Part shown: positions 1 through 64,000 of the stretch, one piece after another
Numbering within the stretch: the first letter of the stretch is position 1
Layout: each line of letters begins with the position of its first letter
DNA from: Caecibacter massiliensis
GTDB lineage: Bacteria; Bacillota; Negativicutes; Veillonellales; Megasphaeraceae
DNA: 64,000 bases
Reading direction: 5' to 3'
Assembly: GCA_900095875.1 (NCBI GenBank)
Contig: LT608311.1
Location: forward strand, 1,178,001 to 1,242,000
Translations under genes and position numbers: made by a program
Notes under the pieces: generated by a model
Told to the model about the DNA's origin: nothing
The model's input: only the letters and a program-made list of their open reading frames with translations
Databases searched by the model: none

Positions 1-1676
1 GAGCAACACTATTTGCCAACCACTACAGTTACCCCGTCATTCCCTTTCAGGTTCAGGATATAGATTATCTCCGGGCCATCCGCACAGCGCTGGATCAGGG
101 ATACCAGCACATTGGCATCATGCGTTACCGTCACGCAGCCCCTCTGCATCTGGATGTATTTCAGCAATTGATGAAGATCCGTCTTACAGAACTCGTTTAC
201 GATGCGATTCCACAGATTTATTCCATCGCCAGAAAAACGCAATGCGATATACTGATTGGTCCGGCAGCTGCTCAGGACGCAGCCGATGCAGCCGGCAAAG
301 CATCACTCCTCGTCTATGCAGGAAGAGAAGCCATCCGCGATGCCTGTCTGGCTGCTGGTGAACAGATAAAAAGAATCTATGCAGCACGGCGCCATCGTGT
401 CATTACTGAATCGTTACTGGGAACAACCCAGCTTGGTATCGTCATTATTAATACAGAACAGGTCATCGAATTTTTTAATCGTACCATGCAGAATTATACA
501 GGACTGACATTGCATCAGGTCAGTGGCCGGACATTGACAGAGATATTTCCCAACCTGCCTTTGGATACATTTCTGAAAAGCGGACTCAGCCAGAAAGATA
601 GTTACCACGTAATCAATGGTACCATGATGCGCTGTGTCTTCAGCCGCATCACAATTGGTTTTCACGCTGGTGGCGTTCTCCTCACGTTTCATCCCACCCC
701 GCACAACACAAAAAAAGACCGGAAGCAACAGCGGTATACTATTGCCCCGGTTTATAAACTGGAAAAAATCACCGCGTATTCACCTGTTATGAGTCATCTT
801 GTACAGCTTTGCCGTCATATTTCTCCCATCGAATACGCCACCACTCTTATCGGTCCTGCCGGCTGTGGTGGTGAAGAGCTGGCTCATTGCCTGCACAATG
901 CATCCCGCCGTTCGGGCAATCCCTGTATGACACTGGATTGTTCTTCTACAACAGACGAACAGGCCGTTTCCACCCTTTACGGACGTACACAGAACGGATA
1001 CACACGCAGCGGTCTCTTTTTTCATGCCGCCGGTGGCAGTATCATTATCATTCATCCCGGTCTGGCCGGTCCGCGACTCCTGGCTATCCTGCAGGAAGTT
1101 CTGACAAAACAGCAATACATCTCCCCGGAAAACGGAGAACCCGTAGTGCTGGATATTTTATTTTATACAGTAGCCACCGATCAGGAATACCGGCAGCTGC
1201 CTATAGGGCTGCGCCGGCTTCTGTCTATTCATTGTCTGACATTGCCGCCACTCCGGGACCGGCCGGAAGATATCTGTGAGCTCTTTGTGAACTACGTCCA
1301 TCAACAGCTGCCGCAAAAACGGCATACTCATCTCAGTGAACATATGACACAACTGCTTACCACATACAGCTGGCCCGGCAATATCATTGAACTGCGCAGC
1401 GTCAGTATCCGCTATGCCCTGCAGCTAAAAACAGCAGCCAGTCCAACCCTGCGTTACCGCTATCAGCTTCTGATGGAAGCCATCGGTGAAAACAATGTAA
1501 AAGAAGATCTATATCTCCAATATCCGGCACTGATGGAAACACCTGTCACCGATTTGAAAAACTTCCGTGCCGGTATTCAAAAGCTCCATTCCCTGTTCGG
1601 CTGTACGTATAAAGAAATCGCTGAAAAACTGAATATGAGCCGTACGACATTATGGCGCCTGCTCCATAGTACCTGA
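1..1676 (+). CDS. PrpR-type sigma-54-activator-like regulator, 5' end missing
   Basis: The reading frame is open from the first bases (first full codon at 3), so the gene starts upstream of the window. Visible domains in order: a PrpR_N-like sensory domain (roughly the first 135 visible residues), a PAS domain (about 140-235), an AAA+ sigma-54-interaction domain (about 255-440) and a Fis-like HTH at the C-terminus (TYKEIAEKLNMSRTTLWRLL). The AAA+ part is degenerate. The Walker A position reads GPAGCGGEE, with no GK[ST]. The GAFTGA loop is missing, and the Walker B region reads GGSIIIIHP without the usual D-E pair. It probably binds DNA and a ligand but cannot remodel sigma-54 polymerase in the classical way (inference). 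The frame itself is intact. Family assignment is firm; the target genes are unknown. Confidence 0.85.
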   Translation, partial: ATLFANHYSYPVIPFQVQDIDYLRAIRTALDQGYQHIGIMRYRHAAPLHLDVFQQLMKIRLTELVYDAIPQIYSIARKTQCDILIGPAAAQDAADAAGKASLLVYAGREAIRDACLAAGEQIKRIYAARRHRVITESLLGTTQLGIVIINTEQVIEFFNRTMQNYTGLTLHQVSGRTLTEIFPNLPLDTFLKSGLSQKDSYHVINGTMMRCVFSRITIGFHAGGVLLTFHPTPHNTKKDRKQQRYTIAPVYKLEKITAYSPVMSHLVQLCRHISPIEYATTLIGPAGCGGEELAHCLHNASRRSGNPCMTLDCSSTTDEQAVSTLYGRTQNGYTRSGLFFHAAGGSIIIIHPGLAGPRLLAILQEVLTKQQYISPENGEPVVLDILFYTVATDQEYRQLPIGLRRLLSIHCLTLPPLRDRPEDICELFVNYVHQQLPQKRHTHLSEHMTQLLTTYSWPGNIIELRSVSIRYALQLKTAASPTLRYRYQLLMEAIGENNVKEDLYLQYPALMETPVTDLKNFRAGIQKLHSLFGCTYKEIAEKLNMSRTTLWRLLHST

Positions 1677-1681
1677 ATTCT

Positions 1682-2284
1682 TCAGCGGAGCAGGGCGTAT
1701 AAAACAAGGAGAACAAAGATAATGACTACCGGCTGCAGTCCTATAATAGCGATGACGACAGCCAGACACAGGAGAACGAGCAGGACGCCAATCACTTTGG
1801 AGATCCATGGCATCGGGGTCTCCTGTGCTGATGTTGGATCCATCGCCGATGGTTCCTCTGTAGGAGCATCCTCTGTATCTTCTGTCACAACTGTATCTGT
1901 CTGTTGCATAGTTTGCCCCGTTTTCCGGTCCTGTCTTCGTTTCTGCACAGTTTCCAGAGCTGCCAGATCATTATTACGGCCCGCTTCAAATCCTTTTTCA
2001 AACCCCCGATCATGGCCATAATCATAGCCTTTATCAAAACCTATGTCAAAGCCCCTGTCATAGCCTGTATCAAAGTCATCGGCCTCTTCATCGGATTCAG
2101 GTAGTACCTGATGGGTGAGCGTATCGATTTGTCTCCCGCATCCTGGACAGATAACATCCCGGCTTTCATATTCACTGCCACAAAACGGGCATTTCCGCGG
2201 CACAGGCCAACCGCATTCAGGACACGTATCCTCTTCATCACTGACATAGAAAAAACCGCATCCGGGACATTCCCGATAGGCCAT
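1682..2284 (-). CDS. double zinc-ribbon protein with G-repeat linker and C-terminal membrane segments
   Basis: The start is placed at the ATG ending at 2284, not at the ATG 27 bases upstream, because an AAGGTG ribosome binding site sits about 7 bases before it. The protein (200 aa) begins with two CxxC pairs plus two more (CPGCG, CPECG, CPFCG, CPGCG), which form tandem zinc ribbons. Next comes a run of about seven four-residue units of the form aromatic-D/E-x-G (GYDRGFDIGFDKGYDYGHDRG), resembling Yae1-type glycine repeats. A charged Thr/Glu-rich linker leads to two hydrophobic helices at the extreme C-terminus. This suggests a cytoplasmic metal-binding head tethered to the inner membrane. I do not recognise a named family or function. 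It is convergent with the regulator before it. Confidence 0.8.
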   Translation of the reverse strand: MAYRECPGCGFFYVSDEEDTCPECGWPVPRKCPFCGSEYESRDVICPGCGRQIDTLTHQVLPESDEEADDFDTGYDRGFDIGFDKGYDYGHDRGFEKGFEAGRNNDLAALETVQKRRQDRKTGQTMQQTDTVVTEDTEDAPTEEPSAMDPTSAQETPMPWISKVIGVLLVLLCLAVVIAIIGLQPVVIIFVLLVLYALLR

Positions 2285-2485
2285 GACACTCACCTTCTTT
2301 GTTTGATACATACGATTATAATAGTACTAGCTTTTATTTTTAGTATATACTTTTTCGCAGTAAAAAACATCCTTATTTTTCTGCAATTCCATTTAATTTT
2401 TCTTGTTTGACTATTTGCCTTTTGCGTGATATAGTAGATATGTAAAATTGATAAAAATTTGCAATGACATACAGGAGGGATTTTC

Positions 2486-3049
2486 ATGAAAGTTATTTTG
2501 CTCAATGGCAGCCGCCGCGAAAAGGGCTGCACCTATACGGCACTTTCTGTCGTCGCTGATACGCTGAAAGAAAACGGAATTGATGCAGAAATCATCCATG
2601 CTGTTCCGGATACGGCTACAATCAATGCCGTTGCTGAAAAAATGAAGACCGCCGATGGTCTCGTCATCGGTTCTCCCGTATACTGGGCTTCCCCGTCAGG
2701 AGAAATCGTTTCCTTTATGGATCAGCTCGCCGGAAAAGCCGGTGCGGCCCTCGTACACAAAGTTGGGGCAACCGTTGCATCTGCCCGTCGTGCCGGAACG
2801 ACAGCTACCCTCGATGTCCTCAATAAATACCTGGCCTATCATCAGATGGTAAGCGTCGCTTCCAACTACTGGCCCATGGTACATGGCAATACGCCTGATG
2901 AAGTCCGTCAGGATGCCGAAGGTCTTCAAATCATGCGCGTCCTAGGCCGCAACATGGCGTGGATACTGAAGTGCATTGAAGCCGGTAAAAAGGCCGGTAT
3001 CTCCGCACCGGAAACGGAAGCCAAAGTCATGACCAATTTCATCCGCTGA
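2486..3049 (+). CDS. NADPH-dependent FMN reductase / flavodoxin-fold protein
   Basis: A 187-residue flavodoxin-fold protein. The N-terminus has the FMN phosphate loop (LNGSRREKGCTYTA), and the middle has the second conserved stretch (VIGSPVYWASPSGEIVSFMDQ). It resembles the iron-sulfur flavoprotein / NADPH-dependent FMN reductase family but lacks the Cys cluster of true iron-sulfur flavoproteins apart from isolated cysteines. A GGAGG ribosome binding site precedes the ATG. It is monocistronic, with its own terminator at 3131-3156. The likely role is cytoplasmic flavin- or quinone-dependent reduction; the substrate cannot be told from sequence. Confidence 0.88.
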   Translation: MKVILLNGSRREKGCTYTALSVVADTLKENGIDAEIIHAVPDTATINAVAEKMKTADGLVIGSPVYWASPSGEIVSFMDQLAGKAGAALVHKVGATVASARRAGTTATLDVLNKYLAYHQMVSVASNYWPMVHGNTPDEVRQDAEGLQIMRVLGRNMAWILKCIEAGKKAGISAPETEAKVMTNFIR

Positions 3050-3130
3050 AGTATCCTGACAAAATCGTAAAAAGCCTGAACATAGCGTTTTTTTCTGCCT
3101 TGCAGGCTTATGTTCCATTCCTATCCTAAA

Positions 3131-3156
3131 AGAGACTGTATCCAGTCTCTTTTTTC
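3131..3156 (+). terminator. intrinsic terminator after FMN reductase gene
   Basis: An 8-bp inverted repeat (AGAGACTG / CAGTCTCT, 4-base loop) is followed directly by a run of six T on the plus strand. Confidence 0.85.
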
Positions 3157-3216
3157 TTGCTTTTTTCTATAACCTCACGTAATATAGGAATGATTATAGT
3201 ATAAACGGGGGATAAT

Positions 3217-4320
3217 ATGAATAAGCAAACTATGACGCGCTCCGAATGGGTCTCATCCCAACTTCTGACATGGCACAATGCGATCAGTGCCATCGCTATT
3301 TTTTCCATTATCATGTATATTTTTATCAAAGGCCATCATCCCATGGTCATTATTGGCTTTTTTTGCGCCTTTTTCATTCTGACGGCATGGCGCATGCTGC
3401 TGACTATGGTTGTCGTATCGGTCATTGCCTCCGGTATTTGTCTGGCCTTTCCTTTTCTGGCACCGGTCGCCTTTATTATCATGGTCGTTTTATTTCTGGC
3501 CCGTATCGGCTTTATCCTCAAAAACTGGCGGGCCGTCATTGCCGGAATGTTCGTCTACGGTCTGGCTTTGACACTGTATTTTAAAATACAATGGATCTAT
3601 ACAGGATACCATTACATCTTTAGTGGATTGCGCCAGATTGTGCTTCTCCTGCCTCAATCACTACTCCATCTGATAAACAGGCCTGCTTTCTTTTTTACCT
3701 GTCTGGCTTTTACAACATTGGCTATAGTCATTGCCTTTATTTTCCAGATGCTGCTGTACTGGTTGTACCGTAATGGCTATACCGCTTCCGGAGCCCTTAG
3801 CATCATGGGAAGCATCCCCCTTGTCATCATCGCCCTGATTCTCCCCTTCTTAAAAGCAGCTGCCGTAGACGGGGCCATAGCTGACGGTATATCTGGCGAC
3901 TTTACCCACGATGGGGCTTTTGCTCCCGACAGCGCCGTCAGTCATGACGGATTCATCAAAGCGCCATCGGGTTACCATCATGTCAATGGTTATACGCGTA
4001 TCGCACCGGACGGCCACACGGAATACGTCCATGACTACATACGCTCCAATCCTGACGGAATCATCGAAAATAACCTGTCCTATCATGGTTCCCACCAGGA
4101 TCCCACAACTTCCGGATCACTGCCCGGCACGACGACACCTCATACCGGACAGGACGTACCGGCAACAGGAAGTGACACCTATGTCATGCTTGCCGGTTCT
4201 ATACATGGTGCATTCCGGCCCGTATTTTCTGCCCGGCGTCATCTCATCCTGACCCTTATGGCCGTATATATAGGTGCCGGTATCCTGACCAGTACGGCCG
4301 TCTATTTCATATATTATTAA
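3217..4320 (+). CDS. multi-TM membrane protein with extracytoplasmic GY-R-DG-type motif
   Basis: A 367-residue protein with about seven to eight hydrophobic helices in the first 220 residues. A soluble segment follows (about 222-335), and one last helix lies near 343-365. The soluble segment is rich in Gly, His, Asp and Ser. It contains VNGYTRIAPDGHTEYVHDY followed by RSNPDG, which resembles the GYxRxxGTxVxxYxRTxPDG motif found near membrane or cell-surface proteins of many bacteria. A GGGG ribosome binding site precedes the ATG. I do not recognise a specific family. Topology suggests a membrane sensor or envelope protein with one extracytoplasmic domain (inference). Confidence 0.75.
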   Translation: MNKQTMTRSEWVSSQLLTWHNAISAIAIFSIIMYIFIKGHHPMVIIGFFCAFFILTAWRMLLTMVVVSVIASGICLAFPFLAPVAFIIMVVLFLARIGFILKNWRAVIAGMFVYGLALTLYFKIQWIYTGYHYIFSGLRQIVLLLPQSLLHLINRPAFFFTCLAFTTLAIVIAFIFQMLLYWLYRNGYTASGALSIMGSIPLVIIALILPFLKAAAVDGAIADGISGDFTHDGAFAPDSAVSHDGFIKAPSGYHHVNGYTRIAPDGHTEYVHDYIRSNPDGIIENNLSYHGSHQDPTTSGSLPGTTTPHTGQDVPATGSDTYVMLAGSIHGAFRPVFSARRHLILTLMAVYIGAGILTSTAVYFIYY

Positions 4321-4363
4321 CTCCATAATAGGTACTCGAACGGAAAAATTTAAGCAGGAATAT

Positions 4364-4414
4364 AAGCTAAAAAGACTGTGCACGATGAAAACATCATGCA
4401 CAGTCTTTTTAGCT
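4364..4414. terminator. bidirectional terminator between convergent genes
   Basis: A long perfect inverted repeat (about 18 bp, core AAAAAGACTGTGCA / TGCACAGTCTTTTT) separates the plus-strand membrane protein gene from the minus-strand adenine deaminase gene. T-tracts are built into both arms. Confidence 0.85.
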
Positions 4415-4429
4415 ATGTCCTTAAAAAAA

Positions 4430-6211
4430 TCATCTATCCTTCAATTCCAGGATAGGATCAAAGTAAGATAGCTTTGTATAATCTACGTTGCCACCATCGG
4501 TAATTGCCAGGTCAGGAATCGCCGTGATGGGCAGGAAGGACAGATAAAAAATCGGATCCGGGAGACGGCTGCCAATCGCTTTGGCCGCTTCGTCGAGTTC
4601 ATTTTCTTTTTGTGCCAATTCTTCCGGTGTCAGGTCTGATGCAATACCTGCAATGGGCAGCGGCAGGAACGAAACAATCTTTCCATCAATGACGACGACC
4701 TGTCCCCCGCCTTGTTCGATCAGTGTATTGGCAGCCAGTGCCATATCATCATAATTGGCACCAGCGACGACGAGGTTATTATCGTCAGGAGCCGCCGTCG
4801 TGGCAATAGCACCTTTCTTAAATGACCATCCGGAAATGAAACCCTTGGACATGTTACCATTTATGCCATAACGTTCAATGACCGATACGAGGGCCACGTC
4901 TTTTTCGGCACTGGGACGGACAATACCTCCGCGGACATCCAGTTCGACGTCACGGCGTCTGCGCATGAACGGCCCGATACTGTTGATCGTTTCTACGACA
5001 GCCTTTCCTTCATCCATATCTACATGATAGGCAAAATCATCTGCCGTCAGCGGTGCATGCTGTACGGTGTGCAACAGGGAATCATCCCGTCTGGGTACAG
5101 TATACTCGAATTTATTTTCTCCCTTTTCTGTCACCAGTATCCCCTTACTGATGACTGTCTGTACACGGAAAGTCCCCGGCTGATCGACGAGAAGGATATC
5201 CGCATCCTTGCCTGGTGCAATAGAACCGACACGGTCATCGATTTCATAAGCTTCTGCCGCATTAATTGTCGCCATCTGGATGGCCGTCATCGGTTCGATT
5301 CCCGCGGCGATGGCCAGATGTACCATATGGTCGATATGACCTTCTTTGAGAATGCCCCGGGCGTTTACATCATCAGAGCAAAAGCTGGTATGACGGGCTA
5401 TGCCCGGTGCGCCTTCGGTAATAGCGCGGACATTTTCTTTAAGGAATTTCGTGACTGCTGATTCCCGGATAATCGTGTGCATCCCTTTGCGGGCTTTTTC
5501 CAGGAATTCCTGGTGGTCATAACTTTCGTGATCGACACGGACACCACTCATGAGATATTCGTTGAGAGCCTTGCCCTTAGCCAGGGGACTGCAGCCAAAA
5601 ATAGGCCGATGATATTTTCTGGCCAGGACGAGTGCTTCCATCGTATCCGGATCCTTAGTCTGGACAGCTTCACGTACCAGTTCCCATATACCATAACAGC
5701 GAGGATCCTGATGATATTTTGCATGATCTTTAGCTGTCACATTATACGCAATGGTCGAAACGGGAATCGTATACGGTGTCTTATAAGGCAGTGCCCAGAA
5801 TACTTTCATAGGAGATGCATCGACTTCCTTGAAAATGGCTTCCAGCCCATCGACGCCGATGACGGAAATATATTCATCGAGACCACTGACAATACTGGTC
5901 GTACCGTGGGGAACGACGGCCTGGGCAAAACGTGTCATGCTCATTTTGCTGCATTCTACATGGATATGGCAGTCAATAAGTCCCGGAGCCAGATAGGTTC
6001 CTGTCGCGTCTATTTTTTGCGTATGTTCATCGATATAGTCAGAAATATCACTTTCAACGGCGACGATTTTCCCTTTATAGACAGCCACGTCTGCCTTATA
6101 GTATTCACCCGTATTGACATTGATCAGCGTACCGCCGATAACAGCCATATCGGCTTTAATCCGGGCTGCACCAGCATCGATATAATCAGATAACAGTTCT
6201 TTCGTAAGCAT
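4430..6211 (-). CDS. ade: adenine deaminase
   Basis: A 593-residue amidohydrolase that converts adenine to hypoxanthine and ammonia in purine salvage. It is the usual length for the bacterial AdeC family. The metal-binding motif GLIDCHIHVE lies near residue 78, and the second conserved HTSFCSDD near residue 275. The C-terminal adenine deaminase domain (NLVVAGANYDDM, GGGQVVV) is complete. It follows the permease 3' half by 11 bases, so it is the last gene of a purine operon whose order is adenosine deaminase, permease, adenine deaminase. The 11-kb element inserted in the permease lies between it and the operon promoter. Its expression now depends on read-through from the element or on a promoter inside it (inference). 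Confidence 0.95.
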   Translation of the reverse strand: MLTKELLSDYIDAGAARIKADMAVIGGTLINVNTGEYYKADVAVYKGKIVAVESDISDYIDEHTQKIDATGTYLAPGLIDCHIHVECSKMSMTRFAQAVVPHGTTSIVSGLDEYISVIGVDGLEAIFKEVDASPMKVFWALPYKTPYTIPVSTIAYNVTAKDHAKYHQDPRCYGIWELVREAVQTKDPDTMEALVLARKYHRPIFGCSPLAKGKALNEYLMSGVRVDHESYDHQEFLEKARKGMHTIIRESAVTKFLKENVRAITEGAPGIARHTSFCSDDVNARGILKEGHIDHMVHLAIAAGIEPMTAIQMATINAAEAYEIDDRVGSIAPGKDADILLVDQPGTFRVQTVISKGILVTEKGENKFEYTVPRRDDSLLHTVQHAPLTADDFAYHVDMDEGKAVVETINSIGPFMRRRRDVELDVRGGIVRPSAEKDVALVSVIERYGINGNMSKGFISGWSFKKGAIATTAAPDDNNLVVAGANYDDMALAANTLIEQGGGQVVVIDGKIVSFLPLPIAGIASDLTPEELAQKENELDEAAKAIGSRLPDPIFYLSFLPITAIPDLAITDGGNVDYTKLSYFDPILELKDR

Positions 6212-6222
6212 GTATAATCTCC

Positions 6223-6840
6223 TTAAAATTTAAGAATAGTCAGCGTATACAACAGAATGAGGAAGAGAACAAACATGACCCAGATGAGTGGATTGAGTTC
6301 TCTGCGCCGTCCGGCAATAGTCATCAGGATCGGATAAAACAGGAACCCGAAGGCGATGCCATACGAAATATTAAATGTCAGTGGCATGCCGATGATGACC
6401 ATGAAAGCCGGGAAGGCGACTTCAAACTGATTCCAGTGGATTTCTTTAAGAGACGATGTCATGAGAACGCCGACGATAATCAGGGCCGGAGCCGTAACCT
6501 GAGCCGTAACGACAGCCAGAAGAGGTGAAAAAATCATACTAAAGGCGAAGAGAATCGCTACGACAACGGCTGTCAGACCTGTACGGGCACCGACAGCTAT
6601 GCCGGCCGAAGATTCGACATAAGCTGCCGTAGGAGTCGTTCCCATAACAGCACCACCGAGCATGGACAGAGAATCTGCCATGAGAGCCCGGCCGATGCGG
6701 GGCATTTTGCCATTATGCATAATTCCGGCCTGTTGTGCCAGTCCGATGAGCGTGCCAGCCGTATCGAAAAAGGCCACCAGGAAAAAGATGATCACTACGG
6801 CCCACATCAGTCGGTCATTTTTTGCGGACAGTTCATACAT
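6223..6840 (-). pseudogene. NCS2 purine permease, C-terminal half (TM8-14), split by the element
   Basis: This fragment continues exactly where the N-terminal fragment at 17810-18568 stops. Joining LTDPQM to YELSAKND restores a permease of about 456 residues of the guanine/hypoxanthine (PbuG/AzgA-like) NCS2 type. It opens with the TM8 signature FFDTAGTLIG and then six more hydrophobic segments. The left end of the element places AAAAGGA a few bases before an ATG made by the 5-bp junction core. The fragment could therefore be translated as an independent 205-residue protein starting MYELSAKN. An alternative ATG further up, inside the element, is also in frame. Whether it is expressed is unknown. 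Confidence 0.9.
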
Positions 6841-8663
6841 GCTATCCTTTTCTGTTCTCTGCTCCTGCGTTTGCTCTCGTTTGATTTCTCCCTCCGTATC
6901 TTCTTGGCACAAGCAGGACAATACCTTGATGCACCAGAGCCCGGGACATATTCAACGCCGCACACCGTACAATTTTTAGCGGGCATTGCTGCCCACCGTT
7001 TTGTAGGTATGATATGTAATTCATCGACAAAGCCGATGAATTTATAGTAAATCTTGATTTCCTGCTTCACTGTTCCGTCTGCCATCTTCTCACGCTCCGA
7101 AACAAGTATCTTGTCTATGAGTGCGTTTATAACTGTTGCATCCAGTTCTTTTAAGCCTTGATAATTTCGGATAAGGGCGAGGAAGTCACGGATTCCCCGT
7201 GATTTCTCGTAGCTTTCATTAAGAGTTTCCGTCACCTCTTTCAGCCTTGCTTCAATTTCAAGCTGCTCTTTCTGGTATTTCCCCGACATCATCTCAAAAT
7301 TCCGCTCGGTAATACGCTCCATGACCTTATCCTCGTAGAGAGAGGAAAACAGCCTGTCCAGTTCCGCAAGGCGTTTGTTCAGCTTCTTACGTTCTTTCTC
7401 TAATGCTTTCGCCCTGCTCTGGTCTGTTTCCGTGAGCCGCTTTTCTATGGCCCTGACCGCCTTTTCATCATTCACTGCCATATCCGCAAAACAGTTGATG
7501 TCGGCAAGAACGGCATTGAATAAATCCCTTGCTTCTATATTGTGGGCACTACACTCGCTTCTTCCGTTTCTTGCATAATTATTACATGAATACTGTACAC
7601 AGTCGATAATCTCTGGGCGTTTCCTCCTGTGTACGTTCATTGCCCGCAGAGCACATCCGCAGTCCACACACTTGATAACGCCTGCAAAAATATTTACAAA
7701 TCCTCCCTTGTTCTGTGGAAGCCTACGACTTGTAATAAGCTGTTGGACAATATCAAATTCCTCCTGCGTGACTATTCCCTCATGGGTATTGGGTATCACT
7801 TCCCATTCTTCGGGCAGCTTAGAGGGGCGTTTCTTGCTTTTCATATTGGCGGCAATCCGTTTGTAGCCTACAAGATTTCCCGCATATATCGGGCTTCTTA
7901 AAATGCTCCTCACGCTGTTCCCACTCCAAATATAGCGTTTGTCCTCGTTCCCCTCAAAATGACGTTCAAAGCCTGTTTCGCCACGCTCCGCCGCATAAGC
8001 GGCAGGGCGTAGGATATGCTGTTTATTAAGATGTCTGCAAATTTTGGCAACTCCATTCCCTTTTAATGCAAGGTCGAATATCTCTTTTACAACATGTGCC
8101 ACTTTATCATCTATCAGCAGATGGTTGTGGTCGGCAGGGTCTTTGATATAGCCATAAGGGGCGGTAGTTCCCATGAATTTCCCCTGTTGAAACCTCGCCC
8201 GATATGCCGATTTTATCTTAACAGATATGTCAGCGGCATACATTTCGTTTAAAATGTTGCGGAAAGGCGTGATGTCCATAGCAGATTTATTCAAGGTATC
8301 TACGCCGTCATTGACCGCTATATACCTCACGTTATGCTCTGGGAAGAAAACTTCCAGATATAACCCACAATCAAGATAGTTTCTCCCCAGACGGGATAAA
8401 TCTTTCGTAATCACGCAGTTTATCAGACCGCTTTCAATGTCTTTTATCATATTCTGGAAACTTGGTCTTTGGAAATTTGTACCAGAATAACCATCGTCCA
8501 CATACGTTTTTGCTATGTGCCATCCCTGCTTTTTCACATAATCCGTGAGGATGGATTTCTGTGTCGCAATGCTCGCACTCTCGTTATCCGTACCATCGTC
8601 TTTAGATAAGCGGCAATAAATGCCGACTAAATAGATTTTCTTTTCTTCTTTGATTCCTGCCAT
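6807..8663 (-). CDS. large serine recombinase (TnpX-like) of the element
   Basis: A 618-residue recombinase. The N-terminal resolvase catalytic domain has the nucleophile region YCRLSKDD (residues about 16-23) and the downstream DLSRLGRN. A recombinase domain follows, then a zinc ribbon (CVDCG with later C residues), a long coiled coil and a DUF4368-like stretch. An extra zinc-ribbon tail (CTVCG, CPAC) with a basic Lys/Arg-rich end closes the protein. A GGAGG ribosome binding site precedes the ATG. It excises and integrates the element through a short core. The reading frame crosses the element end at 6841, and the last ten residues (CMNCPQKMTD) are encoded by host permease DNA. The tail must therefore differ in the circular form. 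Confidence 0.95.
   Translation of the reverse strand: MAGIKEEKKIYLVGIYCRLSKDDGTDNESASIATQKSILTDYVKKQGWHIAKTYVDDGYSGTNFQRPSFQNMIKDIESGLINCVITKDLSRLGRNYLDCGLYLEVFFPEHNVRYIAVNDGVDTLNKSAMDITPFRNILNEMYAADISVKIKSAYRARFQQGKFMGTTAPYGYIKDPADHNHLLIDDKVAHVVKEIFDLALKGNGVAKICRHLNKQHILRPAAYAAERGETGFERHFEGNEDKRYIWSGNSVRSILRSPIYAGNLVGYKRIAANMKSKKRPSKLPEEWEVIPNTHEGIVTQEEFDIVQQLITSRRLPQNKGGFVNIFAGVIKCVDCGCALRAMNVHRRKRPEIIDCVQYSCNNYARNGRSECSAHNIEARDLFNAVLADINCFADMAVNDEKAVRAIEKRLTETDQSRAKALEKERKKLNKRLAELDRLFSSLYEDKVMERITERNFEMMSGKYQKEQLEIEARLKEVTETLNESYEKSRGIRDFLALIRNYQGLKELDATVINALIDKILVSEREKMADGTVKQEIKIYYKFIGFVDELHIIPTKRWAAMPAKNCTVCGVEYVPGSGASRYCPACAKKIRREKSNESKRRSREQKRIACMNCPQKMTD
6836..6840. repeat. left 5-bp junction core (TACAT)
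   Basis: TACAT is found at both ends of the element. The left copy is joined to the permease 3' half. Removing one copy together with the element restores a continuous permease reading frame. Confidence 0.85.
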
Positions 8664-8717
8664 ACTGTAAAACCTCCGTATCTGTCCTATCTGTTTTCAT
8701 GTCCCATTGCGTACATT

Positions 8718-8981
8718 CTAAGCGGACAGCCCCTCATTGTCGAAGGTGTCGCCCTCGGCAATCTTCTTCCGAATATCCTCGGAGATAATCGGGACAAACG
8801 CTTCTGTAACGGTCTGTGTGCCGACATATTCACGGCTGATTATCATCTGCACTGGTGCTTTTGGCACGATACGCTTTCTCTTTTTATCTGCTTTCTTATC
8901 CTCGCCCATACTTAAATCTTCCTTTCCAGACAGGGCAGGGAAGAGTTTGGAAATGTCCCCGCCCTGCCAATCAGATACCAT
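8718..8981 (-). CDS. small conserved mobile-element protein
   Basis: An 87-residue basic protein just upstream of the recombinase gene. Its start overlaps the stop of the preceding gene (TAATG), so the two are probably translationally coupled. The middle is Lys/Arg rich (GEDKKADKKRKR). It is followed by a conserved-looking segment (VQMIISREYVGTQTVTEAF) and an acidic end. It occupies the place where Tn4451-type elements carry TnpW, but I cannot confirm that relationship from sequence. Function unknown. Confidence 0.7.
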   Translation of the reverse strand: MVSDWQGGDISKLFPALSGKEDLSMGEDKKADKKRKRIVPKAPVQMIISREYVGTQTVTEAFVPIISEDIRKKIAEGDTFDNEGLSA

Positions 8982-9211
8982 TAATCCTCGCTGTTTAATT
9001 CTTTCTGTAATGCTTTAAGGAGTGCCGCCGCTTCATCAGCGTTCAGCGTGATTCCCTTGCCGCACTTTTCACGGTTCGGGGAAAAGCTGCGGATGTCATA
9101 CTTCGGCTCTTTCCCATTCCATGAAATGAGATTGATTTCCTTTGTGTAGCCACTGTCGCCCGTAGACAATACTGCGATTTCCTTTACGATTTCATACTGG
9201 ATTTCTCTCAT
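8981..9211 (-). CDS. YdbC/PC4-like ssDNA-binding protein
   Basis: A 76-residue protein that matches the YdbC family of PC4-fold single-strand DNA-binding proteins. Characteristic stretches are GYTKEINLISWNG, KYDIRSFSP and KCGKGITLNADEAAALL. Such proteins are common on mobilizable and conjugative elements, where a role in transfer or replication is assumed. It ends in a TAATG overlap with the next gene and lies 45 bases after parB, so it belongs to the transfer-recombinase operon. Confidence 0.85.
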   Translation of the reverse strand: MREIQYEIVKEIAVLSTGDSGYTKEINLISWNGKEPKYDIRSFSPNREKCGKGITLNADEAAALLKALQKELNSED

Positions 9212-9256
9212 TCTCCATACCTCAACTCTCTGTATTTACTTCCCGAAAAAAGAAGA

Positions 9257-10111
9257 TTAGCGGCTGTCACGGTTGCGTTTCCTCTGCAACTCACGCTCCA
9301 AAAGTTTGATGATGGTTTCCTCCATCTGCTTCGGCGTTGTGTTCTTCGGAAAGTATTTTTTCAGCTTGCTTGTGTTGATTTTCAAGGTTTCTTTCTGGTT
9401 GCCCTTTTCCTCCGTCATAATCGCAAATATCGTATCCATGTCAAGCCGCCCGCTCTGGCTTAACTGTTTCATCCGCTGTGCCTGTGAGAGTGAGGGCGTT
9501 GCTTCTTCGCTCTCCATCGTGGCAAAGAGGTTTTCCTGCTCGTCTTTCTTCAAGAAGGACAGTTCCACCGCAGGCGTGAGGGCGATTTTCCCCTCGTCCA
9601 CCATCTGCAAAATCGGCGGTATCAGTTCCGTCAGGCGGATAAAACGCTGCACGGTCATCCTGCCCACGCCGAAGCCCTGTGCCACCTTGTCGTCCGTCCG
9701 CAACTTCGTCACAACTTGTGACGAGGTTAAGTCTGTGCGGAAACCCTGCCGCTTCATGGCTTCGGATTTCATCTTGTAAGCAAACGCCCGCTCCGATGGC
9801 AGGATATTCTCACGCTGCAAATTGCTGTCTACAAGGGTGATGATGGCTCGGTCACGGTCTAAGGGCAGGACAAACGCAGGCACGGTATTTATCCCTGCAA
9901 GTTCAGAAGCACGGACACGCCGCTGTCCTGCAATCACTTCATAACCGTCCCCGTCCTCTTTCGGGCGTGTGATTATCGGCGTGACAATGCCAAATTCCTT
10001 GATGCTTTCCGCTAACTCTGACAGTGTTTCATCTTCTGCCACATGAAACGGATTGTCGGGGAACGGGTACAAGTCTTTGGTCTTTAACACCTTAAAATCC
10101 TGTTTCTTCAT
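9257..10111 (-). CDS. parB: ParB/RepB/Spo0J family protein
   Basis: A 284-residue ParB-like protein. The N-terminal domain has the CTPase/ParB box (VIAGQRRVRASE, about residues 59-70) and the ER-x-N-type stretch (DSNLQRENILPSERAFAYKMK). A central HTH (GFGVGRMTVQRFIRL) follows, and a basic C-terminal tail. Chromosomal ParB works with ParA; no parA is present here, as is usual for element-borne orphan ParB proteins. It may act in maintenance of the circular form or in regulation (inference). It starts 8 bases after the relaxase stop. Confidence 0.92.
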   Translation of the reverse strand: MKKQDFKVLKTKDLYPFPDNPFHVAEDETLSELAESIKEFGIVTPIITRPKEDGDGYEVIAGQRRVRASELAGINTVPAFVLPLDRDRAIITLVDSNLQRENILPSERAFAYKMKSEAMKRQGFRTDLTSSQVVTKLRTDDKVAQGFGVGRMTVQRFIRLTELIPPILQMVDEGKIALTPAVELSFLKKDEQENLFATMESEEATPSLSQAQRMKQLSQSGRLDMDTIFAIMTEEKGNQKETLKINTSKLKKYFPKNTTPKQMEETIIKLLERELQRKRNRDSR

Positions 10112-10119
10112 TCACATAT

Positions 10120-11085
10120 CTACCTTTCTTTCGCTCTGCTTCTATGATTTTTCTGCAATTCTTCCAACACTTCGGGCGGTATTTTTGACAGCAGCCGCCC
10201 CATCTGCTCGTTGGTTCTCTGCAATTCAAATATCTTCTGATTCGCTTTCTGCACCTTTAGTTCCTGCTCGTACTTTTCATCACGCATACGCCCCGCATAG
10301 TCTGATTCCTGCCCAATTCTCTCTTTCAAACTGTCGATATACGCCTGCTTTTTCCCGATTTCCTTAGAGAATTTCTCCACGTCTGGCAGCCATGCAGAGA
10401 GTAAATCTAACGCTTTATCCCTTTTCTTCCCTGCGTTAAAGGCGTTGATGTCGGATAGGGCAGACACGATTTCTTCATACTGTTTATCAAGCCTGCCGCC
10501 TAATTTATAGAGCCATGTGGGGACGTGTTTCCGCTTGGTTTCCATTGAGGACTGCCCCCGTTCAAGCTGATTCCACCGTGAGGACATCCGCTCATGGTAG
10601 GCGGTCTGCCACTCGGATAATGATTTCTGGTTGCCTAAGATAGCTTTCGCTGACAGCTTATTGTCTGGCGTAATCGGCACAAAGCAGAGGTGCATATGGG
10701 GCGTTCTCTCGTCCATATGGACGACAGCGGAGAGGATATTCTGCTTTCCAACACGCTCCGAAATGAAGTCAAGAGCCGTCTGGAAATACGCTTTTTGTTC
10801 TTCGGGCGGTAACTGGTTCATAAATTCTGGTGAAGCTGTGATGAGCGTTTCCACCATCATCACGCTGTCTTTCCTTGTCCTGCACCCCGCTTCGGCTACC
10901 ATGCGGTTAATCTCTTTCTTGTAGGTGTACTTTGGTGGTGCTATGAGATGGTAATTGTTTTTAGAGCGTTCCATATCTATATCTGGGTTGCTTTTGTAGG
11001 CTTCTTTCTTCCGCTCGTTGTGGCGTTCACAAGCCGCAACGCCGCCCGCTTTTCGTTTCTGGAAACGCAGGATTGCATAAGGCAT
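10120..11085 (-). CDS. MobV-family relaxase (Pre/Mob)
   Basis: A relaxase of 321 residues, counted from the ATG at 11085. That start follows AGGAGGAA; the open frame extends upstream only through repeat DNA. The MobV metal-binding signature HxDExxPHxH is present (VVHMDERTPHMHLCFVPIT, about residues 140-160), with the N-terminal RFQKRK and an RSKNN-type motif. The C-terminal 100 residues are predicted coiled coil (KEIGKKQAYIDSLKERIGQE and on). It would nick the oriT at 11371-11400, immediately upstream, and lead the strand into a helper conjugation channel. At about 320 residues it is shorter than MobM of pMV158. Confidence 0.92.
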   Translation of the reverse strand: MPYAILRFQKRKAGGVAACERHNERKKEAYKSNPDIDMERSKNNYHLIAPPKYTYKKEINRMVAEAGCRTRKDSVMMVETLITASPEFMNQLPPEEQKAYFQTALDFISERVGKQNILSAVVHMDERTPHMHLCFVPITPDNKLSAKAILGNQKSLSEWQTAYHERMSSRWNQLERGQSSMETKRKHVPTWLYKLGGRLDKQYEEIVSALSDINAFNAGKKRDKALDLLSAWLPDVEKFSKEIGKKQAYIDSLKERIGQESDYAGRMRDEKYEQELKVQKANQKIFELQRTNEQMGRLLSKIPPEVLEELQKNHRSRAKER

Positions 11086-11130
11086 AGGCGGATTCCTCCT
11101 TTCTTTCGGCGGGTGACCGTCCTTTGGGGT

Positions 11131-11667
11131 GACAGCGGTGACGGTGGTGACAGCAGTTTTGGGATACCCCCTGCCGACTGCCGCAACTGTCACCCTCACC
11201 CCCTGCATGACGGTCATGTCGATGATGACGGTGTTTTTGGGATACCCCCCTCGCAAGAGCCGTCACCGTCATGCCGCCATTCTTTTATCCGAAGCCGTAA
11301 GGCGTAGGATAGCAGGGCACAGCCCTGCCTTAAGGGAGTCCAGAGGGAACGTCTGGCACACGACTTTGCAGGGCAAAGTGTAGTGTGTTACACCCTGTAA
11401 ACGCAGTCGGAAAAATCGGAATGATTTTTCTGACCGCAGGGGTGGTTTTACACGACCGAAAAGGGCGAGTAAATCTCACGCCTGCATTTTGCGTTTACGG
11501 GGTGTTCTCCCGTAGGGATGACAGCGGCAGGGTATCCTAAAATCACTGTCACCACCGTCACTGCTGTCACCCGCAGGGCAGAGCCGCCAGCTTTACATGG
11601 CTTTAAGCGTCAATGACAGTAACAGGGGGGTATCCTAATATCGCTGTCACCACCATCACCGCTGTCA
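11131..11667. repeat. four ~40-bp repeat units, two in each orientation, flanking oriT
   Basis: Units lie at about 11131-11170 and 11208-11247 (ending GGGATACCCC) and, inverted, at about 11530-11568 and 11627-11667 (beginning GGTATCCTAA). Each joins a GGGATACC block to a GACAGCGGTGACGGTGGTGAC-like block. The last unit lies inside the 3' end of the RepA-like gene. Together they frame the 520-base stretch between the relaxase and RepA-like genes. They look like iterons or transfer-protein sites (inference). Confidence 0.8.
11371..11400 (+). other. putative oriT of the MobV/pMV158 type
   Basis: The plus strand reads AAAGTGTAGTGTGTTACACC. The core TAGTGTGTTA is the same as the MobV nick region of pMV158, where cleavage falls after TAGTGTG. 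Here that is between 11387 and 11388. The site is flanked by a GTGTA/TACAC inverted repeat and lies just upstream of a MobV relaxase gene. Assignment is by motif recall; the nick has not been shown here. Confidence 0.8.
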
Positions 11668-12635
11668 CCCGCCCTCCTTGCAAGGGCAATCCGCCTGCCG
11701 TCTTTCCTGCGGCTGTACTGGTAGCAGATACGGTTCTCGCTTAAAAATGTGGTGCGGTATTCATTCAGCCATTTCGTAATCACCGTGGGTATGGTTTCCG
11801 TTTCCCCCATAGCGGCTAACAGTTCCGTTGCCGTGCCTATCCATTCTTCCTTATCCCTCATAAAATCCACCAACCGAAAAAGGACATCTGGTATCGTTTC
11901 TTTCGCAAGCTGCTCCTGCGTTTTCCGCTCCACAAGCTCCCAACGGCAATCACGGAAACGCAGCGTGTATTCCTGATAAGGCGTGTCCCTGCCCGTCACA
12001 TACAGCTTGGCGGTGTCAGACGCACGTTTCTCCTTTTCCAGAACAAAGGTAGCGTCCGCACTCCCCGTTAATCCTGTCGTCCCAGACACCTTGTTGAACA
12101 CGTCGCTGTCATTCTGCTTTCGGATGTGGTGTACGACAATGACCGCCAGAGAGTGCCTGTCGGCAAAGTCTTTGATGAGGGAGATGTCCCCATAGTCGCT
12201 TGCATAGGCATTGTCTTTTGAAGCTGTACGGACTTTCTGCAAGGTATCAATGACAATGAGCCTGCTGTCTGGGTAATCTTTCAGATAATCTTCAAGCTGC
12301 ACGATAAGACCGTCTGACAGCTTGCAGCTTGCCACGGCAAAGTGGAGCCGCCCGCTTGCTTCGTCCGTCAAACGAAATAACCTGTCCTGTATGCGGCAGA
12401 ACGTGTCCTCAAGGCAGAGGTAAAGCACATCGCCCTCCATTGTCGGCATATCCCATAAAGGGATTCCCTGCGACACGCATAAGCATAGCTTCAGCATGAG
12501 CCAGCTTTTGCCTATCTTCTGTGAGCCGCAGAACAGCGATAAGCCTGTCGGGATAAGGCTGTCCACCACAAAGGATGGTTTCTCAAGCGGTTCATAAAGG
12601 AGCGTTTCGGCGTTGACTGTCTGTAACTTCTGCAT
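11610..12635 (-). CDS. RepA-like AAA ATPase/helicase of the element
   Basis: A 341-residue RecA-fold ATPase of the AAA_25/RSF1010-RepA type. Walker A is CGSQKIGKSW (about residues 36-45) and Walker B is RLIVIDTL (about 125-132). A conserved VVHHIRKQ motif follows near 170. A C-terminal winged-helix region closes the protein. A GGAGG ribosome binding site precedes the ATG. The last 20 codons run through one of the four 40-bp repeats, giving the Gly/Asp-rich tail GDSGDGGDSD. It probably drives replication of the excised circle, or unwinding during transfer (inference). Confidence 0.88.
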   Translation of the reverse strand: MQKLQTVNAETLLYEPLEKPSFVVDSLIPTGLSLFCGSQKIGKSWLMLKLCLCVSQGIPLWDMPTMEGDVLYLCLEDTFCRIQDRLFRLTDEASGRLHFAVASCKLSDGLIVQLEDYLKDYPDSRLIVIDTLQKVRTASKDNAYASDYGDISLIKDFADRHSLAVIVVHHIRKQNDSDVFNKVSGTTGLTGSADATFVLEKEKRASDTAKLYVTGRDTPYQEYTLRFRDCRWELVERKTQEQLAKETIPDVLFRLVDFMRDKEEWIGTATELLAAMGETETIPTVITKWLNEYRTTFLSENRICYQYSRRKDGRRIALARRAGDSGDGGDSDIRIPPCYCH

Positions 12636-13264
12636 GGCTTTCCTCCTTTCGGGCGGTGTCTTTGTTTTCGTTGCACATAGGCGTTGACCTCCTTAAAAAT
12701 AGATTTACTCCCACGGAAAAAAGTGAGAGTATGTAATGCCGCCAATCCCACACAAATAAAAAACAGATTTCTTTTTCGGGCGGTGTCGGTCACGGTTGGA
12801 GATATTTCTTCAATTTCCGCCTTTACTTTCTCCTTTGCAATCGCAACAGATTTCTGTATTGCCGAAGCGGTGCAATGCTCCATAGCGGCGATTTGGTAAA
12901 AATTGAACTCATACTCGTAGTAGAGCAGGAAACGCCGCCTTTGTATCTCTGGAAGGCTCCCAACCGCCTTATAGAGCGTTTCATTCCGTTCTTCCTCAAC
13001 CATGCGTTCATCAAGGCTCTTAGGCACACGCAACGCCCGTCTGTAAAGGGTTTCGTCCCATACCTCGTTAAACTCCCTGTGCCGCTCGTCCCATTAGAAA
13101 AGATTCCTGTTCCTGCGCTCCATCTGCCGAAACTCCATAAAGAACTGTTCCGACACTTCCAACTCGTGGGATTTGCCCTGCCCGTCCTTAAAGCTGATAA
13201 AATACCTTGTGCCGCTTTCCGTGGATTCCTCCCGAAGCGTGTATGCCTTAACCCTGTATGCCAT
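12512..13264 (-). pseudogene. sigma-70-like factor gene with in-frame stop
   Basis: The ATG at 13264 follows AGGAGG. The first 56 codons (MAYRVKAYTLREE to RRNRNLF) end at a TAA (13094-13096). The same frame continues with WDERHREFNEVWDE and then a sigma region-4-like HTH (SLPEIQRRRFLLYYEY, FNFYQIAAMEHCTASAIQKSV), as in sigma-like proteins of other gut elements. A single T-to-A change of a TTA Leu codon would explain the stop. The sigma similarity ends near 12800. Beyond that the frame runs on into the RepA-like gene without recognisable similarity. Either the gene is dead or the stop is read through or bypassed. Confidence 0.8.
12592..12678 (-). CDS. possible 28-residue leader ORF overlapping repA start
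   Basis: ATG at 12678 follows a strong TAAGGAGGTCAACG ribosome binding site and encodes MCNENKDTARKEESHAEVTD plus eight residues. It ends inside the RepA-like gene, whose own start lies within it in another frame. It may serve translational coupling of the ATPase gene. Support rests only on the ribosome binding site and position. Confidence 0.35.
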   Translation of the reverse strand: MCNENKDTARKEESHAEVTDSQRRNAPL

Positions 13265-13347
13265 CCTGTTGTCCTCCTGCAAAAAATGAGTGAGGGGATT
13301 TCCATCCCTCACCCAGTAGCCCGCAGGATGGCAGGCTGTTTTAGAAG

Positions 13348-13773
13348 CTATAAAATTTTCCGCAGCTTCTTCCGCAGATGGTCTAACCTCGCATAGATGG
13401 CACCAGTCGTCAAATGCACAAGCGGGGCAATCTCCTTTGTGGAATACCCCTGCATTTTCAGCAGGACGATTTTCAAGGTACGCCCGTCCACCGTGACTAA
13501 TACTTGATAGAGATTTTCGCTCTCAATCTCTTCCAGTAACTCCGCAACCGTACCCACTTCCGCCTGCCGCTCCCTGCCTGCCATGTCCTCAAGATATTCC
13601 GCAACGTCATTCGTCCATCGGTAAAACCGCCTGTTGGAATTGAAGTCTGCCCTGTCCGCCATGCGTATCTGCTCAATGGTCGCTTCATCAACGCCGCACT
13701 CACGCAGCAGCTTTTCCTCCGCTTCTTTCCAGATACGCCATTTCCTGTCCTCCCGTCCGTGGTTGTATGCCAT
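13348..13773 (-). CDS. sigma-70-like regulator (element)
   Basis: A 141-residue protein. The start is at the ATG ending at 13773 (MAYNHGRE), eight bases after GGAGG; an in-frame ATG five codons upstream has no ribosome binding site. The N-terminal half is a charged helical region. The C-terminus is a sigma region-4-like HTH (LLKMQGYSTKEIAPLVHLTTGAIYARLDHLRKKL). It lies between the broken sigma gene and another sigma-like gene, the usual cluster on gut Firmicutes mobile elements. A role in transcribing element genes is inferred. Confidence 0.82.
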   Translation of the reverse strand: MAYNHGREDRKWRIWKEAEEKLLRECGVDEATIEQIRMADRADFNSNRRFYRWTNDVAEYLEDMAGRERQAEVGTVAELLEEIESENLYQVLVTVDGRTLKIVLLKMQGYSTKEIAPLVHLTTGAIYARLDHLRKKLRKIL

Positions 13774-13867
13774 TCTTACTTCCTCCAATCAGAATTGATT
13801 GAGAGGGCAGAGAAAAGCCCCCTCATCTTCCCAAAGGAAAAAACAAGGGGGCTGAACGCCTTAAATT

Positions 13868-14380
13868 TTAATTTTCTATTATCTTTCTTAGTTTTATTAG
13901 GATTCTGGCTTTGCGTTTGTTTACAACGCTCTGGGTTATGCCCAACCTCGCCCCGACTTCACGCTCGGAAAGTCCGTCAAAAAAGATTGCCTGTATCAGC
14001 TCCTGTTCACTATCCGACAGCAAAGGCAGGGCGGCTTTCAGCCTGTCCACCATGACCGCATTGACAACGGTTTCTGCAATGTCCACCGCTTCATCAGTGA
14101 TAAAGTCCAGAGGATTCCCCTCGCTGTCCGTAAATCCGTCGAGAGATAGCAGTCTATTCTTTGTATCTAATTTTTGCAGATAACGCCACCGTTCCTTGTC
14201 ACGGTAGAAGTCTGTGTATTGCTCCCTCACGACTTCAAGCAGACAGCCTTGAATGGGGATAAACAGCTTGTCCATATAGGTCTGGTCGGATTCCCTGCAA
14301 CGGCAGAACTCCGTGTAGGATAATTCCACATAGCCGCCACTTTCTCTGATATATACCTTTCTTGGTGCATATTTCACCAT
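13868..14380 (-). CDS. sigma-70-like regulator (element)
   Basis: A 170-residue protein from the ATG at 14380 (MVKYAPRKVYIRE), preceded by GGGAGGT. The longer open frame upstream lacks a ribosome binding site. An N-terminal domain of unknown fold is followed by a central acidic region and a C-terminal region-4 HTH (LLSDSEQELIQAIFFDGLSEREVGARLGITQSVVNKRKARI). The same general architecture is found on Tn1549-like and related elements. It is the first of three sigma-like genes in transcription order. Confidence 0.82.
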   Translation of the reverse strand: MVKYAPRKVYIRESGGYVELSYTEFCRCRESDQTYMDKLFIPIQGCLLEVVREQYTDFYRDKERWRYLQKLDTKNRLLSLDGFTDSEGNPLDFITDEAVDIAETVVNAVMVDRLKAALPLLSDSEQELIQAIFFDGLSEREVGARLGITQSVVNKRKARILIKLRKIIEN

Positions 14381-14570
14381 AAATACCTCCCATCTGAATT
14401 TTTGAAATGTAAAAAATCCAGATGGAGAGGCGGAGAACGACACCGCATATCAGAAACAGCCCTACGGCACTTTCCAACAAAAATCGACAAAAGAAAAACC
14501 GCAAAGGCTCTGTGACCTTTACGGTTATAGGAAATAGTAATTCTATTGTATGGAGATTGTACTTCTACTT

Positions 14571-14699
14571 TCAAGGTGAGAAGTACCGTTGCACTGGCAG
14601 AAATTTTTTTAACTGGTTTCCTGCCGTTCTCTGATATGCTATGTATTGATAAATTTTGCTTCGTATGAGCAGATAGATAACTGCCCGAAAAAAGGACAT
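14571..14699 (-). CDS. possible 42-residue basic protein
   Basis: ATG at 14699 follows TTGGAGGG by eight bases and encodes a 42-residue basic protein beginning MSFFRAVIYLLIRSKIYQYI, with no recognised similarity. It is the only candidate in the 487-base stretch between the KTR gene and the sigma-like gene. The rest of that stretch holds short A+T-rich DNA and a weak hairpin (ACCGCAAAGG / CCTTTACGGT, 14496-14523). Coding status is uncertain. Confidence 0.35.
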   Translation of the reverse strand: MSFFRAVIYLLIRSKIYQYIAYQRTAGNQLKKFLPVQRYFSP

Positions 14700-14812
14700 A
14701 AAAAAATCCCTCCAAATTTAAAAACAAATTCAGAGGGTAATTTAGGGTATAACAAAATAACCCACCCGAATATCGTTTTTTTTATTTGGTGAGTTTGTTC
14801 TTTCAAATACGA

Positions 14813-14862
14813 AACAAAAAGAGCCGATGATTCGTGAATTGTTCCACAATTTCATCGGCTCT
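14813..14862 (-). terminator. terminator after the tet(O)-KTR unit
   Basis: An inverted repeat (AGAGCCGATGAAAT / ATCATCGGCTCT on the minus strand) is followed by TTTTTG. It lies just past the stop of the Cys-rich KTR gene and closes the resistance transcript. Confidence 0.8.
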
Positions 14863-14867
14863 GCGTC

Positions 14868-15041
14868 TTAAGCGTCTGGCTCTTTGATGACAGTTATCTT
14901 CAAGTTGTCAACTTTAATCAATCTTTCTTGTCTGCATTTTGGACAATAAAGGGGATAATTCTCCAAAACAGTGTCCTTCCTAATTTTATTACGGGTTTTG
15001 CTCCCACAAACAGGACACAATATCCATTCGCATTTCATCAT
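14868..15041 (-). CDS. cysteine-rich KTR small protein
   Basis: A 57-residue protein starting MMKCEWILCPVCGSKTRNKI. Two CxxC pairs (CPVCGSKTR and CPKC) form a small zinc ribbon, and the KTR motif that names the Cys_rich_KTR family is present. Such genes accompany tetracycline-resistance genes on Tn916-like and Tn1549-like elements and were earlier called conjugal transfer proteins; their true role is unknown. It lies 51 bases downstream of tet(O) and shares its terminator. Two adjacent ATG codons could serve as start. Confidence 0.85.
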   Translation of the reverse strand: MMKCEWILCPVCGSKTRNKIRKDTVLENYPLYCPKCRQERLIKVDNLKITVIKEPDA

Positions 15042-15092
15042 AATTAGTCTCTAATCCTTTCAAATCTCATTTTATATGACTTTTGCAAGCTG

Positions 15093-17012
15093 TTAAGCTA
15101 ACTTGTGGAACATATGCCGAACCTTATCTATACGGCTATTCGGGCGGCGGGGTTGGCAAATAAATTTACCAATAGCTGGCTGGTATCCTTTTAACTCTGT
15201 CAAGCAGACTCCCTGCCCATTTGTGAAATAAGTTAAATCGTTCCTGTATTCTTGAATACATCTAGCAGGGATTTCTCCTTTCAGAATGACCTCGTCATTC
15301 TTTATCTGAGTACTTACAATATCTGCACAATACCTTGGAGCATCATGATACGCCCGTGAGAGATATTCCTGCGGTGCATAAATTTCAAAGTGGAGATATG
15401 GCTCTAATAGTTCTGTCCCTGCTTTTTTTAAAGCCTGCTCCAATACGATAGGGGAAAGCAGCCGAAAGTCTGCGGGGGTACTTACAGGACTATAATACAA
15501 TCCATATTCAAAACAGATTTTACAGTCTGTCACTTTCCATCCATACAGCCCCTGCTCGCAGCCATAAAGAACCCCCTCCATAACCGCATTTTGGAACGAT
15601 TGATTTAAATATCCAAGTGAAACTCTGCTTTCATACTGCACTCCGCTTCCAATAGGGAGCGGCTCTATGGACAACCCGACAGAAGCCCAGAAAGGATTTG
15701 GCGGGACTTCTATGTGGATGGTATATTCTGCTTTTCTAAGCGGTCTTTCCATATATATAACAGTAGGCTCTTTTATTTCTGCCTCCACATGATATTTTTC
15801 CTCAAGGATGGCACAAATGACTTCCATCTGCACATTCCCCAAAAAAGAAAGTATAATCTCATGCGTTGTAGTATCCACATAATATTTTAAAAGAGGGTCG
15901 CCATCTGAAATTTCTGTAAGTGCCCCAAGCAATATTTCCCGCTGTTCAGATTTCTTTACTGCAATCGTTGTTTGGAGCATAGGGAGAGGATTTTCAATAA
16001 ATTTTCTCTGCGGCAACAGTATTTCGTTCCCCAAAATACTGTTTAGCTGCAAAACATCATTTGGTAAAATTACAATATCACCAGAGCAGGCTGTATCGGA
16101 TGAATATAATTCACCGTTTGTCGGAACACACATCTCTGTGATTTTTATTTTCTCTTTTTCAGATATTCTAATAACATCCCTCAAATGCAATGTTCCGCTA
16201 TATATACGCACATAAACAAAACGCCGCCTTTTCTCTGAATATTCAATCTTAAAAACCTGCCCGCATAGTTCAGATTGACCTTCAGGCGTTGATGAATAAA
16301 ATTTACTGGCAATTACTTCTATAAGCTGCCGAATCCCCAGATTGTTTTTAGCGCTTCCGTGATAAACGGGAAATAACGTTCCGTTTTGGAATCTCCTGTT
16401 TTCTTCCTGTTCCAGTTCTGACATTTTAAACGGTTTCCCTGACATATATTTCTCTAATAGTTCATCGTTTCCCATAATTACCGCATCCCACTGTTCCATA
16501 TCGTCATTGTCCGTTACATTTATATGGGGATGCTGCCCAACCTTTTGCTTCACTATAATTTCCGAAGAAAGCTTTGCTTTCATTTCCCGATATACCATTG
16601 GCAAATCAATCCCCTCTTGGTCAATTTTATTGATGAAAAAAATTGTCGGAATCTTCATTATCTGTAGTGCATGAAACAGTATACGGGTCTGTGCCTGTAT
16701 GCCATCCTTTGCAGAAACTAATAATACTGCTCCGTCTAATACGGATAAAGAACGGTATACTTCCGCCAAAAAATCCATATGGCCTGGCGTATCTATAATG
16801 TTGACTTTTACATCCTCCCACTGAAAAGATGTCACTGCTGTCTGGATAGTGATTCCCCTTTGACGCTCCAAATTCATTGTATCTGTCCTTGTTGTGCCTT
16901 CATCTACGCTCCCTAGTTCTGCAATTGCACCACTGGTATACAATAAACTTTCCGTTAATGTTGTCTTTCCTGCGTCAACGTGAGCCAGAATGCCTAAGTT
17001 AATTATTTTCAT
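15093..17012 (-). CDS. tet(O): tetracycline resistance ribosomal protection protein Tet(O)
   Basis: A 639-residue EF-G-like GTPase that removes tetracycline from the ribosome, giving resistance. G motifs are visible: [10 protein letters not shown] at residues 10-19, [12 protein letters not shown] and SAK. The full length and the sequence from the N-terminus ([20 protein letters not shown]) to the end ([18 protein letters not shown]) agree, from memory, with Tet(O) of Campylobacter throughout. The N-terminal and central parts are of the Tet(O), not the Tet(W) or Tet(32), type, so I see no mosaic. A GGAGGAAAAT ribosome binding site precedes the ATG. It is controlled by a leader-peptide attenuator upstream. 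Mosaic Tet(O/W) genes are known in Megasphaera, so nucleotide-level comparison would still be useful. Confidence 0.96.
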
Positions 17013-17047
17013 GTGATTTTCCTCCTATCAACACCCAAAAAAGGGCA

Positions 17048-17084
17048 TAAAAATACCCAGTGATAAATACTCCTATCACTGGGT
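17048..17084 (-). terminator. tet(O) transcription attenuator
   Basis: A perfect 11-bp stem (ACCCAGTGATA / TATCACTGGGT) on the minus strand is followed by TATTTTTATG, 35 bases before the tet(O) start. It has the same structure and nearly the same sequence as the Tn916 tet(M) attenuator. A second GCCC/GGGC hairpin overlaps the tail. Tetracycline-slowed translation of the leader peptide is expected to prevent termination. Confidence 0.85.
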
Positions 17085-17241
17085 AAATAACTCCAATAGC
17101 CCCAAAACACTTATATGTTTTCGGGCATATAAAATTACATGATAAAAGTATTCTTAAACTGGGTACAAAAAACTAAGCCCCATATTAAAATAAAAGTGAA
17201 ACGGGACTGCTACTTTTTGTTCCCACTATCAAATTGACAGT

Positions 17242-17265
17242 TTATTTAAGAATACCTTGCCGCAT
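17242..17265 (-). CDS. tet(O) leader peptide MRQGILK
   Basis: A seven-codon ORF follows the AAGGAG ribosome binding site and precedes the attenuator by about 150 bases. The DNA over it (ATGCGGCAAGGTATTCTTAAATAA) also forms half of a long-range pairing with the AAGAATACTTTTATCAT stretch near 17145, as in Tn916 tet(M). The rest of the 371-base stretch between tnpV and tet(O) is this leader RNA and its promoter. Confidence 0.75.
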   Translation of the reverse strand: MRQGILK

Positions 17266-17297
17266 ATTTATTAACTCCTTGTATAATACTGAATCTA

Positions 17298-17326
17298 ATT
17301 ATATTCCTTAACCCTTTATTTGTCAA
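17298..17326 (-). promoter_or_regulatory. tet(O) promoter
   Basis: On the minus strand TTGACA (17321-17326) and TATAAT (17298-17303) are separated by 17 bases. Both boxes match consensus. The start of transcription would fall just ahead of the leader peptide. Confidence 0.85.
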
Positions 17327-17383
17327 GCTGACAAACTAAAGCAGAAAAAGCGGCAGGATTTCCCCCTGCCACTAATCATCTGT

Positions 17384-17758
17384 TTATGCAAAAATAATTT
17401 CCTTTTCCACAATCTCCCTCGCACAAGCCCTTATGTTATTGAGGCATCCTGTCCATTCTAAGGCGTTTTCTGCCTTTAGCTGTTCCGTTATGCCCTGTGC
17501 CTGTTTCATACCCTCTATGAGCCTTTCAAAGCGTTCCTGTGCCTGTCTGTTGATGTCGGCAAGGTAGGCGTTTAGCCTGCCGCTTGTAAGAAGATTGGTG
17601 TATGTAACTTTACGGTACTGTTTTAGATAATCTAAATGCCGTTGCCCCCAGATGCCTATTGCCTGTTCTTCTTCGGCGGGTACAGTTAAGCACGGTATCA
17701 AATAATCCCCTTGCCTTTCGTATTTGCCGCCCAGTTCCTCAAATAATGATTTTGCCAT
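17384..17758 (-). CDS. tnpV: TnpV family transposon protein
   Basis: A 124-residue protein matching the TnpV family first described on Tn4451. It begins MAKSLFEELGGKYERQGDYL, then has IGIWGQRHLDYLKQYRKVTY and a helical C-terminus (LNAYLADINRQAQERFERLI). A GGAGG ribosome binding site precedes the ATG. It is the outermost gene at the right end, 52 bases from the junction. Transcription of the host purine operon would enter here. The molecular role of TnpV is not established. Confidence 0.88.
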   Translation of the reverse strand: MAKSLFEELGGKYERQGDYLIPCLTVPAEEEQAIGIWGQRHLDYLKQYRKVTYTNLLTSGRLNAYLADINRQAQERFERLIEGMKQAQGITEQLKAENALEWTGCLNNIRACAREIVEKEIIFA

Positions 17759-17809
17759 TGTCTGTTACCTCCACATTCTTTTTTATTTTGAATGTCCGCA
17801 AAATCCGTC

Positions 17810-18568
17810 CTACATCTGAGGATCCGTAAGAATAGACGCCATATTCGTCACGCCTACACCGAACGTCGGATCCAGACTCGGCGCCATGGAAATAATGCTT
17901 TCCGGAGACGGTATTATCTGTGTCACCAGTCCCATGACAGCCGTCAGGACGATACCGTAAAAGATGGATCCAGGCACCTTCTTTGCCATGAGGATAGCCG
18001 TTACGAAAACACCAAAGATAGTAAGCCAGGTCGTCGGAACTTTAAACGACCCGATTGCTACCAGAGAAGAGGGATCGCCAATGACGATACCTCCTCCCTG
18101 CAATCCCACGAAGGAAATGAAAATGCCGATACCAGCAGCCATAGCATATTTCAAATCCTGAGGAATCGCATCGATGATGATTTCCCGGATCTTAAAAAAG
18201 GAAACGAGCGTAAACAAAATGGACGCGATGAAAACACCGCCCATGGCCTGTTGCCAGGGAATACCCATGGCAAGGACGACCGAATAAGTAAAGAAGGCGT
18301 TGTCACCCAGACCTGGGGCGATAGCAATCGGATAATTAGCCAAAAAACCCATGAGCAGGCAGCCCATGATAGCTGATAAGGCCGTAGCCGTAAAAACAGC
18401 ACCGGCATCCATACCCGCATCTCCCAGGATAATCGGATTGACAAAGAGAATATACGCCATGGAGACAAATGTCGTCAGACCTGCCAGACATTCCCTCTTT
18501 ACTGTTGTATTGTTTTCAGATAAATGAAAGACTTTATCCAAAATTCCTATAGATTGGTTGCTAGACAT
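17810..18568 (-). pseudogene. NCS2 purine permease, N-terminal half (TM1-7), split by the element
   Basis: This is the first 252 residues of a guanine/hypoxanthine-type NCS2 permease: MSSNQSIGILDKVFHLSENN, then the family motif GLTTFVSMAYILFVNP near residue 30 and PGLGDNAFFTYSVV near 86. Seven hydrophobic segments are visible. It stops at a TAG created by the insertion: two bases come from the 5-bp core and one from the element. Normally the permease would import adenine, guanine or hypoxanthine for the deaminases encoded next to it. It starts about 60 bases after the adenosine deaminase stop, inside the same operon. The ribosome binding site (AGGGG) is weak and distant. Confidence 0.9.
17811..17815. 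repeat. right 5-bp junction core (TACAT)
   Basis: The second copy of TACAT, joined to the permease 5' half. It completes the stop codon that truncates the first half. Confidence 0.85.
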
Positions 18569-18626
18569 AAAAATAAGTACCCCTAATTATATAAATAAAT
18601 AGACACGCTGTTGCACTGCGATTTTC

Positions 18627-19643
18627 TTAATGGGTTCTTGCATATTCTTCCAGTTCGGCAATATAAATAGCCTTTTGTTCTTTACTGATCCAGGATGTTT
18701 CAAAGGAATTCCGCGCCAGCATCACTACTTGTTCTTTCGTCAGGTTGAAAGCATCTGCCAGGGCATAGTAATTATCACTGATATATCCGCCGAAATACGC
18801 AGGATCATCGGAGTGTGCCGAGATCTTGACGCCCTTATCGAGCAATTCCAGTACTTCCGGTCCCTTCATTTCAGGCCGTACGAACGTATTGGACAGCGGG
18901 CATGTCGTAAAGCCGATATGATGATTGGCCGCGTAGGCAACCAGATCCGGATCTTCAACGATATTGGTGCCGTGATCTATCCGTTCGACGCCGATAACTT
19001 CCAGCAGTTCACGGATGTGTTCAATAGAATCTTTCTGGTCGATATCTGCATGTGCCGTAAGATGCAGGCCATACTGTTCGGCCTGGGTAAATTGATTGAA
19101 AAATTTCATGGGCGGATTATTGTGTTCGTCTGAATCGAGGCCGACACCAATGAACTTATCGCGGTACGGAAGGGATTCTTCCAGCGTTTTGCGGGCCGAT
19201 TCACGGGACATATCCCGTAAGAAACACATAATCAGTCTGGCATCGATATTGAGTGCCCGGGCATCGACAGTAGCCCGGTATAAGCCGTTGATGAAGGTTT
19301 CAAAAGCGATACCACGGCTCGTGTGTGCCTGGGGATCAAAGAAAATTTCAGCATGACGGACATTATTTTCTGCGGCATGATGAATATATTCCATGGCCAA
19401 ATCATAGAAATCATCTTCTGTCTGCAATACATTCATGGCAGGATAATATACAGCCAGGAATGAAGCCAGGTCGTCATACTGATATGATGCCCGTACTTCT
19501 TCGATCGTAGTCTGACCGATATCTACATGATTTTTCTGAGCCAGTTTTAATTTTAATTCTGGTTCCAGAGTACCTTCGATGTGCAAATGTAATTCTGCTT
19601 TCGGCATGCCTACGATAAATTCTTTCGTGACTTCTGTAGCCAT
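18627..19643 (-). CDS. add: adenosine deaminase family protein
   Basis: A 338-residue metal-dependent deaminase. The start is at the ATG at 19643 (MATEVTKEF), which follows AGGAGG; an upstream in-frame ATG lies in the leader RNA. Motifs: KAELHLHIEGT (first two zinc His), LTAHADID (third His), RIDHGTN, and ISAHSDDPAYF (zinc and catalytic Asp). The usual HAGE motif reads HADI, so the Glu proton donor of classical adenosine deaminases is replaced. A subgroup of bacterial proteins with HCDVDQ-like motifs shows the same change, and substrate preference (adenosine or adenine) is therefore open. First gene of the purine operon, preceded by a terminator-containing leader. Confidence 0.9.
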   Translation of the reverse strand: MATEVTKEFIVGMPKAELHLHIEGTLEPELKLKLAQKNHVDIGQTTIEEVRASYQYDDLASFLAVYYPAMNVLQTEDDFYDLAMEYIHHAAENNVRHAEIFFDPQAHTSRGIAFETFINGLYRATVDARALNIDARLIMCFLRDMSRESARKTLEESLPYRDKFIGVGLDSDEHNNPPMKFFNQFTQAEQYGLHLTAHADIDQKDSIEHIRELLEVIGVERIDHGTNIVEDPDLVAYAANHHIGFTTCPLSNTFVRPEMKGPEVLELLDKGVKISAHSDDPAYFGGYISDNYYALADAFNLTKEQVVMLARNSFETSWISKEQKAIYIAELEEYARTH

Positions 19644-19825
19644 AGATAGACCTCCTGTTATCATAAAAACAAAAAAATGATACATCCATGCGTTTGTAAT
19701 ACACATAGACATATGATGAATAACCAACAAAAAAAATAGGCTGCCGCACGCTATCAGCGTACAACAGCCATTCCTTTTTCCCGGACTCCAGCGCCACTGG
19801 AGTCTTTATTATGTAATTCATCACG
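19644..19825 (-). promoter_or_regulatory. structured 5' leader of the purine operon, candidate attenuator/riboswitch
   Basis: The RNA would start about 19824 and run 180 bases to the add start. It contains hairpin 1 (GACTCCAG / CTGGAGTC, loop of five, 19784-19804), a short purine-rich joint (GGGAAAAAGGAAT) and then a strong intrinsic terminator at 19729-19769. No purine-riboswitch core, T-box or PRPP motif was recognised. The arrangement, with a promoter, a structure and a terminator before the gene, suggests conditional termination (inference). Confidence 0.55.
19729..19769 (-). terminator. terminator inside the add leader
   Basis: A 14-bp stem with three GU pairs and a 3-base loop (GGCTGTTGTACGCT / AGCGTGCGGCAGCC on the minus strand) is followed by TATTTTTTTT. 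It lies after the promoter at 19831-19859, so it terminates the leader RNA and not only the upstream gene. Confidence 0.85.
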
Positions 19826-19830
19826 GATTT

Positions 19831-19859
19831 ATTATACCCATCCGATTTATAAAAGTCAA
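19831..19859 (-). promoter_or_regulatory. promoter of the purine salvage operon
   Basis: On the minus strand TTGACT (19854-19859) and TATAAT (19831-19836) are separated by 17 bases, about 190 bases before the adenosine deaminase start codon. Confidence 0.75.
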
Positions 19860-19916
19860 TTACTATTCCTGCATATCTGCTCATCACCACTGTCCTGCAG
19901 GAGAACAAGCCTGTAA

Positions 19917-21080
19917 TCAATACCATTCATTGATATAGCATTTTTCTTTTGGGAACAAGGCCTGCAATATTTCCAGTGCCTGATCTGTTCCCTGTATTTT
20001 TTCGTTGAATACGAGGTCATCGACGTCCATCGCCCCAAATACGAGGAGAGCCAGAGTGCCAATAGGCATGACGGCATCGGTCATTTCTCCATCAGGCCGT
20101 TTTTCTACACTGGCTGTGCCGTCCTGCACCGTCAGGCGCCATGTCCCTGTATTCCAATCGGCCAGAGGGTCGTCTGTCCGGAATGTCAGACTTCCTTCCG
20201 CCCGGTATGGCAGTTCTTCCAGCGCTCCTTTGACATCGACAATACGGCCGGTCATGAAGGGCATCGTTTCATGGCCCTGTTTGCCATCGGGATAGAAGCG
20301 GTATGATTGGTCGTGGATTCCTTCATTCCACTGGAATGTATCGCCCTGTGAGCGGTGGTTATAGATATAATTCAGAAGTCCCTTCCTGCCCCTGGCTGTA
20401 GCATACACGAATTCCCCGCTTACGATAGTCGGTTCACCGAGCTGATAAAAGAGATATCCGACCGGCTGGTCTCCATCGAGGCAGACGGCGATATTGCCTT
20501 CCGCCAGCTGGGCGCTGATATGGCTGCGCCAGCTCTGTTCATCCCGGACGGCATAACCGGAAAGATTGCGCGTATAGGCATCGTATACCGGCGCCAGATA
20601 AGTCCATTCATCCGGGCTGGTAATAAATCCATAGTGGAGCGTCCGGTCCGTAAGAGGGCGCAGAGCATCGAGAGGAAGCGTTTCTTTCCACTGATGACAG
20701 TATAATTCATAACCGTAGGGCTGATAGAAACCGGCCTTGCTGGGCATGAGGATATTGACATAATGACCGCGCCGTTTCATTTCTTCCAGGGCTGCCGTGA
20801 GCAGTTTGCCACCGACACCGCCGCGCCGGGCTGCCGGATGCGTTGCCAATCCGACAATATAGGATGTCTGCACTTGTCTGCCCCGGAGATTCAGTGTATA
20901 GGGATTGAGATGGGTCAGACAGGCCATCTGATCACCCTGAAACCCCATGAGAACCTGTTCCGGTTTATAGAAATTTTTAAAATACCACTGGAAAAACGGA
21001 TCTTCCCGATGTTCAAAACAGTAATCCCATAGACTTTCCACCAGCCCTCTGTCCTGTTCGCCAGCTAAACGGAAATTCAT
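19917..21080 (-). CDS. Eis-like GNAT acetyltransferase
   Basis: A 387-residue protein with the Eis architecture. An N-terminal GNAT domain has the acetyl-CoA loop (VGLATHPAARRGGVGGKLL, about residues 76-94). A second GNAT-like fold follows, then a C-terminal SCP2-like domain (from about residue 290). Relatives acetylate amines, including some aminoglycosides; the substrate cannot be inferred here. A CCTCC-complement ribosome binding site is present. The following hairpin and promoter separate it from the purine operon. Confidence 0.87.
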   Translation of the reverse strand: MNFRLAGEQDRGLVESLWDYCFEHREDPFFQWYFKNFYKPEQVLMGFQGDQMACLTHLNPYTLNLRGRQVQTSYIVGLATHPAARRGGVGGKLLTAALEEMKRRGHYVNILMPSKAGFYQPYGYELYCHQWKETLPLDALRPLTDRTLHYGFITSPDEWTYLAPVYDAYTRNLSGYAVRDEQSWRSHISAQLAEGNIAVCLDGDQPVGYLFYQLGEPTIVSGEFVYATARGRKGLLNYIYNHRSQGDTFQWNEGIHDQSYRFYPDGKQGHETMPFMTGRIVDVKGALEELPYRAEGSLTFRTDDPLADWNTGTWRLTVQDGTASVEKRPDGEMTDAVMPIGTLALLVFGAMDVDDLVFNEKIQGTDQALEILQALFPKEKCYINEWY

Positions 21081-21107
21081 AGAAACCTCCCCTTTCTCTA
21101 TAAGAAA

Positions 21108-21132
21108 GAGGCTGTCATGCAGGGACAGCCTC
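21108..21132 (-). terminator. hairpin between DUF2156 and GNAT genes
   Basis: A 9-bp inverted repeat (GAGGCTGTC / GACAGCCTC) lies between the stop of the DUF2156 gene and the start of the GNAT gene. On the minus strand it is followed by only TTTCTTAT, so it may be a weak terminator. Confidence 0.5.
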
Positions 21133-21137
21133 CGTTT

Positions 21138-22043
21138 TTATTTTTTCAATGTCACATCAAATTTTTCTACATAATGGTGCGGGTTGTATGATTCCTTGGA
21201 ATGACGCAGACCGGGTATACCCATATCTTCTTCCCGGTTGATATAAGTCGTGTGAGGCCAGGCATGAACGACAAATTCATGATTAATGACCTGATACAGG
21301 CCACGGATATTGGGATCGCTCTTTTCAAAATGGATGATTGCCGTATCATCATTGAGCATTTCACCAATGGAAAAAGCGACGATCTTATTATACATGCGGA
21401 TGGCGCCGCCCGTCGGCTGAAGGATTTCCCAGTTATTGAATACTTCTTCGATGGCGTGGCGTTCACCCAGAAGTTCTTCATCGTCATCCTGTTCTTCATG
21501 CTGGTCATACCATGTCTTTTCCGCTTCCATACATTCATCAAAAATTTCTTCTGTAATAGGCACGTATTCCCAGTTTCCGATGTACTGATTGCGGAAATGA
21601 TTGAGGTTATTCTTTTTCTGACGGAATTTCTTTCCTGATAAGTTGATGAGGTCCTGTGTGAGATACACGTATTCGTAGTTATCCCGGTCCGGCGTAAATT
21701 CATAACAGTCTTCACAGAGTGTCCGGATCCGTTCGGCAGCTGCCGGCGTTACCCCTTTCATGAGGAACGGATAGCCATGTTCATCAAACCATTCGTGCAT
21801 CCGTTGTACGCCCTTTAAAAAGCTGCCGTCTTTTTTGGCAAATGGCGGAATCCAGAACTGCTTTTTGCCACGGCCGGAACGGATATACATGACATCGTCT
21901 TCTTCAGCCCACTGGATTTCATAGGGCTTCTGCCAGGCAAACAGCGTCATGAATGTTGCATCAGCCTGTTCATACCGCTTCTGCTGAAAATAATCATCTA
22001 TAATCGGTTTATCTTCCAGACGGATTTCTCTAAATTCAATAAT
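21138..22043 (-). CDS. DUF2156 (phosphatidylglycerol lysyltransferase C-domain-like) protein, apparent AUU start
   Basis: A protein of about 300 residues of the DUF2156 family, related to the tRNA-dependent aminoacyl-transferase domain of MprF. Conserved stretches are KKFRQKKNNLNHFRN and NIRGLYQVINHEFV. The first ATG in frame ends at 21950. However, the frame upstream of it encodes a normal family N-terminus (EFREIRLEDKPIIDDYF) back to a TAG at 22056-22058. Between that stop and the conserved N-terminus there is no ATG, GTG or TTG in frame. There are only four ATT codons (22038-22049), placed right after AGGGGGAG. I set the start at 22043; 22040 is equally possible. Starting at 21950 would remove about 33 conserved residues. 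Confidence 0.75.
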   Translation of the reverse strand: MIEFREIRLEDKPIIDDYFQQKRYEQADATFMTLFAWQKPYEIQWAEEDDVMYIRSGRGKKQFWIPPFAKKDGSFLKGVQRMHEWFDEHGYPFLMKGVTPAAAERIRTLCEDCYEFTPDRDNYEYVYLTQDLINLSGKKFRQKKNNLNHFRNQYIGNWEYVPITEEIFDECMEAEKTWYDQHEEQDDDEELLGERHAIEEVFNNWEILQPTGGAIRMYNKIVAFSIGEMLNDDTAIIHFEKSDPNIRGLYQVINHEFVVHAWPHTTYINREEDMGIPGLRHSKESYNPHHYVEKFDVTLKK

Positions 22044-22092
22044 AATAATCTCCCCCTAAGTATATGAACGCCGATTCTCAAGTACCATCGAT

Positions 22093-22722
22093 TCATGGCC
22101 GAGATACGGATTTACTATTTTCAATATAATAACGCCAGGGAAAAGTCTTCCCTTTTTCGGCATAGTCTACATGAATGCGCGCAGAACATGCTATCTGCAG
22201 TGGTTGGCGCATAACCGGCTCAGCAATGTACAATTCATCGCCACAGAGATCCAGTTGATTCTGTGATTTTGTGATTTCCATGGCCTGACAGAGTTTTCCC
22301 GGTCCGTTGGTCAGATGATACGGACTCCGGGTACGGTTATCCATGTTACGGTTGCGGAACATATCATCCAGACCGGAAAGAGGTTCTACAGCCCGGATGA
22401 GGACGGCTTCCCCACTGCCGGCACGACCGGTCACAACATTCATACAGTAATACATGCCATAAATCTGATAGACATAGCTGCAGCCTCCGGATTGGAACAT
22501 CGGCTCTGTCCGGGCCGTCCTGCCGTGGTAACTGTGGGCCGCATCATCAGGCCAGCCGTGATATGTTCCTCCATAAGCCTCGGTCTCGACGATACGGCCG
22601 GCATAGACTGTATTCTCTGTAACGTGTACCAGAACAGCCCCCAGAAGATGCCAGGCAACCTGACAGACATCTTCTTCATACCATTTTTCCGGCCACTTCG
22701 ATCCTATCATTCCGCTATTCAT
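22093..22722 (-). CDS. DNA-3-methyladenine glycosylase (MPG/AAG family)
   Basis: A 209-residue base-excision repair enzyme that removes alkylated purines. The catalytic motif GRIVETEAYGG is near residue 42, followed by DDAAHSYHGRTARTEPMF, YVYQIYGMYYCMNVV and GPGKLCQAM. All are typical of the single-domain AAG family, and the length is normal. Its ATG follows the TAA of the IclR gene without a gap, so the two are translationally linked. Confidence 0.92.
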   Translation of the reverse strand: MNSGMIGSKWPEKWYEEDVCQVAWHLLGAVLVHVTENTVYAGRIVETEAYGGTYHGWPDDAAHSYHGRTARTEPMFQSGGCSYVYQIYGMYYCMNVVTGRAGSGEAVLIRAVEPLSGLDDMFRNRNMDNRTRSPYHLTNGPGKLCQAMEITKSQNQLDLCGDELYIAEPVMRQPLQIACSARIHVDYAEKGKTFPWRYYIENSKSVSRP

Positions 22723-23499
22723 TTATCTATCCTTATCTTTGTCTTTGCGATAACCCAGTGAATAGGATATTTCATAGGCATACTGGCTCATGGTAAAGAG
22801 CATCTTCTGCCGGATAGAATCATAAAACCGCATGCTCGGACCAGCTATGGTCAGTGAAGCGATGACTTGTTCCTCAAAATTGAAAATCGGAACGGAAAGA
22901 GCAAACAGACCGTGTTCGCTTTCATCCTGGGTAATGGCATAACCATTGTGCCGGATAGAGGCAAACTCACTTTCCGACAAATTGCCATACTGGACGATGA
23001 CCCGGTTCCGTTCGGCCTTGCTAGCCCAGGCCAGAAGCACTTTGCCGGCAGCACCTTTATAGATAGGCAGCGATTCGCCCATGGGAATAACGCGGCGCAA
23101 CGAATGGGTGCTTTCTACATGATCCAGGCAGATACGACTGTCTCCTTCGGCCACATAAATACTGGCCGTTTCATTGAAAATCTGCTGCAGCCGCCGCAGA
23201 TACGGTTTAGCCAGGGTCACGACGTTTTCTGTCCAATGGGAGGAATATCCCAGAGCCAGTGCTTTCGGACCCAGCCGGTACTGTTTGGATGCTTCGTTGC
23301 GCGTCAGATACTGACGACGTTCCAGTGTATTGACGATGCGGAAAGCCGTCGAAGTATTGAGGTCAGTCCGGGCCGCTATTTCTTTCAAAGTCAGACCGGT
23401 ATTGCATTCGACAAAAATATCGAGGACATCGAGACTTTTTTCCAATGATTTGAGCAGACTATTTTGCCGCCCTCTTTTACCTGTGTCTTCTATATTCAT
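22723..23499 (-). CDS. IclR family transcriptional regulator
   Basis: 258 residues. The N-terminal winged helix (LDIFVECNTGLTLKEIAARTDLNTSTAFRIVNTLERRQYL, about 26-65) is followed by an IclR effector-binding domain (YVAEGDSRICLDHVES to about residue 245). Targets are unknown. It is followed immediately by the glycosylase gene, which may be co-expressed for convenience and not under its control. Confidence 0.92.
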   Translation of the reverse strand: MNIEDTGKRGRQNSLLKSLEKSLDVLDIFVECNTGLTLKEIAARTDLNTSTAFRIVNTLERRQYLTRNEASKQYRLGPKALALGYSSHWTENVVTLAKPYLRRLQQIFNETASIYVAEGDSRICLDHVESTHSLRRVIPMGESLPIYKGAAGKVLLAWASKAERNRVIVQYGNLSESEFASIRHNGYAITQDESEHGLFALSVPIFNFEEQVIASLTIAGPSMRFYDSIRQKMLFTMSQYAYEISYSLGYRKDKDKDR

Positions 23500-23518
23500 G
23501 GAATCGCCTGCTTTCTTC

Positions 23519-24658
23519 CTACGTATTGACTTTCATACCGATTTCCAGTGAATCGGGCGGATCAATGACTACCTTTTCTCCTTCACTAAGGCCGTTCAGG
23601 ATGACTACCCGTCCGGCTTCTTCATCCCCCGTCAGGATAGACCTGGCATCGGCCAGCCCCTTGTCATTAACGATATAGACAAAATCTCCACTGTCTTTCG
23701 TCTTGACAGCTGTTTTGGGTACAGTAATCTGGGATACTTCCTGTGGTGTCGAAAGGCGGACATGATAAAATTCGCCGGGCACGAACAGATTCTTGTCGTT
23801 ATTAAATGTAATCTTGGCCATATAGGAGCCCGTTGCCGGATCCTTCACTTCAGAAAGATAGGTCAGCTCCCCTGTTTCCGACTCGCCAGACGGAGCAATG
23901 ATAGATACCTTGATGGTGCCATTACTCTTGGCAGTCTGCAGTGCCTCTATATAATCTTCCGGTACGGCAAACGTCGCTACCAACGGCGTCATCTGCTGAA
24001 TCGTGGCCAGGACATTGCCGGCAACGGCAACAGACGGATTATCGGCTACAGAGGTGACACGCCCATCAATAGGCGAATAAATCGTAGCGTTGCTCAGCAT
24101 TTCCCTGGCCGATTGGACAGCCTGCTGCAGCTGGGCAATGCGCCCCAAATCGACAGCCGGCGCGGCTTCCTGAACAGGAGCAGACTGAACCGGAGGAGCC
24201 GTACGGGCCATCATCTGGTTGTATTCGACTTTGGAAATAGCTCCTTCATTATACCAGACATCGAGCTTTGCCCGCTGGCCACTGTCACCTCCACTGCTGG
24301 CAGCCGGAGCCTGATATACCGGAGTCGCTGCGGCAGCAGAAGACGCTGCTACCAGCTGTGCTTCGGCATCACTGACGCTCTGTTGGTATGGGGCCGAATC
24401 GACCTGTACGACTACTTCGCCGGCTTTGACCTCCTGTCCTACCGTAAGGGGCGTCGAGACGAGTTTGCCCGAAAGCTTAGGCACTACATTGGTCATGTGC
24501 AGGGCCGTAATATTTGCATCGAGTGTCAGGGCCACAGGATGGTCCGATTTCGTTACACTTTCCGTTTTCGTAGTCACGCTGTTGCCACAACCAGAAAGGA
24601 TTGCGGCAGCGAAGACGGCAGCAAGGGCTGCTGCTGCCCATTTTTTGATTCGCACCAT
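23519..24658 (-). CDS. HlyD/MFP-type efflux adaptor lipoprotein
   Basis: A 379-residue periplasmic adaptor. A signal sequence ends in the lipobox LSGC at about residues 22-25. The lipoyl/biotinyl half-motifs flank a shortened hairpin (KLVSTPLTVGQEVKAGEVVVQVD and IYSPIDGRVTSVAD), followed by beta-barrel and membrane-proximal domains. The hairpin is interrupted by an Ala/Ser/Pro-rich stretch. In a diderm it would bridge an inner-membrane pump to an outer-membrane factor, but no RND or ABC pump gene is adjacent. It starts 19 bases after the BofA gene. Confidence 0.87.
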   Translation of the reverse strand: MVRIKKWAAAALAAVFAAAILSGCGNSVTTKTESVTKSDHPVALTLDANITALHMTNVVPKLSGKLVSTPLTVGQEVKAGEVVVQVDSAPYQQSVSDAEAQLVAASSAAAATPVYQAPAASSGGDSGQRAKLDVWYNEGAISKVEYNQMMARTAPPVQSAPVQEAAPAVDLGRIAQLQQAVQSAREMLSNATIYSPIDGRVTSVADNPSVAVAGNVLATIQQMTPLVATFAVPEDYIEALQTAKSNGTIKVSIIAPSGESETGELTYLSEVKDPATGSYMAKITFNNDKNLFVPGEFYHVRLSTPQEVSQITVPKTAVKTKDSGDFVYIVNDKGLADARSILTGDEEAGRVVILNGLSEGEKVVIDPPDSLEIGMKVNT

Positions 24659-24677
24659 ATTTCCTTCTTTCGGAATT

Positions 24678-24923
24678 TCAGAAAAACGTATAGAACAACG
24701 TAAGAACAGCTACGGCGGGCAGGCCGAAAATACCGACCAGAATTCCCGTTATGAGAGTAATAGGCACATGAGCCAGGCCCAGGAGATAGCCGAAATGGTT
24801 GACCCCATATAAGAGCAGCAATCCGATAACGACGTTTCCCAGAAGATGGCGAAGCGGTGCCAGAATCAGTTTATGCACCAGCACGAGAATGACGATACCG
24901 ATGCCAATGCCGTAGAAATCCAT
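24678..24923 (-). CDS. bofA: pro-sigmaK processing inhibitor BofA family protein
   Basis: An 81-residue, almost entirely hydrophobic protein with three membrane segments. It matches the BofA family (LILAPLRHLLGNVVIGLLLL and GLPAVAVLTLFYTFF). In sporulating Firmicutes BofA restrains SpoIVFB. In Negativicutes it is often kept next to recR even in strains not known to form spores. It begins seven bases after recR, in the dnaX-ybaB-recR operon. Confidence 0.9.
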   Translation of the reverse strand: MDFYGIGIGIVILVLVHKLILAPLRHLLGNVVIGLLLLYGVNHFGYLLGLAHVPITLITGILVGIFGLPAVAVLTLFYTFF

Positions 24924-24930
24924 AAAGTCC

Positions 24931-25521
24931 TCACATTTCCTGCCGATTAGCTACGGCACCGGCCAGAGTAGCCTCATCAGCATATTCAATATCTCCGCCC
25001 ATGGGAAGGCCCCGGGCAATACGGGTAACCCGGATGCCTGCCGTCTTTAGCAGGCGTGCCAGATACAGGGCCGTCGCTTCCCCTTCTACGTCCGGATCCG
25101 TTGCCAGGATGACTTCCTTGACTTCTGTATCCTGCAGGCGCTGCAGTAGTTCTTTGATCCGCAAATCATCGACACCTACCCCGTCGAGGGGCGACAGTGC
25201 ACCGTGCAGGACATGGTAAAGGCCGTGATAATCACCGCTGCGTTCGATAGCCAGCACATCCTGCGGCGTTTCGACGACGCAGATAATGGAGTGATCGCGC
25301 CGGGGATCACTGCAGATAGGGCAGGGATCGGTGCTCGATAAATTGAAGCAGACTGAACAAAAATGCATCTGCGATTTGGCATCGCGGATAGCTCCGATAA
25401 AGGCATTCACGCTTTCTTCCGGCTGCTGTACCATATAATAAGCCAGCTTGCGCGCTGTCTTGATGCCGATACCGGGCAGACGGCGGAATTGTTCTGTCAG
25501 CCGGTCCAGAGGCGTATCCAT
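24931..25521 (-). CDS. recR: recombination protein RecR
   Basis: A 196-residue RecFOR component that loads RecA at gaps. An N-terminal helix-hairpin-helix (LPGIGIKTARKLAYY) is followed by a Cys4 zinc finger (CSVCFNLSSTDPCPIC), a Toprim domain (CVVETPQDVLAIERSGDY, ATDPDVEGEATALYL) and the Walker-B-like tail. Its ATG overlaps the ybaB stop. Confidence 0.97.
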   Translation of the reverse strand: MDTPLDRLTEQFRRLPGIGIKTARKLAYYMVQQPEESVNAFIGAIRDAKSQMHFCSVCFNLSSTDPCPICSDPRRDHSIICVVETPQDVLAIERSGDYHGLYHVLHGALSPLDGVGVDDLRIKELLQRLQDTEVKEVILATDPDVEGEATALYLARLLKTAGIRVTRIARGLPMGGDIEYADEATLAGAVANRQEM

Positions 25522-25847
25522 CAGAACATGCCCGGCAGCTTCATGCCACCTGTTATTTTGCTCATTTCCTGAGCCATGAGATCATCGACTTTTTTACTGG
25601 CTTCATTGACGCCGGCGACAATGAGATCTTCCAGCATTTCCGTGTCTTCCGGATCAATAACATTTTTATCATTGATTTTGACACTTTCCACATTTTTTTC
25701 CCCGTTCATGACAATAGTCAGGGCACCGCCGCCAACCGTCACTTCCACAGTACGTTGTTTCAGTTCTTCCTGCAGTTTTTTCATGTCTTTCTGCATCTTC
25801 TGTACTTTCTTCATCATGCCTTGCATATTTCCACCAAACATATTCAT
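25521..25847 (-). CDS. YbaB/EbfC nucleoid-associated protein
   Basis: A 108-residue DNA-binding protein. It has an N-terminal helix rich in Met/Lys (GMMKKVQKMQKDMKKLQEEL), a central beta sheet (VEVTVGGGALTIVMNGE) and a C-terminal helix. It stands between dnaX and recR, its conserved place in most bacteria, and overlaps recR by one base (TGATG-type). Confidence 0.96.
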   Translation of the reverse strand: MNMFGGNMQGMMKKVQKMQKDMKKLQEELKQRTVEVTVGGGALTIVMNGEKNVESVKINDKNVIDPEDTEMLEDLIVAGVNEASKKVDDLMAQEMSKITGGMKLPGMF

Positions 25848-25865
25848 ATCCTCCTGATTTTCTGA

Positions 25866-27809
25866 TTATTTTTTAGTTTCTACATATATATGACAGTCTC
25901 CCAGCTTCTCGAGCAGTGGGTCCAGTACCTGACGCGCTGCCGCTGGGATGTCCCCGGGAGCCACAGATTTCATGGCCGCATCTTCTTCCGATACAGATAC
26001 TGTATCGGATTTTGTTTTTTCCGGAGAAGCGGGAGATCGGGTCACCGTGATTTCACTGTTTTTTTTTTCGTAGCCTGCCAGTTCTGGATCTCCTTCCTGA
26101 TAGGCTCTCATGTGATATCCCTTGCCCAAAATACCGGCCAGAGCTTCATCAACGTATTTATAATAATCTTCCCGGTTGGCCCGCTTTACCATAAAGGCCG
26201 ATTTTAATACCAGGATGACTTCTGTTTCACCAATATATAGTACCTTGCCCAGGCGTATACACGATACAACCTGCATTTTTTTCTTTTTTTCCAGTATCTG
26301 ACAAACCTGCTTCCAGACGGCATCATAATTTTCCGGCACCGGCAGCGCACGGGACGAAGCCGTTTCTGGTATGGGAACAGGCGATGGCGATGCACTGGCA
26401 GAAGAAGCCTGTGCTGCCGGAATATCTCTGGATACGGGCTGTACAGACGCCGGTGGCGGTTCCTTGTCCTGTATAGGCGGAACAGATGATACGCCTGCAG
26501 GAGGCGTCCTGAAAAATCCGGCATCGTCATACGGTTCGTCTGGCAAATCCCCGGAATGAGAAAATTCATCGTCTGGCAGGGGAATTTCTTCTCTTTCTTT
26601 TTTAGTACTTCCCGCTGGCACCCTGATCTGGCATAAGGCTTGTTCCAGCCGCGTCACCCGGTCGGTCAGTGCCTGGATCTGCGCCGCACCTGCCGAGGTA
26701 TCCGATACGGCATGAGTACTGGTGCTTCCTCCCTGGCTGGCCATGAGCAGCCCCATTTCCACGGCAACACGCGGGGCCGGCGAATTTTTAGCCGTCATGA
26801 GCGCTTCCTGAAGCACACCGAGAATGCGGAAAACTTGTTCCGGTTCGACGCGTCCTGCCTGTTCTGCCAGTTCCTTCATCGAATCGGCATATGCCGAAAG
26901 TGTATCTGATTCAGGCGCTGCCTGATACAACATGAGCGCCCGCAGATGTTCCAATAATTCAGTCAGTATGACCCGGGGTTCTTTTCCCATGCGGACAATA
27001 TCATCGACGGCACTGATAATGACATCTCCCTTATGGGAAAATACGGCATCGGCCAGGGAAAACAACCAGTCCCGGCCAACCAGCCCCAGAAGATTCCGGA
27101 CCAGGGTTTCATCGATAGTCCCATCAGCATTGCTGACACACTGGTCCAGAAGACTCAGAGCATCGCGCATGCCACCGTCTGCCTGCACGGAAAGGATATG
27201 GGCAGCTCCCTTGCTAATATCAATATGCTCTTTATCGGCTATATAAAGAATCCGTTCTGCTATATCCTGACTGGTAATGCGGCGAAATTCATAACGCTGA
27301 CAGCGGGACAAGATGGTCATCGGAATTTTTTCCGGTTCTGTCGTGGCCAGGATAAAAATCACATGGGCCGGCGGTTCTTCCAGTGTCTTTAGAAGCGCAT
27401 TGAAGGCTTCTGTCGTCAGCATGTGCACTTCATCAATAATGTAAATCTTTTTGCGTCCTTCAGCCGGCATAAATTTAATCGTTTCCCGCAAATTGCGTAT
27501 ATCTTCAATACTGCGATTGGATGCCGCGTCGATTTCTATGACATCGAGGGATTCCCCGGCAAGGATATGGCGGCATACATCGCACGTATTGCATGGGTGG
27601 GACGTCGGCCCATGGACACAATTCATGGCCCGGGCAAAGATTTTAGCCGTACTAGTCTTACCTGTGCCACGGGGACCGGAAAACAGGTAGGCATGAGCTA
27701 CTTTATCCGTATCTATTGCTTTTTGCAGAGTTTCCGTAATCTGGCGCTGACCCACTACGTCTTCAAAGGTTTTGGGACGCCATTTACGATATAGCGCAAT
27801 ATATGCCAT
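25866..27809 (-). CDS. dnaX: DNA polymerase III subunits tau/gamma
   Basis: A 647-residue clamp-loader ATPase. Walker A is GPRGTGKTS near residue 46. A Cys4 zinc module is present (CNTCDVC and later C), DEVHM is the Walker B, and the SRC motif of sensor 1/arginine finger is in ILSRCQRYEFRR. The C-terminal third is a Pro/Ser-rich linker followed by a tau domain. A heptamer A AAA AAG occurs in frame at codons about 507-509, and an A10 run at codons about 581-584. Either could let the ribosome or polymerase slip and give a shorter gamma form. An AAAGGA ribosome binding site precedes the ATG. Confidence 0.96.
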   Translation of the reverse strand: MAYIALYRKWRPKTFEDVVGQRQITETLQKAIDTDKVAHAYLFSGPRGTGKTSTAKIFARAMNCVHGPTSHPCNTCDVCRHILAGESLDVIEIDAASNRSIEDIRNLRETIKFMPAEGRKKIYIIDEVHMLTTEAFNALLKTLEEPPAHVIFILATTEPEKIPMTILSRCQRYEFRRITSQDIAERILYIADKEHIDISKGAAHILSVQADGGMRDALSLLDQCVSNADGTIDETLVRNLLGLVGRDWLFSLADAVFSHKGDVIISAVDDIVRMGKEPRVILTELLEHLRALMLYQAAPESDTLSAYADSMKELAEQAGRVEPEQVFRILGVLQEALMTAKNSPAPRVAVEMGLLMASQGGSTSTHAVSDTSAGAAQIQALTDRVTRLEQALCQIRVPAGSTKKEREEIPLPDDEFSHSGDLPDEPYDDAGFFRTPPAGVSSVPPIQDKEPPPASVQPVSRDIPAAQASSASASPSPVPIPETASSRALPVPENYDAVWKQVCQILEKKKKMQVVSCIRLGKVLYIGETEVILVLKSAFMVKRANREDYYKYVDEALAGILGKGYHMRAYQEGDPELAGYEKKNSEITVTRSPASPEKTKSDTVSVSEEDAAMKSVAPGDIPAAARQVLDPLLEKLGDCHIYVETKK

Positions 27810-27831
27810 GATAGTCCTTTCGGAAAGATGT

Positions 27832-27863
27832 AAAAAAAAGCAGCTAACGGCATAGCTGCTTTG
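27832..27863 (-). terminator. terminator of the SRP RNA gene
   Basis: The inverted repeat AAAGCAGCTA / TAGCTGCTTT on the minus strand is followed by TTTTT, a few bases past the SRP RNA and just ahead of dnaX. Confidence 0.85.
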
Positions 27864-27872
27864 ACCAACTGA

Positions 27873-28012
27873 AAAGTACTCGTGTATGACAACCCGTCAG
27901 GTTGCCTCATGGCACATGGAAATGACTACTTATCGCTGCTTCCTCTCGGACCTGACGAGGTTCATAGGTTTCCATTGCACAAGTCCCGACGGATTGCCAC
28001 GCACCAGTACTT
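27873..28012 (-). ncRNA. ffs: signal recognition particle RNA (small bacterial type)
   Basis: The minus strand contains GTCAGGTCCGAGAGGAAGCAGC, the conserved tip bound by Ffh (GNAR loop and asymmetric loop), within a long hairpin. Its outer ends AAGTACTGGTGCG and ACACGAGTACTT pair. The length (about 140 nt) is a little above the 4.5S type. Ends are approximate. Location upstream of dnaX is the usual one in Firmicutes. Confidence 0.92.
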
Positions 28013-28085
28013 TTATTCTGTTAGCTATGTAATTATATCGTATAAATGGAAAAATAGCAAGCATTTTTACATTGTAAAATCAGCA

Positions 28086-28116
28086 TAAAAAAGGCCTGTC
28101 AATAGGCAGGCCTTTT
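28086..28116 (-). terminator. terminator after the OmpA-family gene
   Basis: GGCCTGCC / CAGGCCTTTT inverted repeat followed by a T run on the minus strand, 16 bases past the stop codon. Confidence 0.8.
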
Positions 28117-28131
28117 GAGTACATCGTATTT

Positions 28132-29232
28132 TTATTTGTGTTCCCAGATATCAACGCGGCGGTTGTCAGCACGGCCCTGATCCGTGTCGTTGCTGGATAC
28201 AGGATCATGGAAGGATTTGTAATCCAGGATCATCTGAGAAGCCGGTACGCCATTATTGACAGCATACTGGGCTACATTATCTACACGGCGTTTGGAGAGA
28301 TCCGTGTTGTATGCATCGCTGCCCTTAGAGTCTGTATTCCCCGTCAGTTTGAACTGTTCTGTCGGGTTAGCTTTGGCAACGGATACGAAATGATCGAGTT
28401 TGCCCTGTTCGGAAGCCAGCGGCTGATCTTCGTCAAAACCGAAGTGGATGCTGTCGAGGTAGTAATCATTGTATACATGCGGAGCTTCTACAGGAGCCGG
28501 AGCCGGTGCTTCATATACAGGAGCCGGTGCTTCTTCTACAGGAGCTTCTTTGTGGCCGCCGCCGAAACGGTAGGACAAGCCGGCGATGAAGCCTTTATAG
28601 GAAATATTGGCATCATCTTTCAGACCAGGCATATCACCTTTGTCAGCCAGTTTCGTGTTAAGGTAACGGTACCCGGCGTTGATGTCGAGATCCGGCGTAA
28701 TGCTGTAGCCGAGGCCGGCTTCCCACATGGAAGTATTCTTCGTGCCGAGAGCGCCTTTGGCATAGATGTCGAAATTCTTGGCAAGCGGTGCTTTGGCGAT
28801 AAGGCCGATCTGAGCTACGTTATTGGTGTCACTCCAAGCGCCGAGGTCGTTATTGATACGGTTCCAGCCGGCGAATACGGCAAAGTTTTTATTGAGGCCA
28901 TAGACGAGGTTGACTTCGTGTTCGTCACCGTCTGTCTTATAACCTGCTGTTTCATGAGTGCCTTCAGTTTTCAGGCCATAGTAATTATACTGTAAGGCCA
29001 GTTTGTCCGTAAAGGCATAAGAAAGGCCGCCCTGGAAATTCCATTTGGAATCAGAGCTTACATCTCCACTACCACCATACCAGTTGGAAGAATCTGCTTC
29101 AGCCTTCGGATTCCAGGCGCCGAGGTCAATCTGCCACTGGCCCTGTTCAAACTGTGTCTGCGGAGTTGCAAAGGCAAACGAAGATACGCACGCTGCTGCA
29201 GCAACGAGTGCCAATACTTTCTTTTTCATCAT
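28132..29232 (-). CDS. OmpA-family outer membrane protein
   Basis: 366 residues. A signal peptide is cleaved after AFA (about residue 22). An eight-strand beta-barrel follows (about 25-225, ending YRFGG), then a Pro/Ala/Glu linker of VEEAPAPVYEAPAPAP type. The C-terminal OmpA peptidoglycan-binding domain (IHFGFDEDQPLASEQ, LTGNTDSKGSDAYN, LSKRRVDNV, ADNRRVDIW) is complete. It tethers the outer membrane to peptidoglycan and proves a diderm envelope. A TATAAA-type promoter region lies upstream, and the gene is monocistronic. Confidence 0.94.
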   Translation of the reverse strand: MMKKKVLALVAAAACVSSFAFATPQTQFEQGQWQIDLGAWNPKAEADSSNWYGGSGDVSSDSKWNFQGGLSYAFTDKLALQYNYYGLKTEGTHETAGYKTDGDEHEVNLVYGLNKNFAVFAGWNRINNDLGAWSDTNNVAQIGLIAKAPLAKNFDIYAKGALGTKNTSMWEAGLGYSITPDLDINAGYRYLNTKLADKGDMPGLKDDANISYKGFIAGLSYRFGGGHKEAPVEEAPAPVYEAPAPAPVEAPHVYNDYYLDSIHFGFDEDQPLASEQGKLDHFVSVAKANPTEQFKLTGNTDSKGSDAYNTDLSKRRVDNVAQYAVNNGVPASQMILDYKSFHDPVSSNDTDQGRADNRRVDIWEHK

Positions 29233-29392
29233 AAGTATCCCACGCTTTCATAAATAAATGCATCATTGATTCATAACAATTTCTAATAAAAAATCATTAC
29301 GGACCTTTGTTACGTCTTTATACTACCACTTGATTGTTACAGTTTTGTTACAATTTTCTGGAAAGTACGATAAAAAAGAATTACAGTTTGCT

Positions 29393-30943
29393 CTATTCTG
29401 CCGTTTCTCCTACATAGCTTATAATTTTGCGCAATATATTGGGAAGCCGGGAGGATACACTGTCTATATTGACCCGTTCAGTCCGTTCATGCAGGTCTTT
29501 GCCCCAGGGGCCGAGAAGAAGGAAGGGAATCTGCATTTCTTCCATGGCGCCAAAATCAAACCCATAGGATTTTCCCCACAGCGGCAGATTATGTTCCAGC
29601 AGGGATTCATCCATGTCCGGATTGACACAGCAGTAGCTGCAGTCGGAGACACCATTAAAATAATGATCATAGCGAACATCGGTCATCTCACCGATAATCT
29701 GCCGAAGTCCGTCATACCGCGTGTCATGAAGAATCAGGCTGTCTGCCGCAGGGTAATAAGGCGGTGCAAAGGCAATGACGACCATAGGCTGATTCATGCC
29801 GGTAAAATCGAGGACCGCTTCCAGAAGGCGTATCGTTTCCTGGGCATAAGACGTTTCACCTTTTTGTAATCGGATAAAGCTGTTATTTTTGGCATTTTCA
29901 TAAAATACATCGAATCCCGGGTAATCTTCTGCCTGTTTCAGTAGTTCGGCACTGGTCATGACCTCCATAGAAAGGGTGGGACTGACATGGCTCAAAGCAT
30001 CGGAAACGGCTTTTTGCGCCACATTTCGCAACAGATACATGACATCTTCCGGCGTCTTCGTATAAGTCATGAAATTAGCACAGCCTGCAGCACGCTGTGG
30101 CAGGGATACATCGTATTTATCCTTGCGGTCCCGCTGGAAAATCCAGGCTGGCGGCGGCGTCATTTCGTCACCACAAGTATCAGCCAGAGACGCATCACCT
30201 TCCGTTTCCGCCACGATCCGGGACAATACCCCCAGTGGATTGATTCCCTGCTGATAATTGCCGACATGGACCGATTTTCCCTGTACGATGACGACAGGCA
30301 GGAGCTTTCCTACCGACCCGGTAAATGCCACGATTTTCCCATTTTTCTTTTCGTTAGGTTCACTATTGATGAGAACGCGGTAAATGAGCCCATACGTATC
30401 ACGCAGATCTTTCAATACCGGAACGGCTGTCCGCATTCCCGTCGAATATGATTCTTCATCAGGCAGGGAGACAAAAAGCAGGCCGGCTTCACCACCACCC
30501 TGGGCAGCATATTCTTCGAAAACAGCCAGCTGGGCAGCCGCTCCGCCTTTCATATCGCAGGAACCGCGTCCGACCATCCATTCTCCGCTCTTTAAATCGG
30601 AAAGGACGGATTCGTCTTTTTCGAACTGTATCAGTTCCTGCAGAAGTTTTTCCGGAGAAAAAGCGTCATCCCGCAAAATGCCATACGCTTCCGTACCGAC
30701 GACATCATGATGATTGAGGAAAATGACCGTATCCTTTTTCCGCCCCGGTATAAACCCGCAGACGACAGACCGGCCGGCCGGATCGTTGGGAACGCGCATG
30801 AGGCTGACTCTTACGATTTCCCCCATGGAAGACAGTTTTTTCTGCAGATATTTTTCCATATCGACTTCTTTTTCCGTATTCGTTTCGCTGTCAATGGCAA
30901 TCATTTCTTTCAGGATATCCAGTACACGCTGATTTTTTTCCAT
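29393..30943 (-). CDS. M20 family metallopeptidase, RocB-like
   Basis: 516 residues. Zinc-ligand motifs of M20 enzymes are visible: NHHDVVGTE near residue 76, GRGSCDMKGG near 125, and SLPDEESYS with the catalytic Glu near 159. Its length and the C-terminal GVSDCSYC block fit the RocB branch (peptidase M20F, linked to arginine use) more than ArgE or PepT. No other arginine gene is adjacent, so substrate is unassigned. It ends close to the promoter region of the ompA-like gene. Confidence 0.87.
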   Translation of the reverse strand: MEKNQRVLDILKEMIAIDSETNTEKEVDMEKYLQKKLSSMGEIVRVSLMRVPNDPAGRSVVCGFIPGRKKDTVIFLNHHDVVGTEAYGILRDDAFSPEKLLQELIQFEKDESVLSDLKSGEWMVGRGSCDMKGGAAAQLAVFEEYAAQGGGEAGLLFVSLPDEESYSTGMRTAVPVLKDLRDTYGLIYRVLINSEPNEKKNGKIVAFTGSVGKLLPVVIVQGKSVHVGNYQQGINPLGVLSRIVAETEGDASLADTCGDEMTPPPAWIFQRDRKDKYDVSLPQRAAGCANFMTYTKTPEDVMYLLRNVAQKAVSDALSHVSPTLSMEVMTSAELLKQAEDYPGFDVFYENAKNNSFIRLQKGETSYAQETIRLLEAVLDFTGMNQPMVVIAFAPPYYPAADSLILHDTRYDGLRQIIGEMTDVRYDHYFNGVSDCSYCCVNPDMDESLLEHNLPLWGKSYGFDFGAMEEMQIPFLLLGPWGKDLHERTERVNIDSVSSRLPNILRKIISYVGETAE

Positions 30944-30958
30944 AACCCCATCCCCTTT

Positions 30959-31408
30959 TTATTTGAAAATCCATTTTTTTCGTGACAAATAATTCCATAC
31001 GGTTACAATAGCACTGGCCATGATCTTTGCCGGGAGCGGCGGCAGTCCCAAAATAGATGGCGATGTAAAAATCCACATGAGGAGCAGATTCCATCCCAAC
31101 CCGATGACACTGACGAGGAATACGAGAGAAATTTCTGCACCGCGCTGATAACGGCTGCCACTATCGAACACGAAGACGTTACAGAGAATATAATGGTACA
31201 ACGTCGAAAAGGCAAAAGCCAGTGTCGTCGCCACCAATACATTCTGCGTCTGCAGAGGAAACATGGATGCTCCTGTCAGTACCTGAAAAATCAAATAAAA
31301 AAGGCCCCATTCCAAGAGAGCTGCACTGCCGCCGACAAGAAGATACATGAACAATTTCATGTATTCGTTGTTTGTATAATCAAATCCAAAAATTTTTTTT
31401 TGTTTCAT
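30959..31408 (-). CDS. GtrA-like membrane protein
   Basis: 149 residues from the ATG at 31408 (MKQKKIFGFDYTNNE), which follows GGAAAGGA; the longer frame upstream has no ribosome binding site. Four membrane helices and the family motifs YLLVGGSAALLEW and NYLSRKKWIF at the end mark a GtrA protein. It may flip or present polyprenyl-linked sugars for cell-surface polysaccharide. It is 15 bases upstream of the M20 peptidase gene. Confidence 0.9.
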   Translation of the reverse strand: MKQKKIFGFDYTNNEYMKLFMYLLVGGSAALLEWGLFYLIFQVLTGASMFPLQTQNVLVATTLAFAFSTLYHYILCNVFVFDSGSRYQRGAEISLVFLVSVIGLGWNLLLMWIFTSPSILGLPPLPAKIMASAIVTVWNYLSRKKWIFK

Positions 31409-31573
31409 ACGGTCCTTTCCGCAGCAGTATATTACATCTATGCCAGCAATTGTCATAGCATATTTTTATTATAGGACATATAGAAAATAAATGCCACAAA
31501 TTTATCATTTCTATGGCATAATTATTAAAAAAAATGTATACTGAATATAGAATTCTCCAGGAGGTGATAAAAT

Positions 31574-32164
31574 ATGGTCTATGCATCAGAATCAACATAT
31601 CAAGTAGAATTTAATCATCACGCATATACGCTGCCCGTCTGCCCGGGAGCCGGCGGCATCAGCCTGGTAAAAGTCGATTTTATACATAATCCATATTTAA
31701 TGTACGATGCGGCAGTGGAAGCTAACCGTTACATGAATCACAATATCAGCAATCATATTGATATCATCGTGACACCGGAATGCCGCTGCATTACCCTGGC
31801 AACACAGCTGGCTTTCATGAACGGCTGCCAGGTCATCATGCTCCGTAAATCCTTGTCTGCCGATGAAGAGCAGCGTCCCTTCTGGAGCGGAACCTACCAG
31901 TCTCGTACGCATAACAGGCCGGAACACCTCTATCTGACAGAAGATAAAGCCCGGATGATGGCGGGGAAACAAGTCCTGGTTCTCGACGACGTATCGAGTA
32001 CGGGAAAAACCTTTATTGCCATCCATAACGTGTTGGAAAACGTAAACGTGCGGGCCTCTTTCTTTGCTATTTTTGATGAAGATTGTGAAAAAGACAAACA
32101 ACTGGCAACCCTGCCTTCATACTACTTCCTGAAGACACTGCCTGTACCGGATTACAGTGAATAA
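31574..32164 (+). CDS. phosphoribosyltransferase-family protein
   Basis: 196 residues with a clear PRPP-binding loop (VLVLDDVSSTGKT, about residues 135-147), typical of type I phosphoribosyltransferases related to adenine phosphoribosyltransferase and PurR. A long N-terminal region (VTPECRCITLATQLA) supplies the first loop. An AGGAGGTG ribosome binding site precedes the ATG. It could salvage adenine or a related base or act as a sensor; the sequence does not decide. Confidence 0.85.
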   Translation: MVYASESTYQVEFNHHAYTLPVCPGAGGISLVKVDFIHNPYLMYDAAVEANRYMNHNISNHIDIIVTPECRCITLATQLAFMNGCQVIMLRKSLSADEEQRPFWSGTYQSRTHNRPEHLYLTEDKARMMAGKQVLVLDDVSSTGKTFIAIHNVLENVNVRASFFAIFDEDCEKDKQLATLPSYYFLKTLPVPDYSE

Positions 32165-32207
32165 AAAAGAGACTGCCGATGCCGTGGCATCAGACAATCT
32201 CCTCCCT
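32164..32207 (-). terminator. terminator after the HD-domain gene
   Basis: GATGCC / GGCATC core extended by GAGA...TCTC arms, with TTTTTT on the minus strand. It sits between the convergent phosphoribosyltransferase and HD-domain genes. Confidence 0.7.
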
Positions 32208-32222
32208 ATTCATAAACGATAG

Positions 32223-32810
32223 TTATTCTTCTACTCCTGTCAGTTCCAGGCATTCTTTCCGTGCCGAATCTTCACAGGAACGCATAGCCAGAATCGTCTT
32301 TTCAAAAAGGTCATTCAGATCCCAGCCCAGCATTTCTGCACCGTTTTTGATGACGTCCCGGGAACAACCGGCGGCAAACCGTTTGTCCTTGAATTTCTTT
32401 TTCAGGCTCTTGACTTCCATATCTTTAGTGCTTTTCGATGGGCGCATCTTGGCAGCTGCCCAGATTAGGCCTGTCAGTTCATCCGCAGCATAGAGTACCT
32501 TTTCCATCATATGTTCCGGTTTGACATCGACCGTCAGGCCATATCCATGACTGACGACGCCGTGGATGAGTTTATCATCGGCATGGATTTCAGCCAGGAG
32601 TTCCGGTGCTTTCTTGCAATGCTGTTCCGGATATTTTTCAAAATCAATATCATGAAGAAGGCCTACGAGACCCCAGAAATCAACATCATCACCATATCCC
32701 AGTTCCTGGGCATACCAGCGCATAACGCCTTCAACGGTCAGGCCGTGCATGATATGAAACGGTTCCCCGTTATATTTACGAAGTAATGCAATTGCATCCG
32801 ATCTTTCCAT
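32223..32810 (-). CDS. HD-domain protein
   Basis: 195 residues with the HD phosphohydrolase signature: His in FHIMHGLTVEG, the HD pair in GLLHDIDFEKYPEQH (about residue 51), SHGYG and the last Asp in YAADELTGL. Relatives are metal-dependent phosphohydrolases annotated as hydrolases of unknown substrate. It is monocistronic with terminators on both sides. Confidence 0.87.
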   Translation of the reverse strand: MERSDAIALLRKYNGEPFHIMHGLTVEGVMRWYAQELGYGDDVDFWGLVGLLHDIDFEKYPEQHCKKAPELLAEIHADDKLIHGVVSHGYGLTVDVKPEHMMEKVLYAADELTGLIWAAAKMRPSKSTKDMEVKSLKKKFKDKRFAAGCSRDVIKNGAEMLGWDLNDLFEKTILAMRSCEDSARKECLELTGVEE

Positions 32811-32861
32811 ATTATATATACCCCCTTGTGTTTACATCAGATTAGTATTTATTATATCATA

Positions 32862-32899
32862 GAAAAAAGCCGTGGCCAGCATTTTTTGCCACGGCTTCT
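32862..32899 (-). terminator. terminator after the SfsA-DUF123 gene
   Basis: AAGCCGTGGC / GCCACGGCTT inverted repeat followed by TTTTTT on the minus strand. Confidence 0.85.
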
Positions 32900-32923
32900 A
32901 TACTTTTAGAACATAATTCTAAT

Positions 32924-34072
32924 TTATATACAGGCATCTACATCCGGATCGAGACGATTCATGCGGAAATCTTCGACAATCTGGATAAAGTAAGGCAGGT
33001 GGATGGGATTCTCTGAAAAACCGAATAAGTGACTGGCACAATCACAATCGGTACAGCCAAAACCATCTATCCGCCATCCGGCAATGCCATCGACAGCATG
33101 AGCCAGATCATGCTCCAGGTCCTGAGATGTACGGATGGGAATAGCTGCAACCGTATCAGCATACTGGCGCAGGTAATCGATGTGCCAGTGCATGTTCTTA
33201 CGGCGCCTTTTATGACGGGCCAGCCGGGCTGTGAGATGTTTCCGGGCCGATCCTGTATAGACATAATATCCGGCAGGAAAGTGCAGGTTCCCCCTGGCTC
33301 CAATGACTATATCCATCGTCTCTTCCAGATGCATGACAAATAGGTAGTCACCACTATCATGATTTTCTCTTACAAGGACCGCTTCAGGATACGAAAGAAG
33401 GCGCACAGGTGCCGGTTCCGTAAAAGACGGAGTCCAGGAAAGGGCCAGCGCCTTCCAGTCCAGTTCCGGTGCTGCTTCCATGAATGCCGAAGCAAAATCT
33501 GGGTCCGTATGATAATCCGGCAGGAACCATCGGGCCCGGTCCCAGTGTACGAGAAACAAAAGTCCTGTATGAATACCCTGACGATGCATGGATGCCAGTT
33601 CCAAAATATGCTTGCGCCCCCGCGCCGTGACAGCGTCGGGAAACATGGCTCCCGTGCGGCTGAACAGAGTACACGATTTAACTTCTACATAAAATAATTC
33701 TTTCCCCCGGCCCAGGAGCAGGTCAAACCGGCTGTCCCCGACCGTTACTTCCCGGCGCAAAAGGTTCCAGTCTTCCCATCCTGGAACCTTTTTTTCGGTA
33801 ATCAGGAGGGCTGCCGTATCATTATTGTACTGTGTGTCGAGGAGAATGGGCACACCGTCTCGTTCTACGCCCACTACATCCCAGGCCGTCCGCCGTTCCG
33901 GTTTGGCACTGTGCCGGACATAGAGCTTTGTACCCGGGTACAATAATTCCCACATCCGTCCCGGATTAGGCATGTGGCAGCGTTCTTCTTTGCCATGAAT
34001 AGACACAAAAGCGATAAACCGGTTGGGACGGCTGATAAAATATCCAATTTCTACAGGTTCGTTATATATCAT
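32924..34072 (-). CDS. SfsA nuclease-like protein fused to a DUF123 (GIY-YIG-like) domain
   Basis: 382 residues from the ATG at 34072 (MIYNEPVEIGYF), which overlaps the end of the ROK gene. The first 230 residues are SfsA, with an OB-like start (RPNRFIAFV) and a nuclease-like core (SRFDLLLGRGKELFYVEVKSCTLF). From about residue 250 a DUF123 domain follows (GDYLFVMHLEE, GYYVYTGSARKHLTARLARHKRR, HWHIDYL), with its C-terminal Cys motif (GFGCTDCDCASHLFGF). Both parts are complete. DNA or RNA binding and cleavage are suggested for both halves, but the biological role is unknown. It is coupled to the ROK gene. Confidence 0.9.
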   Translation of the reverse strand: MIYNEPVEIGYFISRPNRFIAFVSIHGKEERCHMPNPGRMWELLYPGTKLYVRHSAKPERRTAWDVVGVERDGVPILLDTQYNNDTAALLITEKKVPGWEDWNLLRREVTVGDSRFDLLLGRGKELFYVEVKSCTLFSRTGAMFPDAVTARGRKHILELASMHRQGIHTGLLFLVHWDRARWFLPDYHTDPDFASAFMEAAPELDWKALALSWTPSFTEPAPVRLLSYPEAVLVRENHDSGDYLFVMHLEETMDIVIGARGNLHFPAGYYVYTGSARKHLTARLARHKRRRKNMHWHIDYLRQYADTVAAIPIRTSQDLEHDLAHAVDGIAGWRIDGFGCTDCDCASHLFGFSENPIHLPYFIQIVEDFRMNRLDPDVDACI

Positions 34073-34952
34073 GATGACGTACTTTCTGTAATAACCAGTA
34101 TAAAGCGCCACTTAGAGCTGCTGTTTCTCCCAAATGGGCAAAGGTGACGCGTGTATGCTCATATACTATTGGCCGGAGACGTTTTTTGAGTTCCTCCGTC
34201 AAAAGAGGGCGGATATACCGCATCTGAGCAGCCAGACTGCCTCCGATGATGACCATATCAGGATTATAAAGATAACAGATATTGGCAATTCCGGCGGCCA
34301 TATGATCGATGAGACGACGGATTGCCATGACTGCCACGACATCACCGCTTTTTGCCTGACGGAACAGCTTTTTTTCATCCAGCGATGCTGCCGGAACCTG
34401 ACGGGCTGCAGCAACGTTCTGAAGCAGTGCCTGTATAGAAGCAGCCTCACCAAAAGTTGCGGATGAACCGATTTTCATATAGCCTATTTCTCCAGCACTG
34501 AACGAGGCACCGTGGAGCACACATCCATCGATGACAACGGCACCGCTGATGCGATTTCCCATATTCAGGCAGAACAGCAGATGAGACCGCTGTCCGGCAC
34601 CGAGCCAGTATTCCCCCAGGGCCGTGCACTTGACTGTATTTTCCACGCTGCACGGGAGTCCACAGGTTGCCGACACGGACTCTGCCAGTGGATAATCCTG
34701 TTCTATGTCTTTTCCTTCCCCCAAAAGAATAATTCCCTCTCCCGGTTCGACCAGACAGGGAACGGATAAAGCCAGACCGCCCAGTATTTCTTTCCCGTCA
34801 TAGGAACGGACAATAGCATGAAGTGCCTGTACTACCGATTTCCAATCTCCCTCCGTTACTGGTATTTCTTTGGATTCCGATAGCTGTCCCGTTTCATCGG
34901 CCAGACTATAAACAACCACATCCGTGCGGATATCGGCACATATATATTTCAT
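34062..34952 (-). CDS. ROK-family protein lacking kinase and zinc motifs
   Basis: 296 residues from the ATG at 34952 (MKYICADIRTD). The ROK fold is recognisable: an N-terminal phosphate loop region, GGLALSVPCLVEPGEG, NMGNRISGAVVIDG, and the C-terminal YNPDMVIIGGSLA. The sugar-kinase ENDxN motif reads ENTVK, so the catalytic Asp is Thr. The CxCGxxGCxE zinc motif is absent (the region reads EIGYMKIGSSATFGEAAS). No N-terminal HTH is present, so it is not a NagC-type repressor. A non-catalytic sugar-binding protein is one reading. Confidence 0.82.
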   Translation of the reverse strand: MKYICADIRTDVVVYSLADETGQLSESKEIPVTEGDWKSVVQALHAIVRSYDGKEILGGLALSVPCLVEPGEGIILLGEGKDIEQDYPLAESVSATCGLPCSVENTVKCTALGEYWLGAGQRSHLLFCLNMGNRISGAVVIDGCVLHGASFSAGEIGYMKIGSSATFGEAASIQALLQNVAAARQVPAASLDEKKLFRQAKSGDVVAVMAIRRLIDHMAAGIANICYLYNPDMVIIGGSLAAQMRYIRPLLTEELKKRLRPIVYEHTRVTFAHLGETAALSGALYWLLQKVRHHDI

Positions 34953-35029
34953 AGGCACACATCCTTTCCCATATCGGTAAAATCTGACTGGCATTCTTTT
35001 CTAGTATAGCATATTTCCTGCCCCGGAGA

Positions 35030-35062
35030 CACGAAAAAAGAGCTATCCCTAAGACAGCCCTT
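35030..35062 (-). terminator. terminator after dapF
   Basis: AGGGCTGTC / GGATAGCTCT stem with GU pairs followed by TTTTTT on the minus strand, about 20 bases past the dapF stop. Confidence 0.75.
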
Positions 35063-35081
35063 TCATTTCTCTTATACTCTT

Positions 35082-35921
35082 TTAATCTTCAAGCCATTCA
35101 CCGGTAAAGGTAACGGCGGCCGGACCGGTCATATATACGTTGCCATCTTCTTCATTGTACTCAATATGAAGCGTACCCAGATATAACTGGACATCGACAC
35201 TGCGTCCGGTAAAGCCATTGAGGAAAGAACCGACTGCACAGGCGCAGGAACCGGTCCCGCAGGCCAGAGTAGCGCCAGCGCCGCGTTCCCATGTATGGAC
35301 TTTGATTGTATGGTCATCAATGACCTGTACAAAATTCATATTCGTCTTACGGGGAAAAGCTTTGTACGTTTCAAATTTAGGCCCCAGTTCGGGAAGATTG
35401 ACGGCTTCGACATCTTTGACGTAGGTCATCGTGTGGGGTACGCCCATGAGAAGGCTGGTAATATGATAGGTTTTGCCATCGATTTCAACGGGTTCATCAA
35501 TGACGGGGCCTGCCGGGCCTTCCATAGGAATCTGGGCACGGTCTGTAAACGGTTTACCCATATTGATGGTGACCAGGCTGACCTGGCCGTCATTCCCAAC
35601 AGTCACTTTCGGTTTCATAATGCCTGCCAGTGTTTCTACAGCAAATTCTTTCTTCTGGATAATGCCGTGATCATACACATATTTGGCAAAACAGCGGATA
35701 CCATTACCACACATTTCCGCTTCACTGCCATCGGCATTGATGATCCGCATGCGTACATCGGCTATATCGCTGGGAACGATCACGATGATGCCATCAGCGC
35801 CAATTCCCGTATGAGGAGCACACATCTTTCTGGCAAGACCGGAAAAATCTTTATCGGCGCCATTTTTATCTTCCAGAAATACGAAATCATTGCCTAAGCC
35901 GTGCATTTTTACAAATTTCAT
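35082..35921 (-). CDS. dapF: diaminopimelate epimerase
   Basis: 279 residues from the ATG at 35921 (MKFVKMHGLGNDFV). It interconverts LL- and meso-diaminopimelate for lysine and peptidoglycan. The two catalytic cysteines lie in MCGNGIRCFAKY (about residue 74) and ACGTGSCACAVG (about 220). Length is normal. It is monocistronic with a terminator. The frame extends upstream of the chosen ATG, but only this one follows AGGTAT and gives the family N-terminus. Confidence 0.96.
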   Translation of the reverse strand: MKFVKMHGLGNDFVFLEDKNGADKDFSGLARKMCAPHTGIGADGIIVIVPSDIADVRMRIINADGSEAEMCGNGIRCFAKYVYDHGIIQKKEFAVETLAGIMKPKVTVGNDGQVSLVTINMGKPFTDRAQIPMEGPAGPVIDEPVEIDGKTYHITSLLMGVPHTMTYVKDVEAVNLPELGPKFETYKAFPRKTNMNFVQVIDDHTIKVHTWERGAGATLACGTGSCACAVGSFLNGFTGRSVDVQLYLGTLHIEYNEEDGNVYMTGPAAVTFTGEWLED

Positions 35922-36098
35922 AGGATATACCTCCCAAACTCTATCTATTCCTATACAGACACATTCACTTTTTCTTGAAATCTCACAACTAGTATTATAC
36001 AATAACCGAAAGTGACAAGTATATGTAAATAATGCTATATATATTGCAAATACTGTTTAGTCGAAGAAAATACATTCATTAAAAAAAAGGAGAAAGTG

Positions 36099-36938
36099 AT
36101 GGCAGAAAAAACAGGATATCTTCATGAAAAGTTCCGGTTGTTCCACGTCTGCGATAAAAAGGCCTGGACCTGTCCGTACCATTATCACGACTTCGATAAA
36201 ATCACGCTGTTCCTACAGGGACATGTCACATATGATATTGAAGGCACATCGTATGTACTGCAGCCCTTCGATGTCGTCGTCATTCCTGCCGGTCAGATTC
36301 ACCGTCCGGTCATCGCCGGTGATGCCGTCTATGAACGGATCATCGCCTATTTGTCTCCTTCCTTTATTGATACCTTTGCCCGCCGCGGTTTTCCCGTCCT
36401 TCCTGTATTTCAGACACCTTCACCGATTCTGCGTCAGCATCAGGAAGCAGGCAGCGTATACAGTACAGCCTGCCGGCTCCGCCAGGCCTGGATGGTCAGC
36501 GGAACAGCCGGTGATATCCTGAAAGAAGCCATATTTACGGAATTTCTCATATATCTTACCCAGGCCGTCAACGAAAAGAAAATAGGCTATGTCCATCAGA
36601 ACAAAAAAAATGAAAAAATCATACAAGTCATGGATTATATAACCGCCCATCTGACAGAAAAACTGACCATTCCATCTATTGCCCGGGCCTGTTTTCTCAG
36701 TCCGGATTACATTATGCATCTGTTTAAAGAAGAAACGGGACTTTCCATCGGCCAGTATATAACGACGAAACGGCTGCAAAAAGCCCGCCACCTCATCGAA
36801 GAGGGGCGGGCTCTCACGACCGTATGTTACGACTGCGGTTTCACTCATTATTCCACGTTTTACCGGGCCTGGAAAAAGCAATATGCCATTGCTCCCAAAC
36901 ACGGCAATCAAATCCTCGATTCAGATTTTACGGAATAA
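36099..36938 (+). CDS. AraC-family transcriptional regulator with cupin domain
   Basis: 279 residues. An N-terminal AraC cupin domain (PYHYHDFDKITLFLQGHVTYD, about 25-45) is followed by two HTH units (LTIPSIARACFLSPDYIMHLFKEETG and TTVCYDCGFTHYSTFYRAWKK). A GTG directly upstream is in frame, but the ATG at 36099 is better spaced from GGAG. It is convergent with the aconitase gene. The ligand and targets are unknown; control of the neighbouring citrate genes is possible but unsupported. Confidence 0.9.
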   Translation: MAEKTGYLHEKFRLFHVCDKKAWTCPYHYHDFDKITLFLQGHVTYDIEGTSYVLQPFDVVVIPAGQIHRPVIAGDAVYERIIAYLSPSFIDTFARRGFPVLPVFQTPSPILRQHQEAGSVYSTACRLRQAWMVSGTAGDILKEAIFTEFLIYLTQAVNEKKIGYVHQNKKNEKIIQVMDYITAHLTEKLTIPSIARACFLSPDYIMHLFKEETGLSIGQYITTKRLQKARHLIEEGRALTTVCYDCGFTHYSTFYRAWKKQYAIAPKHGNQILDSDFTE

Positions 36939-36958
36939 TCTCACATACTATGGATATG

Positions 36959-39238
36959 TCAGCGGTTGCGATTGAAATTGATAAGACATCCGGCTTTGAC
37001 GATTTCTTTTTCCGTATCCGTCATAGGCGCAATGTAGAGATCCATCTCTTTCCACGATCCGACGACGTAAGCCCTGATATGCTGCAGATCACCGGAAAGG
37101 GCCTGACGTACATTAGGAATGAAGATGTAATCGCCCACTTCAAATTCCGGTTCTCCCCGCATCTGGAACGGCAGCATACCCCAGTTCATGACATTGGAAC
37201 GATATCGTTTTGTCGCATATTCCTGACAGATATTGGCCAGTCCTCCGAGGACGCGCTGGCAGCTGGCTGCCTGTTCACGGGCAGAACCGTCACCGGGACG
37301 GGTACAGTAAATCATACTGCCGATTTCCGTCGTCTTCATGGAAGCTTTCGGAAAATGCTGACCGATTTTTTCATAAACAGCTTTTATATCGGGATCTACT
37401 CCTGCCGGGCATTGTCCGGAAAGACGTGCCAGTTCCAGTTTCCGGACCTCTTTGGCCCGTCCTACGTATGCCGGATCACGGCGGGATAAAGTAAATTCAG
37501 CCAGTCCCAGAGGATTGGAACGGTATGAACTCGTTTCGCCAGACGGAATCAGTTCGTCTGTCGTCGTGACCGCATCAGTGATTTTGGAACATACCCGGAG
37601 AAGGATATCATCAGCAAGCGATTCCATAGCCGGCCAGTCTTTGATGTTCGGGCCATAAATGAGATCTGCACTGGTTTCCGCTTTGCCAAATCCGTGGTAT
37701 ACGCGGGCTGCATAGGCACTGTCATCATAGTCATAAGGAGGTACTTCATAGTCATCAGCATACACTTCAGCTGATGTGAGGACACCGCCATTGGCAGCTG
37801 TTGCCGCAATAGAACGGGCATCCATCAGCGCCACGGCAGAAAACTGTCCCTGACCGGGCTTACTGCCTTCACGGTTCGGGAAATTCCGCGTCGTATGACG
37901 GATACTGAGTGTATTATTAGCTGGCGTATCGCCTGCGCCAAAGCAGGGACCGCAGAACGCTGTCTTAAAGACAGCCCCCGCTGCCAGAAGTTCTGAAACG
38001 GCGCCTTTTTTTACGAGGTCCATATAGACCGGCTGGCTGGACGGATACACATCGAGAGAAAATACGCCATTGCCACACGACGCGTTTTTCAAAATGTGAG
38101 CTGCTGCCATGACATTGACATAGTTGCCTCCGGCACAACCGGCTATGACGCCCTGCTGGACATGCAACCGGCCATCGACGAGCTTATCGGTCAGACTGAA
38201 GGGAATATCCCTGTCTCCGATGAGTTCCTGTGCCCGTTTTTCTGCTTCCCTCAGAATATCACCGGCATTCTGATTGAATTCGTCGATTTCATAGGCATTG
38301 CTCGGATGGAATGGAAGGGCAATCATCGGTTTGATCGTTGAAAGATCTACTTCGACAAACCCATCATAATATGCCACATCAGACGGATTTAATTCTTTAT
38401 ACGCATCGGGGCGCCCATGCTGGGTAAGATAGGCTTTCGTATCGTCGTCAGTACGCCATACGGATGACAGACACGTCGTTTCTGTCGTCATGACATCGAC
38501 ACTGTTGCGGTAATCCGTCGTCATAGAAGCGACACCCGGTCCGACAAATTCCATGACCTTATTTTTGACATAGCCGTTTTTGAACACGGCACCGACAATG
38601 GCAATCGCAATATCATGGGGCCCTACGCCGGGACGGGGACGGCCCGTCAGATATACGCCGACGACACCGGGATAGGCAATATCATATGTGTCACAGAGAA
38701 GCTGTTTGACCAGTTCACCGCCACCTTCCCCCATAGCCATCGTCCCCAGGGCACCATACCGGGTATGGCTATCTGAGCCCAGAATCATGCGGCCGCAGCC
38801 GGCCATTTTTTCCCGCATATACTGATGGATGACGGCAATATGGGGCGGTACATAGATTCCACCGTATTTTTTAGCCGCTGACAGTCCAAAGAGATGGTCA
38901 TCTTCATTGATCGTGCCACCGACTGCACAGAGGGAATTATGACAGTTGGTCATGACATACGGCAGTGGAAACTTCGTCATGCCCGATGCCTTTGCAGTCT
39001 GGATAATCCCTACGAAGGTAATGTCATGGGAAGCCATGGCATCAAATTTTATTTTCAGATGATCCATATCCGGAGCCGTATTATGCTGTTTTAAAATAGA
39101 ATAGGCAATAGTCCCTTTCTTTCCTTCTTTTTTAGAAAGAGCATGACCGGCCAAAGTCTCTGCCCTTTTTTCTTCTTGTTCCGGAACGACTTCTGTCCCA
39201 TGGATGAGCCAGGCACCACCGTCAAATAGCTTTATCAT
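36959..39238 (-). CDS. aconitase-family hydratase
   Basis: 759 residues from the ATG at 39238 ([14 protein letters not shown]), preceded by GGGAGG. The aconitase fold is complete: [13 protein letters not shown], an iron-sulfur Cys in IAGCAGGNY (about residue 405), two more in CGPCFGAGD (about 459-462) and the swivelling C-terminal domain. It is closest in look to the YbhJ-type single-chain hydratases. Because it diverges from citrate synthase and isocitrate dehydrogenase genes, aconitase activity (citrate to isocitrate) is the natural inference. Confidence 0.88.
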
Positions 39239-39552
39239 CGCCTTGATTCCTCCCTTATTGTACAATTGTTTGTGTTTGCTGATATTGAAATTAATGTAAA
39301 TAATTTTCATATAATGAAAATATTATTCGTTACGTCCATATTATATCATAATTATTCTTATCCTGCCTAGTGTCAGAAATGGGAAAATTATTTTCGTCAT
39401 TCGTTTTACTTTTCCTGTAATTATGCTATAATAACTTATACTCTCAGAGAGCTTGGCGGAGTAAATCTATGAATGTATAAATATAAAAAATGATAAATAT
39501 TTAAAAATTTTCATTTTGTTATTTATACCGATATCGGAAAGAGAGGAATTTC
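39239..39552. promoter_or_regulatory. divergent control region between aconitase and citrate synthase genes
   Basis: This 314-base A+T-rich stretch holds both promoters and no gene. A perfect inverted repeat ATTTTCAT-ATA-ATGAAAAT lies at 39303-39321, and a further ATTTTCAT half-site at 39507-39514. They could be operators for one regulator controlling both directions (inference). A CTCAGAGAG stretch near 39443 is not part of any riboswitch I recognise. Confidence 0.5.
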
Positions 39553-40893
39553 ATGGATAAGAATATTTATCTGGCGCAATTTTATGGCAAATCACAAAAC
39601 TACACACAGATTCCGCGTGACTGGTTCCCTAAATTTGGCGTCAAACGGGGTCTGCGTAATGAAGACCATACAGGCGTATTAGTCGGTCTGACCCGGGTTG
39701 CCGATGTCGTCGGCTATAAACGCGACGCCGATGGCAATAAAATAGATTGTGACGGTATCCTGTACTACCGCGGAATTGATATTCGTACTCTCATCGAACG
39801 GGAAGATTACCACGGTTTTCTCTATGAAGAGGCTTGTTTTCTCCTTCTTTTCGGCTATCTGCCAACACGGGAAGAACTCGATGCATTCTGTAAAGTCCTG
39901 CAGAGCGGCTACGACCTGCCTGACGAATTTCTGGAAATGAATCTCCTGCGTCTGCCCGGCAAAAACCTGATGAATAAATTGCAGCATGCACTCATCACAT
40001 TGTACAATTATGACCCCGATCCGGACAATATCGATGTCTATCAGACCTTGCGAAAAGGGCTCAATATTATGAGTAAACTGCCCTCTATTGCGGTTTACGC
40101 CTATATGTCCAAAGTACACTATTACAACAGGCAGAGTCTGGTCATCCACTATCCCCGCAAGGATTACTCGACGGCTCAGAATATTCTTTCCATGCTCCGT
40201 CTCGACGGCAGATTTACCGAAGAAGAAGCGCATCTTCTCGATATTCTCCTCTTTCTCCACGCCGATCACGGCGGTGGTACCAACTCGACCTTTGCCAACC
40301 TCGTCGTATCCTCTACCAATACGGATATCTATTCTGCCATGGCCGCTTCTGTGGCAGCCCTCAAGGGGCCCCGTCACGGCGGTGCCAATGTCAAAGTTTC
40401 CATCATGATGGAGCGCATCATCGATGCCATCGGCATTAAAGCGACCGATGCCCAGATGGAAGATGTCGTACATAAAATTCTGCAGAAAAAATTCAAGAAT
40501 CACAGCGGTCTGGTCTACGGGTTTGGTCATGCCGTCTATACTCTTTCCGATCCCCGTGCGGAAATCATGCGTCACTTCTGCGGCATCGTCGCCAAAGAAA
40601 AGGGCATGGATGAAATATACAATTTCTACCGCCGCTTTGAAAAGGTAGCCATAAAGACTCTTTCCGAAGCAAAAGGGACCCATATGTGCAGCAATGTCGA
40701 TTACTACAGCGGCTTTGCCTATCAGCTTTTGGGCATCCCCCGTGATTTGTACACGCCGCTCTTTGTCATCAGCCGTTTCGTCGGCTGGCTGGCTCATAAT
40801 ATCGAACACAAACAGTACGACGACCGCATCGTCCGCCCGGCTGCCAAGTATGTCGGCGAAATCCGCGAATACATTCCTATGGAGGATCGATAA
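39553..40893 (+). CDS. gltA: citrate synthase
   Basis: A 446-residue type II-like citrate synthase condensing acetyl-CoA and oxaloacetate. Catalytic regions: LHADHGGGTNSTF (about residue 237), LKGPRHGGAN (about 276) and GFGHAVYTLSDPRAE (about 325-340). A GAGAGG ribosome binding site precedes the ATG. It is two bases upstream of the isocitrate dehydrogenase gene, so both are one operon supplying 2-oxoglutarate for glutamate. A full TCA cycle is not implied. Confidence 0.95.
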   Translation: MDKNIYLAQFYGKSQNYTQIPRDWFPKFGVKRGLRNEDHTGVLVGLTRVADVVGYKRDADGNKIDCDGILYYRGIDIRTLIEREDYHGFLYEEACFLLLFGYLPTREELDAFCKVLQSGYDLPDEFLEMNLLRLPGKNLMNKLQHALITLYNYDPDPDNIDVYQTLRKGLNIMSKLPSIAVYAYMSKVHYYNRQSLVIHYPRKDYSTAQNILSMLRLDGRFTEEEAHLLDILLFLHADHGGGTNSTFANLVVSSTNTDIYSAMAASVAALKGPRHGGANVKVSIMMERIIDAIGIKATDAQMEDVVHKILQKKFKNHSGLVYGFGHAVYTLSDPRAEIMRHFCGIVAKEKGMDEIYNFYRRFEKVAIKTLSEAKGTHMCSNVDYYSGFAYQLLGIPRDLYTPLFVISRFVGWLAHNIEHKQYDDRIVRPAAKYVGEIREYIPMEDR

Positions 40894-40895
40894 CC

Positions 40896-41891
40896 ATGAA
40901 AACTATTACTGTATTTAAAGGCGATGGCATCGGCCCTGAAATCACTGATGCTGTCATAGATATCCTGAAAGCTGCCAAGGCACCGCTGGAATATGAATGT
41001 TTCAACGTAGGAGCTGCCGAATACGAACGGCACGGTGCCCTCGTACCAGATGACGCATTCCAGTCGTTTGAAAAAACACATATCCTGCTCAAATCACCAA
41101 TTACGACACCTATTGGCACGGGATTCCGTTCCATCAATGTCATGCTGCGCAAAAAATACGATCTCTTTGCCAATATCCGTCCGGCAAAGTCCAATACGGC
41201 CGTCAAGACGCCATTTCCCAATGTTGATCTGGTAACATTCCGTGAAAATACAGAAGATTTGTATGCCGGCGTGGAAGAAAAGATAAGTGATGATGAAATG
41301 CATTCCATCAAGATCATTACCCGTCATGCCAGCAGCCGCATCATCCGCGCCGCTTTTGAATATGCTCTGTCCCACAACCGCCATAAAGTGACCTGTGTCC
41401 ACAAGGCCAATATCATGAAACTCAGCGATGGCATGTTCCTGTCTATTTTCCGCGAAATTGCCAAAGAATATCCCCAGATTGAAAGTGATGACAAAATCGT
41501 AGATAACACGTGCATGCAGCTGGTCATGCATCCGGAAAATTTCGATGTCATGGTCATGCCCAATCTATACGGCGATATCATTTCCGACCTGACAAGCGGC
41601 CTCATCGGCGGACTGGGACTTCTTCCGTCCATGAATATCGGTAGTGACTATGCCATGTTCGAAGCCGTCCATGGCAGTGCCCCCGATATTGCCGGCAAAC
41701 ACATAGCCAATCCGACAGCCCTTCTCTGGTCAGCCTGCATGCTTCTCGAATACATAGGAGAAACAGACACGGCTAAGGCTATCCGCCGTGCCGTTGACGA
41801 TGTGCTGGCTGATAAGAAGTATCTTACACCAGATTTGGGTGGAACAGCTAAAACGGAAGAATACCGCGACGCTATCATCGCCAAGTTCTAA
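40896..41891 (+). CDS. icd: isocitrate dehydrogenase, probably NAD-dependent
   Basis: A 331-residue member of the isocitrate/isopropylmalate dehydrogenase family. GDGIGPEI near the N-terminus, TFRENTEDLYAGVE (about 108-121), the catalytic Lys in HKANIMKLSDG, and DNTCMQLVMHPENFDVMV mark it. In the cofactor loop HGSAPDIAGKHIANP has Asp-Ile where NADP enzymes such as that of E. coli have Lys-Tyr, which argues for NAD. Context with citrate synthase and aconitase supports isocitrate over isopropylmalate. Confidence 0.92.
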   Translation: MKTITVFKGDGIGPEITDAVIDILKAAKAPLEYECFNVGAAEYERHGALVPDDAFQSFEKTHILLKSPITTPIGTGFRSINVMLRKKYDLFANIRPAKSNTAVKTPFPNVDLVTFRENTEDLYAGVEEKISDDEMHSIKIITRHASSRIIRAAFEYALSHNRHKVTCVHKANIMKLSDGMFLSIFREIAKEYPQIESDDKIVDNTCMQLVMHPENFDVMVMPNLYGDIISDLTSGLIGGLGLLPSMNIGSDYAMFEAVHGSAPDIAGKHIANPTALLWSACMLLEYIGETDTAKAIRRAVDDVLADKKYLTPDLGGTAKTEEYRDAIIAKF

Positions 41892-41908
41892 AACAGAAGA
41901 TATGATAA

Positions 41909-41957
41909 AAGCGATGTATCTGTAATGGCTATCATGACAGATACATCGCTTTTTTAT
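41909..41957. terminator. bidirectional terminator after icd
   Basis: A 16-bp inverted repeat (AAAGCGATGTATCTGT / ACAGATACATCGCTTT) followed by TTTT on the plus strand and TTTTATC on the minus strand. It lies between convergent genes. Confidence 0.88.
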
Positions 41958-41972
41958 ATCGTGATCTTCTTT

Positions 41973-42314
41973 TTAAGTCATACCTTCATTCCATTGAAAT
42001 ATTTTCATATCTACACAGCCATTTTTCTTAAATACAACGCCTTCTTTCTCCAAAAGTTTCCTTTGTGATGAAAAAGAAGGTGCCAGTCTGCCGGCACTAT
42101 TGACAACCCGATGGCAGGGATATCTGCCATAATATTCCGCCATACTCAGGACTTTTCCTACCAGACGGGCATTATTATCTCTGCCAATGAGCCGTGCAAT
42201 CTGTCCGTAAGAAGCGACCCGTCCTTCCGGTATTTCGCTGACCACAGAAAGGATTTCATAAATCAGGTCATCATGTAACATAGTCATATCACTGCCTTCT
42301 GCCGGACTAATCAT
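41973..42314 (-). CDS. single-domain MGMT-like DNA alkyltransferase protein
   Basis: 113 residues comprising only the DNA-binding/catalytic half of O6-methylguanine-DNA methyltransferase: GRVASYGQIARLIG (HTH) and YPCHRVVNSAGRL. It has the reactive Cys in PCHR, unlike alkyltransferase-like proteins, where this Cys is replaced. It lacks the N-terminal domain. Its ATG follows the deoD stop at once; later ATG codons (residues 10 and 12) are alternative starts. Confidence 0.87.
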   Translation of the reverse strand: MISPAEGSDMTMLHDDLIYEILSVVSEIPEGRVASYGQIARLIGRDNNARLVGKVLSMAEYYGRYPCHRVVNSAGRLAPSFSSQRKLLEKEGVVFKKNGCVDMKIFQWNEGMT

Positions 42315-42315
42315 C

Positions 42316-43023
42316 TCATTCGCTTACTGCCGTATCCAGTGCAATACGGATCATATCATTGAAGGAAGTCTGCCGTTCTTCTGCTGTGCAGGCAGCCCCT
42401 GTCAGGAGATGGTCACTGACCGTAAAAATCCCCAGGGCATGGGCTTTATATTTTGCCGCCAGGATATACAGAGCGGCCGTTTCCATTTCTACGGCCATGA
42501 TGCCATAATCGGTGAGTTTTTTATTATCGATTTCTTCATCATAAAACCTGTCTACGGAGACGATATTGCCGACGCGGACCGAAAGGTTATGTTCTCTGGC
42601 TTTTTCATAGGCTGTGAGGAGAAGGTCAAAATCAGCCAGAGGAGCATAGTTGATGGCCGGGCCAAAGATATTCCGGATAATCGATGAATCCGTCGTCGCT
42701 CCCTGGGCGATGAGAACATCGCGAAGCTGGATATCTTCCCGCATAGCACCGCATGTACCGACGCGGATCAGTTTCGTTACACCATAACTTTCCAGGAGTT
42801 CATGGACGTAAATAGAAATAGACGGAATCCCCATACCCGTTCCCATGACAGAAACACGCTGCCCTTTATAGGTGCCGGTATATCCCAGGATATTTCGCAC
42901 CCTGTTAAAGCACCGGGCGCCTTCCAAAAAGGTTTCAGCAATATATTTTGCCCGCAAAGGATCTCCGGGAAGTAATATACGGTCTGCAATCTCTCCATCT
43001 CTGGCTTCAATATGTAAACTCAT
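42316..43023 (-). CDS. deoD: purine nucleoside phosphorylase (DeoD type)
   Basis: A 235-residue hexameric-type phosphorylase that splits purine nucleosides to base and (deoxy)ribose-1-phosphate. Motifs: [42 protein letters not shown] (about residue 178) and the catalytic Asp in VSDHL (about 204). Length is normal. It joins the purine salvage capacity of the window and is coupled to the MGMT-like gene. Confidence 0.96.
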
Positions 43024-43186
43024 AATAAGGACTCCTTTCGTCGTTCAGAAATGTCTACATACGTATTGTATCATGAATCCTATGCCCTGCCTAATTTTAA
43101 CCTGCTTATGATTCATGGTATAATATAAAAGCACAGGGATATATCCTGTTATGTCGAATATTGTATCATCCGGAGGTTTTCTCTTT

Positions 43187-44143
43187 ATGAATATTACTGT
43201 CTTAGGCTGTGGCCGCTGGGGAACTTTTCATGCCTGGTATGCTCACCGCATTGGCCATAATGTCACTCTCTGGGGCCGTCCCGGTTCTCCCCATCTGGCA
43301 GAACTTATTTCACAACGTCAGAATGAATACCTTCATATGCCTCTTGACATTGCTCTTACGGCCGACCTGACCGCCGCCCTGGCCGGTGCCGATATCGTCA
43401 TTATCAGTATCAGCGCCCAGCAGCTGCGCAGTCTGGCCAAACAGATCAGGGCTACGCGCCTGACCCACATGCCCTTCGTCCTTTGCATGAAAGGATTGGA
43501 AACAGGGTCAGGTAAGAGACTTTCTACAATCATGAAAGAAGAACTGGGCGAAGACGCACGTACTGTCGTATGGGTGGGTCCGGGTCATGTACAGGATTTC
43601 CTTTCCGGTATGCCGAATTGCATGGTCATGGCATCAGATAATAAAGAACGGACACGGCGCATTGCCGATATTTTTAGCAGTCCCCTGATCCGCTTTTATT
43701 ATGGCACGGATCTATTAGGCACGGAAATCGGTGCAGCCGCTAAAAATGTCTATGGCATCGCTGCCGGCATGCTCGACGGGTTCCACTACAGCAGCCTCAA
43801 AGGCGCTCTCATGGCCAGAGGTACCCATGAATTATCCCGGCTCGTCGCCGCTATGGGAGGCAGTGCCATGACCGTATACGGCCTGAGCCACCTGGGAGAC
43901 TACGAAGCGACTCTTTTTTCCCAGCACAGCAATAACCGACGGTTCGGTGAAGATTTCATTTTACAGAAACCATTTCATAAATTAGCCGAAGGAGTATATA
44001 CCTGTGAAGCACTCATGGATTTATCGGCTCAATGGCAGGTAGAGCTGCCTATTACACAGGCTATTTATGATATCCTTTTCCAGCACAAAGATCCGGCAGA
44101 AGAACTGCGTACGCTCTTCCTTCGTTCCCAGAAAGAAGAATAA
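43187..44143 (+). CDS. gpsA: glycerol-3-phosphate dehydrogenase [NAD(P)+]
   Basis: 318 residues from the ATG at 43187, which follows CGGAGG; the open frame upstream is not used. It makes sn-glycerol-3-phosphate for phospholipids. The nucleotide loop is LGCGRWGTFHAW (usually GAGxWGTALA), the catalytic Lys lies in IGAAAKNVYGIAAGM (about 181), and NNRRFGED is near the end. The altered nucleotide loop keeps the three glycines in modified form. It is followed by its own terminator. Confidence 0.93.
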   Translation: MNITVLGCGRWGTFHAWYAHRIGHNVTLWGRPGSPHLAELISQRQNEYLHMPLDIALTADLTAALAGADIVIISISAQQLRSLAKQIRATRLTHMPFVLCMKGLETGSGKRLSTIMKEELGEDARTVVWVGPGHVQDFLSGMPNCMVMASDNKERTRRIADIFSSPLIRFYYGTDLLGTEIGAAAKNVYGIAAGMLDGFHYSSLKGALMARGTHELSRLVAAMGGSAMTVYGLSHLGDYEATLFSQHSNNRRFGEDFILQKPFHKLAEGVYTCEALMDLSAQWQVELPITQAIYDILFQHKDPAEELRTLFLRSQKEE

Positions 44144-44167
44144 GTCCCGGATTACGGTCATAAAGAA

Positions 44168-44216
44168 CAGGCTGTCGCATAAAGCAGTATTTGCTTCATG
44201 CAGCAGCCTGTTTTTA
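44168..44216 (+). terminator. terminator after gpsA
   Basis: CAGGCTG / CAGCCTG stem with inner pairing, followed by TTTTT on the plus strand. Confidence 0.8.
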
Positions 44217-44254
44217 TAATGCACAGAAACTATATCCAACGGTATACAAATATC

Positions 44255-45004
44255 TTATTCCGTCTTTTCTATAGTGACTGTCGTGCCATTGTCTGTTGTA
44301 ACTTTGGATGTCGTATCCGGAGCCGTTTCTTTCTGTTCCGGCGCATTATGTTCCGCTATCGTCTTGGCATCAGCCGGACTGACAGGAGCAACGACCGGTG
44401 TAGGTGCTGGTTCCTGTGTAGAGGTATTCTGTGAAGCCTGTGCTGTTCCATCCACGGTAGTTGCTGTACCGCCTGCTACTGCCGCCGCTGCCGCCGCTCC
44501 ATTGTCATCGGCTACGACACCAGCCCAGATAGAAATGATTTTGCCATTTTCTACACCGAAACTATATCCGCCAAACGCATTGGGCAGGGACGGATTGGGT
44601 TCCATAGCGTAATGATAGTAGGTGACGCCATTGACTTCCCCTTTTCTTTCGCAGGGGCCGTATTTTTCTGTAATGACGGCTTCATCCATACCGACGCCGA
44701 CACCAGCCGGCGTATTCAGTCCATTATGCCCTGAAGAAAGGACAGTAAAAACAGTGCTGACATCAGAAGGATTCGATGTAACGACAAAAGAATTGCCATA
44801 GGTGTAGGTTGCCTGCGTCGGCGTATCAAAATTCGTTGAATCAGGCTGGCCATAAAGGCTCTTCATATAACTGACAGCCGAGCCGGGACCGATGCCACCG
44901 ACAAGGACCTGGTCATATGGTATAGCAGCCAGACAGACCGAGGCGCTCATAACGGCTCCTGTAACGAGAATACATACTTTTTTCAAAATCTGCTGAAACT
45001 TCAT
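44255..45004 (-). CDS. exported protein of unknown function with Ala/Thr-rich tail
   Basis: 249 residues. The signal peptide is cleaved near SVCLAA (about residue 26). The mature N-terminal domain (VGGIGPGSAVSYMKSLYGQPD) is a small beta-rich fold that I associate with periplasmic proteins of Negativicutes but cannot name. From about residue 170 it becomes low-complexity (Ala, Thr, Pro, Glu). Two Gly-Val-Gly-Met repeats resemble the first motif (GVGVGMDEAVITEKYGPCE), suggesting a duplicated domain of the BamE/SmpA style. Monocistronic. Confidence 0.75.
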   Translation of the reverse strand: MKFQQILKKVCILVTGAVMSASVCLAAIPYDQVLVGGIGPGSAVSYMKSLYGQPDSTNFDTPTQATYTYGNSFVVTSNPSDVSTVFTVLSSGHNGLNTPAGVGVGMDEAVITEKYGPCERKGEVNGVTYYHYAMEPNPSLPNAFGGYSFGVENGKIISIWAGVVADDNGAAAAAAVAGGTATTVDGTAQASQNTSTQEPAPTPVVAPVSPADAKTIAEHNAPEQKETAPDTTSKVTTDNGTTVTIEKTE

Positions 45005-45086
45005 GATACTTCCTTCTTTCCCTGTATTTCAATCCGTATCTAGTATAGCAGATACAGAAAAAATGTGAACTATCAGTTTATACTTT

Positions 45087-45620
45087 TTACCGGTCAAAAA
45101 AGGGATCCTTTCCAGAAACGGATATGGCAATACCCAGCCACTTATATTCACAACCATAGGGCATTTCACCTGCCGCTTTTCCAATAGACGCATAAATCCG
45201 GCTGTCGGTCAGCTCCCGGTGTGCCGCCAGCGCAGCGGAAGACAAGGCAATGCCCAAATCGACGTAGATATACGCACAATTGCCACCGGCTTCCCGGCAG
45301 CTGCTGCAATCGCCAAAATCACAGAAATTACAGTGAGCCAGGCCGCGGTAGCTTTTTTCAATACCGATGAGAACTACGGCGTCGGCCTGCCGTACATTGC
45401 CTGCATCCCGTCCATACCAGTGCTGCCAGGAATCACCAAAATATTTCTTTCCGATTTCTTCCATTTTATCAGCCAGCGCATCCTTTTCTTCTCCCGTAAC
45501 GACCAGCGTATGGATACCATCAATATGCCGCGTTTTCGGCGCTGTCCTGGCTGCTGCACACATGCGGGCCGCCGTTTCCAGAACGGCTTTTTTTTCCATT
45601 TCATCCCCTGTATAAATCAT
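45087..45620 (-). CDS. DUF2148 ferredoxin-domain protein
   Basis: 177 residues of the DUF2148 family. A Cys cluster HCNFCDFGDCSSCREAGGNC (about 97-116) fits one 4Fe-4S centre, and the flanking alpha/beta region resembles a nitroreductase-like fold. The role is unknown. An AGGAGG lies ten bases before the ATG at 45620; a second ATG seven codons on has its own GGGG and is an alternative. Confidence 0.85.
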   Translation of the reverse strand: MIYTGDEMEKKAVLETAARMCAAARTAPKTRHIDGIHTLVVTGEEKDALADKMEEIGKKYFGDSWQHWYGRDAGNVRQADAVVLIGIEKSYRGLAHCNFCDFGDCSSCREAGGNCAYIYVDLGIALSSAALAAHRELTDSRIYASIGKAAGEMPYGCEYKWLGIAISVSGKDPFFDR

Positions 45621-45833
45621 CGCCTATCATCCTCCTTGAAATAATGTTTCTTTTTCTATCATACCAGAGTCTGCCCCGGCCTGCCAGTATAGACCAGAAT
45701 AATGAAACGGAATGTTTCCGCTATCACCTTGCCTAAACAGAATAAACACGTTATAATACTCATCAAATACCCATATTTTGAATTTAAAAAGGAGTTGCTA
45801 TCAGATTTGGATGTCTCGCTAGGGGAACAATTT

Positions 45834-47156
45834 ATGGTCATCGTATTGCTCATCATCGGGAATGGCATTTTTTCTATGCTGGAAATGTCCATCGTCAGCT
45901 GTAGTCAGGCCCGTCTGGAGGCTTTGGTAGAGGAAGGAAACAATTCTGCCCGTATTGTCATCCGGTTGCGGGAAAACCCGAATAAAATGTTTTCTACCGT
46001 ACAATTCGGCATGACTCTGGTCAGCCTGCTCACCGGTGTCTATGGCGGTACAGCCATGGCAGAGCCCATGTCCCACTCTCTCATAGACCTCTATCCGCCT
46101 ATAGCTCCTTATGCCTACTCAGTTAGCCTGACAACGCTGGTCATTGCCATTACCTATCTGACATTGATTCTGGGAGAACTGGTTCCTAAACGTCTGGCTA
46201 TTGATAATCCAGAACGGATTGCCTGTTTTCTGGCCCGCCCCATGTTGTATTTTTCTTCTCTCTGTACACCGCTGGTATGGTTTCTGTCTGCTTCGACGGC
46301 AGCCGTTATGAAACTCATGGGGGCCGGTCATCCACAAAAGAAACCCGTCACAGAAGACGAAATCAAGCTGCTCCTCGAACAGGGAGCCGAGCTGGGTGCC
46401 TTTGCCAAAGAAGAGCCGGAACTGGTAGACCGCGTATTCCGTCTCGGCGATATGGATGTAAGCGATATCATGACTAACCGTACCCAGGTGGACTGGATTG
46501 ATTTGGAAGATCCGGAAGAAACGGTCATCAGAGAAATGTTAGACTGCCATCATCTGATCATGCCGGTAGGGCGTGGGTCACTCGACGATTTTGTCGGCGT
46601 CGTATCCATTACCGATGTTTTTGGCAAATATCACGCTTCCGTCCTTAAACAGCATACACCGTCGATGATACAGATTCTGGAGGACAGCCTGCGCCGGCCT
46701 ATCTATGTTCCCGAATCGATGGATATTATGAAAGTCGTCCAGACTTTCCGCGAACACGGTGTCCATGAAGCGGTGGTCCTCGATGAATATGGCAGCCTGA
46801 GCGGCATCGTCACGCTCCATGACATTCTGGAAGAACTACTGGGAATCATGCCTGCCGGTGAAGAGGAAAAGCAGGAAGAAGCCAACCGCATCATCCGCCG
46901 CGGCCCCGGCGAATGGCTCATGGAAGGTCTGCTCACAATCGAAGAATTTAAAGATTTCTTTGACCTCGATGAAGACCTTCCCGGAGAAGAAGACGATCTA
47001 TACAAAACACTGGCCGGATTCGTTACGTATAAAATAGGCCGTATCCCTACCGAAACGGATACATGCAGCTGGAAAAACTTCACTTTTGAAGTCATGGATA
47101 TGGATAATCTCCGCGTCGATAAAATTCTGGTAACAAAAAAAGAGACCGCTGAATGA
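45834..47156 (+). CDS. CNNM/CorC-type hemolysin-family transporter
   Basis: About 440 residues from the ATG at 45834, which follows AGGGGAAC; a TTG at 45807 is possible, and the open frame back to 45702 lacks a good start. Domain order: a DUF21 membrane domain with three to four helices (GNGIFSMLEMSIVS, LILGELVPKRLAIDN), a CBS pair (about 195-330), and a CorC_HlyC domain at the end. Such proteins export or sense magnesium or cobalt. The last codons lie within the terminator hairpin. Confidence 0.9.
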   Translation: MVIVLLIIGNGIFSMLEMSIVSCSQARLEALVEEGNNSARIVIRLRENPNKMFSTVQFGMTLVSLLTGVYGGTAMAEPMSHSLIDLYPPIAPYAYSVSLTTLVIAITYLTLILGELVPKRLAIDNPERIACFLARPMLYFSSLCTPLVWFLSASTAAVMKLMGAGHPQKKPVTEDEIKLLLEQGAELGAFAKEEPELVDRVFRLGDMDVSDIMTNRTQVDWIDLEDPEETVIREMLDCHHLIMPVGRGSLDDFVGVVSITDVFGKYHASVLKQHTPSMIQILEDSLRRPIYVPESMDIMKVVQTFREHGVHEAVVLDEYGSLSGIVTLHDILEELLGIMPAGEEEKQEEANRIIRRGPGEWLMEGLLTIEEFKDFFDLDEDLPGEEDDLYKTLAGFVTYKIGRIPTETDTCSWKNFTFEVMDMDNLRVDKILVTKKETAE

Positions 47157-47176
47157 GCGGTCTCAATTTTTTTTAT
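47139..47176. terminator. bidirectional terminator overlapping the CorC-type stop codon
   Basis: GAGACCGCT / AGCGGTCTC with a five-base loop and A/T runs on both sides. The plus-strand stop codon lies in the loop region, and the minus-strand gene ends right after it. Confidence 0.85.
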
Positions 47177-47982
47177 CATACCCAGATTCCAATGCCGCCG
47201 TGGCCATGGTGATGCCATCCGCCGCCCCATCCGACACCGATACCGATGCCAATCGGCCTGCGTCCGGAATCGTGATTCGATGAATCAGCAGGCTCAATGA
47301 CTTTAACGGTCCGGGTAATGGTACGTACCGTGTTACCCATACGTAAATCGATAACAAGGTCTGCCTTCCCTTCCGATTTAGACACGATATTCATTTTTTC
47401 AGAAATATCGGCTACAGAAGGATTCAGACTGGTAATTTTGATATCATAGGGCAGTCGTCCCGGCATGCGGACGCGCAGGATGCCATAGCTTCCCATCGGT
47501 ATTTTACCTGGATATACCGTCACTTCTGCCTTATCGAGCAACTTTTCCGGCGTTCCCAGAATGAGTACGGCATCATCATTATCCTGTAATTTCCAGACAC
47601 AGGAATCATCTTTAGCAACAAAATAACTGCCTATAAGGATGTGACTGTCCGTATCATATGCTTTGACACTATAGAAATAGTCACCGGTAAGATTTTTTTC
47701 TACCCGGTAATAGTATCGTCCCGTATCTTGTGGGAGTCCTGTCTTTTCACGGGAAATTCCCTCAACAGCTCCTGTGACGGCATCATATACGCGGCCTGAT
47801 GTAACATAATACTTGTTTGTATTTTTCATATGTACAGCCGGATCGGTAATGACGACCGGCTGTATCTGTTCTGCCACAGACGGTGCCGCCTCAGCCGGCA
47901 ACACCGTACCAGACGCCAGCACAGAAAGCGTACAGGCGCACCACAGCGCTGTGCAAAGACTTACATGCCAAATTCGTTTCAT
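47176..47982 (-). CDS. exported protein with Gly/His-rich tail, unknown function
   Basis: 268 residues with a signal peptide (cleavage near AEAAPS, about 33). The body is beta-rich, and the segment SLNPSVADISEKMNIVSKSEG resembles a bacterial Ig-like (Big_2) fold. The C-terminus is GIGIGVGWGGGWHHHGHGG, a metal-binding-type Gly/His tail. No family was recognised. It lies between the CorC-type gene and gyrB; coupling to metal transport is conceivable but unsupported. Confidence 0.75.
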   Translation of the reverse strand: MKRIWHVSLCTALWCACTLSVLASGTVLPAEAAPSVAEQIQPVVITDPAVHMKNTNKYYVTSGRVYDAVTGAVEGISREKTGLPQDTGRYYYRVEKNLTGDYFYSVKAYDTDSHILIGSYFVAKDDSCVWKLQDNDDAVLILGTPEKLLDKAEVTVYPGKIPMGSYGILRVRMPGRLPYDIKITSLNPSVADISEKMNIVSKSEGKADLVIDLRMGNTVRTITRTVKVIEPADSSNHDSGRRPIGIGIGVGWGGGWHHHGHGGIGIWV

Positions 47983-48008
47983 CAGACATCCCCCCTCAAG
48001 GAAATCTC

Positions 48009-50003
<1,995 letters not shown>

Positions 50004-50249
50004 TCAATCCACACTAAACAGCTCTTCATACCGTTTGACCAGCGTAGAAAGAGACAGGGGTGAACCATACACAGCATCTTCCGTGACTACATATGTACCA
50101 ATCTTTTCTGTACTATTTCCCACATATTCATACGGTTTATAGTACTGCATGAGCGGATTGGCTTTACTGGCACGGCTGGGATGAGCCTTGAACAGGGCGA
50201 CGAGGCGGCGTACATCGATCATCCGGTTTCCGCCGATATGAAGATACAT
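50004..50249 (-). CDS. remB: RemB/YaaB-like DUF370 protein
   Basis: 81 residues from the ATG at 50249, which has GGAG at a good distance; a GTG two codons upstream is less likely. MYLHIGGNRMIDVRRLVALF is the family N-terminus, shared with the extracellular-matrix regulators RemA/RemB. Placement between recF and gyrB matches yaaB of Bacillus. Regulatory DNA binding is inferred from the family. Confidence 0.88.
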   Translation of the reverse strand: MYLHIGGNRMIDVRRLVALFKAHPSRASKANPLMQYYKPYEYVGNSTEKIGTYVVTEDAVYGSPLSLSTLVKRYEELFSVD

Positions 50250-50251
50250 AA

Positions 50252-51130
50252 TCACTCCTTCTTTCTATAACGGTTAGCCAGGTTGCGGACATAATCATCG
50301 GTTAGTTCCACCGGCGTTTTCCTCGTGATGAACAAAGCCAGGAATAAATCATCTTCCGGTGTATCGCTATCGTAGTGGATCCGTTCAATGAGCTTATAAA
50401 TACAGTCCCGCCGTACTTCATTGTACAGTTCTACGTACAGCCGGTCACTGCGTACGGCTCCTATCTCATGAACGAACTGATCCAGTGACAGCCATGGCAT
50501 CTGGATCAACAGGTCGTGTACCAGCTTTTTCTTGTGCTGCCTGTCTTCGAGACGGCACAGGAGACATATCGTTTCTCCTTTTGCCAGCCAGCGGCCACAG
50601 CGCGGGCAATGGCGGAATCCTTCGGCTTCCATGGACAGGCGCCGTTTTTCCTGGGCAAAGCGCAGGGCTGCCATCTTTCCGCGGATGCGTTCCGGCAGGC
50701 GGCATGTTTCCTGCCTCACCATCTGCACATAATCATCGGATAAGACCACATCACGGATACGGCCCCGGGGATAGTCTGACTCCTCTTCTCCTTCAAGGGT
50801 TTCATACACGACCGGGGCCGGCTTTTTTCCACTGCGTACAAACCGCACCGACTGGACGAAATCTTCACCGATATAATCGTTAAGTTTCTTTTGTATTTCC
50901 TGACTGTACATAAAAAGCTGATTCATCCACACAGGATTGAGAACGCCTATTATTACGCAATTTTTATCTACGTCTTTAATATAAGAATATTTCGCAATTT
51001 GTTTACCTATAATCTGAGGCCAGTCCCGCTTTGCCTGAAAAAAGCGGAACGGTGTAAGCAGTTTATTTTCTTTGAGGACAGCCGGTATAGAAAGTCCGGC
51101 TTTTCCCATTTCATGGGTCCGCTTAACCAT
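50252..51130 (-). CDS. DciA-like (DUF721) protein with zinc ribbon
   Basis: 292 residues from the ATG at 51130, which overlaps the recF end. The N-terminal DUF721/DciA domain (DWPQIIGKQIAKYSYIKDV, LNPVWMNQLFMYSQ) is the helicase-loader family that brings DnaB to the origin in many bacteria. A Cys4 ribbon follows (CPRCGRWLAKGETICLLC, about 181-198). A further 90-residue helical C-terminal region is not part of classical DciA. The gene occupies the yaaB-adjacent slot. Confidence 0.85.
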   Translation of the reverse strand: MVKRTHEMGKAGLSIPAVLKENKLLTPFRFFQAKRDWPQIIGKQIAKYSYIKDVDKNCVIIGVLNPVWMNQLFMYSQEIQKKLNDYIGEDFVQSVRFVRSGKKPAPVVYETLEGEEESDYPRGRIRDVVLSDDYVQMVRQETCRLPERIRGKMAALRFAQEKRRLSMEAEGFRHCPRCGRWLAKGETICLLCRLEDRQHKKKLVHDLLIQMPWLSLDQFVHEIGAVRSDRLYVELYNEVRRDCIYKLIERIHYDSDTPEDDLFLALFITRKTPVELTDDYVRNLANRYRKKE

Positions 51131-52211
51131 TGGCAGCCACCCTGCCTTGTTCAATACAGATAAAAGAACAATCAGCAACAGACCGGAACATATCCGGTTC
51201 CGTCGTCGTGATAAATGTCTGGATACGTCCTTTAACAAAGGATAATAACGCCTGACGGCGCTGACTATCCAGTTCACTCATGACATCATCCAAAAGAAGT
51301 ACCGGATATTCCCCTGTTTCCGATTTCATATATTCCAGTTCGGACAGCTTCAATGCCAGAACAGCCGTGCGCTGCTGTCCCTGGGAGCCATATTTCTTTA
51401 AGTTGGCTCCGGCAATGGAAAATTCCAAATCGTCCCGGTGGGGCCCGACCGATGTAGACATGCGGTACCGGTCCTGTTCCAGATGGGACTGCAGCATATC
51501 ATAATACCACTGGGCATCCTTTTCTCTACCGTCACCATAAGGCTGCACATAGTCAATGTCCAGTCCTTCCCCTCCGCTGAGGCGCTTGTGGGTAATCCGG
51601 GCCAGAAGGCGGATTTTATGCAGGGCCTGAAGGCGGCGCTGTACGATATCGGCTGCCAGGCTGGCAATCTGGCGGTCCCACTCTTCCAGGGACTGGACCT
51701 TTTCATACTTCATTCGCTTAAGCAGCAGATTCCTCTGGGCAACAGCCCGGTGATACCGGAGAAGAGTCTGACAGTACACCGGACTGACCTGTGATAATTC
51801 ACGATCGAGAAACCGGCGGCGAAGAGCCGGTCCCGCCTTGATAAGCTGCAAATCTTCTGGTGAAAACAGGACCTCATTTAACGTACCGATCAGCTCTCTG
51901 CGCGACACTCTCGTCTTATTGACCCATAGTTCTTTCTTTGCTTCTTTGGAAAGAATCATTTTAATCTGCTGTATGACACCGCTGCGGCTGAAATTAAGGA
52001 TCAGACTTGCCGTCTGCTGCTTCCATTGGATGAGGTCCGCATCGGCAAGTCCCCGGTACGATTTACCAATACTTGCCATATACAGCGCTTCCAGGAGATT
52101 CGTTTTTCCCTGGCCGTTTTTTCCGTACAGCACGACAATCGATGGTGGAAATGTCACTCGTTCATCATCATAATTGCGGAAATGCAGCAGGCGGATATCA
52201 TGAATCAGCAT
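51123..52211 (-). CDS. recF: DNA replication and repair protein RecF
   Basis: 362 residues from the ATG at 52211 (MLIHDIRLLHFRNY), after GGGGAA. SMC-like ATPase: Walker A GKNGQGKTN near residue 31, the signature KYGSQGQQRTAVLALKLSE near 290, and Walker B VLLLDDVMSELD. It loads RecA at gaps together with RecOR. It overlaps the S4 protein gene and the dciA gene slightly, as in a coupled operon. Confidence 0.96.
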   Translation of the reverse strand: MLIHDIRLLHFRNYDDERVTFPPSIVVLYGKNGQGKTNLLEALYMASIGKSYRGLADADLIQWKQQTASLILNFSRSGVIQQIKMILSKEAKKELWVNKTRVSRRELIGTLNEVLFSPEDLQLIKAGPALRRRFLDRELSQVSPVYCQTLLRYHRAVAQRNLLLKRMKYEKVQSLEEWDRQIASLAADIVQRRLQALHKIRLLARITHKRLSGGEGLDIDYVQPYGDGREKDAQWYYDMLQSHLEQDRYRMSTSVGPHRDDLEFSIAGANLKKYGSQGQQRTAVLALKLSELEYMKSETGEYPVLLLDDVMSELDSQRRQALLSFVKGRIQTFITTTEPDMFRSVADCSFICIEQGRVAANG

Positions 52212-52215
52212 AGTT

Positions 52216-52434
52216 TTATTCCCCAATAAGTTTATACGTACCGATACCCTTTATCTCAACGATGTCACCGGAATGGAGCTGCTTCCGCTTGGCCTGGCAT
52301 AATGCGCCATTGACAAAAATCCTCTTTTCATCCAGAAGCGGACGGATCTGTCCTCCGCTTTCTATGACATCAGCCCATTTTAAGAATTGGTCTAACTGTA
52401 TCATATTAGTTTTAATTTCGATATTTTTTATCAT
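52216..52434 (-). CDS. S4-domain RNA-binding protein (YaaA/RlbA-like)
   Basis: 72 residues from the ATG overlapping the dnaN stop (ATGA). An S4 RNA-binding fold is visible (LDQFLKWADVIESGG, FVNGALCQAKRKQL, GDIVEI). It takes the standard place between dnaN and recF. The ribosome binding site GAGGGC lies inside the end of dnaN. Confidence 0.93.
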   Translation of the reverse strand: MIKNIEIKTNMIQLDQFLKWADVIESGGQIRPLLDEKRIFVNGALCQAKRKQLHSGDIVEIKGIGTYKLIGE

Positions 52435-53546
52435 TTTGCCCTCATTGGTGTAACGACAAATACACAATTCTGTTCATCTTTATCTTGTACCAGCATCGGA
52501 CTACTTGTCTTCAGCTGGAGTACAATTTCTTCACTATGGCAGTGTTTCAGGATATCCAGGACAAATTTTCCATTAAAAGCGATGCGGATGGGTTCGCCTT
52601 TAATCTGGCAGGAAACACTGTCTTCAATCGTGCCGTAATCGGGATGCTGGCTGGTCAGGCTGATCTGTCCGTCCTGAATAGCAAAATTAATGACATTATA
52701 CTGGGCATCTTTTGCCACGATAGAAGCGCGTTCGACGGCTGCCGTAAATTCCTGGCGGTTCAGCGTCACCGTACTGGTAAACTGTGTCGGGATAACCCGG
52801 CGGTAATTTGGGAATTCCCCTTCAATCAGCCGGGTACGGATAAAGATATTGCCAAACCGGACAGTCATAAAATTGCGAAGCGCTACAATCTGTACATCCT
52901 GCGGTATATCCGTCGGCAGCTGACGGGCAATTTCCATGAGCAGCCGGCTCGGAATGACGGCTTTGAAAGGCTGTTCGACCGGCTGGGCCAGTTCGGCTGA
53001 TTTGAGAGCCAGGCGATGAGTGTCTGTAGCCACCATATTGAGAGTCGTCCCGCTTACATCGATATGTGTACCGGTGAAAATGGGACGGGCCGTATCGGTA
53101 GAACAGGCATATGATGTATGGTCGATGAGGTCTTTCAGAGTAATACTGTCTGTCGTGAAAGAAGAAGTACCATTTTCAACAATGTCTACTTCATTAAAAT
53201 CATCCGGATTGATTGTCAGGCATTCAAATTTCAGTTTTCCGCCTTTTAACAGGAGCTGGGTATCTCCATCTTCTTTGATCATCTCGATTTCATCACCAGG
53301 CAGACGGCGTGTCAGTTCGATGAGAAATGGATTAGCAATAAATACTTCGCCTGGTTCTTCAATGATGCCCGGTACTTCCGTACGGATTCCCATATCGTAA
53401 TCATTGGCCTGGAATTCGATCATATCACCGATGGCTTTGATGAGCAGGCCATTTTCATAAGAAATGTTATTACTTTTATCCTGGGCGATTTTTTGTACGG
53501 ACTGGAGTCCTTTGTTGAGGTCTTCTTTTTTGAATCTGAGTTTCAT
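52431..53546 (-). CDS. dnaN: DNA polymerase III beta subunit (sliding clamp)
   Basis: 371 residues from the ATG at 53546 (MKLRFKKEDLN), preceded by AAAAGGGG. Three clamp domains are recognisable (FIANPFLIELTRRLPGD, TDTHRLALKSAE, the C-terminal VVTPMRAK). The C-terminal P-M-R pocket end is standard. It is separated from dnaA by 221 bases containing DnaA boxes. Confidence 0.97.
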   Translation of the reverse strand: MKLRFKKEDLNKGLQSVQKIAQDKSNNISYENGLLIKAIGDMIEFQANDYDMGIRTEVPGIIEEPGEVFIANPFLIELTRRLPGDEIEMIKEDGDTQLLLKGGKLKFECLTINPDDFNEVDIVENGTSSFTTDSITLKDLIDHTSYACSTDTARPIFTGTHIDVSGTTLNMVATDTHRLALKSAELAQPVEQPFKAVIPSRLLMEIARQLPTDIPQDVQIVALRNFMTVRFGNIFIRTRLIEGEFPNYRRVIPTQFTSTVTLNRQEFTAAVERASIVAKDAQYNVINFAIQDGQISLTSQHPDYGTIEDSVSCQIKGEPIRIAFNGKFVLDILKHCHSEEIVLQLKTSSPMLVQDKDEQNCVFVVTPMRAK

Positions 53547-53659
53547 GGTTGTCCCCTTTTCTATGATGGTGAGGTTAATTGAAAAATGAGTTAAAATCGT
53601 AGTAATAGTCATAGGCGCTGTGAAATTGTGCATAAGTCCTGTGAAGGCCTTATTTTATG

Positions 53660-53740
53660 CTATCCACAGATGTGTATAACTTGTGGATAAACAGGATTTT
53701 TCCATCCACAAATCCACTGTTTTCCGGAAGATGTGGATAA
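53660..53740. other. DnaA-box cluster between dnaA and dnaN
   Basis: Boxes read CTATCCACA (53660-53668), TGTGTATAA (53671-53679), TGTGGATAA (53682-53690) and TGTGGATAA (53732-53740). A CATCCACA near 53703 is a weaker match. This is the second part of a bipartite origin, the other being upstream of dnaA. Confidence 0.8.
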
Positions 53741-53767
53741 ACGGATTTTTTTCCACATTTTTTCCGC

Positions 53768-55387
53768 TCATTTGTCCACGCTCATGATGCGCGTCTTTAA
53801 TTGTTCTATCATGGTGCGAAAATTTTTATCTTTTTCCATTGCCTTGGCAACTTTATCACAGGCATGCATAACCGTAGAATGGTCTCTGCCATTGAATGCC
53901 GTTCCTATATGAGGATACGTGTTTTCCGTCAGTTCACGGCAGAGATACATGGCTATCTGGCGGGGAAAAGCAATCGACTTGGTTTTCTTCTTGCTCATCA
54001 GGTCTTCATATTTTACTTTATAGAACTGACAAACGGCTTTTGTGATTTCATCAATGGTAATATATTTTTTCTTGTCACTGGCCTGTACTAAATCTTGTAA
54101 TGCCCGCTGGGCTATGTCGAGCGTAACCGGTGAATGTTCCTCTGCAGCCTGTAGCGTGACGCGGACAAAAGCTCCTTCCAGTTCACGGATATTTTCACTG
54201 ACATTAGCAGCGATGAAATTGATGGCATCATTCTGGAATTCAATGTGTTCAGACTGGGAACGGCGGCGGAGAATGGCTGTCCTCATTTCCAGATCCGGTG
54301 GCGTTATGCGGGCGACGGCGCTGGCCTGAAATCGGGAACGGAGCCTGTTTTCCAGTTTTTTCAGATTTTGTGGTGGCCGGTCGCTGGTGAATACCATTTG
54401 TTTGTGATCCTGGTATAACTTATTAAAAGTATGGAAAAATTCTTCCTGTGTATGTTCTTTATTTTCCAGGAACTGTATATCATCGACGAGGAGTACATCG
54501 ACGTTGCGATACCGCTGTCGGAAGCTTTCCGGATTTTTATCCTGGATAGACTGGATGAGCTCATTGGCAAAGTCTTCGCTGGTAATGCAACGCAAACTCA
54601 TGTTAGGGAAATTTTCCCGGATTTTATGACCGATGGCGTGCATTAGATGAGTTTTTCCCAGTCCGGAATCGCCATAAATAAAGAAAGGATTGTATTTTTG
54701 GGCCGGTGCACCAGCTACGGACAATGCGACGGCGTTAGCCATACGGTTGCTGTTGCCAACGATGAACGTATCGAACGTATAGTTGCTGTTCAGTCCGTCA
54801 GAAACGGGAACCTGTGCGGCCGGGACCGGTTCTGGTTTTTCTGCTGCTGGCGGTGGCGTGATATCTTTGGCTGAGCGGATTTCTGGAAGAGAAATACTTT
54901 CGTATTCATACGTATCAGGATTTTCCGTATCTACCGGTTCCAGTGTCGTTTGTGCCCATTCGGGTTCATCATATTCCTGGTTTTCCCGGATCGTGTCTTC
55001 TTCCAGTACTTTAAAAGACGAAGCTGGTGCTGCAGATACCGTTTTTTCCGGATGATATGCTGCAGGTGTTGAAGGCGCCGATGATGGTGCTGCCGGAGAT
55101 ACAGACGGACCGGGGGTCGTTTCCCCTCCCGTGCTGTAGATAAGGCGTACCTGTGTAGGACGGCCTGTTACATGGCTGGCTGCCGTTTCCAGGAGATCTG
55201 TATATTTTTTGCTGATGAAAGAACAGACGAAACGACTCGTCGTATCCAGTGTCAGGACATCGTTTTCATACATACAGGGAATCAGGGCTGCTTCAAACCA
55301 GTTGTCGTAAATTTGCGGGGATACCTGAGGCCGTATATCGGTCAGTATACCGATCCAGAGTTCAGTCAGGTCTATCATGTCATGCAT
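53768..55387 (-). CDS. dnaA: chromosomal replication initiator DnaA
   Basis: 539 residues, long for DnaA because of an extended Pro/Ser/Glu-rich linker (about residues 90-200) between the N-terminal domain I and the AAA+ domain. Walker A is GDSGLGKTH, with LLVDDIQF as Walker B and SRF in the arginine-finger region. Domain IV has FNGRDHSTVMHACDK, which binds DnaA boxes. ATG codons at 55387 and 55378 are both possible; AAGGA precedes the first by four bases. Confidence 0.96.
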   Translation of the reverse strand: MHDMIDLTELWIGILTDIRPQVSPQIYDNWFEAALIPCMYENDVLTLDTTSRFVCSFISKKYTDLLETAASHVTGRPTQVRLIYSTGGETTPGPSVSPAAPSSAPSTPAAYHPEKTVSAAPASSFKVLEEDTIRENQEYDEPEWAQTTLEPVDTENPDTYEYESISLPEIRSAKDITPPPAAEKPEPVPAAQVPVSDGLNSNYTFDTFIVGNSNRMANAVALSVAGAPAQKYNPFFIYGDSGLGKTHLMHAIGHKIRENFPNMSLRCITSEDFANELIQSIQDKNPESFRQRYRNVDVLLVDDIQFLENKEHTQEEFFHTFNKLYQDHKQMVFTSDRPPQNLKKLENRLRSRFQASAVARITPPDLEMRTAILRRRSQSEHIEFQNDAINFIAANVSENIRELEGAFVRVTLQAAEEHSPVTLDIAQRALQDLVQASDKKKYITIDEITKAVCQFYKVKYEDLMSKKKTKSIAFPRQIAMYLCRELTENTYPHIGTAFNGRDHSTVMHACDKVAKAMEKDKNFRTMIEQLKTRIMSVDK

Positions 55388-55407
55388 TCCTTTCCAATCG
55401 GGTGATG

Positions 55408-55533
55408 TGTGGATATGTTCATAAAAGATTGTGGATAAAGTGGATAAAATAGGCTGAAAAAAGCGGAAAGCCGATAAATATCGAGTTTCCGACCTATTAA
55501 ATTATCCACAATCTGTGGATAAACTGTGTATAA
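55408..55533. other. oriC: DnaA-box array upstream of dnaA
   Basis: Boxes are at 55408-55416 (TGTGGATAT), 55430-55438 (TGTGGATAA), 55439-55447 (AGTGGATAA), 55502-55510 (TTATCCACA), 55514-55522 (TGTGGATAA) and 55525-55533 (TGTGTATAA). A+T-rich DNA at about 55600-55660 beside them could be the unwinding element. The stretch between dnaA and rpmH (421 bases) holds this array, the dnaA and rpmH promoters and no gene. Confidence 0.85.
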
Positions 55534-55808
55534 CTTGGTGAATATTTGTATGAAGACCACACCTGTATTGTACATCAAAAGTAAGTTGTGCACAAATAGA
55601 AGTTAGAAATTGGTTATATATATGTTAGGCTTTGATTATATTTTATAAAGCATCTATATACTCCGTCTATATTTCTGCTTTTTTGGATAACCCAGTCTTT
55701 TCAAATTTTTCCAATAAACAATTGACATCGGCAGGGGGATTGTCTATAATTACACTGTTATGGTGTAAATTCAATATACGTTGTATCGATAAGAAGGAGG
55801 TGTCTATC

Positions 55809-55943
55809 TTGAAACAGACATATCAGCCGAATGTATTGTGGAAGAAAAGAACTCATGGCTTCCGTGAAAGAATGAAGACTAAAGGTGGCCGTATGGTTTT
55901 GAAAAAACGCCGCATGAAAGGCAGAAAGAAGCTTTCTGCTTAA
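55809..55943 (+). CDS. rpmH: ribosomal protein L34
   Basis: 44 residues, starting at TTG (55809), which follows [27 protein letters not shown] and the basic end [13 protein letters not shown] are diagnostic. The reading frame runs 59 codons further upstream, but the strong ribosome binding site and family length fix this start. First gene of rpmH-rnpA-yidD-yidC-jag-mnmE-mnmG-rsmG. Confidence 0.96.
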
Positions 55944-55955
55944 TTTTTACGAGAT

Positions 55956-55990
55956 GAACAGAAAAGTTCCTGGAAGGAATTTTTCTGTTC
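55956..55990 (+). other. strong hairpin between rpmH and rnpA
   Basis: GAACAGAAAAGTTCC pairs with GGAATTTTTCTGTTC (14 Watson-Crick and one G-U pair, 5-base loop). No clear T run follows, so it is more likely an RNA-processing or stability element, or a leaky attenuator, than a full terminator. Confidence 0.6.
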
Positions 55991-56030
55991 TTCTGCCATT
56001 TTTAGGAATTACAAGCTTAGGAACTATACG

Positions 56031-56390
56031 ATGTACGAGTTAAACAAAGAGAAGAGGCTGTGCAAAAACCGGGAATACCAGCTCGTATACCGCCATGGCA
56101 GATCTGTTGTCAACCGCCTGGCCGTATTGTATGTACTGCCCCGTTCTCCCAAACAGCCAACCCGTATCGGTTTTGTAACTGGCAAAAAAATCGGTTGTGC
56201 CGTAGAACGCAACCGGTGCCGCCGGCTGATGAAGGAAGTATACCGTCTCCATCAATACGAGCTGAAAGATGGTTATGATCTGGTACTGATTGGGCGCGGC
56301 TATTTAAAACAGGTTGGATATCAAGAAGCTGAGCGGAGCATCTTGCAATTGTTCCGCCGGGCGAACGTATGGAAGAAGCGATGTGAATGA
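56031..56390 (+). CDS. rnpA: ribonuclease P protein component
   Basis: 119 residues. The RNR-type signature [18 protein letters not shown] (about 54-72) and the N-terminal [16 protein letters not shown] are present. It binds RNase P RNA and helps mature tRNA 5' ends. The stop overlaps the yidD start by four bases. Confidence 0.95.
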
Positions 56391-56596
56391 AATCCTTATT
56401 CATATTCCTGATACGTTTTTATCAGATGTGCATATCTCCGCTGCATCTGCCGTGCTGCCGTTTTTATCCTACATGTTCTGCTTATGCCATTGAAGCGTTG
56501 CAGAAGTACGGCGCACTGAAAGGGAGTTATTTAGCAATCAGGCGCATTTTAAAATGCCATCCCTTTCATGAAGGCGGATATGATCCTGTACCCTAG
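56387..56596 (+). CDS. yidD: membrane protein insertion efficiency factor YidD
   Basis: 69 residues, typical YidD with [19 protein letters not shown] and HEGGYDPVP. It acts with YidC at the membrane. It overlaps rnpA (ATGA), as usual. Confidence 0.95.
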
Positions 56597-56664
56597 GTAT
56601 CAGGCAGATGAAATGAAGGCTGTCTGATTTTTTCATTTTTAATCTTCGACAGGAGTTGAGAGTA

Positions 56665-57351
56665 TTGAGTTTTTTTAGCGGAATCATGGACGTGCTGTCT
56701 GGCATTATGTCCGTTTTTCTCGATTACTGCTACCAGTTTACCCATATGGTCGGGTATCCGAGTTATGGCATTGCCATCATTTTGCTGACGGTTATCATCA
56801 AGCTGATACTGGCGCCTCTGACGGCTAAACAAATCCGTTCTATGGAAGGCATGCAGAAAATTCAGCCGAAAGTCAAGGAATTACAGAAAAAGTATAAGGG
56901 CGACCAGAGAAAAATGCAGATGGCCCTGCAGAAGTTGTATAAAGAAGAAAAAGTCAGTCCGTTTTCAGGCTGTCTGCCTATCCTTATCCAGATGCCGTTC
57001 CTTATTTCCATATTTTATGCCCTGCGTGAATATCCCTATGATGAAGCATACAGGAGTTTTCTCTGGATGCCCAGTCTCGGCGATGCCGATCCTACTTATA
57101 TTCTGCCTATTCTTTCAGCTATCTCCACTTTTGCTATCCAGAAACAGATGAGCGGTGCCCAGGTAGCGATGAATGAAGCCCAGGCCAAACAGCAGAAAAT
57201 CATGCAGATTGTCATGCCTCTTTTCATTGGCTGGATCAGCATCAGTTTCCCCAGTGGCCTTGTCATTTACTGGGTTGTATCCAACGTATTCCAGTGGCTG
57301 CAGCAGATCATCATGTTCCGCGGCAAAAAGAAAGGAGCTGCTAACGCATGA
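56665..57351 (+). CDS. yidC: membrane protein insertase YidC
   Basis: 228 residues from a TTG start (56665), which lies nine bases after GGAG; the earlier TTG at 56656 abuts the ribosome binding site. It is the short Firmicutes/Oxa1 form without the large periplasmic domain. It has five helices, the conserved hydrophilic Arg near LAPLTAKQIRSMEGMQ, and a cytoplasmic hairpin KVKELQKKYKGDQRKMQ. Its stop overlaps jag. Confidence 0.95.
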   Translation: MSFFSGIMDVLSGIMSVFLDYCYQFTHMVGYPSYGIAIILLTVIIKLILAPLTAKQIRSMEGMQKIQPKVKELQKKYKGDQRKMQMALQKLYKEEKVSPFSGCLPILIQMPFLISIFYALREYPYDEAYRSFLWMPSLGDADPTYILPILSAISTFAIQKQMSGAQVAMNEAQAKQQKIMQIVMPLFIGWISISFPSGLVIYWVVSNVFQWLQQIIMFRGKKKGAANA

Positions 57352-58199
57352 ATCATGTAGAAGCGACAGGAAAAACGATAGAAGATGCTGTCCGTTCCGG
57401 TCTGGTACAGCTGGGACTGACCCGTGATGAAGTGACGGTAGAAGTGCTGGCCGAACCGAAAAGCGGCTTTCTCGGCATTGGCAGCAAGCCTGCCGTCGTC
57501 CGTGTGACAGCCAAAGAAGAAGCAGAACACGTGCTGCAGCGGCAGCAGGAAGATGTGCGCAAGGCAGAAGAAGCAGAAAAACAGACCGCCGCTACGGAAA
57601 CAAAAGCAGTGGCAGAACCACAGTCTGCGTCTAAACCAGCTGCTGATCCGGCCGAACCGGAAACAGCTAGTCCTGCCGATGACGGGGAAGATTCCGTAAC
57701 AGATTCTCCTGCAGAAGAATCAGCAGATTCCGTAGAAGATTTTACCGCTGAAGAAGCGGCTGCCAAAGCACGGGAATTTCTCCAGGAAGTCCTGAAGAAT
57801 ATGGGCATGCAGGTCATGATTGAAAAAATGATCAAGCCGGACAAAATTATCCTTCATCTCCATGGAAAAAATCTCGGTATCCTCATTGGCAAACATGGAC
57901 AGACGCTGGATGCACTCCAGTATCTTACCAATCTGACAACCAATCAGGGAAAAGAAACGCGGCATTTCATCATGCTCGACGTCGAAAATTACCGCCACCG
58001 CCGGGAAGAAACGCTGAAGCAGCTGGCTTTGCGCCTTTCTGGACGGGTGAAAAAGAAAGGTGATAAAGTCGTCCTGGAACCGATGAACGGCTATGAACGG
58101 AAAATTATCCACGTAGCACTTCAGGACGCCGAACATGTCCGTACGGAAAGTGAAGGTCAGGATCCGTACCGTCATGTCGTCATTTATTACGCTGAATAA
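57348..58199 (+). CDS. jag: Jag/KhpB-type RNA-binding protein
   Basis: 283 residues in three parts. A Jag_N domain comes first (EATGKTIEDAVRSGLVQLGL). An acidic Ala/Glu/Asp linker of about 85 residues follows. Then come a KH domain (GILIGKHGQTLDALQYLTN, about 175-193) and an R3H domain (NGYERKIIHVALQ, final 40 residues). It binds RNA and affects envelope and cell division in other Firmicutes. The acidic linker is longer than in most homologues. Confidence 0.94.
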   Translation: MNHVEATGKTIEDAVRSGLVQLGLTRDEVTVEVLAEPKSGFLGIGSKPAVVRVTAKEEAEHVLQRQQEDVRKAEEAEKQTAATETKAVAEPQSASKPAADPAEPETASPADDGEDSVTDSPAEESADSVEDFTAEEAAAKAREFLQEVLKNMGMQVMIEKMIKPDKIILHLHGKNLGILIGKHGQTLDALQYLTNLTTNQGKETRHFIMLDVENYRHRREETLKQLALRLSGRVKKKGDKVVLEPMNGYERKIIHVALQDAEHVRTESEGQDPYRHVVIYYAE

Positions 58200-58326
58200 G
58201 GCTAACGGAGCAAGTGACCAGTGGTCAGTGTCAGTTGGTTAGTGAATCTTTCACGGACCGCTGGTATCTGGCCATTTTTGTTATCTGACCGGTCCGCCTG
58301 TAGTCCTGTCAGAAAGGAGTGTTTGT

Positions 58327-59706
58327 ATGTACGATACGGCAGATACCATTGCGGCGATTACGACACCGCTGGGAGAAAGCGGTATCGGTGCAGTCCGTAT
58401 CAGCGGACCCGATGCCTATGCTGTAGGAGATAAAATATTTAAAAGTAAATCGGCAGTTCCCCTGAAGGAACGCCGTGATCGTTCTATTCAGTACGGGACT
58501 ATTGTCGATGAAAATGGGACCTGTATCGATGAAGTCCTGGCCCTTATCATGAAAGGCCCTCACTCCTATACGGCAGAAGACGTATTGGAAATCCAGTGCC
58601 ATGGCGGCCGGGAAGCATTGGAATCTATCTTGCAGCTCATATTGCGCAGTGGTGCCCGCATGGCCAATCCCGGTGAATTTACGGAACGGGCCTTTGTCAA
58701 TGGCCGTATCGACCTGGCCCAGGCTGAGGCCGTCATGGATGTGATTCAGGCTAAAAGCAGGGCCGGTCTCACCAGTGCTGTAAGCCAGCTGGAGGGCCGG
58801 CTCTCCAAGGTTATCAATAAGACCCGCAAAGAACTGACCGAGCTGGTGACGCGGCTGGAAGTCATGATTGATTATCCGGAAGAAGATCTGGAAGATATTG
58901 CTGTGCCGGACGTATCCGGTGCTTTGCAGGAAATGCAGGAAAAACTGCAGCATATGCTGGAAGAATCCCAGAACGGGCGCATGATCCGCGACGGCGTCAT
59001 GGCCGCTATTGCCGGTACGCCCAATGCCGGTAAGTCGAGTCTCCTGAACCGTCTTCTTCAGGAAGAACGGGCCATCGTTACGGACGTGCCGGGTACGACA
59101 CGGGATGTATTGGAAGAATGGATTACTCTGCGCGGCGTTCCCGTATGCCTCGTCGATACAGCCGGTATCAGGGAAACGGATGATACGGTCGAAAAAATTG
59201 GCGTCAGCCGGGCCCGTCGGTATCTGGACCGGGCAGACATCATCCTGGCTGTCATAGATGGTTCCCGTCCCCTTACGGATGAAGACAAAGATATCCTCCA
59301 GTCTGCGGCAGATAAAAATGTCATTATTGTCCTAAATAAGACGGATCTGCCGTCTGTCATGACTAGCCAGGACCTGAGCACCTATGGCTTCCCAATCTGC
59401 CCCATTTCGGCCAGTACCGGGGACGGTCTGGAAGAGTTGAAGGACAGACTCCTGCAGGAAGTGTTGAAAGGCGGCTTTACCGATGGCCCCAGCGCTCTTC
59501 TGACCAATACCCGCCATATCGAACTGGTACGGCAGAGTGCAGAAGCTCTGGAACGGGCACGGCAGTCGTTGCAGGATGGAATGCCTCTGGATTGTGCTGT
59601 CATCGATATCCGTCAGGCGTGGGATACGCTGGGCTCGATTACAGGCGATACGGTTCACGATGATATTGTTGAAGAAATATTCAGCCGGTTCTGTCTGGGT
59701 AAATGA
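58327..59706 (+). CDS. mnmE: tRNA modification GTPase MnmE
   Basis: A 459-residue GTPase for wobble-uridine modification with MnmG. It has an N-terminal folate-binding domain ([16 protein letters not shown]), a central G domain ([31 protein letters not shown]), and the FCLGK C-terminus. The 127-base gap upstream holds degenerate GGTCAGTG repeats but no gene. Confidence 0.96.
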
Positions 59707-59747
59707 TAAATAGATTGCAAATGTATTGCGAAAGGGAAGGAAATTCC

Positions 59748-61634
59748 ATGTATGTAGTAGATACGTATGATGTTATCGTCATCGGTGCCGGCCATGCCGG
59801 CTGTGAAGCAGCCCTTGCCAGTGCCCGTCTGGGTGCCAGAACCTTGATGGCGACATTGAATCTTGATAATATTGCTCTTATGCCCTGTAATCCTGCTGTA
59901 GGAGGGCCGGGAAAGAGCCACCTCGTACGGGAAATCGATGCCCTGGGTGGCCAGATGGGAATCAATACGGACCTGACGTGCCTGCAGATGCGTATGCTCA
60001 ATACGGGCAAGGGGCCAGCCGTATATTCCCTGCGTGCCCAGTCAGATAAAAAACTGTATCAGATGACCATGACAAAAACACTGGAAAATCAGGATCATCT
60101 CGATGTCAAGCAGCTCATGATTACGGACCTCCTTACAAAAGACGGAAAAGTAACCGGCGTACAGACCGAACTGGGGGAAGTCTATGGCGCATCCTGTGTC
60201 ATCCTGGCGACCGGGACATATCTGAAAGGTAAAATCATCATCGGCGAATGCACCTATTCCGGAGGTCCTATCGGCCAGCGCTCGGCAGAAGATCTGTCCG
60301 GGTCGCTGATAAAAGCAGGGTTGAAACTCATGCGTTTCAAGACGGGGACACCAGCCCGGGTAGACCGGCGTACGCTTCGTACGGATGAAATGGCTGTGCA
60401 GGAAGGTGATACGGATGGTCATGCCTTTTCGTTCCTGTCAGAACGGAAAAACCGGAATAAAGAATGCTGCTGGCTGACGTTTACCAACGAAAAAACGCAC
60501 AAAATTATCCGCGATAATCTTGACCGGGCACCCATGTGCAATGGCATCATACAAGGTATCGGTCCCCGGTACTGCCCTTCCATTGAATCAAAAATCGTCC
60601 GCTTCGCCGATAAAAAGCGGCATCAGCTCTTTATCGAACCAGAAGGACAATCTACAGAAGAAATGTACGTCCAGGGCATGAGTACCAGTATGCCTATCGA
60701 TGTCCAATACGAATTCCTGCGCACCATTCCCGGGCTGGAAGATGTGAAAATCATGCGGCCCGGATATGCCATTGAATATGACTGCCTCGACCCGTTGCAG
60801 CTGACACCGTCCCTGGAAACGAAAAAAGTGAGCGGCCTGTTTTCTGCCGGCCAGTCCAATGGTACCAGCGGCTATGAAGAAGCAGCAGCCCAGGGCCTGA
60901 TTGCCGGTATCAATGCTGCCCGCAAGGTGCAGGGAAAAAATCCTTTTATCCTTACCCGTTCGGAAGCGTATATTGGCGTACTCATTGACGATTTGGTTAC
61001 GAAAGGAACGCAGGAACCATATCGCATGATGACCAGCCGCAGTGAATACCGCCTCGTCCTCCGTCAGGATAATGCCGATCTGCGTCTGACCCAGAAAGGC
61101 TATGATATCGGTCTGGTCAGTCAGGAACGGTACGACGTATTTTGTGCCAAAAAGAAAGCTATTGCTGATGGTATCGCCGCTTTGCGATCCATTTCCATTA
61201 CACCGAGCAAAGCGATGGCGGAAAAACTGGATGCTCTCGGCACGGCTCCGGTCCATACGGGCATAACGGCCTATGAATTACTGCGCCGTCAGGATCTGTC
61301 GTATGACAAACTGTGCCAGACTTTTGATCTTCCCGAACTGGATGCCGATGTCAAAGAAGAAATCGAAATCATGATCAAATACGAAGGATATATTGGCCGC
61401 CAGATGGAACAAGTAGAAAAAATGAACCGTCTGGAACAAAAACTCATGCCGGACGACATTGTGTATGCCGATATTGATACGCTGTCCGGCGAAGCGCGGC
61501 AGAAACTTGATGAAATCCGGCCCCGGTCTCTTGGGCAGGCCAGCCGTATTTCCGGCGTTTCTCCGGCAGATATTACGGCCCTTCTCATTTATCTGGAACA
61601 GTATCAGCGGGAGGGCGGCCATGTTTCAAAATGA
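59748..61634 (+). CDS. mnmG: tRNA uridine modification enzyme MnmG
   Basis: 628 residues from the ATG at 59748 ([18 protein letters not shown]), which follows GGGAAGGAAA; the frame extends upstream to overlap mnmE without a ribosome binding site. The FAD site [17 protein letters not shown] and [23 protein letters not shown] are diagnostic. It works with MnmE. Its end overlaps rsmG by 14 bases. Confidence 0.96.
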
Positions 61635-62334
61635 CCTCATCCATGCTATGGAAGCTATGGGACTTGTACTGGAAGACTATCAGATACGACAGTTCTGCCG
61701 GTTTGAAGAACTGCTCCTGGAAACGAATAAAGTCATGAATCTGACAGCCATTACCGATCCGGGTGAAGTAGCAGTCAAACACATGGCTGACAGCTTGTCC
61801 TGTTATGATGAAAGGTATTTTCCAAAGGATGCCTCCCTGCTGGATCTCGGTACGGGTGCCGGTTTTCCCGGTATTCCCCTGGCTATTTTCCGGCCGGATC
61901 TTACGGTGACTTTTTTTGATTCCCTGCAGAAGCGATTGAACTTCCTGAATGAAGTATGCCGGGAAACGGGCCTCCGGAAGGTGGCGTTCCTTCACGGGCG
62001 GGCTGAAGAAATAGCCCATCAGGAAGCATACCGGGAACAGTTTGATCTGGTGACCAGCCGGGCGGTGGCCCGCCTTTCCATTCTCTGTGAATGGGCGCTG
62101 CCTTACGTGCGGAACAATGGCTTATTCATTGCTCTTAAAGGAGCGCAATATGAGGAAGAAATCAAAGAGGCTTCCAATGCCCTGCGCATATTGGGAGGGA
62201 CACTGGAAGAAGTCCGCCCGGTAACGCTTCCCGGGCTTTCCGATAAACGGGCGGTCCTCTATATCCGCAAGAGTGGCACGAGTCCGGCTAAATACCCGCG
62301 CAAACCCAAAATGGCGGCAAAACATCCATTATAA
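61621..62334 (+). CDS. rsmG: 16S rRNA (guanine527-N7) methyltransferase RsmG
   Basis: 237 residues from the ATG at 61621, preceded by GGGAGG inside mnmG. The SAM motif [17 protein letters not shown] (about 77-93) and the VTSRAVA motif are present. Its C-terminus carries an extra Pro/Lys-rich tail ([18 protein letters not shown]) typical of Negativicutes and related forms. Confidence 0.95.
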
Positions 62335-62360
62335 AATAAAAACTTCAGGAGAAAGGGTGT

Positions 62361-63413
62361 ATGATTATGTCTTTGAAAACGTCTATAGCTGTCGTTCTGG
62401 CAGCCTGCTTTACGATGTTCAGTGCATCGGCACTGGCAGAAGAACCGCAGATCGATGCTCAGTCAGCCTGCGTCATCGATTCTGCGACGGGCAATGAACT
62501 GTATGCCAAAAATGCAGATCAGCGCATGTATCCTGGCGGTACGACTATGATGATGACCAGCATCCTTGGCGTCGAATCGGGAAAACTCGATACGGTCATG
62601 ACCGTATCCGATGCATCCCAGCAGCTGGCCGGCGATGTGAGCCGTCTCGGCATTTATCCCGGTGACAAGGTGACGTTGCGCAATGCCCTGACGGGCATGA
62701 TGACGGTCGGGGGCTGTGATGTGGCATATGATGCGGCTGTTACGGTTTCGCCGTCTCTGGACAGCTTTGTTCAGTCTATGAATGAAAAAGCGGCATCTAT
62801 TGGGGCCAGTCATACGCACTTCACCAATCCGGCCGGACTTCCTGATGAAAATCATTATTCTACGGCGAGAGACCTGGCAAAAATTGGCGCCTATGCCATG
62901 AAATCAGCCGATTTCCGGGGACTCGTCAATCATGCTTCCTTTGACATGCCCTATGCAGACAGTGGTACGAAGCATTGCGAAACGACGAATGAATTTCTCA
63001 CCAGCGGTTTTGCGGGAGCTGACGGCATCAAGACCGGTGCGACTAACGATGGCGGCCCTTGTCTGGTAGCTTCTGCTACGCGTAATGGTCATACCCTGGT
63101 TGCGTCCATCCTCAACAGCGGTGACCGTGCTGGTGATGCGGCAGCTCTCCTGACCTATGGCTTTGAACGCCTGTCGGCCCCGGCAGCTGCTGTAAAGAAT
63201 GTAACGACGGCAACGACGGCGACAGCTGCCGAAAAAGCAGCGGTTGCCGCTTCCCAGGCTGTAACACAGACTGGCCGTGCATCTAATGCACCGGCTGATG
63301 CCGATGAAGCCTATGTCCTGCGCGATGCGCCGGCAGGACAGACCTTATCCCAGATAGCCGCCCAGCAGAAACAGGCGGCCCGGATTGCTGCGGAAAATCA
63401 GAATGAAAAATAA
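62361..63413 (+). CDS. S11 D-Ala-D-Ala carboxypeptidase homologue lacking catalytic residues
   Basis: 350 residues with a signal peptide (cleavage near ALA-EE, about 26). The S11 fold is easily recognised: AQSACVIDSATGNELYAKN, TLRNALTGMM, HTHFTNPAGLPDENHYSTARDLAKIGAYAM, DGIKTGAT. The SxxK motif (usually PASTTKMMT) reads PGGTTMMMT, so both Ser and Lys are gone. The SGN motif reads GGC. Only the KTG is kept. The C-terminal extension is Ala/Thr-rich. It is probably a non-catalytic wall-binding protein. Its own ribosome binding site (AGGAG) lies nine bases before the ATG, 26 bases after rsmG. Confidence 0.87.
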   Translation: MIMSLKTSIAVVLAACFTMFSASALAEEPQIDAQSACVIDSATGNELYAKNADQRMYPGGTTMMMTSILGVESGKLDTVMTVSDASQQLAGDVSRLGIYPGDKVTLRNALTGMMTVGGCDVAYDAAVTVSPSLDSFVQSMNEKAASIGASHTHFTNPAGLPDENHYSTARDLAKIGAYAMKSADFRGLVNHASFDMPYADSGTKHCETTNEFLTSGFAGADGIKTGATNDGGPCLVASATRNGHTLVASILNSGDRAGDAAALLTYGFERLSAPAAAVKNVTTATTATAAEKAAVAASQAVTQTGRASNAPADADEAYVLRDAPAGQTLSQIAAQQKQAARIAAENQNEK

Positions 63414-63426
63414 GACAGGCTCCCTA

Positions 63427-63454
63427 TTGACAGACAGATGTTTCCTGCTATAAT
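63427..63454 (+). promoter_or_regulatory. promoter of the ZTP-riboswitch transcript
   Basis: TTGACA (63427-63432), 16-base spacer and TATAAT (63449-63454), with a TGC before the -10 (extended -10). Transcription would start about 15 bases before the riboswitch. Confidence 0.85.
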
Positions 63455-63473
63455 GAAAGAACATCAAGAAAAT

Positions 63474-63598
63474 ATGCGATGCAGGCCTGACGGAATCAAG
63501 TGGAATAACCACGTGGACTGTATCGTTTAGAAAAAGCGCCGACCGTCTGGGCAAAGATATGAAAATATGCTTTGGCCAGCCGGCCGGTGCTTTTTTTG
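63474..63598 (+). ncRNA. ZTP (pfl) riboswitch with terminator expression platform
   Basis: The outer stem GCGATGCAG / CTGTATCGT encloses GTGGAATAACCAC. It is followed by the conserved 3' part GCCGACCGTCTGGGCA, the hallmark of ZTP (pfl) riboswitches that sense ZMP/ZTP. That 3' part is also the 5' arm of a 20-bp terminator (AGCGCCGACCGTCTGGGCAA against CTTTGGCCAGCCGGCCGG) ending in seven T. Ligand binding should block termination. The controlled gene is an OFA-type transporter. Confidence 0.82.
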
Positions 63599-63600
63599 CA

Positions 63601-63630
63601 CTCTCTTTGCCGGCCGACCGCAAAGGAGAG
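63601..63630 (+). promoter_or_regulatory. hairpin covering the ribosome binding site of the transporter gene
   Basis: CTCTCTTTG (63601-63609) can pair with CAAAGGAGAG (63621-63630), which contains the GGAG ribosome binding site. One bulge is needed. It lies directly after the riboswitch terminator. Confidence 0.55.
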
Positions 63631-63638
63631 ATGGATTC

Positions 63639-64000
63639 ATGAAAAAGAACCGTTGGCTTATTGCGTTGTCTGCTATGGGCATCCACATCTGCATTGGCAG
63701 TGTCTATGCCTGGAGTGTCCTTACCCGTCCTATCATGCAGGCTATGGGATTTTCTCTCAAAGATACGACGTGGACCTTTTCCCTGGCTATTTTGTTTTTA
63801 GGACTGTCTGCTGGTTTTCTCGGCAGCTTCGTCCAGAAAATCGGACCCCGTAAGTCGGGTCTGCTGGCCATGACCTTTTTCTGCAGTGGCATGTTCGGCA
63901 CGGCTGCAGCGTTATATTTCCACAGCCTGCCTCTGTTATATCTCTTCTACGGAGTCATTGGCGGTATTGGTCTGGGAACAGGTTACATCACTCCCGTTTC
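63639..64000 (+). CDS. OFA-family MFS transporter, 3' end missing
   Basis: The first 120 residues of a major facilitator transporter of the oxalate/formate antiporter family. Four helices are visible: MKKNRWLIALSAMGIHICIG, the signature VYAWSVLTRPI in helix 1, GLSAGFLGSFVQKIGPRKSG (loop 2-3) and GVIGGIGLGTGYITPV at the window edge. Formate or a related monocarboxylate is a plausible substrate, which would suit ZTP control because ZMP builds up when 10-formyl-THF is short (inference). Confidence 0.88.
   Translation, partial: MKKNRWLIALSAMGIHICIGSVYAWSVLTRPIMQAMGFSLKDTTWTFSLAILFLGLSAGFLGSFVQKIGPRKSGLLAMTFFCSGMFGTAAALYFHSLPLLYLFYGVIGGIGLGTGYITPV

Follow-up and report, generated by a model that had tools for sequence, protein, structure and literature searches.

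The window, by which we mean the whole stretch of 64,000 nucleotides analysed, carries directly downstream of rsmG a gene for a homologue of the DD-peptidases of family S11 that has lost its catalytic serine and lysine, and this gene belongs to a lineage of pseudoenzymes that is real and under selection. We give roughly an even chance to the reading that the protein is a catalytically dead S11 pseudoenzyme selected for a non-catalytic job, namely the binding of peptidoglycan stem peptides together with the modulation or positioning of its paralogue. The role is probably one of binding rather than of cutting, be it stem-peptide binding or modulation of the paralogue, and we infer that the protein is exported, lacks activity, binds a ligand and has a partner.

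The features of the locus are listed in Table 1. The preliminary description had reported an open frame with a good ribosome binding site, and both are present as described; a start at ATG 62367 (MSLK...) is also possible, judging from the orthologues. Residues L13-A14-A15-C16 of the probable signal peptide would fit a lipobox, but not every orthologue has lipobox-like surroundings at Cys16. The Pfam profile PF00768 (Peptidase_S11) matches the window protein over positions 5-237 of 239 with 148.1 bits (E 3.8e-43; cut-off, 27.6 bits), and this full-length match, together with the fold matches, places the protein in family S11 as a homologue; none of the NCBIfam equivalog cut-offs was reached. 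An AlphaFold2 model made from a 20-sequence alignment has pLDDT > 90 over most of the S11 domain, beyond which come a disordered linker and, at residues 329-349, a helix of low confidence. The top ranks of a Foldseek search with this model were held by 3mfd (DacB of B. subtilis) and by structures of the Streptomyces K15 DD-transpeptidase (1skf, 1es2-1es5, 1esi, and 1j9m). The K15 structures share the S11 fold with a TM-score of 0.82-0.85 by target length and 34-35% identity, but their chains stop at the end of the S11 domain, so that the C-terminal motif of the window protein has no counterpart in them. DacB and the PBP5/PBP6-type DD-carboxypeptidases of E. coli likewise have the S11 domain in common with the window protein (best PDB match 3mfd_B, 36% identity), whereas their catalytic motif is lost in the window protein and the PBP5-type C-terminal domain is unmatched there.

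Table 1. Features at and around the S11 pseudoenzyme gene
Feature	Position	Strand	Remarks
dnaA	53768-55387	-	
mnmG (GidA)	59703..61634	+	conserved upstream gene
rsmG (GidB)	61621..62334	+	start inferred; mechanical ORF from 61459
Ribosome binding site AGGAG	62347..62351	+	9 bases 5' of ATG 62361; from sequence
S11-fold pseudoenzyme gene	62361..63413	+	ATG 62361; 350 open codons, 350 aa
Likely signal peptide	62361..62441	+	residues 1-27, ending ...SASALA before EEP; sequence and alignment
S11 (DD-peptidase) domain	62451..63164	+	residues 31-268; profile, model, and fold matches
PGGTTMMMT, former SxxK	62532..62558	+	residues 58-66; Ser to Gly60, Lys to Met63
GGC, second motif	62709..62717	+	residues 117-119; SGC in most orthologues and K15
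KTG, third motif, retained	63030..63038	+	residues 224-226
Arg256 codon	63126..63128	+	aligned to K15 Arg248
C-terminal motif YVLRDAPAGQTL	63312..63347	+	conserved in 13/13 orthologues, dead and intact
Promoter match TTGACA-16-TG-TATAAT	63427-63454	+	perfect; directly 3' of the S11 gene
ZTP/ZMP riboswitch	63473-63559	+	RF01750, 55 bits
Terminator-like hairpin	63572-63587	+	after the riboswitch
MFS transporter gene	start ~63639		downstream of promoter, riboswitch, and hairpin

An active PBP or DD-peptidase is defined by the SxxK motif (with its nucleophilic Ser and general-base Lys), by SGN or SGC, and by KTG. Aligned with K15, the window protein has Gly60 for Ser35, Met63 for Lys38, and Gly117 for Ser96; retained are Cys119 (Cys98 of K15), Lys224-Thr225-Gly226 (Lys213-Thr214-Gly215), and Arg256 (Arg248), the last being invariant in all 20 S11 proteins aligned. 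The first two defining features are thus missing, with GGC in place of the second, and by its sequence the window protein is an S11 homologue but not an active PBP. By what is known of S11 enzymology, a protein lacking both the Ser and the Lys cannot transfer acyl groups in the PBP manner, so that formation of an acyl-enzyme by this mechanism would be impossible after the change to Gly and Met, and labelling by β-lactams is not expected. These residues bear out what had been said of SxxK and KTG in the preliminary description and favour the non-catalytic protein that it proposed. Its account of the second motif as an SGN turned into GGC holds for the GGC but not for the starting point: the usual state of the orthologues is SGC, as in K15, not SGN, so that only the Ser has been lost relative to them and GGC represents a single change.

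An orthologue was found in 13/15 genomes of the genus (that of the window, 2.65 Mb in two contigs, being one of those with the gene), and the other 12 proteins are 50-61% identical to the window protein. Seven of the 13 are intact, with PGSTTK(I/M)MT, SGC, and KTG (L020-L026, from G001, G010, G013, G006, G005, G002, and G009, respectively); both Ser and Lys are lost in the remaining six, each from a different species (Table 2). Because five species besides that of the window show the same Ser-to-Gly change along with Lys to Met or Thr, the loss in the window protein is neither a chance event nor a sequencing slip. Motif 2 is SGC in 10 of the 13 orthologues, TGC in two, and GGC in the window copy, and among the dead copies the third motif is KTG in five and RTG in one. 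Motif 1 of the dead copies still has its PG and TT, Thr61-Thr62 are invariant among orthologues, and Cys119 is present in 13/13. Two positions that are uniform in the intact copies, 227 next to KTG (Thr) and 230 (Ala), vary among the dead ones.

Table 2. Active-site motifs of the six orthologues without catalytic Ser and Lys
Genome	Motif 1	Motif 2	Motif 3	State
Window genome	PGGTTMMMT	GGC	KTG	dead
G011	PGGTTTIMT	SGC	KTG	dead
G003	PGGTTMIMT	TGC	KTG	dead
G008	PGGTTMIMT	TGC	KTG	dead
G007	PGGTTMIMT	SGC	KTG	dead
G014	PGGTTMMMT	SGC	RTG	dead

When 380 genomes of the class were searched at the DNA level with a degenerate pattern for the dead motif (one mismatch allowed), those six genomes matched and no others did; dead S11 proteins with other replacements would escape such a pattern. 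In other families of the order, the S11 proteins that we read have SxxK and SGN intact. As far as the pattern reached, then, the dead form appears confined to one genus (6/380 class genomes), which answers in the negative the question, raised in the preliminary description, of whether the loss is common to the Negativicutes. Intact motifs in close relatives, which had been named there as grounds for abandoning the proposal, do occur (in the seven orthologues above), but a real pseudoenzyme lineage is still favoured by the pattern, six dead species each having a constrained copy alongside an intact paralogue.

The invariant Cys119 and Thr61-Thr62 could be taken to mean that chemistry persists by another route, the nucleophile being supplied by the Cys (at the position of K15 Cys98) or by one Thr of the TT pair, and K15 Cys98 lies near enough to Lys38 for the two to form a NOS bridge, as seen in one crystal structure (PMC8964421). 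All three residues are, however, equally present in the intact copies, none having been acquired upon loss of Ser and Lys, and residue 63 (Met or Thr) offers no obvious substitute for the general base. We therefore regard this route as very improbable. Both residues of the Lys-Cys pair occur in the intact orthologues and only the Cys in the dead ones. K15, with GSTTK and SGC, resembles the intact orthologues in the Gly before the nucleophile position and in the motif-2 Cys. Having the Lys-Cys pair of the K15 NOS bridge, L020-L026 may be redox-sensitive DD-peptidases.

The gene had been described as selected, not decaying, and divergence among the six dead species argues for this. Between pairs of dead copies, the differing fraction is 0.11-0.30 at second codon positions and 0.52-0.67 at third positions, which are near saturation. 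At the old Ser site Gly is encoded by GGT in three copies, GGC in two, and GGG in one (GGA at the preceding Gly), and these several codons indicate that synonymous drift continued while Gly was kept. Rates were expressed as S11-domain distance over marker distance, the latter from protein distances of six flanking core proteins; the ratio was 1.49 (sd 0.18) for dead pairs and 1.33 (sd 0.17) for intact pairs, compared with 0.58 and 0.64, respectively, for the intact paralogue, all of these means being descriptive because pairs share branches. Judged by these distances, the orthologue has always been fast-evolving, and loss of the active site hardly released constraint. Of the 238 S11 columns, 85 are invariant among the dead copies and 141 among the intact ones, the dead species also being further apart. 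Codon-position divergence and rate ratios thus point to purifying selection that continued after catalytic residues were lost from an otherwise conserved fold, as is expected of a pseudoenzyme. A decaying gene caught before loss of its frame would also lack the two catalytic residues, and relative to the markers the dead copies evolve at a rate ~10% above that of the intact orthologues and more than double that of the paralogue. Yet the fast rate is found in the intact copies as well, divergence at third positions is about two- to fivefold that at second ones, and six well-separated species keep the open frame, the signal-like N-terminal segment, KTG or RTG, and the tail; decay is already largely contradicted by these observations, and we give it hardly any probability.

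The present distribution could reflect one to three losses or a single regain. A gene tree built without the catalytic columns is compatible both with monophyly of the dead copies (p-AU 0.42) and with G011 joining the intact ones (0.42). In the marker tree G011 falls inside the intact group (dead monophyly, p-AU 0.07), and the window genome and the group of G014, G003, G007, and G008 branch early. G011 has Thr instead of Met at the Lys site, which hints that its loss was separate. The codons used for Ser gave no clue to direction, being AGY nearly everywhere. Each catalytic change needs a single base (AGY to GGY, AAG to ATG or ACG), which makes parallel loss easy. The same single-base changes would serve the opposite course, in which the S11 binding protein of the genus ancestor was already dead and two point changes restored catalysis in the intact clade, and the rooted marker tree does place dead species at several early positions with the intact ones clustered. 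We nevertheless think regain very improbable: S11 proteins are ancestrally active, the motif residues that remain in the orthologue group resemble those of K15, support for the rooting and the basal branching is weak (83/82 and 84/97), and independent losses are mutationally easy. If regain were true, it would be a natural reversal of pseudoenzyme evolution inside one syntenic orthologue group.

The gene was said to adjoin the origin cluster, and it does: yidC-jag-mnmE-mnmG-rsmG lie directly upstream in this order, and dnaA/dnaN, divergently oriented, upstream of these. The order mnmE-mnmG-rsmG followed by the S11 orthologue recurs in 13/13 loci, with rsmG always the immediate neighbour. In the sister-genus genome G015 rsmG is directly followed by an MFS transporter gene and the S11 slot is empty; in G004, of the same genus, rsmG is followed by other genes. 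The G004 genome (whole, 1.6 Mb, 99% complete) has zero S11 matches, both the S11 gene and the paralogue being gone. The S11 gene came to occupy the slot in the genus ancestor or earlier, unless the sister genus lost it, and G004 lost it; members of the family can do without the role, given G004 and the empty slot of G015. On the other side of the window gene, a perfect promoter match leads into a ZTP/ZMP riboswitch ahead of an MFS transporter gene (Table 1), and we note this pairing of riboswitch and transporter as worth attention.

Only one further S11 gene, whose PASTTKIVT, SGN, and KTG are intact, occurs in the window genome, and this paralogue is the only other DD-carboxypeptidase-type gene found there among families S11, S13, and VanY. 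An intact PASTTK/SGN/KTG paralogue is present in all six dead genomes. Replacement by S13 or VanY enzymes in the dead species was considered and rejected, there being zero matches in the genus to VanY or to full-length S13, and the S13 matches obtained being short cross-matches inside S11 genes. G002 encodes a third, distant S11 protein (L045, G002:C1:192862-193644, minus strand) with PASMTKMMT and SDN, which sits on a long branch beside a Selenomonadaceae protein and was possibly acquired horizontally.

We propose that the protein is secreted and descends from a Streptomyces-K15-like DD-peptidase with an SGC-type active site, that its non-catalytic job would probably be common to the intact orthologues of sister species, and that, with the paralogue covering the chemistry, the S11 orthologue could do without catalysis and lost it, in one event or in several. 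The stem-peptide-shaped cleft keeps most of its substrate-side residues and is accompanied by a conserved tail. We suggest that the cleft, in which the KTG strand, the counterpart of K15 Arg248, and Gly-Cys in motif 2 are preserved, would bind peptidoglycan stem peptides, and that the protein with its C-terminal motif may modulate or position the only intact S11 carboxypeptidase that the cell has. Variation at positions 227 and 230 among the dead copies may mean that binding has weakened or disappeared, and weak binding of whole peptidoglycan by S11 catalytic domains of M. tuberculosis (PMC4281109) counts against such a role. It is possible, at rather less than even chance, that the selected role is unrelated to the old cleft, for example that of an envelope adaptor acting through the S11 surface and the C-terminal motif. 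That motif, YxxRxAxxGQTL, follows linkers that differ in length and sequence and is among the best-kept parts of dead and intact copies, and residues flanking KTG are changed in the dead ones; but the dead copies preserve KTG (5/6), Arg256, Gly-Cys in motif 2, and both PG and TT in motif 1, which is more than a free cleft predicts. A LysM reading of the tail, suggested by the resemblance of GQTLSQIA to GDTLSxIA, was discarded, with no Pfam match even at E 10 and one helix only in the model. Other exact APAGQT frames proved to be short, unrelated reading frames.

Non-catalytic members are well known among the M23 (LytM) cell-wall peptidases, where they are important regulators. Csd2 of Helicobacter pylori is non-enzymatic and pairs with the active M23 peptidase Csd1 (PMC5053510, PMC9507126). 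Like Csd2 and the degenerate LytM factors, the window protein would, by hypothesis, be a degenerate cell-wall peptidase beside an active paralogue (PMC5053510, PMC9507126, PMC8416486), although those belong to M23, another fold and family, and for Csd2 formation of a complex has been shown, whereas a partner of the window protein is proposed. Fungal RNase II/Dis3L2 pseudonucleases (Ssd1), unrelated to S11 in protein family and function, show scattered active-site loss in one orthologue group with the non-catalytic parts conserved, activity having been lost repeatedly after a non-catalytic function arose (PMC8097288). It is by analogy to these and to Csd1-Csd2 that a binding or modulating role may be common to dead and intact orthologues. 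We found no described non-catalytic S11 PBP in a literature search that lacked most subscription papers. What low-molecular-mass PBPs do besides chemistry is an old question that is still open because their single deletions often show little. Dead and intact orthologues at the same locus in sister species, the dead ones accompanied by an intact paralogue, provide a clean natural comparison that addresses it.
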